Positions 1 to 58,594 of a stretch of DNA of 58,594 bases are shown piece by piece. The notes beneath the pieces were generated by a model. That model was given only the letters and a program-made list of their open reading frames with translations, ran no database searches and was not told where the DNA came from. The DNA comes from Ignavibacteriota bacterium (GTDB lineage: Bacteria; Bacteroidota; Ignavibacteria; UBA10030; UBA6906). Where the stretch lies: the NCBI GenBank assembly GCA_003158475.1, contig PMJR01000036.1, positions 17,164-75,757 of the forward strand, written 5' to 3'. Made by a program: the position numbers and the translations under genes. Positions within the stretch are counted from its first letter, which is position 1; each line of letters opens with the position of its first letter.

Positions 1-13
1 TCCAGAATCAAGA

Positions 14-43
14 TTGACTTTCCTGCGATTTTTGTGGTAATTC
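14..43 (+). promoter_or_regulatory. candidate promoter of murA
   Basis: TTGACT at 14-19 and TAATTC at 38-43 are separated by 18 nt and lie about 30 nt upstream of the murA GTG. The match to a housekeeping-sigma promoter is fair. An alternative -10, ATTATA at 55-60, has a poorer -35. The window begins only 13 nt upstream, so further elements cannot be seen. Confidence 0.35.
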
Positions 44-73
44 CTCTTTCGAACATTATAAGGCAACAAGGAA

Positions 74-1336
74 GTGGACAAGTTCGTCATACAGGGGGGG
101 AGGCCTCTCAGCGGAACGATCTCCGTGAGCGGTGCGAAGAACGCGACGCTTGCCCTGATGCCTGCCGCCATACTCGCCCCCGGCATATCCTTCCTGCGCA
201 ACACCCCGGCCCTCCGCGATGTCACGACGATGACCAGCCTCCTCAGGACGATGGGGATGGGGATCGACTTCAGGGACAATCTCCTCACGCTTGACAGCAC
301 GGTCATCGACGGGTACGAGGCCCCCTACGAACATGTAAAGAAGATGCGTGCCTCGATCTACGTGCTCGGACCGCTCATCGCCCGGTACGGCCGGGCGAAG
401 GTTTCGCTCCCCGGCGGATGCGCGTGGGGTCCGCGCCCGGTCAATCTTCACATAGAGGGGATCCGCAAACTTGGTGCCGAGATCGAGATGGAAGGGGGAT
501 ACATCATTGCGAAAGCGGGTCGCCTGCATGGAGCGCGCATTCATTTCGATGTGTCCAGCGTGGGGGCGACCGGGAACGTGATGATGGCGGCGTCCCTGGC
601 GGAGGGGACGACCCTGATCGAAAACGCGGCAATGGAGCCGGAGATCACCGCCCTTGCCGGGTTTCTGATCGCCATGGGGGCCCGGATCGACGGGGTGGGA
701 ACGAATCGCCTCGAGATACAGGGTGCCGACGAACTCCACCCGGCCGATGTCATCACGATACCGGACCGGATCGAAGCAGGAACATTCCTCATCGCGGGAG
801 CAATCACGGGTGGGAACGTGACACTCGAGCATGTGGTTCCGGAACATCTCTCCGCGATCATTGCAAAGCTGGAAGACGCCGGATGCACAATTCGCAGCGG
901 TGCCGGGTCCCTCTCTCTCACGGCTCCCCCCGCCATGCGCCCTGTCGACGTCACGGCGGCCATATACCCCGGGTTCCCGACGGACATGCAGGCACAGTGG
1001 ACATCTCTGATGTCGATTGCGTCGGGCAGAGCCGTTGTCACCGATTCGATATATTTCGACCGGTTCAAACATGTTCCCGAACTGACGCGGCTCGGCGCCG
1101 ACATCGAGTTGAAGAAAAATGCGGCGGTCATCAGGGGAGTCAGGCGCCTCACGGGAGCGAAGGTGATGTCCACGGATCTCCGTGCTTCCGCGTCCCTCAT
1201 ACTCGCCGGGCTCGTCGCATCCGGGACGACCGAAGTGCTCCGGGTCTATCATATCGATCGGGGATACGAGGCCATAGAAAAGAAACTGCAATCCCTTGGT
1301 GCGGATATCCGCCGCGAAGCCGGGGAAGAATTCTGA
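74..1336 (+). CDS. murA: UDP-N-acetylglucosamine 1-carboxyvinyltransferase
   Basis: MurA transfers enolpyruvate from PEP to UDP-GlcNAc, the first committed step of cytoplasmic peptidoglycan precursor synthesis. At 420 residues it has the normal family length. The Lys-Asn pair at residues 22-23 and the catalytic-loop cysteine at residue 116 (within LPGGCAWGPRP) match the known active site, so the enzyme should be fosfomycin-sensitive in principle. The GTG at 74 is the first possible start after an in-frame TAA at 59-61, with AAGG at 60-63 as a weak ribosome-binding site. The next gene follows after a hairpin. The identification is secure; the start is forced by the upstream stop. Confidence 0.96.
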   Translation: MDKFVIQGGRPLSGTISVSGAKNATLALMPAAILAPGISFLRNTPALRDVTTMTSLLRTMGMGIDFRDNLLTLDSTVIDGYEAPYEHVKKMRASIYVLGPLIARYGRAKVSLPGGCAWGPRPVNLHIEGIRKLGAEIEMEGGYIIAKAGRLHGARIHFDVSSVGATGNVMMAASLAEGTTLIENAAMEPEITALAGFLIAMGARIDGVGTNRLEIQGADELHPADVITIPDRIEAGTFLIAGAITGGNVTLEHVVPEHLSAIIAKLEDAGCTIRSGAGSLSLTAPPAMRPVDVTAAIYPGFPTDMQAQWTSLMSIASGRAVVTDSIYFDRFKHVPELTRLGADIELKKNAAVIRGVRRLTGAKVMSTDLRASASLILAGLVASGTTEVLRVYHIDRGYEAIEKKLQSLGADIRREAGEEF

Positions 1337-1337
1337 A

Positions 1338-1361
1338 CCCCTGAGGGAACATCCTCAGGGG
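1338..1361 (+). terminator. GC-rich hairpin after murA (possible terminator or attenuator)
   Basis: CCCCTGAGG (1338-1346) pairs perfectly with CCTCAGGGG (1353-1361) around a 6-nt loop, beginning 2 nt after the murA stop codon. There is no T-tract, so it is not a standard intrinsic terminator. It could stabilise the murA 3' end, weaken read-through, or occlude the GTG at 1364, which begins right at its 3' foot. Confidence 0.4.
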
Positions 1362-1363
1362 GC

Positions 1364-3671
1364 GTGGCACACCTCCCCTCGGAACGGCCGATGCAAACGG
1401 TGAACATCCGCACGCTCATCATTTCACCCGGAGTCGGGTACGCCGCTCTCCTGTACGGAAGCATTGCGCTCCTCTGCACCCGCATCCCGCTTCTCAACTA
1501 CCTCGGCTACGAGTTCTCCGCCCTTTTTGCACTCCTTGCGGGGTGTGTTTCGGGACTCCTCACCGTCCGGCCGGTGGAAGATTCCTTCCGGGGCGCGGGG
1601 GACACTCCGGCCCCCCGGGCGACGGCGGCTGCCGTAGGAGCTTCCGCAGCGGCAAACCTCCTCCTCCTTGCGATTCCGCTTGTGATCATATCCGGGAATG
1701 CCCTTTTTATCCGGAACTGTTCCATGGCGGAAGGAATGGCGTTCTTCATGCTTCTCGCGCCGGTGAGCGCCCTGTTCGGCGTCTCGCTCGGGTTTTTCTG
1801 CGCCGTTCATTTTGCCCATCCGCGCACCCTCTTTCTCCTGCTGTGCCTCGTTCTCCTTGCCTACAGCGCGGGGCTGGGCTACTTCACCCCGGCCGTCTTT
1901 TCTTACAACTTCCTCTACGGATTCTTCCCCGGGCTGACGTACGACGAAGTCCTCCCTGTAACACGAACACTCGTCCTCTTTCGCCTCCTCACATTCTTCG
2001 TTGCCGCGGTCCTCCTCTGGGCGGGGATGATCACCGTGGCAGACTCCCGGAAAGGCCGGATCAACTGGAGGAGATTCGGTACGCTGGGTGCGGGCCTCGT
2101 CTCGGGGGATCGGAGGATCCGTGCCGCGGCCGTCGCATGTGCCCTTGCAGGGTTCTATCTGTTCCGCTGCGATTTAGGGTTTGAATCGACGTCTGCCTAC
2201 ATACGACGCACTCTCGGTGCCGAGATCAGGACAGAGCATTTCGCCCTCTACTACTCTCCCTCGTCGTTCACCGCGGAAGAGATCCAGCAGGCTGCCCGGG
2301 AACACGAATTCAGACTCAGCCAGGTCCTTGCTTCGTTTTCGCTCCCGGACCATGTCTTCTTCGAATCGTATATCTATCCGTCCCCTGAGGCCAAGCAACG
2401 CCTCATCGGGGCCGGCAATACCGACATTGCGAAACCATGGAGCGGGCAGATCCACCTCTCCCGGCAATCACTCGAGGGTTCGCTCAAGCACGAGCTTGTC
2501 CACGCCGCTGCCGCCCCCTTTGGTTTCCCCGTCGTCCATGCAAGCCTCAGCACCGGGCTTGTGGAAGGACTCGCCATGGCGGTAGACGGCGAGTGGGGGA
2601 ACAGGACGCTGCATGAGTATGCCGCGGCTCTCCGCGAAGCGGGGATCGCCCCCCCCATCGACGGCATCATGAGCTTCTGGGGATTCGCCTCCCATCAATC
2701 CTCCGTGAGCTACATACTCGCAGGCTCCTTCTGCCGGTACCTTATCGACCGGTACGGCATGAGAAATCTCATGCTGCTCTACCGGTCGCTCGACTACCGC
2801 ACGGTCTACGGCCGCTCGCTCGGGGAACTCGCCCTCGAGTGGGAGGGATACCTCGACAGGGTTCCCCTGGACGACGAAGACCAGGACGGGGTCGATGCGC
2901 TCTTCCGTCGCCCGCCGATATTCCGCAAAGTCTGTGCCCGGGTCCTCGCGCGTCGCTCCGTCGAGGCACGCGGATCGTTCGCGCGGAAGGAATTCGCGGT
3001 CGCGGAATCGCTGTACGCGGGCGTGTACGCCGACGGCGGGGGCTATGACGCGTTTGCAGGGTACCTCACGAGTGCTCTCAAGAACGGGCGCATTTCCGTC
3101 CTCACCTCGTCGCTCGATACCGTGATACTGGCGGACGAACGACCCGCGAGGTACCTCCCGCTCTTCATCAGCATAGGAGATGCCTTCTGGGCCTCCGGCG
3201 AGCAGGAGAAAGCATATGCCCTGTACAACCGCGTCTACCAGGCCGACTTCGCAGAAGGGTACACCGAGGCGGCCGCGGTCCGCCTCATTGCGATGGAGAC
3301 CGATCCCGGGGGAAGAATCATGCTCCCCCTGTTTCTGGCTGACTACACGGACTCGCTCCGCGTCCTCGTCGTTGACTCGCTCCTCGAGCGTGACCCCGGG
3401 GACAGGATGCTCCGATACTTGAAGGCACGGTCACTGCTCCGCGCGGGGGAGTTCACAGAGGTGGTGGCGACGCTCCAGTCCCTGGACCTGACATCGGCGA
3501 ATATTGCACTGGAAGCCCTCCGCCTACGGTACCTTGGCCAGGCGCTCTTCCGTCTCGGCAGGTACGAGGAAGCCCGTACCGCCTTCTGGGTCTCGCTGAA
3601 CGCCGCAGACACCGATATCGCCGAAGAAAAAGTGGACACATGGCTCGATCGATGCGAATGGGCGGAAAAGC

Positions 3672-3682
<11 letters not shown>
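1364..3682 (+). CDS. membrane-anchored gluzincin-type metalloprotease with TPR-like C-terminus
   Basis: The 772-residue protein has about six hydrophobic segments in residues 20-270. An extracytoplasmic-looking domain follows with HELVH at 376-380 and a Glu at 401 in an LVEGLA context. This is the HExxH...E zinc-ligand layout of peptidase MA-like gluzincins. The region from about 500 to the end is helical and TPR-like, suggesting protein contacts. The substrate is unknown. The start is uncertain: GTG 1364 has G-rich sequence just upstream but abuts the hairpin, while ATG 1391 (MQTVNIRT) is an equally plausible start without a ribosome-binding site. The 3' end overlaps the next gene by 11 bp, implying co-expression with the glycosyltransferase. 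The fold call is fairly confident; the function is not known. Confidence 0.7.
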
Positions 3683-6081
<2,399 letters not shown>

Positions 6082-6116
6082 CCACAATCGTCACATAAGC
6101 ATTGCAGGGCGTTCCC

Positions 6117-7541
6117 ATGACGCAGACAATCAAATTCGGAACGGACGGGTGGCGGGGTGTCATCGCTGACGATTACACGTTCGCCAACCTCGAGAAAGTC
6201 GCTCTCGCGACGGCGCGGTTCTTCGCAACTCAGAAGAAACGAAGAAACGGAATCGTCATAGGGTACGATGCCCGGTTCATGTCGCGGGAGTTCGCGGAGA
6301 TCTCCGCCGCCGTCATGGCGAACGCCGGCATTACCGTCAAGCTCGCCGACACCATCGTCAGCACCCCGATGGTCTCTCTCCTGACGCTGAGGGAAAACGC
6401 GGCGGGGGGGATCGTGATAACCGCAAGCCACAACCCGGCCCGGTACAACGGGTTCAAGATCAAAGGGGACTTCGGCGGTCCGGCGCATCCCGAAATGATT
6501 GCGCGTGTCGAAAAGGAGCTGGCGAAGGTGATGAAGCTGAAGAAGCTCCCCCCAGCAAAGCGCACGCTCGGGGAGCTTCTTGCGAAGGGGAAGATCGCGC
6601 CGATTGCGATGAAACAGCGTTACCTGGACGACATTGCGGGAAAGATCGACATGGACCTCATCCGACGCTCCGGTTTGCGCATACTGTATGACGTCATGTA
6701 CGGCGCCGGGCAGCGGGTCCTCGACGAAGTCCTCCCCGGGGTCCGGCAGATCCATGAGACCTTCAACCCGTCGTTCGGTGGAACGAACCCCGAACCGCTC
6801 GCTCAGAATCTTACGGACCTGATGCGGGGTGTGAAGACGGAACGGTACGACATCGGCATCGCGACCGACGGGGATGCGGACAGGATCGGCGCCGTGGACG
6901 AGCGGGGGAACTTCGTCGACTCGCACAGAATATTTTCCCTCCTCCTGAAGTACCTCGTCGAGCAGAAGAAAATGACGGGCGAAGTCGTCAAGTCCCTCTC
7001 CGTCACACAGATGGTGGATAGGCAGTGCGCCAAATACGGGCTGAAGCTCGTCGAGACCCCTGTCGGGTTCAAGTACATCTGCCAGTACATGACGGAACAC
7101 GACGTGCTCATCGGTGGGGAGGAAAGCGGGGGGCTCGCCGTCAAGGGGCACCTGCCGGAGAGGGACGGTATATTCCTCGGGCTCATGCTCTGCGAACTAG
7201 TGGCGGTGCGCCGCAAGTCCCTCGGGGCGCTTGTCCAGGAGCTCATGGACGAATTCGGCGTGCACGAATTCCGGCGTGTCGACATGCGTCTTTCGGAAAA
7301 GGAAAAGGAATCGGTGATGAAGCGTTTCCGGCAGCGCGTCAGGGAGATCGGGGGCTATGCCGTCACCGGGCGGAACGACACCGACGGGCACAAATTCTTC
7401 GTGGATGGCGGGTGGGTCCTCATCCGCGCGTCCGGCACAGAACCGCTCATACGCATCTATGCCGAGGGGGGGAGCACCGCGATGGTGGATGCTCTCCTTG
7501 GGGGCGTAACGCACCGCAAGGAACTCTCCTCCCACGATTGA
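6117..7541 (+). CDS. alpha-D-phosphohexomutase (phosphoglucomutase/phosphomannomutase family)
   Basis: The 474-residue protein moves phosphate between C1 and C6 of a hexose. It contains all four family signatures: the phosphoserine loop ITASHNPARYNGFK, the Mg2+ loop ATDGDADRIG, the sugar-recognition GGEESGG, and the C-terminal phosphate-binding RASGTEPLIRIYAE. Glucose versus mannose preference cannot be decided. I chose ATG 6117, preceded by AGGG at 6106-6109 with good spacing, over an in-frame TTG at 6102. The GalT-like gene starts 20 nt downstream, which suggests that the two act in sugar-phosphate activation. Confidence 0.93.
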   Translation: MTQTIKFGTDGWRGVIADDYTFANLEKVALATARFFATQKKRRNGIVIGYDARFMSREFAEISAAVMANAGITVKLADTIVSTPMVSLLTLRENAAGGIVITASHNPARYNGFKIKGDFGGPAHPEMIARVEKELAKVMKLKKLPPAKRTLGELLAKGKIAPIAMKQRYLDDIAGKIDMDLIRRSGLRILYDVMYGAGQRVLDEVLPGVRQIHETFNPSFGGTNPEPLAQNLTDLMRGVKTERYDIGIATDGDADRIGAVDERGNFVDSHRIFSLLLKYLVEQKKMTGEVVKSLSVTQMVDRQCAKYGLKLVETPVGFKYICQYMTEHDVLIGGEESGGLAVKGHLPERDGIFLGLMLCELVAVRRKSLGALVQELMDEFGVHEFRRVDMRLSEKEKESVMKRFRQRVREIGGYAVTGRNDTDGHKFFVDGGWVLIRASGTEPLIRIYAEGGSTAMVDALLGGVTHRKELSSHD

Positions 7542-7561
7542 AGAGAGAGGAAGCTGCTGTC

Positions 7562-8878
7562 ATGCAACCAAACCGGTACTATACGATCATGCCCGACGGC
7601 ACGGTGAAGCAGGTCAATCCATTCACCGGGACGGAAGTCTGGGCGGTGGCGGGACGCAAGAGCCGGCCCATCACGAACGAGCTCGCCGCCTCGGCACGAA
7701 AGCTGGAAGGGCACGTACCGGAGGACTACTGCAGCTTCTGTCCTCCCCGCTATTTCGAAACGCCGCCGGAGAAGTCCCGGCTCGTCCACCATGACAACCA
7801 CTGGGAGCGGATCGACACGCTCGCCCCTGACCGGTATTTCGAGACAGGGGCTGCGTTCCGGCGGGTCGGCAACATGTTCGAAATCGTCACGCTCGAATAC
7901 TGGCGAAAAAACTACGCCTACAAAATGAGCCCGGCAAGGCAGAAATGGAAAGAGGAGTACCTTGCCAACCCGAACGGGCTGAAGCACATCACCGACATTG
8001 TTCACTACAAGCTCAGGCAGGAAGGGCGCACGGAAGAGCAAATCGAGAAAATGCCGATGGCGGACAAATTTGCCATCGCGGACGCATTCTTCGGAGGCGG
8101 CCACGAGCTCGTCATTGCGGAGAGGCACTACAAGGACGGGGCTGCAACGGACGCCGAACTGTTCTCCTCCGGTGAGATGTCGCTCGAAGAACATTTCCGG
8201 TACTTCCGCTTCACCGTCGACGCGATGCTGGACATCAAGGAGTCCAACCGCTACGTCCGGTACATCAGCGTCTTCCAGAACTGGCTCCGCCCCGCCGGCG
8301 CGTCCTTCGATCACCTGCACAAGCAGATTGTGGCGCTCGATGAATGGGGCAGATCGACCGAAACGCAGACGCACATGCTCCGGGAGGACCCGAACGTCTT
8401 CAACGAATACGGAGCCAATTTCGCCGCCTACCACAACCTGATATTTGCCGAGAACGATCACGCGATCGCGTGGGCGGGGATCGGCCACCGTTCCCCCACG
8501 ATCGAAGTCTACTCCCGGTCGATCGCCGGGAGGCCGTACGAACACACCGACGAGGAAATCAGGGGCGTCAGCGATCTTGTTCATGCGGTCCACGCCGCGA
8601 TGGGGAGCCAGATCTCCTGTAACGAGGAATGGTACTACACCCCGGTGGACGCGGTCTACAAGATGCCCTGGCATGTTCTCATCAAGTGGCGCGTCAACGT
8701 CCCCGCCGGCTTCGAAGGGGGGACCAGCATCTACATCAACCCGTTCACCCCCATTGAACTGCGCGACCGGCTGGTGCCCCGCCTCTACAGACTCCGGGAT
8801 GAGCACCGGATCGCCGGGATACGCATCGCGGAAGAATGCCGTGTCGAGCCGAACCCCCTGAAGTACTACCTCAGGTAA
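7562..8878 (+). CDS. GalT-like protein of the DUF4921 type, predicted sugar-1-phosphate nucleotidylyl/phospho-transferase
   Basis: At 438 residues this resembles DUF4921 proteins, relatives of galactose-1-phosphate uridylyltransferase in the HIT superfamily. Residues 57-60 form a CxxC (CSFC) where GalT binds metal. Residues around 236-255 read ISVFQN...GASFDHLHKQ, the equivalent of the GalT FxN...GAS..HPHxQ active site, so HxHxQ falls at 251-255 with His253 as the candidate nucleophile. FFGGGHELVIAERHY at about 176-190 also matches the GalT pattern. ATG 7562 has GAGAGGAAG upstream; the reading frame is open further 5', but that part overlaps the mutase gene. The 20-nt gap to the phosphohexomutase gene suggests that the mutase supplies its hexose-1-phosphate. 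The exact reaction is unknown. Confidence 0.75.
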   Translation: MQPNRYYTIMPDGTVKQVNPFTGTEVWAVAGRKSRPITNELAASARKLEGHVPEDYCSFCPPRYFETPPEKSRLVHHDNHWERIDTLAPDRYFETGAAFRRVGNMFEIVTLEYWRKNYAYKMSPARQKWKEEYLANPNGLKHITDIVHYKLRQEGRTEEQIEKMPMADKFAIADAFFGGGHELVIAERHYKDGAATDAELFSSGEMSLEEHFRYFRFTVDAMLDIKESNRYVRYISVFQNWLRPAGASFDHLHKQIVALDEWGRSTETQTHMLREDPNVFNEYGANFAAYHNLIFAENDHAIAWAGIGHRSPTIEVYSRSIAGRPYEHTDEEIRGVSDLVHAVHAAMGSQISCNEEWYYTPVDAVYKMPWHVLIKWRVNVPAGFEGGTSIYINPFTPIELRDRLVPRLYRLRDEHRIAGIRIAEECRVEPNPLKYYLR

Positions 8879-8891
8879 TGCCCTCCGTATC

Positions 8892-10856
8892 ATGATCTCC
8901 GCGGTCAACCTTCTTCTGGAATTCGGTGACCGGTCTCTCTTCAGAGAGATCTCGTTCCGCGTAGGCCCTCACGACAGGATCGGGCTCGTCGGTTCCAACG
9001 GTGCCGGGAAATCCACGCTTCTCCGGATACTGGTGGGGGAGATGGCGCCGGACAAGGGAGAGATCGCAAAGGCGAAGTATGTGAGCGTCGGGTATCTCCC
9101 GCAGGAGGGGATGTCCGCCGCAGGGCGGACGCTGTACGGTGAAGTCGAATCCGTCTTCGCGGAAGTCATAGGGACGCAGACGGCGCTCGATGAGATCCAC
9201 CGGCGCATGGGGGAAATAGACCATGAATCGGGAGAGTTCGCAGAGCTCCTCGAGGTGTACGGCGAACTCCAGCACCGTCTGGAATCCTCCGACGCATTCC
9301 GCATCAAAACCGGCATCGAAAAAGTCCTCGTCGGCCTCGGCTTCCGGGAAACCGACTTCACCCGGCAGACAGACGAGTTCAGCGGGGGGTGGCAGATGCG
9401 CATTGCGCTGGCGAAGCTCCTCCTGGCACAACCGTCACTTCTCCTTCTGGACGAACCGACCAACCACCTCGATCTCGACTCCCTCCGCTGGCTCGAAGAC
9501 TACCTCCGTTCCTACGAGGGGGCGGTGATCATCGTGTCACACGACCGCCGCTTCCTCGACAACATGACCGGCAAGACATACGAACTGAGCATGGGAACGC
9601 TCACGGAATATGCGGGGAACTTCACATACTACGTCACGGAAAAGGCCGTACGGAGAGCGCAGCAGATCGCGGCACAAAGGAACCAGCAGCAGCAGATCAA
9701 GCAGACGGAGCAGTTCATCGAGCGCTTCCGCTACAAGGCCACCAAGGCACGCCAGGTACAGAGCCGTATCAAACAACTCGAAAAACTTGATCTGATCGAG
9801 ATCGAAGACGAGGAGGGGGGGATACACTTTGCCTTCCCTCCCGCCCCCCAGTCCGGGCGCGTGGTCATGGAACTGAAAGGGATCCGGAAGAGCTACGGCG
9901 GTCTGAAAGTTTTCGACGGGATCAGCTTCGACATCGACCGGGGCGACCGGATCGCGTTCGTCGGTGTCAACGGTGCGGGGAAATCCACACTCGCGCGAAT
10001 ACTCGCGGGAATTGAACCGTTCGATGCGGGGGAGCGCGTGGTCGGCCACAACGTGACGATCTCCTATTTTGCCCAGCACCAGGCCGAAGAGCTGAATCCG
10101 GCATACGACGTTCTCCAGACGGTCGAGGAGGTCGCGACGGGAGACATCCGCCGCCGTCTCCGCACGCTCCTCGGCTGTTTCCTTTTCAGCGGGGACGACG
10201 TCTTCAAGAAGGTGCGCATCCTGTCGGGCGGAGAGAAGAGCCGGCTCGCCCTCGCCAAAATGCTCCTCCATCCGAGCAATCTTATCGTGATGGATGAGCC
10301 GACGAACCACCTTGACATGCGCTCCAAGGGAGTTCTGCAGGAGGCGCTCGCCGGTTATGAGGGGAGCTTCGTCATCGTTTCGCACGACAGGGATTTCCTT
10401 GACCCGATCGTCACGAAGGTCGTCGACTTCCGTCAGGGGGGAATCAGGACGTACCCCGGAAACGTGAGCGACTACATCGACGCCCGGGGGAGGGAACAGC
10501 AGGTGGCGGCAACGCCCGTGCAGGGGAAATCCGTTTCGGGGCCTCAGAGTGAGAGAGAACGGAAGCGGCTTGAAGCCGAGGAGAGGCAGAAGCGGTACAG
10601 AAAAACCAAGCCGCTGCGAGACCGGATCGGGACGCTCGAACGCCAGCTCGAAGAGATGGAAAAGGAGAAAGCCGACATCGGCCGACAGATGGCCGATCCG
10701 GACTTCTACCGCGAGGGAGAGCGTGTGAAAACCGTGCACGCCAGGTACAGGGAGCTGGAAAAAGGGCTGGGGGACGGATATTTCCGGTGGAACGAGCTGA
10801 CGAAACAGCTTGAAAAGACGGAATCTGCCGACGATCCCGGCCGGAGCGGCCGGTGA
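8892..10856 (+). CDS. ABC-F family ATPase
   Basis: The 654-residue protein has two ABC ATPase domains and no membrane segment, the layout of ABC-F translation factors such as EttA, Uup and YheS. Domain 1 has Walker A GSNGAGKST, signature FSGGW and Walker B LLLLDEPTNHLD. Domain 2 has GVNGAGKST, LSGGEKSRLA and LIVMDEPTNHLD. A charged helical linker of about 80 residues joins them, and the C-terminal 110 residues form a charged coiled coil as in Uup/YheS-like members. Such proteins act on stalled ribosomes, and some give antibiotic protection. The start is 13 nt after the GalT-like gene, and the stop overlaps the next start by 4 bp. Confidence 0.92.
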   Translation: MISAVNLLLEFGDRSLFREISFRVGPHDRIGLVGSNGAGKSTLLRILVGEMAPDKGEIAKAKYVSVGYLPQEGMSAAGRTLYGEVESVFAEVIGTQTALDEIHRRMGEIDHESGEFAELLEVYGELQHRLESSDAFRIKTGIEKVLVGLGFRETDFTRQTDEFSGGWQMRIALAKLLLAQPSLLLLDEPTNHLDLDSLRWLEDYLRSYEGAVIIVSHDRRFLDNMTGKTYELSMGTLTEYAGNFTYYVTEKAVRRAQQIAAQRNQQQQIKQTEQFIERFRYKATKARQVQSRIKQLEKLDLIEIEDEEGGIHFAFPPAPQSGRVVMELKGIRKSYGGLKVFDGISFDIDRGDRIAFVGVNGAGKSTLARILAGIEPFDAGERVVGHNVTISYFAQHQAEELNPAYDVLQTVEEVATGDIRRRLRTLLGCFLFSGDDVFKKVRILSGGEKSRLALAKMLLHPSNLIVMDEPTNHLDMRSKGVLQEALAGYEGSFVIVSHDRDFLDPIVTKVVDFRQGGIRTYPGNVSDYIDARGREQQVAATPVQGKSVSGPQSERERKRLEAEERQKRYRKTKPLRDRIGTLERQLEEMEKEKADIGRQMADPDFYREGERVKTVHARYRELEKGLGDGYFRWNELTKQLEKTESADDPGRSGR

Positions 10857-12283
10857 AACGGGGAGACGAGCTCGAAGCCGTGATTGAAGACATTGCGGTT
10901 GAAGGGAGGAGCCTGGCGCGCATAGACGGTTTCGTCGTCTTTGTCCGTGGCGGGGTTCCGGGGGACACCGTGCGGATGCGTATACGGACGGTCAAACGGA
11001 ACTTCGCTGAGGCCGATCTCGTCACGCTCGAGTTCCCTTCACCGCGCCGCACGGAGCCGCGTTGCAGGTATTTCGGCACATGCGGCGGTTGCACCTGGCA
11101 GAACATCGCCTATGCCTCCCAGCTGGAGTTCAAACGGCGGCACGTCGCCGAAACCCTGGAACGTCTCGGGGGGTTCGCACCCCTTCCCGTGCCGGCGCCG
11201 CTTGCGATGGCAGACCCGTTTTATTACAGAAACAAAATGGAGTTCTCGTTCGGCGAGCGGTGGCGGACGCCCGAAGAGATGGCACATCCGCGCCCTGAGG
11301 GGGCGGCGACGGGGGGCGTCATCGAAGGAGCCCTGGGGCTTCACCTGAGCGGACGCTACGACCGGGTGCTTGACCTGTACGAGTGCTGGCTCCAGTCGGA
11401 GGTCAGCCCACGCATAGTAAACCTCGTGCGCGAATTCTGCCTCGGGCACGAACTTCCCGTCTTCTCCACCGTGACGCAGAGCGGCTACCTGAGAAACCTC
11501 GTGATCCGTGAATCGAAGCGGACCGGTGAGATCATGGTCAACCTCGTCACGAGGGATGACCGCCCCGAAGTCATGCAGCAGCTTACAGAGCGGCTGCTCG
11601 GAGCATTTCCCTCACTCACCACGATCGTCAATAATATTACGGAGCGGCGTTCGCAGGTGGCGGTGGGGGAGCGGGAGAGAGTCTACCACGGACCGGGGAC
11701 GATCACGGAGAAGATCGGGAAGAGGACGTACAGGATTTCCGCCAACTCCTTTTTCCAGACGAATACAGATCAGGCTGAACGCCTGTACGACACGGCGCTC
11801 GGCTTCGCGCACATCCGGGCGGGCGATGTCGTGTACGATCTGTACTCCGGCACAGGGACCATCGCCCTCCATATTGCGGATGGGGCCGGGAAAGTCGTCG
11901 GCATCGAATCGGTGGAACAGGCCGTGGGCGACGCCCGGAAGAATGCGGAATTCAACGGTGTTCACAACTGCGAATTCCTTCACGGGGATTTGAAGGAGAC
12001 GCTTCTTTCCTCGCGCCTGCAGGGAGAGCCTCTTCCCGCACCGGATGTCATCATCGTCGATCCTCCCCGTGCAGGCATGCACGAAAAGGTGGCCCGCGAG
12101 ATTGTGGCTCTTGCGCCGCGCACGATCGTCTATATCAGCTGCAATCCCTCGACTCAGGCGAGGGATTTGAGAATAATCTGTCAATCAGGGAAGTATTCCA
12201 TCGAGTCCATCCAGCCCGTCGATATGTTTCCTCACACGCAGCACATAGAGAACGTAGTCGGACTTGCTAATTCTTTTCAATAA
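10853..12283 (+). CDS. 23S rRNA (uracil-5-)-methyltransferase, RlmD/RumA family
   Basis: The 476-residue SAM-dependent enzyme makes 5-methyluridine in rRNA, or possibly tRNA. An N-terminal TRAM domain (about 1-60) is followed by a cysteine cluster, C71, C77 and C80 with a later Cys in DLYECW, which would bind a 4Fe-4S cluster. The Rossmann domain has YDLYSGTGTIALHIA for SAM. The catalytic end has IVDPPRAGMHEKV and ISCNPSTQARDL, where the Cys is the nucleophile. It starts at ATG in a GTGA overlap with the ABC-F gene, so the two translation-related genes are co-translated. RlmC, RlmD and TrmA cannot be separated from sequence alone. Confidence 0.9.
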   Translation: MKRGDELEAVIEDIAVEGRSLARIDGFVVFVRGGVPGDTVRMRIRTVKRNFAEADLVTLEFPSPRRTEPRCRYFGTCGGCTWQNIAYASQLEFKRRHVAETLERLGGFAPLPVPAPLAMADPFYYRNKMEFSFGERWRTPEEMAHPRPEGAATGGVIEGALGLHLSGRYDRVLDLYECWLQSEVSPRIVNLVREFCLGHELPVFSTVTQSGYLRNLVIRESKRTGEIMVNLVTRDDRPEVMQQLTERLLGAFPSLTTIVNNITERRSQVAVGERERVYHGPGTITEKIGKRTYRISANSFFQTNTDQAERLYDTALGFAHIRAGDVVYDLYSGTGTIALHIADGAGKVVGIESVEQAVGDARKNAEFNGVHNCEFLHGDLKETLLSSRLQGEPLPAPDVIIVDPPRAGMHEKVAREIVALAPRTIVYISCNPSTQARDLRIICQSGKYSIESIQPVDMFPHTQHIENVVGLANSFQ

Positions 12284-12369
12284 GCATTGATTATTTGCGA
12301 AGGAAAAGATAGCTTGTAAAAGTCCCTCCTGGTCATCCCCCGTCATCGATCTTTGGATATCACGCACGT

Positions 12370-14847
12370 ATGGCGAGTACCGCGCTCACGCTGTTGATAT
12401 CGGCCTGTGTGCTCACGATCCCGGCACTCGCCGCGGACGCACCGAAAGTGGTGAATGCGGTGCGTGTCGATTTCCCCCCTGTCATCGACGGGTGGGTCAA
12501 CGACGTCCAGTGGCAAAAAGCCCCCCCCATACTCGATTTCACACAATTCGACCCGGAAGAAGGAGTCCTCCCAACCGAGAGCACTTCTGTCAGACTGTTG
12601 TATGACGATCGTGCACTCTACGTCGGCGTCATTTGTTACGATGCCCGCCCGCAGAAAATAGTCCGCCAGCTGACCCGCAGGGACCGCAATTCCGAAGCCG
12701 ACCGGTTCAGCGTCATGATCGACTCATACTTCGACCGTCAGACCGCATTCGTGTTTGCCACCAATGTCTCGGGGGTCCAGAGTGACGGCGTCCTCTCGCA
12801 GGACGGGAATGTGTACGACATTACATGGGACGCGGTCTGGAATGTCCGCACCCGTGTCTTCCGGGACGGATGGTCCGCGGAGTTCGAAATACCCTACAAC
12901 GCGCTCCGGTTCGCCCAGCAGCCCAACGGCGTCTACCGCTGGGGAATCAACTTCAGGCGGTACATCAGCCGCAAAAAGGAGACCGACGAGTGGGTCATGG
13001 TCCCCCGGAGCGAAACATTGCAGATATCGAAATGGGGATATGTCGACGGGATACGGGGGATCGCTCCCCCCCTCCACCTGGAACTCCTCCCCTACATCTC
13101 CGGGACCGCCCAATACGAAACCGCGACAAATGCACGCCCGTGGTCGAAATCCTATAGGGGACAGGCGGGCGTTGATCTGAAGTACGGCGTGGCGAGGAAC
13201 TTCACGCTCGATGCGACGGTGAACCCGGACTTCGGTCAGGTGGAGGTGGACCAGTCCGTTCTAAACCTCACGGTGTTCGAAACCCGGTTCCCGGAAAAGC
13301 GTCCCTTCTTTTTGGAGGGGGCACAGATGTTCATGTTCGGGTCGAGCGTCGACAACACGCCGTTGTCCCTCTTCTTTTCGCGACGGATAGGGAAGCAACC
13401 GACAGGGAGCCCTTATGTCACGGCCCCCTCCGGGGGCTCTGTCGACGACAACCCGCAGGTCACGACGATACTCGGCGCCGGGAAAGTCTCCGGGCGAACG
13501 AACGGCGGGTTCTCCCTCGGAGCCCTGACGGCGGCGACGGGCGAGATGGACGCGATCACTGCCGATTCGGGGGGGAGCAAAACCCGCATCCGCACGGAGC
13601 CGCGCGGCTCGTACAACGTCGTGCGTGCAAAGCAGGAATTCGAAGGAGGGTCCTGGCTTGGGGGGATGGGGACCCTCGCCCTGCGTGACGGCATCCTCCC
13701 CGCCCTCACCGGCGGCCTCGACTGGAACGTCCATTTCGGCGGAAGCGCCTACACTCTTGACGGCTATGTCGCGGGAGCACGCTCATCGACGGAGCGCGTC
13801 CTGACCGACGGTTCCTCCGGGAGTGACGGAACGGCCGGCCGGCTCCTCTTCTCGCGCATTGCCGCCGAGCATTGGTTCTACGCGGGGTCGTTCGATTTCT
13901 ACTCCCGGTATTTCAGCTGTAACGACATCGGTTTCTTCGCGCAGCCGCATGACTTCGGTGATTACCTCCAGCTTCTCTACCGCGAGAATTTCGGTACCGG
14001 CATATTCCGCCGGTACGCTTTCTCATTCGTCCCCGCCACGCGGTGGAACTGGGACCATGTGCTGACAACATCTACCGCCGAGTTCACGTTTTACGGCGAG
14101 TTCCTGAACTTCTGGAAGCCGACGGTCGTCTATGACATCTATCTCCCGGCCTACGACGACGAAGAGCGCGGGATCATCGGGACGTACAGGCGCCCGGCGG
14201 GACATTCCCTCACCACGCAGGTCCAGACCGATCCCCGGGCAAACGTGTTCGCGACGCTCACGGGGACGTACGCGTTCAATGAGAAAGGGAAGAAGGCGCT
14301 GACCGGGTCGCTCGGCCTGAGCGTCCGGCCGGTGTCATGGGTCGAACTGAACCCCACCGTCCTGTGGCTCCGCTCGAGGAAGGAGGAGGCCTGGGTTTAC
14401 CCCGGGGGGAATGTCGTCGATGCGGGCGTTTCCCCTTTCCCGTTCAGCGTGTTCGCCGACAGGGATGTGGACGAGATGGACATGGAACTGAGGGGGACCG
14501 TCACGTTTTCGAAGAACTTCTCATTGCAGTGCTTCTCCCAGATACTTCTCGCGCGGGGGATCTACCGGAATTACCGGCGGTTCAACGGGGACACGCCCCT
14601 CCCCTATGACTATCCGTCGAACCCGGAGTTTGTGCACGCCGACTTCAACGAGGCGATTCTCAATGCGAACGTGTTGCTCCGCTGGGAATACCTTCCGGGA
14701 AGCACGCTCTACCTGGTCTGGACTCAGGGGAGGTCCGACGACAGCGGGGACTACGCGAGCGGGTTCGGCACGAGATTCCGTGACACATTCACGCTGCCGC
14801 ACGAAGACGCTCTGGTGTTAAAGATCAGCTACTGGTTCCCTCTCTGA
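12370..14847 (+). CDS. DUF5916 outer-membrane protein with N-terminal carbohydrate-binding-9-like domain
   Basis: The 825-residue protein has a signal peptide (cleavage near Ala-Leu-Ala-Ala-Asp, residue about 20-24). A CBM9-like beta domain (about 30-230: PPVIDGWVNDVQW, VRLLYDDRALYVGV) is followed by a long DUF5916 region rich in alternating aromatic strands and ending in Phe-Pro-Leu, as expected of an outer-membrane barrel. The family is widespread in Bacteroidota and has no established function. The 85-nt upstream gap shows no convincing promoter. The gene runs convergently into the hydrolase gene, overlapping its 3' end by 19 bp. Confidence 0.85.
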   Translation: MASTALTLLISACVLTIPALAADAPKVVNAVRVDFPPVIDGWVNDVQWQKAPPILDFTQFDPEEGVLPTESTSVRLLYDDRALYVGVICYDARPQKIVRQLTRRDRNSEADRFSVMIDSYFDRQTAFVFATNVSGVQSDGVLSQDGNVYDITWDAVWNVRTRVFRDGWSAEFEIPYNALRFAQQPNGVYRWGINFRRYISRKKETDEWVMVPRSETLQISKWGYVDGIRGIAPPLHLELLPYISGTAQYETATNARPWSKSYRGQAGVDLKYGVARNFTLDATVNPDFGQVEVDQSVLNLTVFETRFPEKRPFFLEGAQMFMFGSSVDNTPLSLFFSRRIGKQPTGSPYVTAPSGGSVDDNPQVTTILGAGKVSGRTNGGFSLGALTAATGEMDAITADSGGSKTRIRTEPRGSYNVVRAKQEFEGGSWLGGMGTLALRDGILPALTGGLDWNVHFGGSAYTLDGYVAGARSSTERVLTDGSSGSDGTAGRLLFSRIAAEHWFYAGSFDFYSRYFSCNDIGFFAQPHDFGDYLQLLYRENFGTGIFRRYAFSFVPATRWNWDHVLTTSTAEFTFYGEFLNFWKPTVVYDIYLPAYDDEERGIIGTYRRPAGHSLTTQVQTDPRANVFATLTGTYAFNEKGKKALTGSLGLSVRPVSWVELNPTVLWLRSRKEEAWVYPGGNVVDAGVSPFPFSVFADRDVDEMDMELRGTVTFSKNFSLQCFSQILLARGIYRNYRRFNGDTPLPYDYPSNPEFVHADFNEAILNANVLLRWEYLPGSTLYLVWTQGRSDDSGDYASGFGTRFRDTFTLPHEDALVLKISYWFPL

Positions 14848-15755
14848 TCACGCAGGTGGCGCACGAAGAAGCCGAGGACGCGCCGCCGGTACTCCTCCCC
14901 CCCCACATCCGCCATGTCATTGTGTTTCGCCCCGGCGATCAACCAGAGTTCTTTCGGGTCGTTCGCTTTGGCGTACACCATTTCCGAGTACCGTGAATCG
15001 ATGAGTGTGTCGGCGGTCCCGTGCATGATGAAGACCGGGACATGGACCTGGGTGACGGCTTCCAGGGGGGAGACGGTGTTCGCCTTAAAGTGGGCGAGAT
15101 GCTCGGAGCGCTTGATAACGATGTTCCGCAGGTAGTGCCAGGGGAGCTTGATCATCCGTTTCTGGTAATCGTCGAAAATCGTCCTGAGGGTAGCGAACCC
15201 GCTCTCCGCGACGAGGGCCACCACACGCGCATCGATCGCGGCGACCTGCACGGCGACCGCAGCCCCCATCGACGTACCGAACAGACCGATCTTCCCCGCG
15301 TGGAGATCCGCGCGTCCGGCGACGTGGCTGATGACCGCGCGCGCGTCGTGCTTCTCATAGAAGCCGTACGTGCAGTACGTCCCCCCGCTCTCGCCGTGCC
15401 GGCGTGAGTCGTACAAGAACACGTTGTATCCCAGGTCGTGGAGCTGTTTCGCCATCGGCAGTCCCACGATTTTGCATTCGCTGACGCCGTGGAGATAGAT
15501 CACGGTGCCTTCCGGTACCCCGTTGGCGCGAATCAGCCAGCAGCTGAGCGCAATCCCCTCCGGGGTCTTCAGCGCAACGTCCTCGAACGGGAGACCCAGG
15601 TCGGAAGGGTGCAATATGGTGGTGTATCTGCGGTAATACTCGATCGTCCGCCTATAGGGCTGCAGCAGCATCCCCGGTCCGATGACGAAGAGGACTGCGG
15701 AGACAAAAATGATGGCGATGAGTACCCACACGAGCGCGACGAAAAGTATCGTCAT
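14829..15755 (-). CDS. membrane-anchored alpha/beta hydrolase (esterase/lipase-like)
   Basis: The 308-residue protein starts with one hydrophobic segment (about residues 2-27), so it is probably anchored with the catalytic domain outside the cytoplasm. The alpha/beta hydrolase core shows the oxyanion strand VIYLHGVSE, the nucleophile elbow GLFGTSMGAA (Ser in GTSMG), a late IMHGTADTLID region holding the acid residue, and the catalytic His in GAKHNDM. It resembles the BEM46/YqkD-type hydrolases. The ATG at 15755 lacks a Shine-Dalgarno. Instead it overlaps the TGA of a short upstream ORF (ATGA), which suggests translational coupling. The frame stays open far upstream, but that part is antisense to the GT4 gene. 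The substrate is unknown. Confidence 0.85.
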   Translation of the reverse strand: MTILFVALVWVLIAIIFVSAVLFVIGPGMLLQPYRRTIEYYRRYTTILHPSDLGLPFEDVALKTPEGIALSCWLIRANGVPEGTVIYLHGVSECKIVGLPMAKQLHDLGYNVFLYDSRRHGESGGTYCTYGFYEKHDARAVISHVAGRADLHAGKIGLFGTSMGAAVAVQVAAIDARVVALVAESGFATLRTIFDDYQKRMIKLPWHYLRNIVIKRSEHLAHFKANTVSPLEAVTQVHVPVFIMHGTADTLIDSRYSEMVYAKANDPKELWLIAGAKHNDMADVGGEEYRRRVLGFFVRHLRDQRGNQ

Positions 15756-15787
15756 AACGGGGACATGATGGTGCGGGAGGTTTGCAT
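15752..15787 (-). CDS. putative leaderless 11-codon upstream ORF coupled to the hydrolase
   Basis: Reading leftward from 15787, ATG opens an 11-residue frame, MQTSRTIMSPL, ending in TGA at 15754-15752. That TGA overlaps the hydrolase ATG at 15755-15753. Its start lies 6 nt downstream of the -10 box TATATT (15798-15793), where transcription would be expected to begin, so the ORF would be leaderless. The hydrolase itself has no ribosome-binding site. A leader ORF that delivers ribosomes to the hydrolase is a reasonable reading, but an ORF this short could arise by chance. Confidence 0.35.
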   Translation of the reverse strand: MQTSRTIMSPL

Positions 15788-15792
15788 CTCTC

Positions 15793-15821
15793 AATATAAA
15801 CACCCCTTCGGCGTGAATCAA
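15793..15821 (-). promoter_or_regulatory. promoter of the hydrolase transcript
   Basis: On the minus strand TTGATT (15821-15816) and TATATT (15798-15793) are separated by exactly 17 nt. Transcription should start near 15787. It is back to back with the promoter of the GT4 gene, the two -35 boxes lying 8 nt apart, so a factor bound between them could control both. Confidence 0.65.
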
Positions 15822-15829
15822 CGGGCACT

Positions 15830-15858
15830 TTGCTTCTGCCTCGTGATCTCGGTATATT
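15830..15858 (+). promoter_or_regulatory. promoter of the GT4 glycosyltransferase gene
   Basis: TTGCTT (15830-15835), a 17-nt spacer and TATATT (15853-15858) form a good housekeeping promoter. The start codon at 15867 is only 8 nt beyond the -10 box and no Shine-Dalgarno precedes it, so the transcript should be leaderless or nearly so. Confidence 0.65.
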
Positions 15859-15866
15859 GACGCCGC

Positions 15867-17018
15867 ATGAGTCCAGCACAGCGACAGATACGCAGGGTCG
15901 CCATCGTCCATGAGTGGTTCACCACGATGCGCGGAGGCGAAAAATGTGTGGAAGCCCTGTGCGAAGTGTACCCGGAGGCGGACGTCTACGCGTTGCTCCA
16001 CGTCCCGGGATCCGTCTCTCCCGTGATCGAGCGGGCGCTTGTACGGACCTCTTTCGTGCAGCACCTCCCAGCGGCCGCCACGCAGTACCGCCGGTACCTC
16101 CCTCTCTTCCCCCTCGCCGTCCGTCAGTTCGATCTCCGCGGCTACGATCTCGTCATAAGCTCGAATCACTGCGTCGCCAAGGGTGCACGCGTTCACCCGG
16201 GCGCCCTCCACATCTGCTACTGCTACACGCCGATGCGCTACATCTGGAGTCAGTACGACGATTATTTTGGGAAGGGGCGGGCGGGACTTTTCACGCGCAT
16301 CGCGATGCGCTCGTTTGTCGGTCCGCTCCGGCGCTGGGACGTTGCGACGGCGACGCATCCGCGTCACTTTGTCGCAATTTCCGAGAACATCCGCGCGCGC
16401 ATACGGAAGATATACGGGCGTGATTCGGACATGATCTATCCCCCCGTGGACACCTCCCTGTTCACGCTCGCGGGCCGGGATGACGGCTACTACTTGATTG
16501 TGAGCGCGCTCGTTCCGTACAAGGCGGTCGACCTCGCCATCGAAGCGTTCAACCGTTCAGGAGACCGTCTCCTGATCGTGGGAGAAGGGCCCGACGCACC
16601 CCGTCTCCGGAAACTCGCGGGACCGCGTATCACATTCGAGGGCTGGCAGCCGGAGGACCGTCTCAGGGAATACTATGCAGGGTGCCGTGCGGTCATATTC
16701 CCCGGGGAAGAGGATTTCGGCATTGTCCCGGTGGAAGCCATGGCGACAGGGAAGCCGGTCCTCGCCTACGCGCGGGGAGGCGCTCTTGAAACAGTCTTTG
16801 ACCGCCCGGAGCTCAGGACAGGGGTCCTTTTTCCGGAGCAGACGATCGGCTCGCTCCTGGCGGGGCTTGGCATTCTGAAGGATGCGGAATTCGATCCGGC
16901 GCGTATCCGGGCGCATGCGCTCACCTTTGATAGGGAGCTTTACAAACAGCGGATGAAGGAATACTGCACCCGCCGCTGGGACGAGTTTGTGGGCGAATCC
17001 CCACAAGTGCATGACTGA
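15867..17018 (+). CDS. glycosyltransferase family 4 protein
   Basis: The 383-residue GT-B enzyme has an N-terminal acceptor domain beginning VAIVHEWFTTMRGGEK and a linker VISSNHCVAKGA. The donor domain carries LIVSALVPYKAVDLAIEAF, LLIVGEGPDAPRLRKLAG and the GT4 donor-binding motif FPGEEDFGIVPVEAMATGKPV. The pair E-x7-E falls within EDFGIVPVE. Such enzymes add sugars from nucleotide donors to polysaccharide or lipid-linked acceptors. The protein has no signal peptide and is cytoplasmic or membrane-associated. It is transcribed alone from a leaderless promoter and is divergent from the hydrolase. The specific sugar is unknown. Confidence 0.88.
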   Translation: MSPAQRQIRRVAIVHEWFTTMRGGEKCVEALCEVYPEADVYALLHVPGSVSPVIERALVRTSFVQHLPAAATQYRRYLPLFPLAVRQFDLRGYDLVISSNHCVAKGARVHPGALHICYCYTPMRYIWSQYDDYFGKGRAGLFTRIAMRSFVGPLRRWDVATATHPRHFVAISENIRARIRKIYGRDSDMIYPPVDTSLFTLAGRDDGYYLIVSALVPYKAVDLAIEAFNRSGDRLLIVGEGPDAPRLRKLAGPRITFEGWQPEDRLREYYAGCRAVIFPGEEDFGIVPVEAMATGKPVLAYARGGALETVFDRPELRTGVLFPEQTIGSLLAGLGILKDAEFDPARIRAHALTFDRELYKQRMKEYCTRRWDEFVGESPQVHD

Positions 17019-17041
17019 AAATACGTTACCAAGGGACTTCG

Positions 17042-17070
17042 TTGACATTTCCTCGGGATTTTCATATATT
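17042..17070 (+). promoter_or_regulatory. promoter of the M23-bactofilin-ATP synthase operon
   Basis: A near-consensus TTGACA (17042-17047), a 17-nt spacer and TATATT (17065-17070) make this the strongest promoter seen in the window. It lies 26 nt before the M23 ATG. No other clear promoter precedes atpB, so it may drive the whole run to 23.9 kb. Confidence 0.75.
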
Positions 17071-17096
17071 TTCTGTCCACTCATTCAGGCTAAGGA

Positions 17097-18014
17097 ATGC
17101 CCCAGGAGGGAACCCGCCGTCGGAAATCGCCGCGCCGGTACAACGTCATAGTCGTGCCGGTTGAAGAAGGGGGCAGAACGCGGTCGTTCAGGACGAGCCG
17201 ACTGATGATGGTTGCGATGATATTCCTCGGGGCCTGCGCAACCGTCGCAGCGACACTTGCCGCTCTTGTCTATACCCCTATCGCGCTCTATGTCCCGATC
17301 CCCAATCCCGTGCTTGAGCAGAAATACGGGAAGCAGATCCTGGAGATGCAGCAGCGCCTGAATGCTCTTGCGGAGGAGGTGGTTCTCGTCCGCGACTACA
17401 ACTCGCAGGTGCGAAAGGCGCTCGGTGAGGACGTCCCCCGGGACACCTCCGCCGCCCGCAATCCTGCGAGAGTGAAGACGTCCGACCGGCAGGAGTCGGC
17501 GCTCCCTCCCCACGGTCTGAGGCACGCCGAGAAGGCGGAAGCGGAGCCGGGACCCGAACCGGTCCTGGACGAAGAATCGGGACCGGCCACCTATGCATCC
17601 GTGGTCGCCGTCACGGGTCCGGCGAGGACCGCATTCCCGCTTCTCACGCCGGTCGAGGGGTTCATCACACAGGGATTCGATCCGGCGCGCAACCATTTTG
17701 GTATCGACATCGCCGCCCAGCGCGGGACGCCGGTCTACGCTCCCGGTGACGGCGTTGTGCTTTTCGCGGGTTGGACATATGAAGACGGGAACATGCTTAT
17801 CATCGCGCACGGCGGCGGCTACGCAACGGTCTACAAGCACAACCAGACGCTTCTGAAGAATACGCTGAACACAGTCAAGCGGGGAGAGCCGATCGCATTG
17901 CTCGGTTCCACCGGGAGGACCAGCGCGGGGCATCATCTGCACTTTGAAGTGTGGCGGAACGGCGTTCCGCAGGATCCCAACGACTTTCTTCTCGTCCCGG
18001 TGAGGACGCAGTGA
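17097..18014 (+). CDS. M23 family metallopeptidase (LytM-like), membrane-anchored
   Basis: The 305-residue protein has a short basic N-terminus and one transmembrane segment (about 38-62). A coiled-coil stretch (about 75-105) precedes a Pro/Glu-rich linker and a C-terminal M23 domain from about residue 180. Zinc ligands are visible in NHFGIDIAA (His and Asp) and GHHLHFEVW (HxH), with HGGGYATVYKH between. It should cleave peptidoglycan cross-bridges in the periplasm. AAGG lies only 1-2 nt from the ATG. The bactofilin gene follows after 41 nt; M23-bactofilin pairs are known cell-shape modules. Confidence 0.9.
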   Translation: MPQEGTRRRKSPRRYNVIVVPVEEGGRTRSFRTSRLMMVAMIFLGACATVAATLAALVYTPIALYVPIPNPVLEQKYGKQILEMQQRLNALAEEVVLVRDYNSQVRKALGEDVPRDTSAARNPARVKTSDRQESALPPHGLRHAEKAEAEPGPEPVLDEESGPATYASVVAVTGPARTAFPLLTPVEGFITQGFDPARNHFGIDIAAQRGTPVYAPGDGVVLFAGWTYEDGNMLIIAHGGGYATVYKHNQTLLKNTLNTVKRGEPIALLGSTGRTSAGHHLHFEVWRNGVPQDPNDFLLVPVRTQ

Positions 18015-18032
18015 CACTCGTGCAGTGACACT
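18009..18032 (+). repeat. 14-bp-spaced direct repeat at the end of the M23 gene
   Basis: CAGTGACACT occurs at 18009-18018 and again at 18023-18032, a tandem duplication of a 14-bp unit that includes the M23 stop codon. It looks like a small slippage duplication in the M23-bactofilin gap. No function is apparent. Confidence 0.6.
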
Positions 18033-18055
18033 ACCTGAAGAGCACAAGGAGAAGC

Positions 18056-18427
18056 ATGGCAGATAAAAACCAGGTGACGGGCACATTCAGCGTAATCGGG
18101 AATAACACGGTCATCACGGGGGACATCCGGACGGAAGGAAGCATCCGCGTGGACGGCAAGATCGTCGGCAACGTCGTCACGCAGGCTGATGCCGCAGTCG
18201 GGATGAACGGCGTCATAGAAGGGTCGGTCGATGCGCAGAACATCACCGTTGCGGGGAAGGTGATGGGGACTCTCACCGCGGCCCAAAAGCTGGTGCTCGA
18301 AGGGAAATCGGTCATGAAAGGGGACATACGCACCGGTCGGCTTGTCGTGGACGAAGGCGCGGTTTTCGACGGACGGAGTTCCATGACGGGGACCCCGGTC
18401 TCCCCCCCCACGCTCGATTCGCGCTGA
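18056..18427 (+). CDS. bactofilin (polymer-forming cytoskeletal protein)
   Basis: The 123-residue protein is almost entirely the bactofilin right-handed beta-helix, with short Gly/Val/Ile repeats such as GDIRTEGSIRVDGKIVGNV and GVIEGSVDAQNITVAGKVMG. It has a short N-terminal tail and a disordered C-terminus. Bactofilins polymerise without nucleotide and localise cell-wall enzymes, which fits the M23 peptidase gene immediately upstream. AAGGAGAAGC precedes the ATG. The next gene, the first ATP synthase assembly gene, begins 4 nt after the stop, so the bactofilin is transcribed with the ATP synthase. Confidence 0.93.
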   Translation: MADKNQVTGTFSVIGNNTVITGDIRTEGSIRVDGKIVGNVVTQADAAVGMNGVIEGSVDAQNITVAGKVMGTLTAAQKLVLEGKSVMKGDIRTGRLVVDEGAVFDGRSSMTGTPVSPPTLDSR

Positions 18428-18431
18428 ACGG

Positions 18432-18698
18432 ATGACCAGCGTGCCGGAGGAGCAACGACCGTCGGGGACCGCGTACGGTCCTTATCTGACGCTCGGGCTG
18501 CAGCTGGCGATCACCGTCGTCGTGTTCTTCTTTCTCGGCAGGTGGCTTGACGGCAAATTCGGGACCGACCCCTGGCTGATGCTCGCCGGTCTCGCCCTGG
18601 GTGTCACGGGGGGGCTGGCAGCGTTCCTGATGAAGGCGATCGCTCTCGGGAAGGAGGAAGACCGGGAGACGGAGGAACGGAAAAAGGAGCGGGAGTGA
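18432..18698 (+). CDS. AtpZ/AtpI-type small ATP synthase-associated membrane protein
   Basis: The 88-residue protein has two membrane segments (about 18-40 and 47-70) separated by a short loop with GRWLDGKFGTDP, typical of the AtpZ/AtpI family (F0F1-ATPase subunit, putative). It ends in a charged tail. Related proteins help assemble the c-ring or carry Mg2+/Ca2+; which of these applies here is not known. It starts 4 nt after the bactofilin gene and overlaps the next gene by 4 bp. Confidence 0.8.
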   Translation: MTSVPEEQRPSGTAYGPYLTLGLQLAITVVVFFFLGRWLDGKFGTDPWLMLAGLALGVTGGLAAFLMKAIALGKEEDRETEERKKERE

Positions 18699-19084
18699 AT
18701 CTGAGAGGTAATTTTCCTGCACAGGTGGCCGTGGTCCTGTTGAGCGCGCTCCTGCTGCTGGCGTATCCACTGGCGGCGCTTGCCTCGGGGGAAGTCCGCA
18801 CGGCGGTGGCCGCGGGGGCGGCGCTCAGTACCGTCAATGTCATGCTCGGCTACCTCGCGATCCGGTACGCGTTCGACAAGTCTCATACCACCTTCCTGAA
18901 GGCCGTCCTCGGAGGAATGGGTTTCCGGCTTCTGTTCATGCTCGGCGCGTTCACGGCCTTATTAATGGGAATCGGTCTCCACCCTGTGGCCCTGACGGTG
19001 TCGCTGCTCGGCTTCTACGCAGTGTTCATGGTACTGGAAATTGTGTACATACAGCAAAGAATGACAGTCAGGAATCGGGGTTAA
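18695..19084 (+). CDS. atpI: ATP synthase subunit I-like protein
   Basis: The 129-residue protein has four predicted membrane helices and sits just upstream of atpB, the usual place of AtpI (pfam ATP-synt_I). AtpI acts as a chaperone in c-ring assembly and is not part of the final enzyme. Start GTG at 18695 overlaps the upstream stop in a GTGA arrangement. Sequence conservation in this family is low, so the call depends partly on position. Confidence 0.7.
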   Translation: MNLRGNFPAQVAVVLLSALLLLAYPLAALASGEVRTAVAAGAALSTVNVMLGYLAIRYAFDKSHTTFLKAVLGGMGFRLLFMLGAFTALLMGIGLHPVALTVSLLGFYAVFMVLEIVYIQQRMTVRNRG

Positions 19085-19096
19085 GAACGCGTGAAC

Positions 19097-20056
19097 ATGC
19101 CGGCCATACAGATTTCCGCGGATACGGTGGGGGCGGACACCGCACACGGCATTGCAGACACGTTGCATGCCATCGCGGAGCAGGGGGCGGCTCACGGTGG
19201 CGGCGAGAAGGGGCCCGTGGATTTCACGGAACTGCTCCACCATGTCCAGGATGCGAAGGAGCTTGACACGCCGTTCGGGATGTTCCACCTGCCGCAGTTT
19301 CCGCCGATTCACATCGCCGGGTTGTCGATCGATATGTCGATCACCAAGCACGTGTTCTTCCTCTGGTGTGCGGCCCTCATCCTCTGTGTCGTGGCAATCG
19401 CCGTGGCCCGGAAGAATTCGCGGCGTCCCGTCCCGACGGGATTCGGCAATCTCTTCGAGATGGTCGTTGTGTTCCTGCGGGATGAGGTTGCGATCCCCAA
19501 CATGGGGAACGCGGGACTCCGGTACATGCCGTATCTCCTGACCACTTTCTTCTTCATTCTTGTCATGAACCTGCTCGGCCTGATCCCGTGGGGCGCCTCC
19601 GCCACGGGGAACATCAACGTCACTGCGGGACTTGCGATCATCGCCTTTGTCGTCATCCAGGCGTCCGCCATCCGTGCCCAGGGGTTCGGGCATTACCTGG
19701 CGCACCTGACCGGAGGGGTGCACTGGTCGCTCTGGCCGATCATGATCCCGATCGAGATTCTGGGCCTCTTCACCAAGCCCTTCGCGCTCTGCATGCGTCT
19801 CTTTGCGAACATGCTGGGAGGGCACATCGTGATCGTTTCCCTTCTCGGTCTGATATTCGTGTTTGGGTCATATTTTATTGCCCTCGGACCGGTCTCGTTC
19901 GTCGTCGGCATCAATTTTCTCGAGCTCTTTGTTGCATTCCTGCAGGCGTACATTTTCGTCATGCTCACCTCGCTCTTCATGGGTCTGGGTATCCAGGCGG
20001 GGGAACCGGCGCACGGCGGGCATGGACATGAAGGATCGGACGACCATTCATCATAA
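19097..20056 (+). CDS. atpB: ATP synthase F0 subunit a
   Basis: This integral membrane subunit forms the proton half-channels. It has a longer than usual His-rich N-terminus (about 80 residues), then about six helices. The essential arginine lies in LCMRLFANMLGGH, equivalent to Arg210 of E. coli. The C-terminus is His/Gly-rich. I chose ATG 19097; a GTG two codons upstream at 19091 is also possible, and neither has a strong ribosome-binding site. It is followed by atpE, atpF, atpH, atpA and atpG in order. Confidence 0.95.
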   Translation: MPAIQISADTVGADTAHGIADTLHAIAEQGAAHGGGEKGPVDFTELLHHVQDAKELDTPFGMFHLPQFPPIHIAGLSIDMSITKHVFFLWCAALILCVVAIAVARKNSRRPVPTGFGNLFEMVVVFLRDEVAIPNMGNAGLRYMPYLLTTFFFILVMNLLGLIPWGASATGNINVTAGLAIIAFVVIQASAIRAQGFGHYLAHLTGGVHWSLWPIMIPIEILGLFTKPFALCMRLFANMLGGHIVIVSLLGLIFVFGSYFIALGPVSFVVGINFLELFVAFLQAYIFVMLTSLFMGLGIQAGEPAHGGHGHEGSDDHSS

Positions 20057-20092
20057 CACCACCATTCACCCTCTCGACGAAGGAGAAATACC

Positions 20093-20320
20093 ATGGATCC
20101 CAAAGCACTCGGCTACCTAGCAGCTGGCATCGGCGCGGCAGTGACGGTCATCGGCGCGGGCCTCGGTATCGGCAAGCTCGCGGCGGCGGCGATGGAAGCG
20201 AGCGGCCGGCAACCTGAGGTTGCGGGACAGGTCCGCACCTCGATGATCATTGCGGCCGCGCTCATCGAAGGGGCCACGTTCTTCGCACTTGCCATCTGTA
20301 TCATTCTGGCATTCAAGTAA
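20093..20320 (+). CDS. atpE: ATP synthase F0 subunit c
   Basis: The 75-residue hairpin has two hydrophobic helices joined by a polar loop (EASGRQPE). The ion-binding glutamate is in AALIEGATFF of the second helix. The Na+-type Gln plus Glu-Ser/Thr set is not visible (Gly follows the Glu), so proton coupling is predicted. The gene lies 36 nt after atpB with AAGGAG upstream. Confidence 0.96.
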   Translation: MDPKALGYLAAGIGAAVTVIGAGLGIGKLAAAAMEASGRQPEVAGQVRTSMIIAAALIEGATFFALAICIILAFK

Positions 20321-20339
20321 TATTCCTTACGAGGCCGGT

Positions 20340-20834
20340 ATGCTGGAGATCAATTCGGGTCTGATACTCTGGACCATACTCACATTCATCATCGTCCTTA
20401 TCATCCTGCGGAAGGCCGCGTGGAAACCGCTCCTTGGTGCGCTGAGCGCCCGCGAGGAATCGATACGCGCCTCGCTCCGCGATGCGGAGAATGCCCGGGG
20501 AGAGGCCGCCCGCCTGCTGGAGGAAAACAGGCGTCAGCTCGCGCAGGCGGAGGAGCAATCCCGGCGCATCATCAGGGAAGGGCGCGACCTGGGGGAACGG
20601 CTGAAGGCGGAACTCCTGGAAAAGGCGAATGCCACCACGCGCGGGATGATCGAACAGGCAAAAGAGGAAATCCACCGGGAGAAAGACGCAGCCCTCATAC
20701 AGCTCCGCTCCGAGGCGACCGACCTTGTCATCGCGGCTGCGGGGAAAATCCTCGACGCCAACCTCGACACCCCGAAGCAGCGGCAGCTCGCGGACGCGGC
20801 AATCAGGGAAATTGCGGGGGCTTCCGGACGATGA
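20340..20834 (+). CDS. atpF: ATP synthase F0 subunit b
   Basis: The 164-residue peripheral stalk subunit has one N-terminal membrane helix (about 6-24) and a long charged coiled coil (about 35-150). ATG 20340 has GAGG at 20331-20334. The open frame extends upstream into atpE, but the membrane helix begins just after this ATG. The stop overlaps the atpH start (ATGA). Confidence 0.93.
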   Translation: MLEINSGLILWTILTFIIVLIILRKAAWKPLLGALSAREESIRASLRDAENARGEAARLLEENRRQLAQAEEQSRRIIREGRDLGERLKAELLEKANATTRGMIEQAKEEIHREKDAALIQLRSEATDLVIAAAGKILDANLDTPKQRQLADAAIREIAGASGR

Positions 20835-21385
20835 AGAACCTGCGCGTGGCACGCCGGTACGCCGGCGCTTTGATGGATATCGCAGAGGCCGGGAAGACGA
20901 TCGACCGGACCGCAGGGGATCTTGAGACCATCGCCTCCGCCCTCCGCGGATCACGCGAACTGTGGCTTCTCACGCAGAGCCCCGTGGTCTCTCCCGTCAA
21001 GAAAGCGGCCGTCTTCAGGGCGGTGTTTGTCGCACGGGTCGGCGAAGGGACGATGAAATTCATCGACCTTGTCATCGCCAAGCAGCGCGAAAAACATCTT
21101 CCCGAAATTGTCGAGCAGTTCTCCCTCCTCAGGGACGAGAAGATGGGGATTGTCAGCGTCAGCGTCACCTCCGCCGTCGAATTCACCCCCTCCCAGGAAA
21201 AAGACCTGGGCAGCGAGCTGGAGCGGTACACGAAGAAGAAAGTCCGTATCCGGATCACCGTAGACAAGGCGATCAAAGCCGGACTCGTCGTCCGTATCGG
21301 CGACACTGTGCTGGATGCCAGCATGCGCCGCCAGCTCGAACTCCTGAAGGCCAGGTTCCTTGAGGGCGGGCCCTCCACGAATTGA
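20831..21385 (+). CDS. atpH: ATP synthase F1 subunit delta
   Basis: The 184-residue subunit links F1 to the peripheral stalk. It opens with the family pattern VARRYAGALMDIA, a helical N-terminal domain, and ends with the conserved GLVVRIGDTVLDASMRRQL. The start is fixed by the ATGA overlap with atpF. atpA begins 24 nt downstream. Confidence 0.93.
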   Translation: MKNLRVARRYAGALMDIAEAGKTIDRTAGDLETIASALRGSRELWLLTQSPVVSPVKKAAVFRAVFVARVGEGTMKFIDLVIAKQREKHLPEIVEQFSLLRDEKMGIVSVSVTSAVEFTPSQEKDLGSELERYTKKKVRIRITVDKAIKAGLVVRIGDTVLDASMRRQLELLKARFLEGGPSTN

Positions 21386-21409
21386 ACTGAACTCACAAGG
21401 ATTGCACAA

Positions 21410-22966
21410 ATGGAAGAAGTCAGGCCAGACGAAGTCTCCGAGATTCTCAGAAAGCAACTCTCCGGTTTCGAAAAGGAAGTCGACGTCTACGACGTAGGCA
21501 CCGTGCTCCAGATCGGTGACGGCGTCGCGCGCGTCTATGGCCTTTCCCACGCCATGATGAGCGAGCTGGTGGAGTTCCCTCATGGTGTGTTCGGCATGGT
21601 GTTGAACCTGGAAGAAGACAACGTCGGATGCATTCTCTTCGGCGAAAGCCGCGAAATCAGTGAAGGGGACACGGTCAAGCGGACCGGGCGAGTCGCCTCC
21701 ATGCCCGTCGGCGAGCAAATGCTCGGGCGGGTGGTCAACCCGCTGGGCCAGCCCATCGACGGCCGCGGGCCGGTCAAGACCGAAAAGCTCTCCCCGATTG
21801 AACGGAAAGCCCTCGGCGTCATACAGCGCCAGCCCGTGAAGGAGCCGCTGCAGACAGGGCTGAAGGCTGTGGACGGCATGATTCCGATCGGGCGCGGACA
21901 ACGCGAGCTGATCATCGGCGACAGGCAGACGGGGAAAACCGCGATCGCGCTTGACACGATCATCAACCAGAAATACTCTCATACGGAGAGGGCGAAGCGC
22001 GAAGGGGTCAAGCCGGTCTACTGCATCTATGTCGCCGTGGGACAGAAGAGCTCCACGGTTGCACAGGTGGTCGACAAGCTCCAGCAGGAGGGGGCGATGG
22101 AGTACACAACCATCATCGCGGCGACTGCCGCCGATCCCGCGCCGATGCAGTTCATCGCGCCGTATTCGGGGGCGACGCTCGGAGAGTACTTCCGCGACAG
22201 CGGCCGCCACGCACTCGTCGTCTATGACGACCTGACCAAGCAGGCACAGGCGTACCGGCAGGTCTCCCTCCTGCTCCGGCGCCCGCCGGGACGGGAAGCG
22301 TATCCCGGGGACATATTCTACCTCCACTCGCGGCTCCTGGAACGGGCCTCCAAGCTTAGCGACGAGCTCGGCGGAGGGAGCCTCACGGCGCTCCCGGTGA
22401 TCGAAACCCAGGCGGGGGACGTCTCCGCCTATATACCCACGAACGTCATATCGATCACCGACGGGCAGATCTACCTCGAGCCAGGGATGTTCAACTCGGG
22501 GATCCGCCCGGCGATCAACGTCGGCATCTCCGTCTCCCGCGTCGGTGGAAACGCGCAGATCAAGGCGATGAAAAAAGTGGCGGGGAGTCTCCGGATAGAC
22601 CTTGCCCAGTACCGGGAGTTGGAGGCATTCGCGAAATTCGGATCGGACCTGGACAAGTCCACGCTCGCCCAGCTCCGCCGGGGCTCGCGGCTCGTCGAAC
22701 TCCTCAAACAGGGACAGTTCGTCCCGATGCCGGTCGAAAAACAGGTCGTCAGCCTCTTTGCCGGCACGAACGGTTTTCTGGATGAGGTCCCACTGGAGCA
22801 CGTCGCCCGTTTCGAAAGGGAGCTGCTCGAGCTCATGGACCTGAAGTATGCGGATCTCCTCGGGTCCATCTCAGGGACGAAGGACCTGGGCACGGACATC
22901 GCGCAGCGTCTGAAAGATGTCCTTCGTCAGTTCACGGATTCGTTCAAGGCCGCCATCAAGGCTTGA
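21410..22966 (+). CDS. atpA: ATP synthase F1 subunit alpha
   Basis: The 518-residue regulatory nucleotide-binding subunit of the F1 head contains the P-loop GDRQTGKTA, the downstream [13 protein letters not shown] segment, and the signature [21 protein letters not shown]. Length and order are typical. The catalytic beta subunit (atpD) and epsilon (atpC) are not encoded anywhere in this window. Confidence 0.97.
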
Positions 22967-22967
22967 C

Positions 22968-23843
22968 ATGCCGACACTGCGCGAGGTCCGGAGCCGCATC
23001 AGTGGCGTTCAGAAGACGCGGAAGATCACGCGGGCGATGAAGATGGTCGCGGCGTCGAAACTCCGGAGGGCGCAGTCCCGGATTATTGCGGCCCGCCCCT
23101 ACGCGCGCAAGATGAAGGAGCTACTCGGGGATCTTGCGCAGATGGCCGAAATTCAGACGGCCGATCTGATTGCGCCGCGCGAGGTGAAAAACCTGGCCCT
23201 TGTTGTGGTCACATCCGACCGGGGTTTCTGCGGCCCGTTCAACGCGACCCTGATCAGAGCAGCCCAGGGTCATATTGCCGCCCAGCCCGCCGGAGTCAAC
23301 GTCAGGCTGATATGCATCGGGAAGAAGGGTGTGGATTACTTCGGGAAGAGGGGATACAGCCTGACAGGCCGGCATGTGGGAGTGTACGGCAATCTGGCAT
23401 TCTCATTTGTACAGTCTCTTGCTGGAGAGATCATCGCGCGGTACCTGAGAGGCGAATTCGACCGTGTCGACATCATCTACAACGAATTCAAATCGATCTC
23501 CACGCAGCGGATACTGATCGAACAGTTCCTTCCGGTTCCACCCCTCCCCGCATCGCCGGTTGTGCCGAAGAAACCCGTGGATTTCATCTATGAACCTGAC
23601 CGTCTCGGGATCCTCCTTTCGATACTCCCCAGGCACCTCAATTTCCAGATCTGGCGCATCCTCCTGGAATCGAGCACCGCGGAGGAGGGCGCACGAATGG
23701 CGGCGATGGAAAACGCCACAGAGAACGCCCGGGAGATGATCGCCACCCTTCAGCTGCAGTACAACAAGGCACGGCAGACCGCCATTACCAAAGAGCTTCT
23801 GGAGGTCGTTTCCGGGGCCGAAGCCCTTAGAAGCCCCGGATAG
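22968..23843 (+). CDS. atpG: ATP synthase F1 subunit gamma
   Basis: The 291-residue rotary shaft starts with RSRISGVQKTRKITRAMKMV and ends with NATENAREMI...QYNKARQTAITKEL, both diagnostic. The middle Rossmann-like region has SDRGFCGPFNA. ATG 22968 lies 1 nt after the atpA stop. The operon ends here: a strong terminator follows 25 nt downstream instead of atpD. Confidence 0.96.
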   Translation: MPTLREVRSRISGVQKTRKITRAMKMVAASKLRRAQSRIIAARPYARKMKELLGDLAQMAEIQTADLIAPREVKNLALVVVTSDRGFCGPFNATLIRAAQGHIAAQPAGVNVRLICIGKKGVDYFGKRGYSLTGRHVGVYGNLAFSFVQSLAGEIIARYLRGEFDRVDIIYNEFKSISTQRILIEQFLPVPPLPASPVVPKKPVDFIYEPDRLGILLSILPRHLNFQIWRILLESSTAEEGARMAAMENATENAREMIATLQLQYNKARQTAITKELLEVVSGAEALRSPG

Positions 23844-23868
23844 GCGCAGCCCCGGGTGTTTGCGGGTT

Positions 23869-23906
23869 ACGGCCGCCGGAGAACCCTTCCTGCGGCCGTC
23901 CTTTTT
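23869..23906 (+). terminator. rho-independent terminator of the ATP synthase operon
   Basis: ACGGCCGC (23869-23876) pairs with GCGGCCGT (23892-23899) around a 15-nt loop and is followed by CCTTTTT ending at 23906. It lies 25 nt after the atpG stop and before the ffh promoter. Confidence 0.8.
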
Positions 23907-23934
23907 CCGGGGTTATCCGTGCGGCACGGAAGCC

Positions 23935-23963
23935 TTGCATCACAGGGGTGCATTCCGTACCTT
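23935..23963 (+). promoter_or_regulatory. promoter of the ffh-rpsP-rplS cluster
   Basis: TTGCAT (23935-23940), a 17-nt spacer and TACCTT (23958-23963) lie between the ATP synthase terminator and ffh. The predicted leader is about 50 nt and contains a GGAG ribosome-binding site. Confidence 0.5.
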
Positions 23964-24021
23964 AAAGGTCCGTCACGGATTCCGGTGCGTCTGTAAGCCT
24001 TGCCAATGGATGGAGTTAGAG

Positions 24022-25350
24022 ATGTTTGATGAGCTGAGCCGGAAGCTTGAGGGCGTGCTGAAGAAGCTTCGCGGGCAGGGGAAAATCACCGAAGTGAACG
24101 TTGCGGAAACACTTCGGGAGGTCCGACGTGTTCTACTTGATGCGGACGTCAACTTCAAAGTAGCAAAGCAGTTCATTGAAGATGTCCGGAAGAAGGCGCT
24201 CGGTCAGGAAGTGTTGCAGAGCATCACGCCGGGCCAGCTTATCGTCAGGGTCATCCATGAAGAGCTGATAGCTCTCCTGGGCACATCCTCGGCCGCGATT
24301 GCGCAGGCTGCAACCCCACCCACGGTTATTCTGGTCGCGGGTTTGCAGGGATCCGGCAAGACGACATTCTGTGCGAAGCTGGCGCGGCACCTCAAGGAGC
24401 AGGGACGTTACCCGCTCCTGGCGGCTGCGGACATCTACCGCCCCGCCGCGGTGGATCAGCTCATGACGCTGGGGGCAGAGGTCGCACTTCCCGTGTACCA
24501 TGCCGCGGGAGTGTCCCCCGTGGACATTGCCGTCGGGGCGGTCGAGCATGCACGGAAAAACGCCCGGGATGTGGTCATCATCGACACGGCCGGACGCCTG
24601 CACATCGACGAAGAGATGATGAAGGAGGTCGGGGCAATCAAGGCGGCCGTCGCGCCCGACGAGATTCTCTTCGTTGTCGATGCGATGACCGGACAGGATG
24701 CGGTCAACACCGCCCGGGCGTTCAACGAACGACTCAATTTCGACGGCGCCGTCCTCACGAAAATGGATGGCGACGCACGCGGCGGCGCGGCGATTTCACT
24801 GCGCGCCGCGGTGGGGAAGCCGATCAAGTTCATCTCGACCGGCGAGAAGCTCGACGCGCTGGAGAAGTTCCATCCCGACCGGCTCGCCTCCCGCATACTC
24901 GGGATGGGAGACGTTGTCACACTGGTGGAGAAGGCGCAGCAGCAGTTCGACAAAGAGAAAGCGGTCAAGCTCGAAGCCAAACTGCGCAGGTCGCAGTTCA
25001 CGCTTGAAGACTTCCTCGAGCAGCTCCAGGAAGTGAAGAAGATGGGACCGCTCAGCCAGGTGTTGGGCATGCTCCCCGGGATGAACCGGCTTCCCGCGGG
25101 GGCAAACGTCGACGACTCCGCACTCGTCAGGATTGAAGCGATCATCCGGTCGATGACGCACGAGGAACGCCGGACGCCCGCGATCATCAACGGCAGCCGC
25201 CGGAAGCGGATCGCCGCCGGGAGCGGGACGAGCGTACAGGATGTCAACAGGCTCATGAAACAGTACGATCAGATGCAGAAGATGATGAAGACGCTGGGGA
25301 AGGGAGGGGCAAGGGCCCTCAGGGGGATGGGACTCCCCGCAGGAATGTAA
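24022..25350 (+). CDS. ffh: signal recognition particle protein Ffh (SRP54)
   Basis: The 442-residue GTPase binds 4.5S RNA and signal sequences to deliver membrane proteins to FtsY. It has the N-domain, then G-domain motifs LQGSGKTTFCAKLA, DTAGRLHID and TKMDGDARGGAA, and a Met-rich M-domain with GPLSQVLGMLPGM. ATG 24022 was chosen because GGAG sits 6 nt before it and MFDELSRKLEG is the usual start; ATG 24010 in frame is the alternative. It heads the rpsP-khpA-rimM-trmD-rplS series. Confidence 0.97.
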   Translation: MFDELSRKLEGVLKKLRGQGKITEVNVAETLREVRRVLLDADVNFKVAKQFIEDVRKKALGQEVLQSITPGQLIVRVIHEELIALLGTSSAAIAQAATPPTVILVAGLQGSGKTTFCAKLARHLKEQGRYPLLAAADIYRPAAVDQLMTLGAEVALPVYHAAGVSPVDIAVGAVEHARKNARDVVIIDTAGRLHIDEEMMKEVGAIKAAVAPDEILFVVDAMTGQDAVNTARAFNERLNFDGAVLTKMDGDARGGAAISLRAAVGKPIKFISTGEKLDALEKFHPDRLASRILGMGDVVTLVEKAQQQFDKEKAVKLEAKLRRSQFTLEDFLEQLQEVKKMGPLSQVLGMLPGMNRLPAGANVDDSALVRIEAIIRSMTHEERRTPAIINGSRRKRIAAGSGTSVQDVNRLMKQYDQMQKMMKTLGKGGARALRGMGLPAGM

Positions 25351-25392
25351 TCGCGAACCCTACACACACACGAAGAAAGAAGGAGAGCATCA

Positions 25393-25875
25393 GTGGCAGT
25401 ACGTCTAAGGTTGCGCCGGATCGGGAAGAAGAAAATGCCGATGTATCAGATCGTGGCTGCGGACTCCCGGGCGGCACGGAACGGCAAGTTCCTCGAAGTC
25501 ATCGGTCGGTACGAACCGCGGCAGGATCCCATGATCATCGCGACGAACGAGACGCGCGTGTTCCACTGGCTCAAAAACGGTGCGTTGCCGACAGACACCG
25601 TGCGGAGCCTCTTCCAGAGGAACGGCCTTTGGGTCAAGTGGACGCTGACGAAGCAGGGGGCCGATCCTGCGAAGATCGCCTCTGAACTGGAGAAGTTCCA
25701 GGCGGCGCAGGCTGAGAAAAGGCGTCACGACGAAGAACGGCGAGCGCGCCGGCATGCTTCCCGCAAGAAAGTGAAAAAGGGGGAAGGCGCGGCCGAAGCG
25801 GCTCCTGCAGCAGCCCCGGCACCGGCTCCCGCGGTGGCACCCGCTTCATCGGGGGACGCTCCCGCAGGGACGTAA
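25393..25875 (+). CDS. rpsP: 30S ribosomal protein S16 with extended C-terminus
   Basis: Residues 1-80 are a normal S16 (VRLRLRRIGKKKMPMYQIVAAD, then GRYEP). The remaining 80 residues form a charged helix rich in Lys, Arg and Glu, followed by an Ala/Pro-rich tail. Such extensions are common in Bacteroidota-type S16 and are probably disordered or RNA-binding. The start is GTG 25393 with GGAGAG about 6 nt upstream. It lies 42 nt after ffh. Confidence 0.95.
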   Translation: MAVRLRLRRIGKKKMPMYQIVAADSRAARNGKFLEVIGRYEPRQDPMIIATNETRVFHWLKNGALPTDTVRSLFQRNGLWVKWTLTKQGADPAKIASELEKFQAAQAEKRRHDEERRARRHASRKKVKKGEGAAEAAPAAAPAPAPAVAPASSGDAPAGT

Positions 25876-25995
25876 GGATCGATCGGCAACTGTTCTTTTC
25901 CGGTCACAGGCCTGTCATTCGAGAGGTAGAGGTGAACAACGGCCCGGCATCGTCATCCGAGAGTCCGGGGCAATCGTTCGCGGAGGAGGTTTGGA

Positions 25996-26226
25996 ATGAA
26001 GGAGTATCTCGAGTTCATTGCCAGGCATCTCGTCGATCACCCTGAACAGGTGGTCCTCGAAGATCAGGTGCGTGATGACAGGATCATACTCACGCTCCAT
26101 GTCGCCGAATCGGATGTCGGCAAAGTGATCGGCAGGAAGGGCAGGACCGCCCAGGCCATGCGCATCCTCCTTGCTGCTGTGGCCGCACGGGAGGGGAAAC
26201 GAGTCATACTGGAAATCGCGGAGTGA
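25996..26226 (+). CDS. khpA: KH-domain RNA-binding protein KhpA (YlqC family)
   Basis: The 76-residue protein is a single KH domain with the GxxG loop in VIGRKGRTAQAMR. It is found between rpsP and rimM in many bacteria, with roles in RNA chaperoning and cell-wall control in Gram-positives. A strong GGAGGAGG precedes the ATG. The 120-nt gap upstream contains no other gene that I can support. Its TGA overlaps the rimM GTG. Confidence 0.92.
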   Translation: MKEYLEFIARHLVDHPEQVVLEDQVRDDRIILTLHVAESDVGKVIGRKGRTAQAMRILLAAVAAREGKRVILEIAE

Positions 26227-26744
26227 GCACCACCCCTGGCCAGTTGTACGCGGTCGGCACCATTGTCAAGGCGATCGGCATTGCGGGAGAAGTCATCGTT
26301 CAACCGATGACGGACTTCCCGGAGCGGTTCCGGAAGCTCCGGATCGTATGGCTGGGGACGGACGGCGGCCCGGCGTCCGAAGCACGTATCGAGAAGGCCG
26401 TTGTTTCTCCGCGCGGTATCCGGGTGAAGCTCAAAGGGATTGACGACAGGGACGTGGCCGGGCGCCTGCGGGGAAAGATCCTCTTCGTCGATGAGGCGCA
26501 CAGGGCGAAGCTTCCGGAAGGGAAGTATTTCGTGCACGACGTCCTGGGGCTTGCGGTACGGGAGGAAGGCGGCACCGATCTCGGCACGGTGGCCGATGTC
26601 CTCCGCTACCCGGCCAGCGATGTGTACGTTGTGCGGGGAGACAGGGGGGAGATACTCATCCCCGCGGTGAAAGAGTTTGTGCGGTCGGTGGATCTCGGTG
26701 CGCGGACAATGACCGTGCGGCTGATCGAAGGGATGATGGAGTGA
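26223..26744 (+). CDS. rimM: ribosome maturation factor RimM
   Basis: The 173-residue 16S processing factor binds S19 during 30S assembly. It has the N-terminal beta-barrel (VGTIVKAIGIAGEVIVQPMTD) and the C-terminal PRC barrel, with the junction at about residue 95 (KYFVHDVLGL) and the late motif GEILIPAVKEFV. The GTG start overlaps the khpA stop, showing co-translation in the standard cluster. Confidence 0.95.
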   Translation: MSTTPGQLYAVGTIVKAIGIAGEVIVQPMTDFPERFRKLRIVWLGTDGGPASEARIEKAVVSPRGIRVKLKGIDDRDVAGRLRGKILFVDEAHRAKLPEGKYFVHDVLGLAVREEGGTDLGTVADVLRYPASDVYVVRGDRGEILIPAVKEFVRSVDLGARTMTVRLIEGMME

Positions 26745-26760
26745 CAAGGGTGGAGCGACG

Positions 26761-27441
26761 ATGAGGATCGATGTCGTGACGGGGTTCCCCGGCCTCCTCG
26801 CGGGTCCGCTCGATGAGAGCATACTCGGAAAGGCCCGGGAGAAGGGGATCGTCGAGATCGTCGTGCACGATCTCCGTGACTATGCGCCGGACAGACACCG
26901 GACGATCGATGATGCACCGTACGGCGGCGGCGCAGGGATGATCCTGAAAGCGGAACCGGTCTTTGCGCTCATCGAGTCACTCACGAAGCAGCGCCGCTAC
27001 GACGAGGTCATCTATCTCAGCGCCGACGGCGAGCGGTTCACGCAGTCATCCGCCAACGCGCTCTCGATGAAGGGCTCCCTCATACTCCTGTGCGGGCATT
27101 ACAAGGGGATCGACGAGCGGATACGGCAGAGCCTGGTTACGAAAGAGATCTCCATCGGGGACTATGTGCTCACGGGGGGGGAGCTGCCGGCGCTCGTGAT
27201 TATTGACGCCATCGTGCGCCTGATCCCGGGAACGCTGCATGACGGCGAATCGATGCTCACGGATTCGTTTCAGGACGGACTGCTCGACGCGCCGTCCTTC
27301 ACGCGCCCGCCTGAATTCCGGGGGATGCGAGTTCCCGAAGTGCTCCTCTCGGGCAACCACGAAGAAATCGCAGCGTGGCGCATGGCCCAGCGTCGCCGCC
27401 GGACCCAGGAGCGCCGGACAGATTTGATGGAACAAACATAA
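26761..27441 (+). CDS. trmD: tRNA (guanine-N1-)-methyltransferase TrmD
   Basis: The 226-residue SPOUT enzyme makes m1G37 in tRNAs, which prevents +1 frameshifting. Visible are [11 protein letters not shown], the trefoil-knot SAM site [12 protein letters not shown], and [15 protein letters not shown] with its catalytic region. It lies 16 nt after rimM and 23 nt before rplS. Confidence 0.96.
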
Positions 27442-27464
27442 ACGTCAGTGTACTGGAGAAAGCC

Positions 27465-27806
27465 ATGGAGAAACTGAAGCTTGTCGAGGCAACGCAGATG
27501 AAGACCGGCCTCCCGCCGTTCTCCCCCGGGGACACCGTCAACGTTCACGTGCGTGTCGTCGAAGGGGATAAGGAACGCATACAGCAGTTCCAGGGTGTCG
27601 TCCTCGGCCGGCACGGTTCCGGCATGAATGCAACGTTCACCGTCCGCAAGGTCTCCGACGGCGTGGGGGTCGAGCGCATATTCCCCCTGCATTCCCCCCG
27701 GATCGCCAAGATCGAGAAAATAAAAGACGGCGTGGTCAGGCGCGCCAAACTGTATTACCTCCGCGAACTGGCGAGCAAGGCGATCCGCCAGAAGACCAAC
27801 GCGTGA
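27465..27806 (+). CDS. rplS: 50S ribosomal protein L19
   Basis: The 113-residue protein has [22 protein letters not shown] and [15 protein letters not shown], the L19 signature, and a basic C-terminus ending [11 protein letters not shown]. The ATG is preceded by GGAG with 6-nt spacing. It ends the cluster. A weak 5-bp stem just after the stop (ACGGG/CCCGT) has no proper T-tract. Confidence 0.96.
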
Positions 27807-27920
27807 CGGGGTTCGTCCCGTTCACAGGCATTGCACACGGCTCTTTTTCCCCCTGATCGGGGTGCCCGTCGAGTTTACCGCCGTCTCTTTCCCCCTCTTC
27901 TTTCGATGAAGAGGATTTGG

Positions 27921-27926
27921 TATATT
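27921..27926 (+). promoter_or_regulatory. -10 box of a probable leaderless promoter for the mqnA-like gene
   Basis: TATATT at 27921-27926 ends 6 nt before the ATG at 27933. The -35 region at 17-nt spacing (TTCTTT, 27898-27903) is poor. The call rests on the match in position and sequence to the better promoters of the GT4 and recN genes. Confidence 0.4.
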
Positions 27927-27932
27927 CCCCCC

Positions 27933-28727
27933 ATGAGCTCCCGCACGCTTATCGGCATACCCGGCGACATCTCCGGCCGCCCATTCCGGGACGTCCTCCG
28001 CTCGGCAGGTGAGTTCGAGGTTGTCCTTGATACGCCGGCGTCCCTCGCACAGCGCCTCGAGCACAGGGGACTGGGCGGTGCTCTTCTTTCCCCGATCGAC
28101 TATGCCAGGAACGCGTCGGAGTATCTCATCGTCCCCGGTTCGGCTGTCTCATCCCAGTCGGGGAACGAGTCCATCGTCATCGTCTTCCGCCAGGGGGTGA
28201 AAGCCGTCAGAACGCTTGCCGTCCAGCCTGTGTCTGCATCCGACATCATACTCGCCAAGATACTCCTTGCCGAGCGGTTCGACATCGAGCCCCGGATCAT
28301 GCCTCTGGCCGGGAGCCTTGACGTCATGCTCGAGCGGGCGGACGCGGCGCTCCTTGCGGGGGATGCGGCGATCGGGAGCGCCCTGGAACGTCCCGAAGCC
28401 CTCGACCTTGTGGAGGAGTGGATCGCCGCAACCGATCTCCCGTACGTGCACGGCTTCTGGTGCGCCCGCGAGAAAGCGCTGACCGATGCGGAGCGGGCCG
28501 TTCTTGGCGGGCTCGGGAGCTGCGCGGACGACCCTTCTCCGGAGGCTGAGGGGCCCTCCCCCTTCGATCTCTTTTGCTATGATTTTCCCGAAAACGTCCA
28601 GGAAGGGATCCGGGAATTCCTCCGCTACGCGTATTACCACGGCATACTCCCCGACGTGCCTGACCTCCGGTTCTTCGGATCTGACGACGCGGACGAATCC
28701 GCCTCCCCACTCTTGAGCCCCAATTGA
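27933..28727 (+). CDS. MqnA/MqnD-family menaquinone biosynthesis protein, MqnA-like
   Basis: The 264-residue protein has the periplasmic-binding-like fold of chorismate dehydratase MqnA. ALLSPIDYAR corresponds to the usual ALIPS.EYAR, and a Ser-rich turn PGSAVSSQSG and a C-terminal LPYVHGFWCARE are also present. MqnA starts the futalosine route to menaquinone. Other futalosine genes are not in the window, and the MqnA motifs are only partly kept (the first strand reads IGIPGDISGRPF), so a divergent paralogue is possible. The ATG at 27933 follows a -10 box by 6 nt, with no Shine-Dalgarno. Confidence 0.7.
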   Translation: MSSRTLIGIPGDISGRPFRDVLRSAGEFEVVLDTPASLAQRLEHRGLGGALLSPIDYARNASEYLIVPGSAVSSQSGNESIVIVFRQGVKAVRTLAVQPVSASDIILAKILLAERFDIEPRIMPLAGSLDVMLERADAALLAGDAAIGSALERPEALDLVEEWIAATDLPYVHGFWCAREKALTDAERAVLGGLGSCADDPSPEAEGPSPFDLFCYDFPENVQEGIREFLRYAYYHGILPDVPDLRFFGSDDADESASPLLSPN

Positions 28728-28752
28728 AAAAGCTCCAAACAATGGGTAGATT
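28724..28752 (+). promoter_or_regulatory. leaderless promoter of recN
   Basis: TTGAAA (28724-28729), a 17-nt spacer and TAGATT (28747-28752) are followed 6 nt later by the recN ATG at 28759, so transcription and translation should begin at about the same base. The -35 overlaps the stop codon of the upstream gene. No LexA-type box was recognised. Confidence 0.6.
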
Positions 28753-28758
28753 ATACAT

Positions 28759-30480
28759 ATGCTGAAGGCCCTCACTATAACGAACTATGCCCTTATCGAA
28801 GAGCTCAACATCGAGTTCTCAAGCGGCCTGGTCATCATTACGGGGGAAACCGGGTCGGGGAAGTCAATCATCATCGATGCCCTCGGCCTGATACTCGGCG
28901 CCCGTAGCAGTGCCGATGTCGTTCGCAAAGGGTCTGACAGGGCCGTCGTCGAAGGGACGTTCCATATCGCCGGGAACGGTAAGCTGCTGCAGATACTCGA
29001 TGGAAACGGCGTCACAGGCACTGACGAGCTCATCGTCCGCCGGGAAATCTCCTCGAAAGGACAGAGCCGGTGCTTCATCGCCGACAGCCCTGCGACACTT
29101 GCGTTCCTGAAACAGGTGGGCGAGTTGCTTGTGGATCTCCACGGCCAGCACGAGCATCAATCCCTTCTCCGGCTCGAGACGCACATTGCAATGCTGGACG
29201 ACTTCGGGGGACTTGACGGCATCGTCGCCGAGTTCCAGGGGGGACGCAGGAAGCTCCGGGGGATAGGCGAAGAGCTGGACGACCTGCGCCGCAGGGAACG
29301 GCAGCTCGCGGAGAAGAGGGAGTTCTACGAATTCCAGATGGCCGAGATCGATGCTGTCGCCCCCCGGGCGGGGGAAGAGGAAGAACTCGGAAGGGAGCTG
29401 AAGATCCTGGAGAACGCCGAGAAGCTCTTCGCGATCACGGGCAGCCTCTACGGCATGCTCTACGATGGGGAGCAATCCGTGCATGACCTCCTTGTTATCG
29501 TCCGGAACCAGCTCCAGGACCTCTCCGGGATCGACAATCAGTTTACGGAGGCTGCGGGGGAATGCGCCTCCGCGGGCGCCGTGGTAAGCGAACTTGCGAA
29601 GTTCATACAGGGGTACAACGCGCGGGTAGAATTCAATCCGGAACGTCTCGACACTCTCCGGGACCGGCTCGGGAAGTTGGCCCTCCTGAAAAGGAAATAC
29701 GGAGGCTCCGTCGAAGCCACTCTCGCCCACAGGGAGAAAATCGGGCAGGAGGTGCGACTGGCTGAGAATTTCAACGAGGTGATCGACCGCCTCACGAGGG
29801 AGCTCAACGAAGCGCGCGAGGCGTGCAGCGCGATCGCGGGGCGTCTTTCGGCCAAGCGACACGACATCGCAAAGAAGGTGGACAGGGCCGTCGTCGAGGA
29901 ACTGGAGAAACTCGGGATCCGGCACGCCAGGTTCACGACCCGGATCCTCCAGACGGAGCTCCCCTCAGGAGGGGAGGGCGCGGACTTTGTCGGCGCCGGC
30001 CGGAAGAATGTCCGTCTCAACCAGCGGGGATACGACGATGTCGAGTTCTTTATCTCCACGAACCTGGGGGAAGAGGAAATGCCCCTCGTCAGGGTTGCCT
30101 CCGGGGGGGAAGTCTCCCGTATTATGCTCGCGCTCAAGAGCATTCTTGCCAAGTCGGATAGACTTCCAGTGCTGATATTCGATGAAATCGACGTCGGGGT
30201 CAGCGGGCGCGTAGCACAGGCTGTCGGCAGGAGTCTGAAAAATCTCTCAAATTTCCATCAGGTCATTGCCATCACGCACCTTCCCCAGATCGCGGGGCTT
30301 GCGGACACGCACTTTGCCGTCGAGAAGACGGAACGGGGAACGAGAACCACCACCGGCATGCGCCGCCTCTCGCTTGACGAGCAGGTGCGCGAAGTAGCAC
30401 GGCTCCTGAGCGGCGCCGAAGTGACGGACGCCGGACTGCTCGGCGCGCGGGAGCTCATGGGCCTCACAGGCCCCGCGTAA
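28759..30480 (+). CDS. recN: DNA repair protein RecN
   Basis: The 573-residue SMC-like ATPase takes part in double-strand-break repair. The N-terminal Walker A is GETGSGKSIIIDALG. Two coiled-coil arms follow (about 150-215 and 320-385). The C-terminal half has the signature VASGGEVSRIMLALKS and Walker B LIFDEIDVGVSGR. Length and motifs are typical. Directly after the TAA begins a multi-hairpin repeat element. Confidence 0.95.
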   Translation: MLKALTITNYALIEELNIEFSSGLVIITGETGSGKSIIIDALGLILGARSSADVVRKGSDRAVVEGTFHIAGNGKLLQILDGNGVTGTDELIVRREISSKGQSRCFIADSPATLAFLKQVGELLVDLHGQHEHQSLLRLETHIAMLDDFGGLDGIVAEFQGGRRKLRGIGEELDDLRRRERQLAEKREFYEFQMAEIDAVAPRAGEEEELGRELKILENAEKLFAITGSLYGMLYDGEQSVHDLLVIVRNQLQDLSGIDNQFTEAAGECASAGAVVSELAKFIQGYNARVEFNPERLDTLRDRLGKLALLKRKYGGSVEATLAHREKIGQEVRLAENFNEVIDRLTRELNEAREACSAIAGRLSAKRHDIAKKVDRAVVEELEKLGIRHARFTTRILQTELPSGGEGADFVGAGRKNVRLNQRGYDDVEFFISTNLGEEEMPLVRVASGGEVSRIMLALKSILAKSDRLPVLIFDEIDVGVSGRVAQAVGRSLKNLSNFHQVIAITHLPQIAGLADTHFAVEKTERGTRTTTGMRRLSLDEQVREVARLLSGAEVTDAGLLGARELMGLTGPA

Positions 30481-30554
30481 CAGTCACGCCCCACAACGGC
30501 GCCAGCGGCGCCGCAGGCGCCGTGATCGCAGATCCCGCCGATTTTCGGCGGAGG
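30481..30554 (+). repeat. dispersed multi-hairpin element, copy A
   Basis: It starts at the first base after the recN stop. Hairpin 1 pairs ACGGCGCC (30496-30503) with GGCGCCGT (30516-30523), with a self-complementary GCGGCGCCGC inside. Hairpin 2 pairs CCGCCGA (30535-30541) with TCGGCGG (30545-30551). The first 48 nt match copy B (36915-36962) at 42 positions, and the GATCCCGCCGATTT block is also shared. No T-tract follows either hairpin. Confidence 0.75.
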
Positions 30555-30590
30555 TAAGAACCTGATTCCCAACGAACACACACCGGCATC

Positions 30591-32042
30591 ATGGCACTCC
30601 AGGTCTACAACACGCTTCACCGCCGCAAAGAACTCTTCACGCCGCAGCACGAGGGCTTCGTCGGCATCTACGTCTGCGGCCCCACAGTCTACGGTCACTC
30701 CCATCTCGGCCACGCGAAGAGCTATGTCTCGTTCGACGTCATAGTCCGTTTTCTACGGAGCCTGGGCTACAGAGTGCTCTACGTGCAGAACATTACGGAT
30801 GTCGGGCACCTCACAGATGACGCCGACCAGGGGGAAGATAAGCTCGCCCGGCAGGCACGCATCGACAGGATTCCCCCGATGCAGCTCGCCGAAACGTACA
30901 CCCGGAGCTACTTCGAGGACATGGACACCCTGAATGTCCTTCGCCCCGATATCGTCCCCCGAGCCTCCGGCCATATCACCGAGCAGATCTCGATGGTGCA
31001 GACGCTCATTGGCAAGGGAATGGCGTACGTCGCGAACGGGTCCGTCTATTTTGACGTCGGCTCATTTCCCGCGTACGGAAAACTCTCGGGCCGCACCGTG
31101 GAAGATCTCAACGCAGGCGCCCGGGTGGAAATCAAGGAAGAGAAGAAGCACCCTGCGGATTTCGCGCTCTGGAAGAGGGCCGATGCGGGTCACATCATGC
31201 GCTGGCCGAGCCCGTGGGGTGAAGGCTTCCCCGGTTGGCACATCGAGTGCTCCGCGATGTCGATGAAGTACCTCGGAGAAGGGTTCGACATCCACGGAGG
31301 GGGACTGGAAAACCAGTTCCCCCATCATGAATGCGAGATCGCGCAAAGCGAGGGAGCGACCGGGAAGCCGTTCGTCCGGTACTGGCTCCACAACAATATG
31401 GTGACGGTGAACGGGAAGAAAATGGGGAAGTCGCTCGGGAACTTCATAACGCTGAAGGACGCGTTCGCGAAATGGGACCCGCAGGTCGTGCGCTTCTTCA
31501 TCCTCCAGAGCCACTACCGGAGCACGCTGGATTTCAGCGATGAAGCTCTCGATGGTGCCCGCGCGGGCTACGAGAAGCTTGCCAACACACTCCGCAACCT
31601 GCGCGAGAAAATCGCGATTGCGCCCGACGGGGGGGAAGGGACAGGGGTTGATCTCGACCGGCGCACGGCGGAATTCCGGAATGCGATGGATGACGATTTC
31701 AACACGCCGCAGGCAATCGCGGTACTGTTCGATGTTGCCCGTGAGCTGAACCAGGCTTTCGCGTCAGAGAAGAACTACGGCCGGCCTTCGCTTGAAGCGA
31801 TCGACCGCTGGTATGCCCTCCACGCCGGTTCGGTTCTCGGGATAATGACGGGAGATGCGCGGGGGGCCGGGAGCTCCGGCCCGCTTGTGGGGCCTCTCGT
31901 CGAGCTCCTCATCGCAATCCGGAGTGATATCCGCCTGCAGAAGCTCTGGGCGCTCTCCGACAAAATCCGCGACGGGCTCGCGAGGATCGGGATCGGACTG
32001 GAAGACAAGAAGGCGGGGACAACCTGGAAAAACATTTCCTGA
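30591..32042 (+). CDS. cysS: cysteinyl-tRNA synthetase
   Basis: The 483-residue class I synthetase charges tRNA-Cys. The HIGH-type motif is in [15 protein letters not shown], following the first zinc-ligand cysteine (YVCGPT). Further zinc ligands are in HIECSAM and the HHECE motif, and the KMSKS equivalent is KMGKSLGNF. No ribosome-binding site or obvious promoter precedes the ATG; the only purine-rich GGAGG (30550) is too far upstream. The C-terminus overlaps the probable true start of the next gene. Confidence 0.96.
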
Positions 32043-32077
32043 TCATCGCCGACGGCCTCCTGCTCTCGTGCGATCCC

Positions 32078-33544
32078 GTGAACAGATGCGGCCGGTACAG
32101 TCTGCTCATACGGGACGGGCGGATCGTGGATATCAATCCCTCCGCGCAAACTCTGATCTCCCTCTATCCGGGGGCCGAGGTTGTCGACGCGCGCAATCGT
32201 ATCATCCTCCCCGGTTTCATCAACGCGCACTATCACGGGGAGGGCGTTCTCCTCAGGTACATCACGGGGAGAGTCTCCTTCGGCTCATGGAATGAGCTCC
32301 CCGGCCTGCGCGGAGCGTTTGCGCGCCTGCTCGATCCCGCATCCGCCTCTGACATTGCGACACTGTACAGGACTGCCGGATATCTGCATATCAGGAGCGG
32401 CACGACGGCAGTCGCCGAATTTCCCGCCGGCTACACTCCTGCAGTTCTGCAGGGAGCGATAGAAAATATCGCCCGGGCAGGCGTCCGTACCGTCTTCGCC
32501 CTTCAGACATGGGATCAGGTCGAATCGTTCCGATCTTCTCCTCCCGCTCTGAGGCAGTTTTCGATCTCACTCGGGCCGGTGGAGAGCTATACCGTCTACA
32601 GTTTTGATAACTTTGTGCGCGTCTCGGCCGAGACACAGTTTCCGCTTGCGGTGCATCTCGGCGAAACGCGCGCGGAAGTCGAATCCCTCCGGGGCCGGTT
32701 CAAGAAAAGTCCTCTCCGCATAGTGAAGGATTCCGGCGCGCTCGTTCCCGCCACCCACCTCATACACTGCAACCACATCCCGGAAAAGGAGATTGATCTC
32801 ACCCGGGACGGCGGCAACCCCGTCACGCTCTGTGTCCGCTCGGCGCTCGCCAAGCAAACAGGGTATCCTCTCCTTCGCTCACTTGCATCCCATGACGTCA
32901 CGATCTGTCTGGGGACCGATTGGGGAGAAACGGATCTGCTGGGTGAAATCAGGGTACTCCGGAATCTGCGCACATACTACCCGGGGATCCTGCCATACAC
33001 ACCGCTTGAGCTCATTCGCATGGCCACGATCAACGGAGCACGCGCGCTCGGAATCGCCTCGCAGGCCGGGTCGCTTGAAGTGGGGAAACATGCCGATCTC
33101 GTGTTGATCCCATTCAATGACGTCCGTCTGCCTGCGCTCAGTGCGAACCCGACAGCGGAGGAGATTGCGGGAATTATCACGGACTACTGCGACACCGGCA
33201 TGATATCGGACGTCATGGCGCAGGGAGTCTTCAGGGTGAGGGACGGCGAGGTTGTGCGCATCGACGGGAACGAAATACTCCGCGACTTCCGGCAGCTTCA
33301 GGGGAAATTCCTCCCCCCGGCGGCGGAGGAACATACGAGAGACCGCTCCCCGGGCATTCCGCTCGTCCTGTCGGACCGGAGCGAAAAACCATCCCTCCTC
33401 GGAGAGGGAGAAACAAGTCACGATGTTCCGAGGGAAGAGAAAGCGAACATGCACTCCCCCGGTCCGGTGGTTGACGAATCCATGCAGAAATTTCCCGTTG
33501 TCGTGAAAAAGATCAGGAAAGTATTCGGTGAGGATGACATCTGA
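32078..33544 (+). CDS. amidohydrolase-family protein (cytosine/guanine deaminase or chlorohydrolase-like)
   Basis: At least 488 residues form a metal-dependent TIM barrel with NAHYHGEG (HxH), VHLGETR, IHCNHI and the late LGTDWGETD aspartate, typical of the TrzN/SsnA/MTA-deaminase branch. GTG 32078 is the first ATG/GTG/TTG start, but the upstream in-frame codons read as the expected first strand ([13 protein letters not shown]). The true start may therefore be a CTG at 32024 preceded by a G-rich stretch, inside cysS. The C-terminal 80 residues are a non-conserved tail. The substrate cannot be assigned. The 3' end lies 10 nt before the next gene. Confidence 0.85.
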   Translation: MNRCGRYSLLIRDGRIVDINPSAQTLISLYPGAEVVDARNRIILPGFINAHYHGEGVLLRYITGRVSFGSWNELPGLRGAFARLLDPASASDIATLYRTAGYLHIRSGTTAVAEFPAGYTPAVLQGAIENIARAGVRTVFALQTWDQVESFRSSPPALRQFSISLGPVESYTVYSFDNFVRVSAETQFPLAVHLGETRAEVESLRGRFKKSPLRIVKDSGALVPATHLIHCNHIPEKEIDLTRDGGNPVTLCVRSALAKQTGYPLLRSLASHDVTICLGTDWGETDLLGEIRVLRNLRTYYPGILPYTPLELIRMATINGARALGIASQAGSLEVGKHADLVLIPFNDVRLPALSANPTAEEIAGIITDYCDTGMISDVMAQGVFRVRDGEVVRIDGNEILRDFRQLQGKFLPPAAEEHTRDRSPGIPLVLSDRSEKPSLLGEGETSHDVPREEKANMHSPGPVVDESMQKFPVVVKKIRKVFGEDDI

Positions 33545-33554
33545 GACGAGGACA

Positions 33555-34334
33555 ATGACGAAGCGGATGTTCCGGCTGATTCCCCTCATGCTCCTCCTCT
33601 GTGCATCGGGTCCCGATCTGCGTGCGCAGGGTTCCGCCGGATCGGCCGGGAAACTCGAGCCAAGAGCCCTTGTCGATTTTCCCACCGCAGGAATGATTCC
33701 CAGGGGAAGTATTGCCCTGGACGTTAACTTCTACAGGGACGGCGGCATCGATCTCGCATGTGCCGTGGGGATCTTCGAGAGGCTGAGTGCGGGGCTTTCC
33801 TACGGGGGGTCGGGGCTGATCGGTGCGGGTACCCCCGTAATGAACGGGACCCCCGGGTTCACCATCAAGCTGCGGCTGCTTGAAGAGAGCGTCTACGTCC
33901 CCGCGCTGGCGCTCGGCTTCGACTCGCAGGGACATGACGGGTACAACAGGAGCCTGAACCGCTATGCCATCAAGTCCCCCGGACTGTACGCCGTTTTCAG
34001 CAAGAACTACTCTGTCCTGGGGTATTTCAGCCTGCACGGAGGGACGAACTATTCCCTCGAACGTTCAGATGGGAACCGGAACATCAATATCTTTGCGGGG
34101 ATTGAGAAAACACTCGGACCGTTCCTTTCCCTCATGCTTGAATACAATCTCGGTTCAAACGACACGGGGAATAACGCGCTGGGGGAGGGGAAAGGCTATT
34201 TCAACATGGGGCTCAGGTGCTCACTCGGTGGTGGACTTACGCTGGGGGTAAACTTTAAAGACCTGGCGGACAACGGCGGAAACGTGACTGTCGCCAACAG
34301 AACCGTCCAGATAGAATACGTCAGATCCCTTTAA
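33555..34334 (+). CDS. exported beta-rich outer-membrane protein (YjbH-like pattern)
   Basis: The 259-residue protein has a signal peptide (MTKRMFRLIPLMLLLCAS, cleavage near Ala-Gln). Regular amphipathic strands follow and end in EYVRSL. The opening TAGMIPRGSIALDVNFY and the alternating Gly/Tyr strands resemble the YjbH/OMP barrel type, but no specific family could be assigned with certainty. ATG 33555 with GAGG upstream is preferred to GTG 33528, which would precede the signal peptide with a polar extension. It heads a run of three exported proteins. Confidence 0.65.
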   Translation: MTKRMFRLIPLMLLLCASGPDLRAQGSAGSAGKLEPRALVDFPTAGMIPRGSIALDVNFYRDGGIDLACAVGIFERLSAGLSYGGSGLIGAGTPVMNGTPGFTIKLRLLEESVYVPALALGFDSQGHDGYNRSLNRYAIKSPGLYAVFSKNYSVLGYFSLHGGTNYSLERSDGNRNINIFAGIEKTLGPFLSLMLEYNLGSNDTGNNALGEGKGYFNMGLRCSLGGGLTLGVNFKDLADNGGNVTVANRTVQIEYVRSL

Positions 34335-34494
34335 CGCGATGGCTCCCCGATCCGGGAATCCACATCCCGCCCCTGGTGTTCTTATTAATGAACGGCCCTG
34401 TGGTATCTGTCCAGTAATATGCACAGATTGCTCTCCCCGGCCCGCCAGAATGGCCGGATTCAGGCATGTCCCTTGGCACCAATGTTGTAACCCA

Positions 34495-34525
34495 TTGCAG
34501 TATGTGGACCCTCTCGGTTCATATT
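34495..34525 (+). promoter_or_regulatory. possible promoter of the Gly/Tyr-rich lipoprotein gene
   Basis: TTGCAG (34495-34500) and CATATT (34520-34525) are separated by 19 nt, with TTCATA at the 17-nt position as an alternative. It sits in a 211-nt gap that contains no recognisable gene, 20 nt before the ATG at 34546. Confidence 0.25.
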
Positions 34526-34545
34526 TTCATCACGAGGCGACGACA

Positions 34546-35412
34546 ATGAAACACGCAACGCGATTTCTACTCTGCGGCTTCTTCGCCGCGATTCCGCTCA
34601 TCCTCTTTTCCGGTTGTTACACGCAGGTGGGTACGGCCAGGGGAGACGTGGACGAAGGATACGATTACAGGACTGCAGCGAACGACCAGACCGCCGCTAA
34701 CGACCAGAGCGCTGGCGACACCACGCAGCCCGGCGATTATGATTCCGCCCGGCGGGAGTTCTACAATGACTCCTACTACCCGCCCGACTATCCGGCATAC
34801 AGCGTCGGTATCGGTTTCGGTTGGCAGACGCCCTGGTACGGCTACGGCTATCCCTGGTACTTCTCTAATGGGTATCCATACTACGGCGGGTTCTATCCGT
34901 ACGCGTTCTGGTACCCCCACTCCTACTCCGGATATTACAATCACGGGGGAGGGTACGCATACAATGGAAGGGGATACGCAACGCGGAGATACGGCATGGC
35001 TCGTACGACGGGCGGATCCCGGGGCGTCTATGCCACACCGGCCGGGGGTCACCCGGGTTCGCCGCTGCCGGCAGGGCGCACAGGAGCGACAAGGGGAATC
35101 TTATCGACCGGAAGATCGTCTGCACGTGGTGCTATTGTCGCCCGCCCGCCGTCATCGCGAGGATATGCAGGGACAAGAGTTTCACCGCGGAGTCAGTCGG
35201 GCATGCGGGGACCATCATCGCGCTCCGCCCCCCAGGGGAGCAGCCAGGGCAGGTCCGGCGGGAGGGGCTACTCCTCTCCCTCAGGTCACCCGGCACCATC
35301 CGGTGGCGGCAGCAGCAGGGGTGGGAGTAGCGGGGGAGGCGGAGGTTCAAGGGGCGGAGGCGGGAGCAGTGGTGGAGGCGGAGGCTCGAGAGGTGGCGGC
35401 GGCAGGCGCTAG
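34546..35412 (+). CDS. Gly/Tyr/Ser-rich lipoprotein
   Basis: The 288-residue protein begins with a lipoprotein signal ending in ILFSGC, so Cys24 should be lipidated. Residues 45-65 contain a small repeat, TAANDQTAANDQSAGD. Residues 80-150 are dominated by Tyr, Gly, Pro and Trp (WYGYGYPWYF). From about 150 to the end the sequence is low-complexity Gly/Ser/Arg, finishing in GGGGSRGGGG-type repeats. No enzymatic motif is visible. The composition suggests a surface-exposed adhesive or matrix-interacting protein, but this is inference only. Confidence 0.75.
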   Translation: MKHATRFLLCGFFAAIPLILFSGCYTQVGTARGDVDEGYDYRTAANDQTAANDQSAGDTTQPGDYDSARREFYNDSYYPPDYPAYSVGIGFGWQTPWYGYGYPWYFSNGYPYYGGFYPYAFWYPHSYSGYYNHGGGYAYNGRGYATRRYGMARTTGGSRGVYATPAGGHPGSPLPAGRTGATRGILSTGRSSARGAIVARPPSSRGYAGTRVSPRSQSGMRGPSSRSAPQGSSQGRSGGRGYSSPSGHPAPSGGGSSRGGSSGGGGGSRGGGGSSGGGGGSRGGGGRR

Positions 35413-35435
35413 ACAAGAACCCAGACAATAACGGA

Positions 35436-36914
35436 ATGACAATGAAACGATTCATGATTGCGGCGGTGGCTCTTCTGATGACCGCAGCTCCGGCAGGTGT
35501 ATTTGCACAAATACCGGAAGATGCTCTTCGGCTTGGAACGCCCGGCATCGGTGTCGGCGCGAGGGCGATCGGGATGGGGGGAGCTTACACCGGTGTCGCC
35601 TCCGACTTCAGCGCGCTATACTGGAATCCGGCGGGTCTCGCCCAGGCCGTGCACGGTGAATTCTCCGTTGGGCTGAACTACAATAACATCGGAAACACAA
35701 GCACGTATTTCGGAACCGGTGAGCAGTACACCGTGAATACGACGAACCTGAACACGCTGGGACTCGTCTACCCGATCCCGGTGCGACAGGGGAGCGCGGT
35801 GATAGCGTTCGGGTTCGATCGTCAAAGCTCGTTCGCGAGCGGACTGTCATTTAACGGGTTTAACCCGAACAGCTCCGTTATACAGACATATGCACGGAAC
35901 GGCGATTACGAGCCGGTGGATCTCACCGGGAACCTCGCGTATGAACTCTACCTTGCTGATACAACACTCTCCGGCAGGTGGAACAGTCCGATCACCGGGA
36001 GGCTCACTCAGCTCGGAAAGGTACTCGAATCCGGAGGATTGAACAACTGGTCCCTCGGCGGCGCGATCGACATCGGGAAGAACCTCTCGCTCGGTATAAC
36101 CCTGACGTACCTGTCGGGGACATACAGGTACGATCATACATACAGGGAAGAAGACCGGAACGGTTTGTATGGCACCTTGCCGCTGGCGACCTACCAGACA
36201 TTTTACTCCCTTGCCCTGAACGATTACATCGCCGACGATATCGCGGGATGGAACGCCAAATTCGGTCTCATGTACCGCGTACCGGATCTCTTCCGCCTCG
36301 GCCTCACGGTCAAAACCCCGACGGCATTTAACATCCAGGAGACGTTCGGCACTCCCGTCTCGTCCCCCGCGACCGCCGTGCTCGGATCGGGAGGTGCCAC
36401 TGCGACAACCACGTTCGATCCCGGTGAAGGGTCCAACAGGTACAGTATCAACACGCCCTGGGTCTTCGGTGCCGGCGCATCGTTGATACTGCGGGACCTC
36501 GTACTTTCCGTCGACGCAGAATACACCGACTGGACGCAGCTCGAGTTCGCGAAAGCCAGTCCCGATATTCTCGCAAACAACGAGCAGATCAAGCAGATAC
36601 TTGTCGGAACGACGACGCTCCGCGGAGGTGCGGAATACGATATACACCAGATCGGCGTCAGGTTGCGCGGCGGGTACATGTACATCCCTTCCCCGTTCAG
36701 GGGTGACCCCACATCATTCGATCAGAAGTACATCACCGCGGGCCTCGGCATACTCCTCGGCGAATCCACGATGGTCGACGTCGCGTACGCGCACGGCATG
36801 TGGAACACGTTTGTCTACAGCTACACCGACCCGAACGCGGTCGTTGCCCCTCCGTCGGCTAACGAGAAACTCTCGACGAACAATTTTTTCCTGACGCTCA
36901 CGCACAGGTTTTAG
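35436..36914 (+). CDS. FadL/PorV-type outer-membrane protein
   Basis: The 492-residue protein has a signal peptide (cleavage near Val-Phe-Ala-Gln) and then GVGARAIGMGGAYTGVASD and ALYWNPAGLA. This is the N-terminal signature of the OMPP1/FadL/TodX and PorV families. It ends in a beta-barrel C-terminus FFLTLTHRF. FadL proteins carry hydrophobic compounds; PorV acts in type IX secretion. The sequence does not decide between them. MTMKRF (35436) and MKRF (35442) are alternative starts. A hairpin element begins at the base after its TAG. Confidence 0.85.
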   Translation: MTMKRFMIAAVALLMTAAPAGVFAQIPEDALRLGTPGIGVGARAIGMGGAYTGVASDFSALYWNPAGLAQAVHGEFSVGLNYNNIGNTSTYFGTGEQYTVNTTNLNTLGLVYPIPVRQGSAVIAFGFDRQSSFASGLSFNGFNPNSSVIQTYARNGDYEPVDLTGNLAYELYLADTTLSGRWNSPITGRLTQLGKVLESGGLNNWSLGGAIDIGKNLSLGITLTYLSGTYRYDHTYREEDRNGLYGTLPLATYQTFYSLALNDYIADDIAGWNAKFGLMYRVPDLFRLGLTVKTPTAFNIQETFGTPVSSPATAVLGSGGATATTTFDPGEGSNRYSINTPWVFGAGASLILRDLVLSVDAEYTDWTQLEFAKASPDILANNEQIKQILVGTTTLRGGAEYDIHQIGVRLRGGYMYIPSPFRGDPTSFDQKYITAGLGILLGESTMVDVAYAHGMWNTFVYSYTDPNAVVAPPSANEKLSTNNFFLTLTHRF

Positions 36915-37013
36915 CAGTCATGCCCAAGAACGGCGCCTGTGGCGCCGCAGGTGCCGTGATCGTTGATGGTGCCTTCGGCGCCACCGTCGATCCCGCCGAT
37001 TTCAAGCGGGGCT
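36915..37013 (+). repeat. dispersed multi-hairpin element, copy B
   Basis: It begins at the first base after the FadL-like stop, as copy A does after recN. ACGGCGCC (36930-36937) pairs with GGTGCCGT (36950-36957) through one G-U wobble, so the C-to-T change seen against copy A keeps the stem. A 27-nt insertion relative to copy A adds a second hairpin, TGGTGCC/GGCGCCA (36967-36973 with 36977-36983, loop TTC). The last hairpin is CCCGC/GCGGG (36992-36996 with 37006-37010). Confidence 0.75.
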
Positions 37014-37024
37014 GACACCCCGGT

Positions 37025-37053
37025 TTGCAGAAGTAGACTCCATTCGATATATT
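37025..37053 (+). promoter_or_regulatory. promoter of the penicillin-acylase-family gene
   Basis: TTGCAG (37025-37030), a 17-nt spacer and TATATT (37048-37053) form a good promoter. Transcription would start near 37060, giving a leader of about 32 nt. Confidence 0.6.
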
Positions 37054-37077
37054 GAAGTCCATCATTCGATGGACTTC
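37054..37077 (+). promoter_or_regulatory. perfect inverted repeat, probable operator
   Basis: GAAGTCCATC (37054-37063) and GATGGACTTC (37068-37077) are perfect inverted copies around ATTC. The left arm abuts the -10 box and covers the expected start point. A dimeric repressor bound here would block RNA polymerase. As most of the left arm would not be transcribed from this promoter, a DNA operator is more likely than an RNA hairpin. Confidence 0.55.
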
Positions 37078-37091
37078 TCTATTTTAAGCAG

Positions 37092-39506
37092 ATGAGCCGG
37101 AAAACCAGGATTATCGGGGGCACGATCGGCGTTCTGCTTGTTGCGATTCTCGCAGCCTCGCTATTTCTCCTTTACCAGATCCGCAAGTCCTTTCCTGTCA
37201 CGACGGGGACACTGAGTGTCCACGGACTGACCTCCGAAGTACACGTCCTGCGTGACGCATACGGTGTCCCGCAGATTGAGGCCGCGAACGAACACGACCT
37301 GATGGTCGCGACAGGGTACGTGCACGCGCAGGACCGTCTGTGGCAGATGGACCTTACGCGCCGAGCCGGGGAAGGGCGGCTCTCCGAGCTCTTCGGTCAG
37401 GCGACGCTCCCGTTCGACAGGATGCTCCGCATCGTAGGGATCAGGCGGAGTGCCGCCAGGATCATTGAACACATGGCGCCCGAATCGCTGGACCGCCTCC
37501 GCTGGTACGCCGACGGGGTGAACGCGTATATCGCATCCAACAAAGGGCGATACCCTGTGGAATTCGATCTCCTCGGCTATGAGCCCGAGCTCTGGACGCC
37601 CCTCCACAGCGTGATCGTCGGACGGCTGACCGCCTGGGAGCTGAACCTGTCGTGGTGGACCGACCTGACGTACGGGAGCATCGCGGAGCGTGTCGGGCTC
37701 GACCGCATCTTCGACATCATGCCCGAGTATCCCGCCGGCGTGCCGCCGACCGTGCCGTCGGGAGAATGGAGGGCATACGCCTCGGTCGGCCTCCCGTATC
37801 TCCGGACTGCGCAGGCGTATGCCGCTTTTTCCGGGTCCGCGTCCCTGAGCGGGGGGAGCAACGCTTGGGCGGTCGCACCCTGGCGCTCCATCACCGGTGC
37901 CGCGATTCTCGCCAACGACACTCACCTGCGGCTGGAGTCCCCATCCCGCTGGTACGAAATCCAGATGCAGATGCCCGGGTCACGTGTCCGGGGGATGTCG
38001 ATGGCGGGTGTCCCGGCGGTCGTCGCGGGGCGGAACGACTCGGTTGCGTGGGGTATCACCAACGTCATGGCCGATGACGCGGATTTCTACGTCGAGCAGC
38101 TGGACTCACTGACCGGCGCACATTATCTGTACGATGGCCAGTGGTATCCTCTCACGGTGCTCGCCGAAGAAATTCCGGTGAGGGGCGATTCCGCCCGCTC
38201 GCTCGCCATACGTCTCACCCGACACGGTCCTATCGTCACGGATATTGCAACCCCTCTCCAGAAGGGGAAGTCCCCCTACGTCGCCAGCATGCGATGGACG
38301 GGGAGCGAGGTCGACGACCAGTTCCTTGCATTCACACGTATCGACAGATCGAGGAACTGGGACGAGTTCACCGCGGGTGTCCGGGAGTTCGCCGTCCCCG
38401 GTCAGAATTTCGTCTATGCGGACGTTCGCGGGAACATCGGATACTGGTGCGGTGTGCGTCTCCCCGTTCGCACAGGAAGAAACTCGCTCCTACCCCTCCC
38501 CGGCTGGGATCCATCCACGGAATGGAAGGGCTTCGTGCCGTTTGCGCGGCTCCCGCACAGATTCAATCCCCCGGGAGGATACATCGCCACCGCGAACAAC
38601 AAGATCGTCGATGATTCGTATCCGTTTCACATCTCCGACCTGTGGGAACCCTCATCGCGCATCCAGCGCCTGAACGATGTTCTCGGAAAAAAGGGGGATG
38701 TCTTCTCCGTGCAGGACTTTGAACGGTTGCAGCTCGACACATACTCCTCCTACGCACGCGAGATCATTCCTTACATCGTCGAGGCATTCCGCGACAGCAT
38801 CGGAACACTTCCCGGAGGGGACAGGGTCTTTGAATACCTGCGCAACTGGCACTACCGGTTCACGACGGACGATGTCGCGACCTCCATCTACCAGGAGTTC
38901 CTCGTCCGGCTGCTGCGTAACACGTTCGCCGACGAGATGGGGGACGATTTGTTCCACGACTGGGTGCTCCTCACCAATATCCCGCTCAGGGTCATGGCGA
39001 GGCTCCTCACACAGGGAACGTCCGCCTGGTTTGATGACGTGCGGACCCCGGCCGTGGAAACGCGTGATGACATCGTCCGAAAGAGCCTCCGGGAGGCCCT
39101 GGCGGATCTCCGGGCGCAGTGGGGGGCGGACCCGAAGAACTGGCGCTGGGGGAATCTTCACACCGTGTCCCTCAGGCATCCGTTCGGACTCCGGAAACCC
39201 CTTGACCGCATATTCAACGTCGGCCCCTTCCCCGCAAGCGGTGGCTCCACTGCACTGGTCAGCTTCGAGTACGATCTGAACAATCCGTTCGACGTGACCG
39301 TCGGGCCTTCGTTCCGCCAGATATTCGACATGGGGGGGGTGGGGGAATTCCGGTCCGTCCTCCCCTCCGGGGAATCAGGGCAGGTATTCGATTCTCACTA
39401 CTCGGACCAGACCAGCCTCTGGCTCAACGGGGGCTACCGGACCGGCGTGTTTCGGGGGGCGGCACGCGCTGACATGGAACATCTCCTCCTGGAACCCGGT
39501 CGATGA
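37092..39506 (+). CDS. penicillin acylase family protein (Ntn-hydrolase)
   Basis: The 804-residue precursor has an N-terminal membrane or signal segment (about 8-28). An alpha chain containing VLRDAYGVPQIEA and YVHAQDRLWQMDLTRR is followed by the autocleavage site GGSNAWAV, where Ser256 would become the N-terminal nucleophile of the beta chain. NDTHLRL and GVPAVVAGRNDSVAWG follow as in the family. Members cleave beta-lactam side chains, acyl-homoserine lactones or other amides in the periplasm; the substrate here is unknown. No clear Shine-Dalgarno precedes the ATG. The stop overlaps the sirtuin start by 4 bp. Confidence 0.92.
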   Translation: MSRKTRIIGGTIGVLLVAILAASLFLLYQIRKSFPVTTGTLSVHGLTSEVHVLRDAYGVPQIEAANEHDLMVATGYVHAQDRLWQMDLTRRAGEGRLSELFGQATLPFDRMLRIVGIRRSAARIIEHMAPESLDRLRWYADGVNAYIASNKGRYPVEFDLLGYEPELWTPLHSVIVGRLTAWELNLSWWTDLTYGSIAERVGLDRIFDIMPEYPAGVPPTVPSGEWRAYASVGLPYLRTAQAYAAFSGSASLSGGSNAWAVAPWRSITGAAILANDTHLRLESPSRWYEIQMQMPGSRVRGMSMAGVPAVVAGRNDSVAWGITNVMADDADFYVEQLDSLTGAHYLYDGQWYPLTVLAEEIPVRGDSARSLAIRLTRHGPIVTDIATPLQKGKSPYVASMRWTGSEVDDQFLAFTRIDRSRNWDEFTAGVREFAVPGQNFVYADVRGNIGYWCGVRLPVRTGRNSLLPLPGWDPSTEWKGFVPFARLPHRFNPPGGYIATANNKIVDDSYPFHISDLWEPSSRIQRLNDVLGKKGDVFSVQDFERLQLDTYSSYAREIIPYIVEAFRDSIGTLPGGDRVFEYLRNWHYRFTTDDVATSIYQEFLVRLLRNTFADEMGDDLFHDWVLLTNIPLRVMARLLTQGTSAWFDDVRTPAVETRDDIVRKSLREALADLRAQWGADPKNWRWGNLHTVSLRHPFGLRKPLDRIFNVGPFPASGGSTALVSFEYDLNNPFDVTVGPSFRQIFDMGGVGEFRSVLPSGESGQVFDSHYSDQTSLWLNGGYRTGVFRGAARADMEHLLLEPGR

Positions 39507-40270
39507 CGTCCCGTATCTCTCCCGGCCTCTCACGGCGAATCGGTGACGCCCGCACGATCGTCGCCTTCACGGGGGCGGGAGTCTCCGCCGAAAGCGGTGT
39601 CCCGACATTCCGGGGCACGGACGGGATCTGGTCGAAGCTGAAGCCTGAAGAGCTCGCCAGCATGAGCGCATTCATGAAGAACCCCGCGATGGTCTGGGAG
39701 TGGTACGACCACCGGAAGAGGATCATGAGCGGGATTGCACCCAACCCGGGTCACTATGCACTCGTCCGGATGGAGACCATCGCCCCGTCATTTGCCGTCA
39801 TCACGCAGAACATCGACAACCTCCACCGCCGCGCGGGGAGCCGGACTGTCCATGAACTGCATGGGAACATCGAACGGAACTACTGCATGAAATGCGGGAC
39901 GCCGTACGGGGATGATTTTGTGGTGGCCGCCTCCGGTGTTCCGCTTTGCCCGGCATGCGGCGGACTCGTTCGGCCTGATGTGGTCTGGTTCGGCGAAATG
40001 CTCCCGGAAGATGCATGGGAAGCATCCGTGCGCGCGGCCGAGGGGGCGGACCTGTTTATGTCGATAGGTACATCCGCGGTCGTCTACCCTGCGGCGTCGC
40101 TCCCGCTGGTCGCAAAACGCTCCGGCGCCTACCTGCTTGAAATCAACCCCGAACCCACGCCGCTGACGGCGCAGGCGGACGAGTTTCTTCAGGGTGCCTC
40201 CGGCATTCTCCTTCCCCTCCTTGCGGAGGTCATGGAAGAAATGCGCCGTTCCCCCCACTCCAATGGCTAA
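39503..40270 (+). CDS. cobB: NAD-dependent protein deacylase (sirtuin, class III type)
   Basis: The 255-residue sirtuin has GAGVSAESGVPTFRG and TQNIDNLHRRAG for NAD binding, the catalytic His in HELHGNIE, and a zinc site from YCMKC and LCPAC. YDHR matches the Tyr-x-x-Arg pair that recognises succinyl and malonyl lysine in SIRT5/CobB-type enzymes, so desuccinylase activity is likely in addition to deacetylation. It overlaps the acylase gene by 4 bp and precedes pyruvate kinase by 21 nt, suggesting one transcript. Confidence 0.93.
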   Translation: MTSRISPGLSRRIGDARTIVAFTGAGVSAESGVPTFRGTDGIWSKLKPEELASMSAFMKNPAMVWEWYDHRKRIMSGIAPNPGHYALVRMETIAPSFAVITQNIDNLHRRAGSRTVHELHGNIERNYCMKCGTPYGDDFVVAASGVPLCPACGGLVRPDVVWFGEMLPEDAWEASVRAAEGADLFMSIGTSAVVYPAASLPLVAKRSGAYLLEINPEPTPLTAQADEFLQGASGILLPLLAEVMEEMRRSPHSNG

Positions 40271-40291
40271 GATGACAACGAGAGGAAGTGC

Positions 40292-41731
40292 ATGACCTCC
40301 CCACGCGGCAAGACGAAGATCATCTGCACGCTCGGACCGGCCTCCTCATCCGCCGAAACGCTGGTAGACCTGATTGCATCGGGGATGGGGATCGTGCGGC
40401 TCAATTTCTCCCACGGGACACAGGGGCAACACGACGAAGCACTGAAGAATGTGCATCGGGCCGTTGAACGGGCCGGTGTCGAGGTGTCCGTCCTGCAGGA
40501 CCTTCAGGGACCGAAGATCCGCATCGGCGAGCTCAGTGTCCCGTCGATAGACCTTCGCCAGGGGGAGAAACTGGTCATCACTACCGAGCCTCTCGTCGGC
40601 GGACCCGGGAGGGTCTCCACGACGTACGAAGGCCTTTCGCATGACGTCCAGCCCGGTGTCGACATACTTCTCGACGACGGGAAGCTCCGTCTGAAAGTCC
40701 TGGAGGTCAAAGGGAAAGATGTGACGTGCGAAATACTCGTGGGCGGAAGCCTCTCCGCCCACAAGGGGATCAACCTCCCCGGCGTTGCCGTCAGCGCGCC
40801 GTCCCTCACGGAAAAAGACATACAGGACCTTGAATTCGGGCTCGAGCGCGACGTCGATTTTGTGGCCCTGTCGTTTGTCAGGACCGCCGATGATGTCCGC
40901 AATCTCCGCGCGGCAATTGCCGCCCGCCGCCCCGCCGGGCTCCGCCCCCGGATAATTGCGAAGATCGAAAAGCCCCAGGCAATTGCGAACATCGACGAGA
41001 TCATCAGCGCAACCGACGGTGTCATGGTTGCACGCGGCGATCTCGGCGTCGAGCTCCCGGCCGAAGATGTCCCCATACTGCAAAAGATGATCGTCGCCCG
41101 CTGCAACGGAGCGGGGAAACCCGTCATCATTGCCACCCAGATGCTCGAATCGATGGTCAGCAGTCCCACCCCCACGCGTGCCGAGGTGAGCGACGTAGCC
41201 AACGCCGTGCTGGACGGGGGGGATGCCGTCATGCTGAGCGGCGAGACGTCGGTGGGGAAGTACCCTGTGGAGACTGTCCGCATCATGGCCAGGATCATCC
41301 GCAAGGTCGAGTCGGAAAGTCAGGGGAGGCGGCACCTGATCATGGAGTCCAGGACCACCGTCGAGAACCGGCACGACGCGCTTGGCCGCTCTGCCTGCGT
41401 GCTCGCCGATCAGATGCGCGCCGCGGCGATCGTGACGGTCACGAACTCCGGGCAGACAGCACGCGTCATCGCACGGTACAGGCCTGATCCCCCGATCATC
41501 GCGGTTACCGACAGCGCCAGGACGCTCCGCTCCCTCGGCCTTGTCTGGGGGGTTCGGGGACTGATTATCGAGAACCTCGGGGATGATTCGGACAGCGCGC
41601 TGGCGAGAGTTCAGGAGCGCCTGACGGCCTCCGGGCTCGTGAAGCGGGGGGAATACATCGTGCTCCTCGCGGGACAGCCGTTCTTCGCCCGCGGGTCGAC
41701 AAACTTCATCAAAGTTGAAAAGATAGGGTGA
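40292..41731 (+). CDS. pyk: pyruvate kinase
   Basis: The 479-residue enzyme converts PEP and ADP to pyruvate and ATP. It has TKIICTLGPASSS and LNFSHGTQGQH at the N-terminus. The active-site signature IIAKIEKPQAIANIDEI is followed by ARGDLGVELP, and ATQMLESM comes next, with a C-terminal allosteric domain. GAGAGGAAG lies upstream of the ATG. It is the last plus-strand gene before a convergent minus-strand operon; the 25-nt gap has a small GGCGG/CCGCC inverted repeat. Confidence 0.97.
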   Translation: MTSPRGKTKIICTLGPASSSAETLVDLIASGMGIVRLNFSHGTQGQHDEALKNVHRAVERAGVEVSVLQDLQGPKIRIGELSVPSIDLRQGEKLVITTEPLVGGPGRVSTTYEGLSHDVQPGVDILLDDGKLRLKVLEVKGKDVTCEILVGGSLSAHKGINLPGVAVSAPSLTEKDIQDLEFGLERDVDFVALSFVRTADDVRNLRAAIAARRPAGLRPRIIAKIEKPQAIANIDEIISATDGVMVARGDLGVELPAEDVPILQKMIVARCNGAGKPVIIATQMLESMVSSPTPTRAEVSDVANAVLDGGDAVMLSGETSVGKYPVETVRIMARIIRKVESESQGRRHLIMESRTTVENRHDALGRSACVLADQMRAAAIVTVTNSGQTARVIARYRPDPPIIAVTDSARTLRSLGLVWGVRGLIIENLGDDSDSALARVQERLTASGLVKRGEYIVLLAGQPFFARGSTNFIKVEKIG

Positions 41732-41756
41732 GAGGCGGGAGCGGCTCAATCCGCCG

Positions 41757-42080
41757 TCAGTGTTTTGCGGCGGACTCCTGGATCTCGAACAGGCGGTCCA
41801 GCATGGAGATCTTGAGCAGGCTTGACACCTTCTTGTGCACGTGGACGAGCTTCACGGTCCCGCCGTGCTCTTTCATCTTCCGTTCCGCGATCAGCAGGGC
41901 GCTCAGGCCGCTGCTGTCGCAGAAATCCACCTCGCCGAGATCGATCACCAGGGATTGTACTTTGGGCTTGCACAGGAGAAGGAACTCCCCCTTCAGTTCC
42001 GGCGCAATCGTAGAATCGAGTTTTTTTTGCTTCAGCTTCAGTGTCGTCGAAGCGCCGTTGTGCGCAATTTCGAAGTTCAT
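41757..42080 (-). CDS. STAS-domain protein (anti-sigma factor antagonist-like)
   Basis: The 107-residue single STAS domain has VQSLVIDLGEVDFCDSSGL, in which the Ser in DSSGL is the residue phosphorylated in SpoIIAA/RsbV-type proteins. It could act in a partner-switching pathway. No anti-sigma kinase or PP2C phosphatase is next to it. ATG 42080 has AGAGGAAG just upstream and overlaps the stop of the upstream gene by 4 bp, so it is the last gene of the five-gene operon. Confidence 0.88.
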   Translation of the reverse strand: MNFEIAHNGASTTLKLKQKKLDSTIAPELKGEFLLLCKPKVQSLVIDLGEVDFCDSSGLSALLIAERKMKEHGGTVKLVHVHKKVSSLLKISMLDRLFEIQESAAKH

Positions 42081-42634
42081 ACTTCCTCTGCACTGAAAAA
42101 CATCTCGAGGCAATGCACCAGACGATCGTAGGCGTGCTCTCTGCGCGAGGCGGCCTCCAGACGAACCTGGAAATTGTAGAACGAATCTGCGTACCCCCCC
42201 GAAAATCCCGTCCGCACGCGCGCGTTGCTTTCTTTACAAATATAGGCGGAAGGAACCATGAAGTCAAGGTTGAGATCCAGTGCCAGGTCATAGCTCCGCT
42301 CAGCAACGAGTGTCAGGAATGCACGCCGCGGGAGGAAGAAGACGTTCACGTCCCCGGGTCCGACGAGGAGAACCCGGCAGCGGGGGAGAACGCGTTCGAC
42401 CGGAGTCCCTCCGGCCATCGCGATCACCGTGATATCGGGTTCGTAAAAGTGTTCGCGCAGGAACGTCAGCACCCGTGTCTGGGCCTCCTCGGTGTCCGGC
42501 TTCAGCGGCATGATGACGAGCACACGGTTCGATGTCGATATCGAATGGCTGAACGAGATCACCTTTTCGTGCGACGAACGGAAGTGAAACCGCGCGGCGT
42601 GCATCCCTATGGACCTGCGGAGTGATTCGAGCAT
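42077..42634 (-). CDS. uncharacterised protein with GT9/DUF6913-like pattern
   Basis: The 185-residue protein has a Rossmann-like opening (VLVIMPLKPDTEEAQTRVLTFL) and a middle segment YDLALDLNLDFMVPSAYICK. The latter resembles the acceptor-side half of heptosyltransferase-like proteins and the DUF6913 proteins of Bacteroidota. It lacks the GT9 donor domain, so it is either half-sized or not catalytic. The family assignment is from memory of motifs and is uncertain. It lies 7 nt after ligA and overlaps the STAS gene. Confidence 0.6.
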   Translation of the reverse strand: MLESLRRSIGMHAARFHFRSSHEKVISFSHSISTSNRVLVIMPLKPDTEEAQTRVLTFLREHFYEPDITVIAMAGGTPVERVLPRCRVLLVGPGDVNVFFLPRRAFLTLVAERSYDLALDLNLDFMVPSAYICKESNARVRTGFSGGYADSFYNFQVRLEAASRREHAYDRLVHCLEMFFSAEEV

Positions 42635-42641
42635 GACGGCT

Positions 42642-47670
<5,029 letters not shown>

Positions 47671-47678
47671 CGGATTTT

Positions 47679-47707
47679 AATGTACAAAACGACCCCTAGA
47701 CTTACAA
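47679..47707 (-). promoter_or_regulatory. leaderless promoter of the histidine kinase-RodZ-ligA operon
   Basis: On the minus strand TTGTAA (47707-47702), a 17-nt spacer and TACATT (47684-47679) precede the ATG at 47670 by 8 nt. No Shine-Dalgarno is present. Confidence 0.6.
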
Positions 47708-47763
47708 CGAAACCTTCCTCACGGGGGCGGGCGAATCCTTGAAAGGCCCCTCCCCAAAAAACA

Positions 47764-47792
47764 AAAAGTCCCGCGTTATGCGCGGGACTTTT
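47764..47792 (-). terminator. rho-independent terminator of hup
   Basis: A perfect 12-bp stem (47764-47775 with 47781-47792, core AGTCCCGCG) has a 5-nt loop. On the minus strand it is followed by a T-tract and a second T-run, 30 nt after the hup stop. On the plus strand it also ends in TTTT, so it may be bidirectional. Confidence 0.85.
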
Positions 47793-47822
47793 GCTGGCAA
47801 TGAGCCGATCCCCGTACAGGGA

Positions 47823-48125
47823 CTAGATCGGAGGAAGCGGTTTCTTCGGAAGCACTGCTTCCTTGCAGGCCTTTGCAACGCGGAATTTTACTACTGTCTT
47901 TGCCGGGATCTGGATGGTCTCGCCGGTTTTCGGATTGCGTCCGAGGCGGGCCTTGCGATTGACGAGAACGAGCTTCCCGATGCCCGGGAGTGTGAAGGAG
48001 TTCTTTGCCTCCTTATAGGAGAGCGCAGCGAGCTCCTCGAAAAACGATGCAACAAACTTTTTCTTCAGATCAAACTTCTTGGCAAAGTGGGCAATCGTTG
48101 CCGTCTTTGACATTGGTTTACTCAT
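47823..48125 (-). CDS. hup: HU/IHF-family DNA-binding protein
   Basis: The 100-residue protein has the HU fold. Helices at the N-terminus (MSKTATIAHFAKKFDL) are followed by GIGKLVLVNRKARLGRNPKTGE and IQIPAKTVVKFRVAKA, the arm and C-terminal strand. It binds and bends DNA in the nucleoid. The strong AAGGAGGTTCA upstream supports the ATG at 48125; an internal ATG four codons on is an alternative. It is a single gene with its own promoter and terminator. Confidence 0.95.
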   Translation of the reverse strand: MSKPMSKTATIAHFAKKFDLKKKFVASFFEELAALSYKEAKNSFTLPGIGKLVLVNRKARLGRNPKTGETIQIPAKTVVKFRVAKACKEAVLPKKPLPPI

Positions 48126-48196
48126 TGAACCTCCTTACAGGTTGTGAGTGAGAATCGTGTTCATTCCACCGCTGAAATAGGCTCGATTTCATTGAG

Positions 48197-48224
48197 AAGA
48201 TACCACAATGCCTTCAATATTCAA
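48197..48224 (-). promoter_or_regulatory. candidate promoter of hup
   Basis: On the minus strand TTGAAT (48224-48219) and TATCTT (48202-48197) are separated by 16 nt. The leader of about 65 nt carries a strong Shine-Dalgarno. It lies in the 208-nt gap between the dinG end and hup. Confidence 0.45.
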
Positions 48225-48333
48225 ACAAAAAACCCAAAAGAGGCCAATAAAAACGTGCGAATATCAGTTGATTGACACGATGAGCAGAAGTAAAAGAGGG
48301 GGGAACGGCAACAAACCGTTGCAGGACAAGCAG

Positions 48334-50340
48334 TTACCGCTCAAAGGGCTCCATGTACTCAACGTCTCCTTCCGACGTCATAATCTCGACGGGACATCGG
48401 GGAAGAGATGAAATAAACGCCCTTCCGTAGCTCTTCCTCACGATACGAGCATCGAGTATTGTCACTATCCCCTTGTCCTCCCGAGTGCGGATCAGCCTTC
48501 CGGCCCCTTGCTTGAATTTGAGTATTGCCTCGGGGAGTGTGTACTCCATGAACGCATTCCCTCCCCGCGCCGCGATCCCCTCCAGCCTGGCTTCGATCAG
48601 AGGATGGTTGGGAAACGCAAACGGGAGGCGCGTGATGATAACATGTTCCAGGGCCTCTCCCGGAACATCAACTCCCATCCAGAAACTGTCGAGCCCGAAG
48701 AGCACGGAATGGATGTCACGCTTGAATTCTTCGAGCAACTGATGGCGCTGACCGTCGATTCCCTGCACCATCAGCGTGAGTCCACGCTTCGAAATCTCAT
48801 CCGCAAGTGCCGACGCGGTGGAGCGCATCGTTGCCGTGCTCGTGAAGAGCACCAGCGCTTTCCCGTGCGTCCTCTCGATGCTCCGCATAATCCAGCCGGG
48901 GAGTTCCGTGATGTATCCATCCGTCTCGGGCTCGGCGATGTCGGCTGCGATGCTGAGCGTCATCTGGCGCGCGTGGTCAAACGGGGAGTCCAGAATCAGC
49001 CCCTCGGTGTCCCCCGCCCCCACGCGGTTTTTGAAGTATTCGAGTGAACCGTTCACCGAAAGTGTAGCGCTCGTCATTATGACGGAACTCCCTTCACGGA
49101 ACAGGCGCGGGCCGAGCACCTGACCGATGTCCGAGGGAGCGGCGCAGAGTGTGACGTTCTTGGTCCCTCCCGGGGGGAGTTCCACCCAGTACGTCAACTC
49201 CCGGTCGAGCTGCTCCAGAAAAGTCGCAACTCCCGTTCGGACCGACTGGACGGCTCCGCGGGCCGCGCCAAGCTCCTGCTTCCGGAACATATCATCGGCA
49301 TCCTCCTCCTCCGCACGCACCGCGCCCTCGAGCGCTGCGAGATGATCTCCGAGCGCGTCGGCGACCAGGTGGGGATTCCGGATCCTGACATCATGGCGGA
49401 ATCCCCCCTCGCGCCCCGATTCCGTCGCAAGGGCACGGGCCGTCCGGCCGACGAGCGCAAAGAACTCATCGGCCGCTGTTTCCGCTCTGGTGCAGAGCGA
49501 GGCATTCCTTTTTTTCCGCCGGGACAGGAGTCCCTTCTTGGTTCCCGGATGGTAGAATTTATGCAGGGCGAGTATCGCCTGCCGGTGTGAGATTTTCAGT
49601 CCCATCCCTGCTCCCGCGACCCCCTCCAGCGTATGGGCCTCATCAAAAATCACAAAATCATCGGGGAACAGGTAGTATTCTTCTCCTCCCCCGATCCCCA
49701 TCAACGAAAAAAAGAGTGCATGGTTCAGTATCACTACCGGTGCTTCACGTGCCCGCTGTTTCGCGCGCTGGAAGAAACAGTGTGATCCGCATATGCCCGA
49801 GCTGCAGACCCCCTGTTCCGAGCATACCGCATCCCAGACATCCGGGCGGGGAGTAAAGTCCAATCCTTCGGCATCTCCATCCCGCGTGTGGAGCGACCAT
49901 TCCCGTATACGCATCAACTGTTCCAGTCCTTCCTCATCGAACAGGGAAGGTGCAACACCGATGGTGTGCTCCATCCGGGTAGTGCAAAGGTAGTTCCTGC
50001 GCCCCTTCAATATTGCCACCGCCCCCTCCGTTCCGGTCACGGAACGAGCGATCGGAAAGTCCTTCTGGAGGAGCTGCTCCTGCAGATTTTTCGTGTGTGT
50101 GGAAATGACGGCCTTCTGTCCCGCGCGTACGGCATAGAGCACCGCGGGGACGAGGTAGCCGAGCGTCTTCCCGACGCCCGTGGGGGCTTCCACGATCAGG
50201 TGACGGCGTTCCGTCAGCGCCGAGGCGACCGCGGAGGCCATTTTCCCCTGCTGCGGGCGCAACTCAAATCCTTCGCGGCGAGCGAGCGTGCCGGACGGGG
50301 AGAATATCGAACGGACAGAATCCTTCAAGTCGGGTGTCAT
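48334..50340 (-). CDS. DinG-like ATP-dependent helicase (XPD family)
   Basis: The 668-residue superfamily 2 helicase has Walker A EAPTGVGKT (about 51-59) and an Fe-S cysteine set: YLCTTR, then CSEQGVC, CGSHC and neighbours. Walker B is DEAH (FDEAHTLEG), and the C-terminal half has motif VI GAGRLIRTREDKG. DinG-type enzymes unwind DNA 5' to 3', acting on R-loops and G-quadruplexes during repair. It is transcribed leftward; the start region has a -10-like TACATT 9 nt upstream and no Shine-Dalgarno. YoaA and DinG cannot be separated, so I give no symbol. Confidence 0.9.
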   Translation of the reverse strand: MTPDLKDSVRSIFSPSGTLARREGFELRPQQGKMASAVASALTERRHLIVEAPTGVGKTLGYLVPAVLYAVRAGQKAVISTHTKNLQEQLLQKDFPIARSVTGTEGAVAILKGRRNYLCTTRMEHTIGVAPSLFDEEGLEQLMRIREWSLHTRDGDAEGLDFTPRPDVWDAVCSEQGVCSSGICGSHCFFQRAKQRAREAPVVILNHALFFSLMGIGGGEEYYLFPDDFVIFDEAHTLEGVAGAGMGLKISHRQAILALHKFYHPGTKKGLLSRRKKRNASLCTRAETAADEFFALVGRTARALATESGREGGFRHDVRIRNPHLVADALGDHLAALEGAVRAEEEDADDMFRKQELGAARGAVQSVRTGVATFLEQLDRELTYWVELPPGGTKNVTLCAAPSDIGQVLGPRLFREGSSVIMTSATLSVNGSLEYFKNRVGAGDTEGLILDSPFDHARQMTLSIAADIAEPETDGYITELPGWIMRSIERTHGKALVLFTSTATMRSTASALADEISKRGLTLMVQGIDGQRHQLLEEFKRDIHSVLFGLDSFWMGVDVPGEALEHVIITRLPFAFPNHPLIEARLEGIAARGGNAFMEYTLPEAILKFKQGAGRLIRTREDKGIVTILDARIVRKSYGRAFISSLPRCPVEIMTSEGDVEYMEPFER

Positions 50341-50349
50341 GGCACTGGC

Positions 50350-50378
50350 AATGTAACGAAACGCTCGTCCCTATTCCA
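50350..50378 (-). promoter_or_regulatory. possible leaderless promoter of the dinG-like gene
   Basis: On the minus strand TACATT (50355-50350) ends 9 nt before the ATG at 50340. The -35 at 17-nt spacing, TGGAAT (50378-50373), is only a partial match. It shares a 73-nt divergent gap with the PAP2 gene. Confidence 0.35.
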
Positions 50379-50419
50379 GAATCTGTCTTTTCTCGGGGAT
50401 TTGTCTTATCATCATGGAT

Positions 50420-51250
50420 ATGAAAAAACTCTCTTTCCTGATTACATTCATCGTTCTTCTCCATCCCCTGTGTGCGGGAGGGGCCGATTCCACGTCCGCG
50501 CCGGGTTCGTCCGGCGTGGAGATAATGGAATCGGACGGAATGAAATTCCTCAAAGGGGCGGGATACATCTTCTCCGCGCCAGTACGCTGGCATGGAAACG
50601 ACTGGCTCACGTTCGGAGGGGCTGGTGTCGGGACGGCGGCTGTGAGCGGACTCGACATCGACGGACGCCTGTTCATGCGGAAGCATCAAACGGCGGGAAA
50701 CAATACTCTTGCCACGGCGGCGGAACAATACGGCAACGGATTCAACATGATAGCGCTTTCGGCCGGAGGGTATATCGCGGGACTTGCTTTCGATGACCGG
50801 TGGATCAGGGAGACGTCGTTCCTAGCCGGATCGGCGATACTTATCGCCGGGAGCATTTCCACTGTCACCAAGGTCCTCGTCGGGAGGGCACGCCCGTACA
50901 CGGGGCGGGGGCACCTTTCGTTCAAACCGTTCTCACTTCCTTTGGTCGACGTTGCCTCGTTCCCCTCCGGGCACACGATCGTTGCGTTCGCCTTCTCCGG
51001 CGTTCTGGCGGAAAGGATCAAAAACACCTGGGCATCGATCGGACTGTACGGTCTGGCAGCAGCGTGCGGAGTCTCCCGAATGTACACAGACGAGCACTGG
51101 GTCTCGGATGTGGTCTTCGGGGCGTTTATCTCTGTCTCCGTCAGCCACTCGCTCGTCAGGTGGTTTGAGTCCGGCGAAGACTCTTCGAGCCGGAGCGGGC
51201 TCAGGATTGTTCCCGGAGCCCAGACCCTCACACTCGTCTGGACATTCTAA
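50420..51250 (+). CDS. PAP2-family phosphatase, exported
   Basis: The 276-residue protein has a signal peptide (MKKLSFLITFIVLLHPLCAGG) and all three PAP2 motifs: KVLVGRARP, FPSGHT and SRMYTDEHWVSD. It should hydrolyse lipid or polyprenyl phosphates in the periplasm or at the outer membrane. I prefer ATG 50420, which gives a clean signal peptide and lies 7 nt after TATCAT (50407-50412), a possible leaderless -10; ATG 50414 adds two residues. The stop overlaps the DUF2147 start by 1 bp. Confidence 0.9.
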   Translation: MKKLSFLITFIVLLHPLCAGGADSTSAPGSSGVEIMESDGMKFLKGAGYIFSAPVRWHGNDWLTFGGAGVGTAAVSGLDIDGRLFMRKHQTAGNNTLATAAEQYGNGFNMIALSAGGYIAGLAFDDRWIRETSFLAGSAILIAGSISTVTKVLVGRARPYTGRGHLSFKPFSLPLVDVASFPSGHTIVAFAFSGVLAERIKNTWASIGLYGLAAACGVSRMYTDEHWVSDVVFGAFISVSVSHSLVRWFESGEDSSSRSGLRIVPGAQTLTLVWTF

Positions 51251-51690
51251 TGCGCCCTCAAATTCCACTCCTCTTTCTTTTTATACTTCTCCGTCCCTTC
51301 ACATTTTCACAGGATCGTGACAAAGACGGGATACTCGGGGCCTGGGTGACTGCGGGGGGAGAATCAAAAGTGGAGATTTACAAGTGTGACAGCGTCACGT
51401 ATTGCGGGAAGATCATCTGGCTGCGAGACCCCCTGAAGGAGGGAAAGCCCCTCACCGATGACAAAAACCCCGAAGACTCCCTGAAATCCCGCCCTGTCCT
51501 CGGGTTGCAGATCCTTCGCGGCTTCACGTATTCAGGTGAACGCCTCTGGAGCGGCGGGAAAATATACGATCCGAAGAGCGGGAACGATTACAGCGCAAAA
51601 ATGACGCTTGTGGATGAGCAGAACCTTGACCTTCGGGGATTTGTGGTGATCCCCCTCTTCGGACGGACTGAAAAATGGACCCGGCCATGA
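51250..51690 (+). CDS. DUF2147 secreted protein
   Basis: The 146-residue protein has a short signal peptide (cleavage near Phe-Ser-Gln) and then the DUF2147 pattern: ILGAWVTAGGESKVEIY, GKIIWLRDP, GEKIYDP-like GGKIYDPKSGNDY and LRGFVVIPLFGRTEKW. These small periplasmic lipocalin-like proteins are common in Bacteroidota and Proteobacteria and have no established function. It shares TAATG with the PAP2 gene, so the two are translationally coupled. Confidence 0.88.
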   Translation: MRPQIPLLFLFILLRPFTFSQDRDKDGILGAWVTAGGESKVEIYKCDSVTYCGKIIWLRDPLKEGKPLTDDKNPEDSLKSRPVLGLQILRGFTYSGERLWSGGKIYDPKSGNDYSAKMTLVDEQNLDLRGFVVIPLFGRTEKWTRP

Positions 51691-51795
51691 GATGACGGTG
51701 GGAGGCCAATTGGTCAGCCACCGAAGTGAACGAAGCTGTTTGAATACCATGATTGTTGACGTCAATGTCTTGTGCCGTGGCGTCAATCGATGTCA

Positions 51796-52578
51796 CTAAT
51801 CAATTGTAATGCTGATCGTGAAGGGGAAGAGGGAGGACATGTGTACCCGGTCTTCCTCTTTCTCATGCTGATCCACAACCCAGGTTGCGATGAAGTAACC
51901 GATGATACCGCCGGCAAAATCATCAGATGTCCAGTGTTGATCTTGATACACCCGGGCGATAAATGTCAGTGCGGCGGGCAGGTATGCTATCCCTTTCAGC
52001 CAATCGGATCGGGCGTTTCTTGAAAGCACAGTGGATAAGACAAATGCAACAGTAGTGTGCCCGCCTGGAAGTGACTGGTAATCTTGTTTGAAAAAAAGGT
52101 TTGAGAATGGATGAAACGACCTGGAGCCTTCGTCGGTATAGGGTCTTGCCCTGCCAATTGCCATCTTGAGCAGGTACGTCGTCGCACCGGCGTAGAGCGA
52201 TGCCTGGCCGATCTCATAGGCAATTTTCTTTGTTCCCGCGTCGTTTGTGAGCAATGAATGTATAGCGAAACCGCTGAAGAGCACCACGGGCGAGTATAGC
52301 TCCCCGTATATTCTGCCGAATTCGACCGGCGCACTGTTGGAATATGCATGATTTCTTAGAACTGCATCCCGAATTGGCTGGTCGGCCTGCATTACCAGAA
52401 ACGTTCCGACACCCGTCAAACCAAGCTTGAGCCAGTCACTCCCATCCCATCTGGTCGGTTGCTTGATGAAACTCCAGGTCTCATCCCCGAATTGGGAGAA
52501 ATTGTACTTAGGCTGCGCGAAAAGAGATGAGTGGCAAATGGTCAGGAGGAGGAGCGCTTGGAGAAAGACACGTCGCAA
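51796..52578 (-). CDS. PAP2-family protein with altered motifs
   Basis: The 260-residue exported protein (signal peptide to about Ala21) aligns with PAP2 phosphatases. Motif 1 KMAIGRARP (138-146) is intact. Motif 2 is PGGH (171-174) instead of PSGH, and motif 3 begins Ala-Arg instead of Ser-Arg, though R209, H215 and D219 are kept. Both His residues survive, so activity is possible. The start is TTG 52578 with AAAGGAA upstream. It lies 11 nt downstream of the DUF3943 gene in one operon. Its GC is lower than that of the left part of the window. Confidence 0.82.
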   Translation of the reverse strand: MRRVFLQALLLLTICHSSLFAQPKYNFSQFGDETWSFIKQPTRWDGSDWLKLGLTGVGTFLVMQADQPIRDAVLRNHAYSNSAPVEFGRIYGELYSPVVLFSGFAIHSLLTNDAGTKKIAYEIGQASLYAGATTYLLKMAIGRARPYTDEGSRSFHPFSNLFFKQDYQSLPGGHTTVAFVLSTVLSRNARSDWLKGIAYLPAALTFIARVYQDQHWTSDDFAGGIIGYFIATWVVDQHEKEEDRVHMSSLFPFTISITID

Positions 52579-52589
52579 GGTGATTCCTT

Positions 52590-54104
52590 TCAGCGTTGTT
52601 GCTTAAAATTATCTATATAGTATTGCAGAAAAATCCTCTGTTCGGTTCGTACATCATGATAGTCAGGAAAATCACGCGGGTATCTGTCAGTGTAGTACAC
52701 AAGGTGCTCAAATCCAAGGCTGAAACTGCCGAGAATTCTGAATGCGACGCTCGGCTTTATTATGCCGATAAAACTCTCCCCCGCAATGCCGACATACGTG
52801 TGAATCCAGTAATAATAGCCTTTGAACGTGAGGTTGACCCAACTGCCAAGGTTCAGAGTCGTCTCGAACTTCGTTTCCCCGCCGCCACCATAATTGTAAT
52901 CTCTGAACTGGGAAGTATCCGGTCCCAGTTGCGTGCTGTTTCCTGCCAGTGGCACCAATCCGAGCTGGAGATCCCAGTAGAGATTGGACTTCTCACTTAA
53001 AGAGAGCTTGGAGACCACTCCGCCACCGAAAGCTATTGTGCCCAGCTCGAAAGTCTTGTTATCCCAGAAATCATAATGTTGAAATGCCCCGACCAGCATA
53101 TCCAGATGTCCGTACTGGACATTTCTGCCAAACAAAATCCCCTGGCCGATGACATTGTCTACAACCTTCCTCCCCGCTCCAAAAGTCAGGTTTCCCCGAA
53201 GTATGAAATAATCAAAAAGCTTTCGCGATCGCTGTTCAAACGGATTCCCGTAATCAAGCTGAAGGCTTAACATTTCGTCTGTGGACCCTGCCCCGAATCT
53301 TCTTCCGTTATTGACAACATGTGGCCCTGCAGAGAACGTCATGTTGAGAGGTTCTTTCTGATAGATCTCTTCTGGGGTTACTCTGGTGAGTTTTCCCTGC
53401 AGGAGCCGGGCAAAAGCTCTCCCGGGATTGATAATCCCGGCAAGGAGTTCTCTGAAAACCCTTTCTGATCCGGTTGTTCGATCGTCCAGAAAATCCGAGC
53501 TGAGCCTGTAAGTAATCTCTCCAACGAACGCGCCGGTAACAGTTGTATTGATCAAATCGTTGATCGACGGCAACGTATTCTCCCCGAAATACTCCCACAT
53601 GAGGCTTCCCCCGAACGCGAAGGGGATTGATTCGTAGAAGGTGTATCCGTTTGCGCGGGCCGCATTGAAATATCCGGCCCCGGAATAGGGATGAAAGAAG
53701 AAGTTCATGCCAAACCTATCCGTATCCCATTCAAAGCCTGTTTTCAAGTTATGCTGCCAGGAGTTAAACCCTATCCTGGCAAAATCCCAGTTAAAGATAT
53801 ACCGATCAGATGCCCATGTAACAACGTTATTCCCAACAACTCTTATTGCACACAGCCACCAGGGAGATCGTTGGTTGTACTCCGGGTTGTCGTCACGCAA
53901 CATGCCGTACATATTGTAGCGTGCTGTGTCGCCCGGCGTTTTCCGTGCAGGAGCAGGGACGGGAAAGGGGGAAAGACTGAACTCTGGCTTGTATGGCCGC
54001 CGGTACTCCCCGGTGGCCCCCCCTGATATGCGTGTCCCGGCATCCTGGGCTTGAACGAGGCACGGAAGCAGGAACGACACAGCTACTATGCGTCCGAACG
54101 TCAT
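52590..54104 (-). CDS. DUF3943 outer-membrane-associated protein
   Basis: The 504-residue protein has a signal peptide (cleavage near Val-Gln-Ala-Gln). A DUF3943 region (about 85-230) has FNWDFARIGFNSWQHNLKTG, WDTDRFGMNFFFHPYSGAGY and SLMWEYFGENTLPSIND. The C-terminal half is strand-rich and barrel-like (about 260-500). The function is unknown. ATG 54104 has a strong GGAGG at 6-nt spacing. Codon and base composition are more AT-rich than in the left part of the window. A PAP2 gene follows after 11 nt, suggesting that the two act together at the envelope. Confidence 0.85.
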   Translation of the reverse strand: MTFGRIVAVSFLLPCLVQAQDAGTRISGGATGEYRRPYKPEFSLSPFPVPAPARKTPGDTARYNMYGMLRDDNPEYNQRSPWWLCAIRVVGNNVVTWASDRYIFNWDFARIGFNSWQHNLKTGFEWDTDRFGMNFFFHPYSGAGYFNAARANGYTFYESIPFAFGGSLMWEYFGENTLPSINDLINTTVTGAFVGEITYRLSSDFLDDRTTGSERVFRELLAGIINPGRAFARLLQGKLTRVTPEEIYQKEPLNMTFSAGPHVVNNGRRFGAGSTDEMLSLQLDYGNPFEQRSRKLFDYFILRGNLTFGAGRKVVDNVIGQGILFGRNVQYGHLDMLVGAFQHYDFWDNKTFELGTIAFGGGVVSKLSLSEKSNLYWDLQLGLVPLAGNSTQLGPDTSQFRDYNYGGGGETKFETTLNLGSWVNLTFKGYYYWIHTYVGIAGESFIGIIKPSVAFRILGSFSLGFEHLVYYTDRYPRDFPDYHDVRTEQRIFLQYYIDNFKQQR

Positions 54105-54576
54105 GTTGATCCTCCGTTGTCTTCCGGTTGACCGTCCCCGGCGTGTGGCCGCATCGATCGGGATCCGACACGGACAAACACCATAGAGGAATTTAGTGAA
54201 CGGAAATGCCTGATCTGTTCAACCAAAAGGATGGGAAAGGAGTTAATCCCATGATTCCGACAGTCCCGGATCCGGGGGTCTCTCCGATTGCGTCCACGAT
54301 TCCCCGTTCGAATAGAACCATTCGTGAGGCAATCTGTGGTATGCAAGTATCCAATGCCGGTTTTACCTGTGTGTTGTAATAGGAGTCTTTTACCGAAACC
54401 TGCAATTTTGTGCAAGAGATTCCTGTTTCCTGCTCACCTTGCCGGGCGTGCGCCGGAAGAGTGCCGAATCTCACAGAATCAATCGAGGAATACACTTAGA
54501 TTGTGAGTACTGGTTGGACTGGCTTTAGACCTGGTGTTCTCGGTGCTATCCGGGGATGGCGTGTATGAAGGGATTT
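54105..54576. other. 472-nt divergent intergenic region
   Basis: This lies between the leftward DUF3943 gene and the rightward OmpA gene. A 100-codon minus-strand frame (54193-54495) is open, but I recognise nothing in it and see no ribosome-binding site. TTGTGA near 54499 with TTTAGA 17 nt on is a weak promoter candidate for the OmpA gene. Nothing else stands out. Confidence 0.5.
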
Positions 54577-55767
54577 ATGCGAAGGACCTATTCTGCAATC
54601 CTCTTCCTGACGATCCTGTCCGGTGCAGTCTCGGCTCCGGCGTATTCACAGGACAAGGAAGGTCGGTGGGCCGTCGGATTTCAGATCGGCGGCAACCTCT
54701 GGCTGAACAGCTACAACAAGCAGACCGTCGGACCCGGCGGCGGGATCTCTCTCCGGTACTGCTTCAGCGATCTGTTCTCGGCAGGGTTTGTTACCGGTCT
54801 TGAAGGGCTGAAATCCAGGGAGGATCCTGCATTCCCTGGAACATCGCCCGACTACCTGAAGCTGAACGCGATTCCTCTCTCCCTTGTCGGTTGGGTCTCT
54901 CTCGGCCCGGGAAAGACGATTAACCCCTATTACTATTTCGGTCTCGGTGTTTTCTTATACCAGAGAGAGACCACTCAAAACGGCCAGACTCTCTTCCTTC
55001 AGGACAAAAAATACCATTCTTCCCTTCATCTTCCGGCAGGAATTGGCGTCGAAGCCCTTCTTTCGAGGAGTCTTCTCTGTACCGTCGATCTTGGTTACGG
55101 CCTGCTTGACAGCCACGTCGATCTGCCCAACGCCGGGAGGGTGACCTGGTATGCGGCTGCGAGGCTCGGTGTGACTTTTCTTTTTGGCACCAGCGCTGTT
55201 GAAGAGAAGCAGCGGAAGAGAATAGCCGCAGAGGCAGAAGTGCGCTGGGCGAAGCAGACCGCCGAAGACAATCGCACGAAGGTGCTTGCCCATGCGGAAG
55301 ACCAGCTCCCCAGGGACCCGGCACCTTCTCCAACGGTTGCGGCAGACGACCCTCCCGATCCTCCCGTCATGCCTCATCCTTCGGCCAGGCGGGACGCGGG
55401 GGAGAGCACGCTTCTCCTCGAAAGAGGGAAGAGCCTCATCCTCAAAGGGGTGAACTTCGAGTTGAACAGGGCTGCTCTCACGACGGACTCCGAACCAGTT
55501 CTCTCGGCGGTCCTAAGCGCGCTTCTTGCCAGTCCGGATATCGAGGTCCTGATTGTCGGCCACACGGATCGTGCAGGGTCCCGGGATTTCAACCAGTCAC
55601 TATCTTTTCACCGGGCACAGGCTGTCTTTACGTGGCTTGTGAAAAGAGGGGTTTCTGCGAAGCGGCTCATGGTGGCCGGGAAAGGCGCCGATGAGCCCAT
55701 CGCCGACAACCTCACCATGCAGGGACGGGCAACAAACAGGCGGATTGAACTTCGCGTCCTAAAGTAG
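54577..55767 (+). CDS. OmpA-family outer-membrane protein
   Basis: The 396-residue protein has a signal peptide (MRRTYSAILFLTILSG, to about Tyr-Ser-Gln), an N-terminal barrel (about 30-190), a charged helical/Pro-rich linker (about 200-265) and a C-terminal OmpA domain. That domain has IVGHTDRAGSRDFNQSLSFHRA and a late GRATNRRIEL, the peptidoglycan-binding signature. ATG 54577 is preferred because AAGGG precedes it and the signal peptide starts there; in-frame ATGs at 54556 and 54565 are possible. Confidence 0.9.
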   Translation: MRRTYSAILFLTILSGAVSAPAYSQDKEGRWAVGFQIGGNLWLNSYNKQTVGPGGGISLRYCFSDLFSAGFVTGLEGLKSREDPAFPGTSPDYLKLNAIPLSLVGWVSLGPGKTINPYYYFGLGVFLYQRETTQNGQTLFLQDKKYHSSLHLPAGIGVEALLSRSLLCTVDLGYGLLDSHVDLPNAGRVTWYAAARLGVTFLFGTSAVEEKQRKRIAAEAEVRWAKQTAEDNRTKVLAHAEDQLPRDPAPSPTVAADDPPDPPVMPHPSARRDAGESTLLLERGKSLILKGVNFELNRAALTTDSEPVLSAVLSALLASPDIEVLIVGHTDRAGSRDFNQSLSFHRAQAVFTWLVKRGVSAKRLMVAGKGADEPIADNLTMQGRATNRRIELRVLK

Positions 55768-55805
55768 AGGAACGCCACCGGCCGCTCATTACCTCAGGCA
55801 AACAG

Positions 55806-56681
55806 ATGGAGGCATCAGTGTTTCACGAGAAGCTTACTGCAGTCCTCTTGTGGTCCTGCCCGGACAGGAAGGGATTGGTCTCCCATATAGCCCGGTTCCT
55901 CTTCGAGCACGGGGGAAACATAGTCGACCTGGATGAGCATGTGAACCGCCAGGAGAGCATGTTCTTTCTCCGGGTTGCCTGGGATATGAGCGACTTCACA
56001 ATCGCTCCGGACAAATTCGGCGAGAAGTTTCTACCGCTTGCGACGGAGTACAGAGCCCACTGGTCCATACGATTGGGAAATGAGAATCGACGATTGGCAA
56101 TCTTCGTCTCTCAGCATGACCATTGCCTCCAGGATATTCTCTGGCGCCGGGAACTCGGAGAATTCCGCGCTGAGATATCCTTCATTGTTTCAAATCACCC
56201 CGACGCCGGAGTCCTTGCCGAACGATACCACATCCCATTCCACGTCTTTCCCATCAGCGAAGAGAACAGGGAGCAACAGGAGGCGAAGGAACTCAAGCTC
56301 CTGGGTGAGGCAAATGTCGACACAATCATACTGGCGCGCTACATGCAGATACTGTCGCCGAATTTTGTGAGCCGATTCCCGCACAGGATCGTCAATATCC
56401 ATCACTCATTTCTGCCGGCATTTGCCGGGGGCAATCCATACAAACAGGCATACGACCGCGGCGTGAAGATCATCGGTGCGACAAGTCACTATGTGACGGA
56501 TCTCCTCGACGAAGGGCCCATCATTGAACAGGATATCATCCGAATATCCCACAAGGATTCGCTGGACGACTTGATACGAAAGGGGAGAGACCTGGAGCGC
56601 CTCGTGCTGGCAAGGGCCTTGCGGCTGCATCTCGATGACCGAGTCCTCGTCCACGGACGGAAGACGGTGGTATTCGACTGA
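55806..56681 (+). CDS. purU: formyltetrahydrofolate deformylase
   Basis: The 291-residue enzyme releases formate from 10-formyl-THF, supplying formate to PurT or balancing the folate pool. An N-terminal ACT domain (about 8-85: CPDRKGLVSHIARFLFEHG) is followed by a formyltransferase fold with VNIHHSFLPAF (catalytic Asn and His), GVKIIGATSHYVT and LDEGPIIEQD (catalytic Asp). Length is typical. It lies 38 nt after the OmpA gene. The convergent MOSC gene ends 149 nt downstream, with no clear terminator between. Confidence 0.95.
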   Translation: MEASVFHEKLTAVLLWSCPDRKGLVSHIARFLFEHGGNIVDLDEHVNRQESMFFLRVAWDMSDFTIAPDKFGEKFLPLATEYRAHWSIRLGNENRRLAIFVSQHDHCLQDILWRRELGEFRAEISFIVSNHPDAGVLAERYHIPFHVFPISEENREQQEAKELKLLGEANVDTIILARYMQILSPNFVSRFPHRIVNIHHSFLPAFAGGNPYKQAYDRGVKIIGATSHYVTDLLDEGPIIEQDIIRISHKDSLDDLIRKGRDLERLVLARALRLHLDDRVLVHGRKTVVFD

Positions 56682-56830
56682 ACACCATCGTGGCCCGGTA
56701 CCGCCTCAGTGCGGGTTTGGATTACCGGAAGACCGAGAACTCATTCAAGCAAGAGCAGTTTGCGAGTCGGGACGAAATCGCCTGCCTCCTGAATATCATT
56801 TATCAGGGTTGCTACCTGCCGCCATCTCCT

Positions 56831-57619
56831 TCAGTCCAACAGTTGGATCGGATCACCTTGTGTCAACATACCTTCCACAAGCACGGCGCAATACACGCCG
56901 GCAAACGCATCATGTGCCTGGGCGACCATGCGTAGGATATCCGGGTTGTGTTCGCCGGTAACGGGGTCGAGGGAAATCATCTTGCAGCGTGGATCGCGTT
57001 CAAGGATCACAATCACCGCCCGAGCGCCGATGCGGAGGGTGCGACCAACGAATTTATCCTCGTCAAAGCCGCAATTCGATGCGAGGTCGACGTACACGTT
57101 CGCCCGAAAGCGTCGTTTATCGACAGGAATGGCCAGCTCCGTTTCAACCTGCCGGATGGTTTGTAGGCTGATCAGCGAAACCGGACGGCAGTCAGTCAGA
57201 GCACGGTCTGAACGCACGAGCGTAAGGTGATGTGATTCGCTGATTCCTTCGCCGAGCAATTCCACAAGGGCAGGGTCATCAATAGCAAGGATCCTTCCCG
57301 AAGGCGTGACAACATCCATGGTCATGTCGTTCTTATCGCCGTTCGCCGGCGTTACGCCGGGCGCGATGCTCATTGCTTCGGTCAGATTCGGCGGTGCCGC
57401 GGCCCGTTCGGGGTAACGAAACTGTGGACGAAAGCGTAGCATTTGTTGTTGCACAAGTGCGTTCAGATACGGGAACCCTTTGCGTGCGGCTGAACTCGTA
57501 AAAGCGAAACAACGGTCGCCGTAGACGCCGGAAAACCCCATGAACGCTTTGATCATCGGTTCGCCGCTCATGCTTTTGACGGGATAACGCCAGAGACTTT
57601 CAACCGCGCCGATAGTCAT
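56831..57619 (-). CDS. MOSC-domain protein (YcbX-like)
   Basis: The 262-residue protein has the MOSC N-terminal beta-barrel (IGAVESLWRYPVKSMSGEP) and a C-terminal MOSC domain with FRANVYVD and ERDPRCKMISLDPVTGE. Its cysteine is the likely sulfur- or Moco-ligating residue. YcbX-type proteins bind molybdenum cofactor and reduce N-hydroxylated compounds. ATG 57619 is preferred to an in-frame codon at 57646. No molybdopterin biosynthesis gene is nearby. Confidence 0.88.
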   Translation of the reverse strand: MTIGAVESLWRYPVKSMSGEPMIKAFMGFSGVYGDRCFAFTSSAARKGFPYLNALVQQQMLRFRPQFRYPERAAAPPNLTEAMSIAPGVTPANGDKNDMTMDVVTPSGRILAIDDPALVELLGEGISESHHLTLVRSDRALTDCRPVSLISLQTIRQVETELAIPVDKRRFRANVYVDLASNCGFDEDKFVGRTLRIGARAVIVILERDPRCKMISLDPVTGEHNPDILRMVAQAHDAFAGVYCAVLVEGMLTQGDPIQLLD

Positions 57620-58307
57620 CACCTGGTCGACCCTCCCTTGGCCCACGGGTATAGCCCGATGGTTCAGAAATTCACGATACGCAAGTGCGTTCCTTGCTTC
57701 TACACCGCCATGTCACATTCGGACGATGAGAGACATCTCAACTTCAACATTCCATCCCAAATAATCAATTGCTGCACATCGCCGGCGTCCTCTCGCCGCT
57801 CAACGGCATCACCAGCGGCTTCGCCTTCGCGTATGTGATCGCCAGGGTGTACTTGACGGGCGATGCGGTGAACACGGCTGCGAACGTAGTGGCGGGTCAT
57901 TGTTCGACTTCACGAACTCCAATCCTGTGGAGCGGGAGATCTCCGACAGTCTTTAGAAGGCCGCGAAGGGATACGGCGATCTGACGGCGCTTCACTCCTC
58001 ACAACGCATAGGTACATATGATGCTGCATACACCTGATTGATTGTCGGGCGGAACAACGGTACCTTAGGAAAGATGATTCGGCGTTCATTGAGACAGGCC
58101 GTTGGTCCGAATGGATTGAGGGCTGTTGTGTTTTGACGAAGGCATGAGGTTTGGATTTCGAAGTGCGGAAGTCGCAAGTGCCGTCAAATACTATTTGTGT
58201 GGCTATCCGGATCGCGTGATAGACTCTGCCTTGTCGCTCTTATGAGGGGTAGTCTTGTCATCCCGTCTATCGTAGGGGCGACTCAACAATGAAAGAGGGG
58301 AGGAAAC
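57620..58307. other. 688-nt region of gene debris between MOSC and the last gene
   Basis: Apart from the DUF4386-like remnant (57754-57904), this stretch has no intact gene that I can support. Immediately after the remnant a different frame reads FDFTNSNPVEREISDSL, then a TAG at 57955-57957, then KAAKGYGDLTALHSSQRIG up to a TGA near 58040, which looks like a decayed reading frame. TATACC near the start of the MOSC gene is a weak -10 candidate. Confidence 0.5.
57754..57904 (+). pseudogene. remnant of a DUF4386-like membrane protein
   Basis: About 48 codons read NNQLLHIAGVLSPLNG, then SGFAFAYVIARVYLTGDAVN and TAANVVAGH. The order of an R/HxAGvL...GI opening helix, a Y/FVxxxVYxTGDA and a TAANxxA motif resembles the N-terminus of DUF4386 proteins. 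The rest of the family (four to five more helices) is missing and no good start codon precedes it. I read it as a truncated remnant; the family match is from memory of the motif. Confidence 0.4.
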
Positions 58308-58594
58308 ATGAAATCGATCATGCTCCTTATCTCCCTCGCCCTGGTCTCAATTCAAGCTTCGGGGCAGGGTATGTACCCGCTTCAGAAGGGTAATCTCTGG
58401 CAATATCAATCCGGTGATCTCACTTCCCCCGACCGATGGGAATCACTTATTACTGGCGACACTATCCTTCCAAACGGCAAGATTTACTCTCAATTCACTC
58501 AAACCAATTTTGGTACTCGATTCTTGAGGCAAGAAGGCTCGCGCGTCTTCGGTTACGGACAATCTGACTCATCGGAATTCGTTCTATTTGATTT
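58308..58594 (+). CDS. secreted protein, N-terminal fragment cut by the window edge
   Basis: Ninety-five codons are visible. A signal peptide (MKSIMLLISLALVSIQAS, cleavage near Gly-Gln) is followed by MYPLQKGNLWQYQ and LITGDTILPNGKIYSQF. This opening is typical of secreted proteins in Ignavibacteria and relatives, often ending in a type IX secretion sorting domain, which cannot be seen here. A strong GGGGAGGAAAC precedes the ATG. The composition is clearly more AT-rich than the window average. Confidence 0.8.
   Translation, partial: MKSIMLLISLALVSIQASGQGMYPLQKGNLWQYQSGDLTSPDRWESLITGDTILPNGKIYSQFTQTNFGTRFLRQEGSRVFGYGQSDSSEFVLFD

Follow-up and report, generated by a model that had tools for sequence, protein, structure and literature searches.

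An 11-codon frame overlapping the start of a hydrolase gene in Ignavibacteria: a predicted leaderless mini-ORF behind a fixed promoter

In the parts of the report by Shell et al. (2015; PMC4633059) drawn on here, mycobacteria are described as having leaderless "coupled" small ORFs that are linked to the following gene by an RTGA sequence; the linkage is conserved, the peptide is divergent, and re-initiation has been proposed. The RTGA overlap is over-represented in Mycobacterium tuberculosis (23 of 220 versus 32 of 1000). The cited sections of Beck et al. (2016; PMC4965119) describe upstream AUGs at the 5' termini of Escherichia coli messages, some of which affect the downstream gene. A 2011 survey, in the part used here, places leaderless genes in only 1 of 37 genomes of Bacteroidetes/Chlorobi, where they are nearly absent (PMC3160421). 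A literature search for leaderless starts or 5'-end maps from the Ignavibacteria found no paper on the subject, and neither did one on coupled leaderless genes and transcription start sites in the Bacteroidota; PMC10783764, in the portion of its text at hand, mentions Ignavibacteria once, in a table.

The locus described here lies in the window, that is, the whole stretch of 58,594 nucleotides that was analysed (contig PMJR01000036.1 of the Ignavibacteriota assembly GCA_003158475.1). Its anatomy is established (Table 1). The original prediction had read two TTGnnn-N17-TATATT promoters facing apart with their -35 boxes 8 nt apart, and this is correct to the base, as is the distance of 8 nt between the rightward -10 and the ATG of the glycosyltransferase (GT4) gene. 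The ATG of the 11-codon frame, placed by the prediction 6 nt past the leftward -10, begins at the sixth base, so that 5 nt intervene. The TGA of this frame was also rightly said to overlap the hydrolase ATG (as ATGA), and the hydrolase does lack a ribosome-binding site, GGAG, GAGG, and AGGA being absent at 4 to 17 nt upstream of its ATG. The GT4 start falls within the range that defines a leaderless gene in our analysis (codon 4 to 9 nt past the -10), and the same promoter recurs 8 nt ahead of the GT4 ATG in L010, L011, and G005. An Rfam scan of the window matched no known regulatory RNA.

Table 1. Features of the divergent region (positions within the window)
Feature	Coordinates	Strand	Basis and remarks
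Alpha/beta hydrolase (S33/Hydrolase_4), 308 aa, hydrophobic N-terminal stretch	14829..15755	-	Pfam; ortholog-backed start
ATGA overlap	15752..15755	-	Hydrolase ATG 15755-15753, mini-ORF TGA 15754-15752
11-codon mini-ORF, MQTSRTIMSPL plus TGA	15752..15787	-	ATG 15787-15785, 5 nt past the -10; predicted at or adjoining the message 5' end; frame 15787-15752: ATG CAA ACC TCC CGC ACC ATC ATG TCC CCG TTA TGA
Leftward hydrolase promoter, TTGATT-N17-TATATT	15793..15821	-	Sequence reading, motif upstream of orthologs; -35 TTGATT 15821-15816, 17 nt, -10 TATATT 15798-15793, then GAGAG 15792-15788
Spacer between both -35 boxes, 8 nt	15822..15829	.	Sequence reading
Rightward GT4 promoter, TTGCTT-N17-TATATT	15830..15858	+	-35 at 15830-15835, -10 at 15853-15858
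Glycosyltransferase group 1 (GT4)	15867..17018	+	Pfam; ATG 15867, 8 nt past the -10; message predicted to be leaderless or almost so

The locus is like the mycobacterial RTGA cases, as far as they are described in the cited parts of PMC4633059, in that a small ORF lies at the predicted 5' end of the message, its TGA covers the next start, and the linkage is kept while the peptide diverges. It differs from them in belonging to another phylum and in being predicted from DNA alone. With the E. coli uAUGs of PMC4965119 (same sections) it shares a predicted AUG at the 5' end of a message with a further gene downstream; however, that further gene has its own Shine-Dalgarno sequence in E. coli, whereas the hydrolase has none. 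A stop-start overlap as a coupling signal is also found in termination-reinitiation at ATGA overlaps (PMC6728339), although in the cases given in the cited part of that paper the overlap joins full genes. On this comparison, the architecture is one already known from mycobacteria, and the lineage (Ignavibacteria, Bacteroidota) appears to be new.

Both promoters are genuine, beyond chance. TTG-N20-TATATT is present in 127 copies in the 3.75-Mb genome versus 2 for the reversed control, and its -35 box mostly extends as TTGA or TTGC (base table of 83 own-genome sites). Conservation of the promoter ahead of the hydrolase is exact: all 30 scored orthologs (L009 to L038) have TTG-N20-TATATT upstream. 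The motif is missing upstream of the three distant homologs checked from outside the class (L065, L070, and L081). The named hydrolase relatives are MAGs labelled Ignavibacteria, Ignavibacteriae, or Bacteroidota. The back-to-back layout was rejected as a special feature; it is recurrent, ordinary, and common across the order. The own genome has 4 such pairs within 30 nt versus 0 for the control, and 60 genomes contain 161 pairs with -35 gaps of 0 to 30 nt versus 50 with gaps of 31 to 61 nt (forward counts summed by hand; because the pattern is its own reverse, each pair is counted once). As a separate observation, the hydrolase promoter is unusually uniform in L009 to L038, where it mostly reads TTGCTT or TTGCAT, although across the genome the -35 most often takes the form TTGA. 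This may point to a common regulator or a sigma preference.

The hydrolase start position is likewise established. In six of the 30 orthologs (L016, L017, L020, L022, L023, and L034), the hydrolase ATG itself lies 5 to 6 nt past the -10. Because the -10 adjoins the same ATG in these six relatives, the start homologous to 15755 is fixed and the gene can be directly leaderless; a misplaced hydrolase start is thereby ruled out. Our sample of own-genome promoters covers 88 of the 127 sites (80 stretches plus the window), 86 of which were used for enrichment. At these 86 sites, ATGs 4 to 9 nt past the -10 that open at least 60 codons number 11 versus 5.2 expected, with the expectation taken from positions 10 to 59. 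Where an ATG falls in the 4-to-9-nt range at family sites (239 sites), it most often stands 5 nt (61 sites) or 8 nt (50 sites) past the -10, as the mini-ORF and GT4 ATGs do here. Because of this enrichment and the six direct orthologs, leaderless starts are predicted to be used in this order and by the hydrolase gene.

Within the family, 18 hydrolase orthologs fall into three states: five are direct (leader of 5 to 6 nt), five have a mini-ORF with ATGA, and eight have other leaders (20 to 159 nt). Outside the family, 11 of 12 orthologs have leaders without a coupled mini-ORF and 1 is direct; L038, also from outside, has a short ORF at +9 whose stop is not at the hydrolase start. The mini-ORF and its overlap are found in the own genome, in L010 and L011 of genomes G002 and G003 (11 codons each), in L012 of G005 (13 codons), and in L019 of G008 (20 codons). 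In all five, the ATG lies 5 nt past the -10 and the TGA overlaps the hydrolase ATG, and the sizes (11, 11, 11, 13, and 20 codons) fit the 5-to-50-codon class of RTGA small ORFs. Leader lengths with a mini-ORF are 37 and 43 nt in the own clade and 64 nt in G008, equal modulo 3. The original prediction would have been contradicted by close relatives that keep the hydrolase start and lack the mini-ORF, and no such relative was found in the clade formed by the own genus and the sister genus. Four genomes of the own genus were examined (the own assembly and three others), one of which has no close hydrolase ortholog; the three that have the hydrolase, together with sister-genus genome G005, all keep the mini-ORF and ATGA (4 of 4 of the clade). 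In the protein tree, the own genome, G002, G003, and G005 form a clade with support 99/98, and G008 is separate. With the labels mini, direct, and leader assigned by us from the ortholog upstream sequences, at least two state changes are needed on this tree, with which a single origin is compatible.

Within the genus, the mini-ORF body is identical at 23, 19, and 17 of 29 positions in the three pairs (59 to 79%), so that it drifts at about the same level as the 4-fold sites of the hydrolase (70 to 72% identical). Every genus pair, by contrast, agrees at 8 of 8 positions of the ATG plus 5-nt spacer, with zero indels. Between the genus and G005 and G008, the hydrolase 4-fold sites are only 38 to 44% identical, near saturation, and the ATG at +5 and the frame are retained. 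The ATG and the frame thus persist despite the drift of the body. As with RTGA small ORFs, it is the linkage that is kept rather than the peptide, in a small sample of three genus sequences. That the mini-ORF serves to make a conserved peptide was rejected, its five versions having no sequence in common. Judged from these alignments, the position and frame of the mini-ORF are held more firmly than its sequence, and the pattern of constraint, with its small numbers, would fit a frame that matters by being translated, whatever peptide it encodes.

The best-supported account, to which we give a probability of about 0.5, is that the leaderless mini-ORF is translated and passes ribosomes to the overlapping hydrolase start. 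The two back-to-back housekeeping-type promoters would produce leaderless or nearly leaderless messages both ways. The rightward GT4 message would start at or just ahead of its own ATG, and the leftward message would start at the ATG of the 11-codon frame, with its 5' end probably at 15787. Needing no Shine-Dalgarno sequence, ribosomes would load on this 5'-terminal AUG, translate the 11 codons, and stop at the TGA within ATGA, whereupon a fraction may re-initiate on the overlapping hydrolase AUG. Re-initiation at this AUG is plausible, and the frame would serve as a landing strip whose peptide has no conserved role. The evidence for coupling consists of the promoter in 30 of 30 orthologs, the 11 versus 5.2 leaderless starts, the clade-wide ATGA, the neutral drift of the body, and the lack of a Shine-Dalgarno sequence; the evidence against it consists of the 8 of 18 family leaders without a mini-ORF or direct start, a count of 6 versus 3.7 short ORFs in the own genome, and a per-gene p of 0.14 (see below). 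Because these eight family orthologs have neither a mini-ORF nor a direct leaderless start, the hydrolase is likely translatable from a leader lacking a Shine-Dalgarno sequence. Moreover, because family relatives start directly (5 of 18) or behind another leader (8 of 18), the gene is not generally dependent on the mini-ORF. The original proposal of the leaderless mini-ORF as a loader for the hydrolase is therefore sustained in part: the predicted leaderless ATG positions and the conservation of the mini-ORF and ATGA in the clade favor it, whereas the mini-ORF is dispensable in the rest of the family and the enrichment is weak.

The main rival, which has a substantial chance of being true, is that the mini-ORF is incidental. 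The hydrolase would then have a leader of about 30 nt lacking a Shine-Dalgarno sequence, with a direct start on its own AUG as in most relatives, and the ATG at +5 would be a chance triplet not yet lost. The leaders without a mini-ORF, both in the family (8 of 18) and outside it (11 of 12), agree with this, as does the peptide, which is not conserved. Furthermore, short ORFs at the leaderless position in the own genome are near background and not clearly enriched (6 versus 3.7 expected, 86 sites), and the ATGA enrichment elsewhere is weak. However, the sister genus, at saturated 4-fold divergence, retains the ATG exactly at +5 as well as the overlap, and a rough post hoc estimate puts the chance of this at 0.002 for the exact place (1/64 multiplied by the 0.112 null) and at about 0.01 for anywhere from +4 to +9.

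A broader set of 243 promoter sites served to assess the ATGA enrichment. The family site search gave 241 matches and was restricted to TTGA or TTGC -35s and to sites with a base other than G at 100 nt beyond the ATG; 239 of the 241 were used, the other two being second ATGs of the same promoter. Because a leaderless-position ATG was a search condition, the 243-site sample is biased toward it, and no mini-ORF frequency was derived. At 54 of the 243 sites, a leaderless-position short ORF is followed by a gene of at least 60 codons, and the ATGA overlap is present in 12 of these 54 versus a null of 11.2% (60 of 534 arbitrary frames, taken from leaders that have no leaderless ATG; p 0.015). Five of the 12 cases are hydrolase copies, and with one case per gene the count is 8 of 46 (p 0.14). 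Beyond the hydrolase, the enrichment is weak, whereas the overlap is enriched in M. tuberculosis, according to the cited part of PMC4633059. The raw share of ATGA stops does not differ between the short frames (14 of 59) and the other two frames (30 of 139), a comparison confounded by in-gene Met codons, which is why the leader-based null was adopted. A strict Shine-Dalgarno sequence precedes 3 of the 12 genes coupled by ATGA, 14 of the 40 with another mini-ORF, and 19 of the 83 with plain leaders (background, 56 of 540); the counts are not decisive, and a shift in Shine-Dalgarno use was dropped as an explanation. The idea that RNA structure masks the hydrolase start was rejected, since 15 folded orthologs show no clear difference: the start region is predicted to be unpaired with a probability of 0.11 to 0.64 in five mini-ORF cases, 0.40 to 0.65 in five direct cases, and 0.23 to 0.61 in five with other leaders.

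It is improbable that the mini-ORF acts as a restraining uORF, which would capture ribosomes at the 5' end and lower or condition translation of the hydrolase. The mini-ORF does sit between promoter and gene, and five family relatives start directly without it, but the four-base overlap favors passing ribosomes on, and the five peptides contain no run of codons for a single amino acid. This finding (made by eye), together with the absence of any Rfam family in the window, also led us to reject amino-acid attenuation. Finally, it is very improbable that the hydrolase message has its main start elsewhere than at the leftward promoter-like sequence, given the genome count of 127 versus 2 and the exact motif in the 30 orthologs and in all nine testable further named ignavibacterial loci (10 were examined, one being truncated by a contig end).

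Other genes behind this promoter also have mini-ORFs. Ahead of a GlnE-like gene, the mini-ORF ATG is present in 3 of 4 genus genomes, with the frame lost in G002 and G003 and the ATG lost in G001; in contrast to the hydrolase mini-ORF, this shows what absent constraint looks like. An adenylate/guanylate-cyclase-like gene (L266 to L269; own site L125, G000:C54) has a 4-codon mini-ORF whose ATG and ATGA are present in 4 of 4 genus genomes, with the exact promoter ahead of it in 3 of the 4. A translational GTPase gene (Pfam GTP_EFTU; L107, which is G000:C30, and L258, L259, and L260), presumably LepA-like by its N-terminus, has a conserved 20-codon leaderless-position ORF in 4 of 4 genomes examined that ends 9 nt upstream. 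Conservation is higher in the core of this ORF, AAGTCCGCCCCG...GGGACGGATTTT, than on either side of it; the core seems able to self-pair and has no Rfam match. A conserved 11-codon frame, MVVIYA(E/N/K)LQRP, lies 5 nt past the -10 of the exact promoter in L157, L222, and L263 and is followed by conserved DNA, a region without an Rfam, tRNA, or tmRNA match.

The hydrolase family displays both states, direct and mini-ORF, under one fixed promoter. For a single gene of this Bacteroidota lineage, a direct leaderless start is predicted in some species and access via a leaderless mini-ORF in others, which makes the family a clean natural comparison for whether a 5'-terminal mini-ORF passes ribosomes to a gene lacking a Shine-Dalgarno sequence. 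More generally, and tentatively, leaderless initiation may be regular in Ignavibacteria, and ATGA-coupled leaderless mini-ORFs might represent a selected means of ribosome loading on genes without a Shine-Dalgarno sequence that would be evolutionarily interchangeable with a direct leaderless start.
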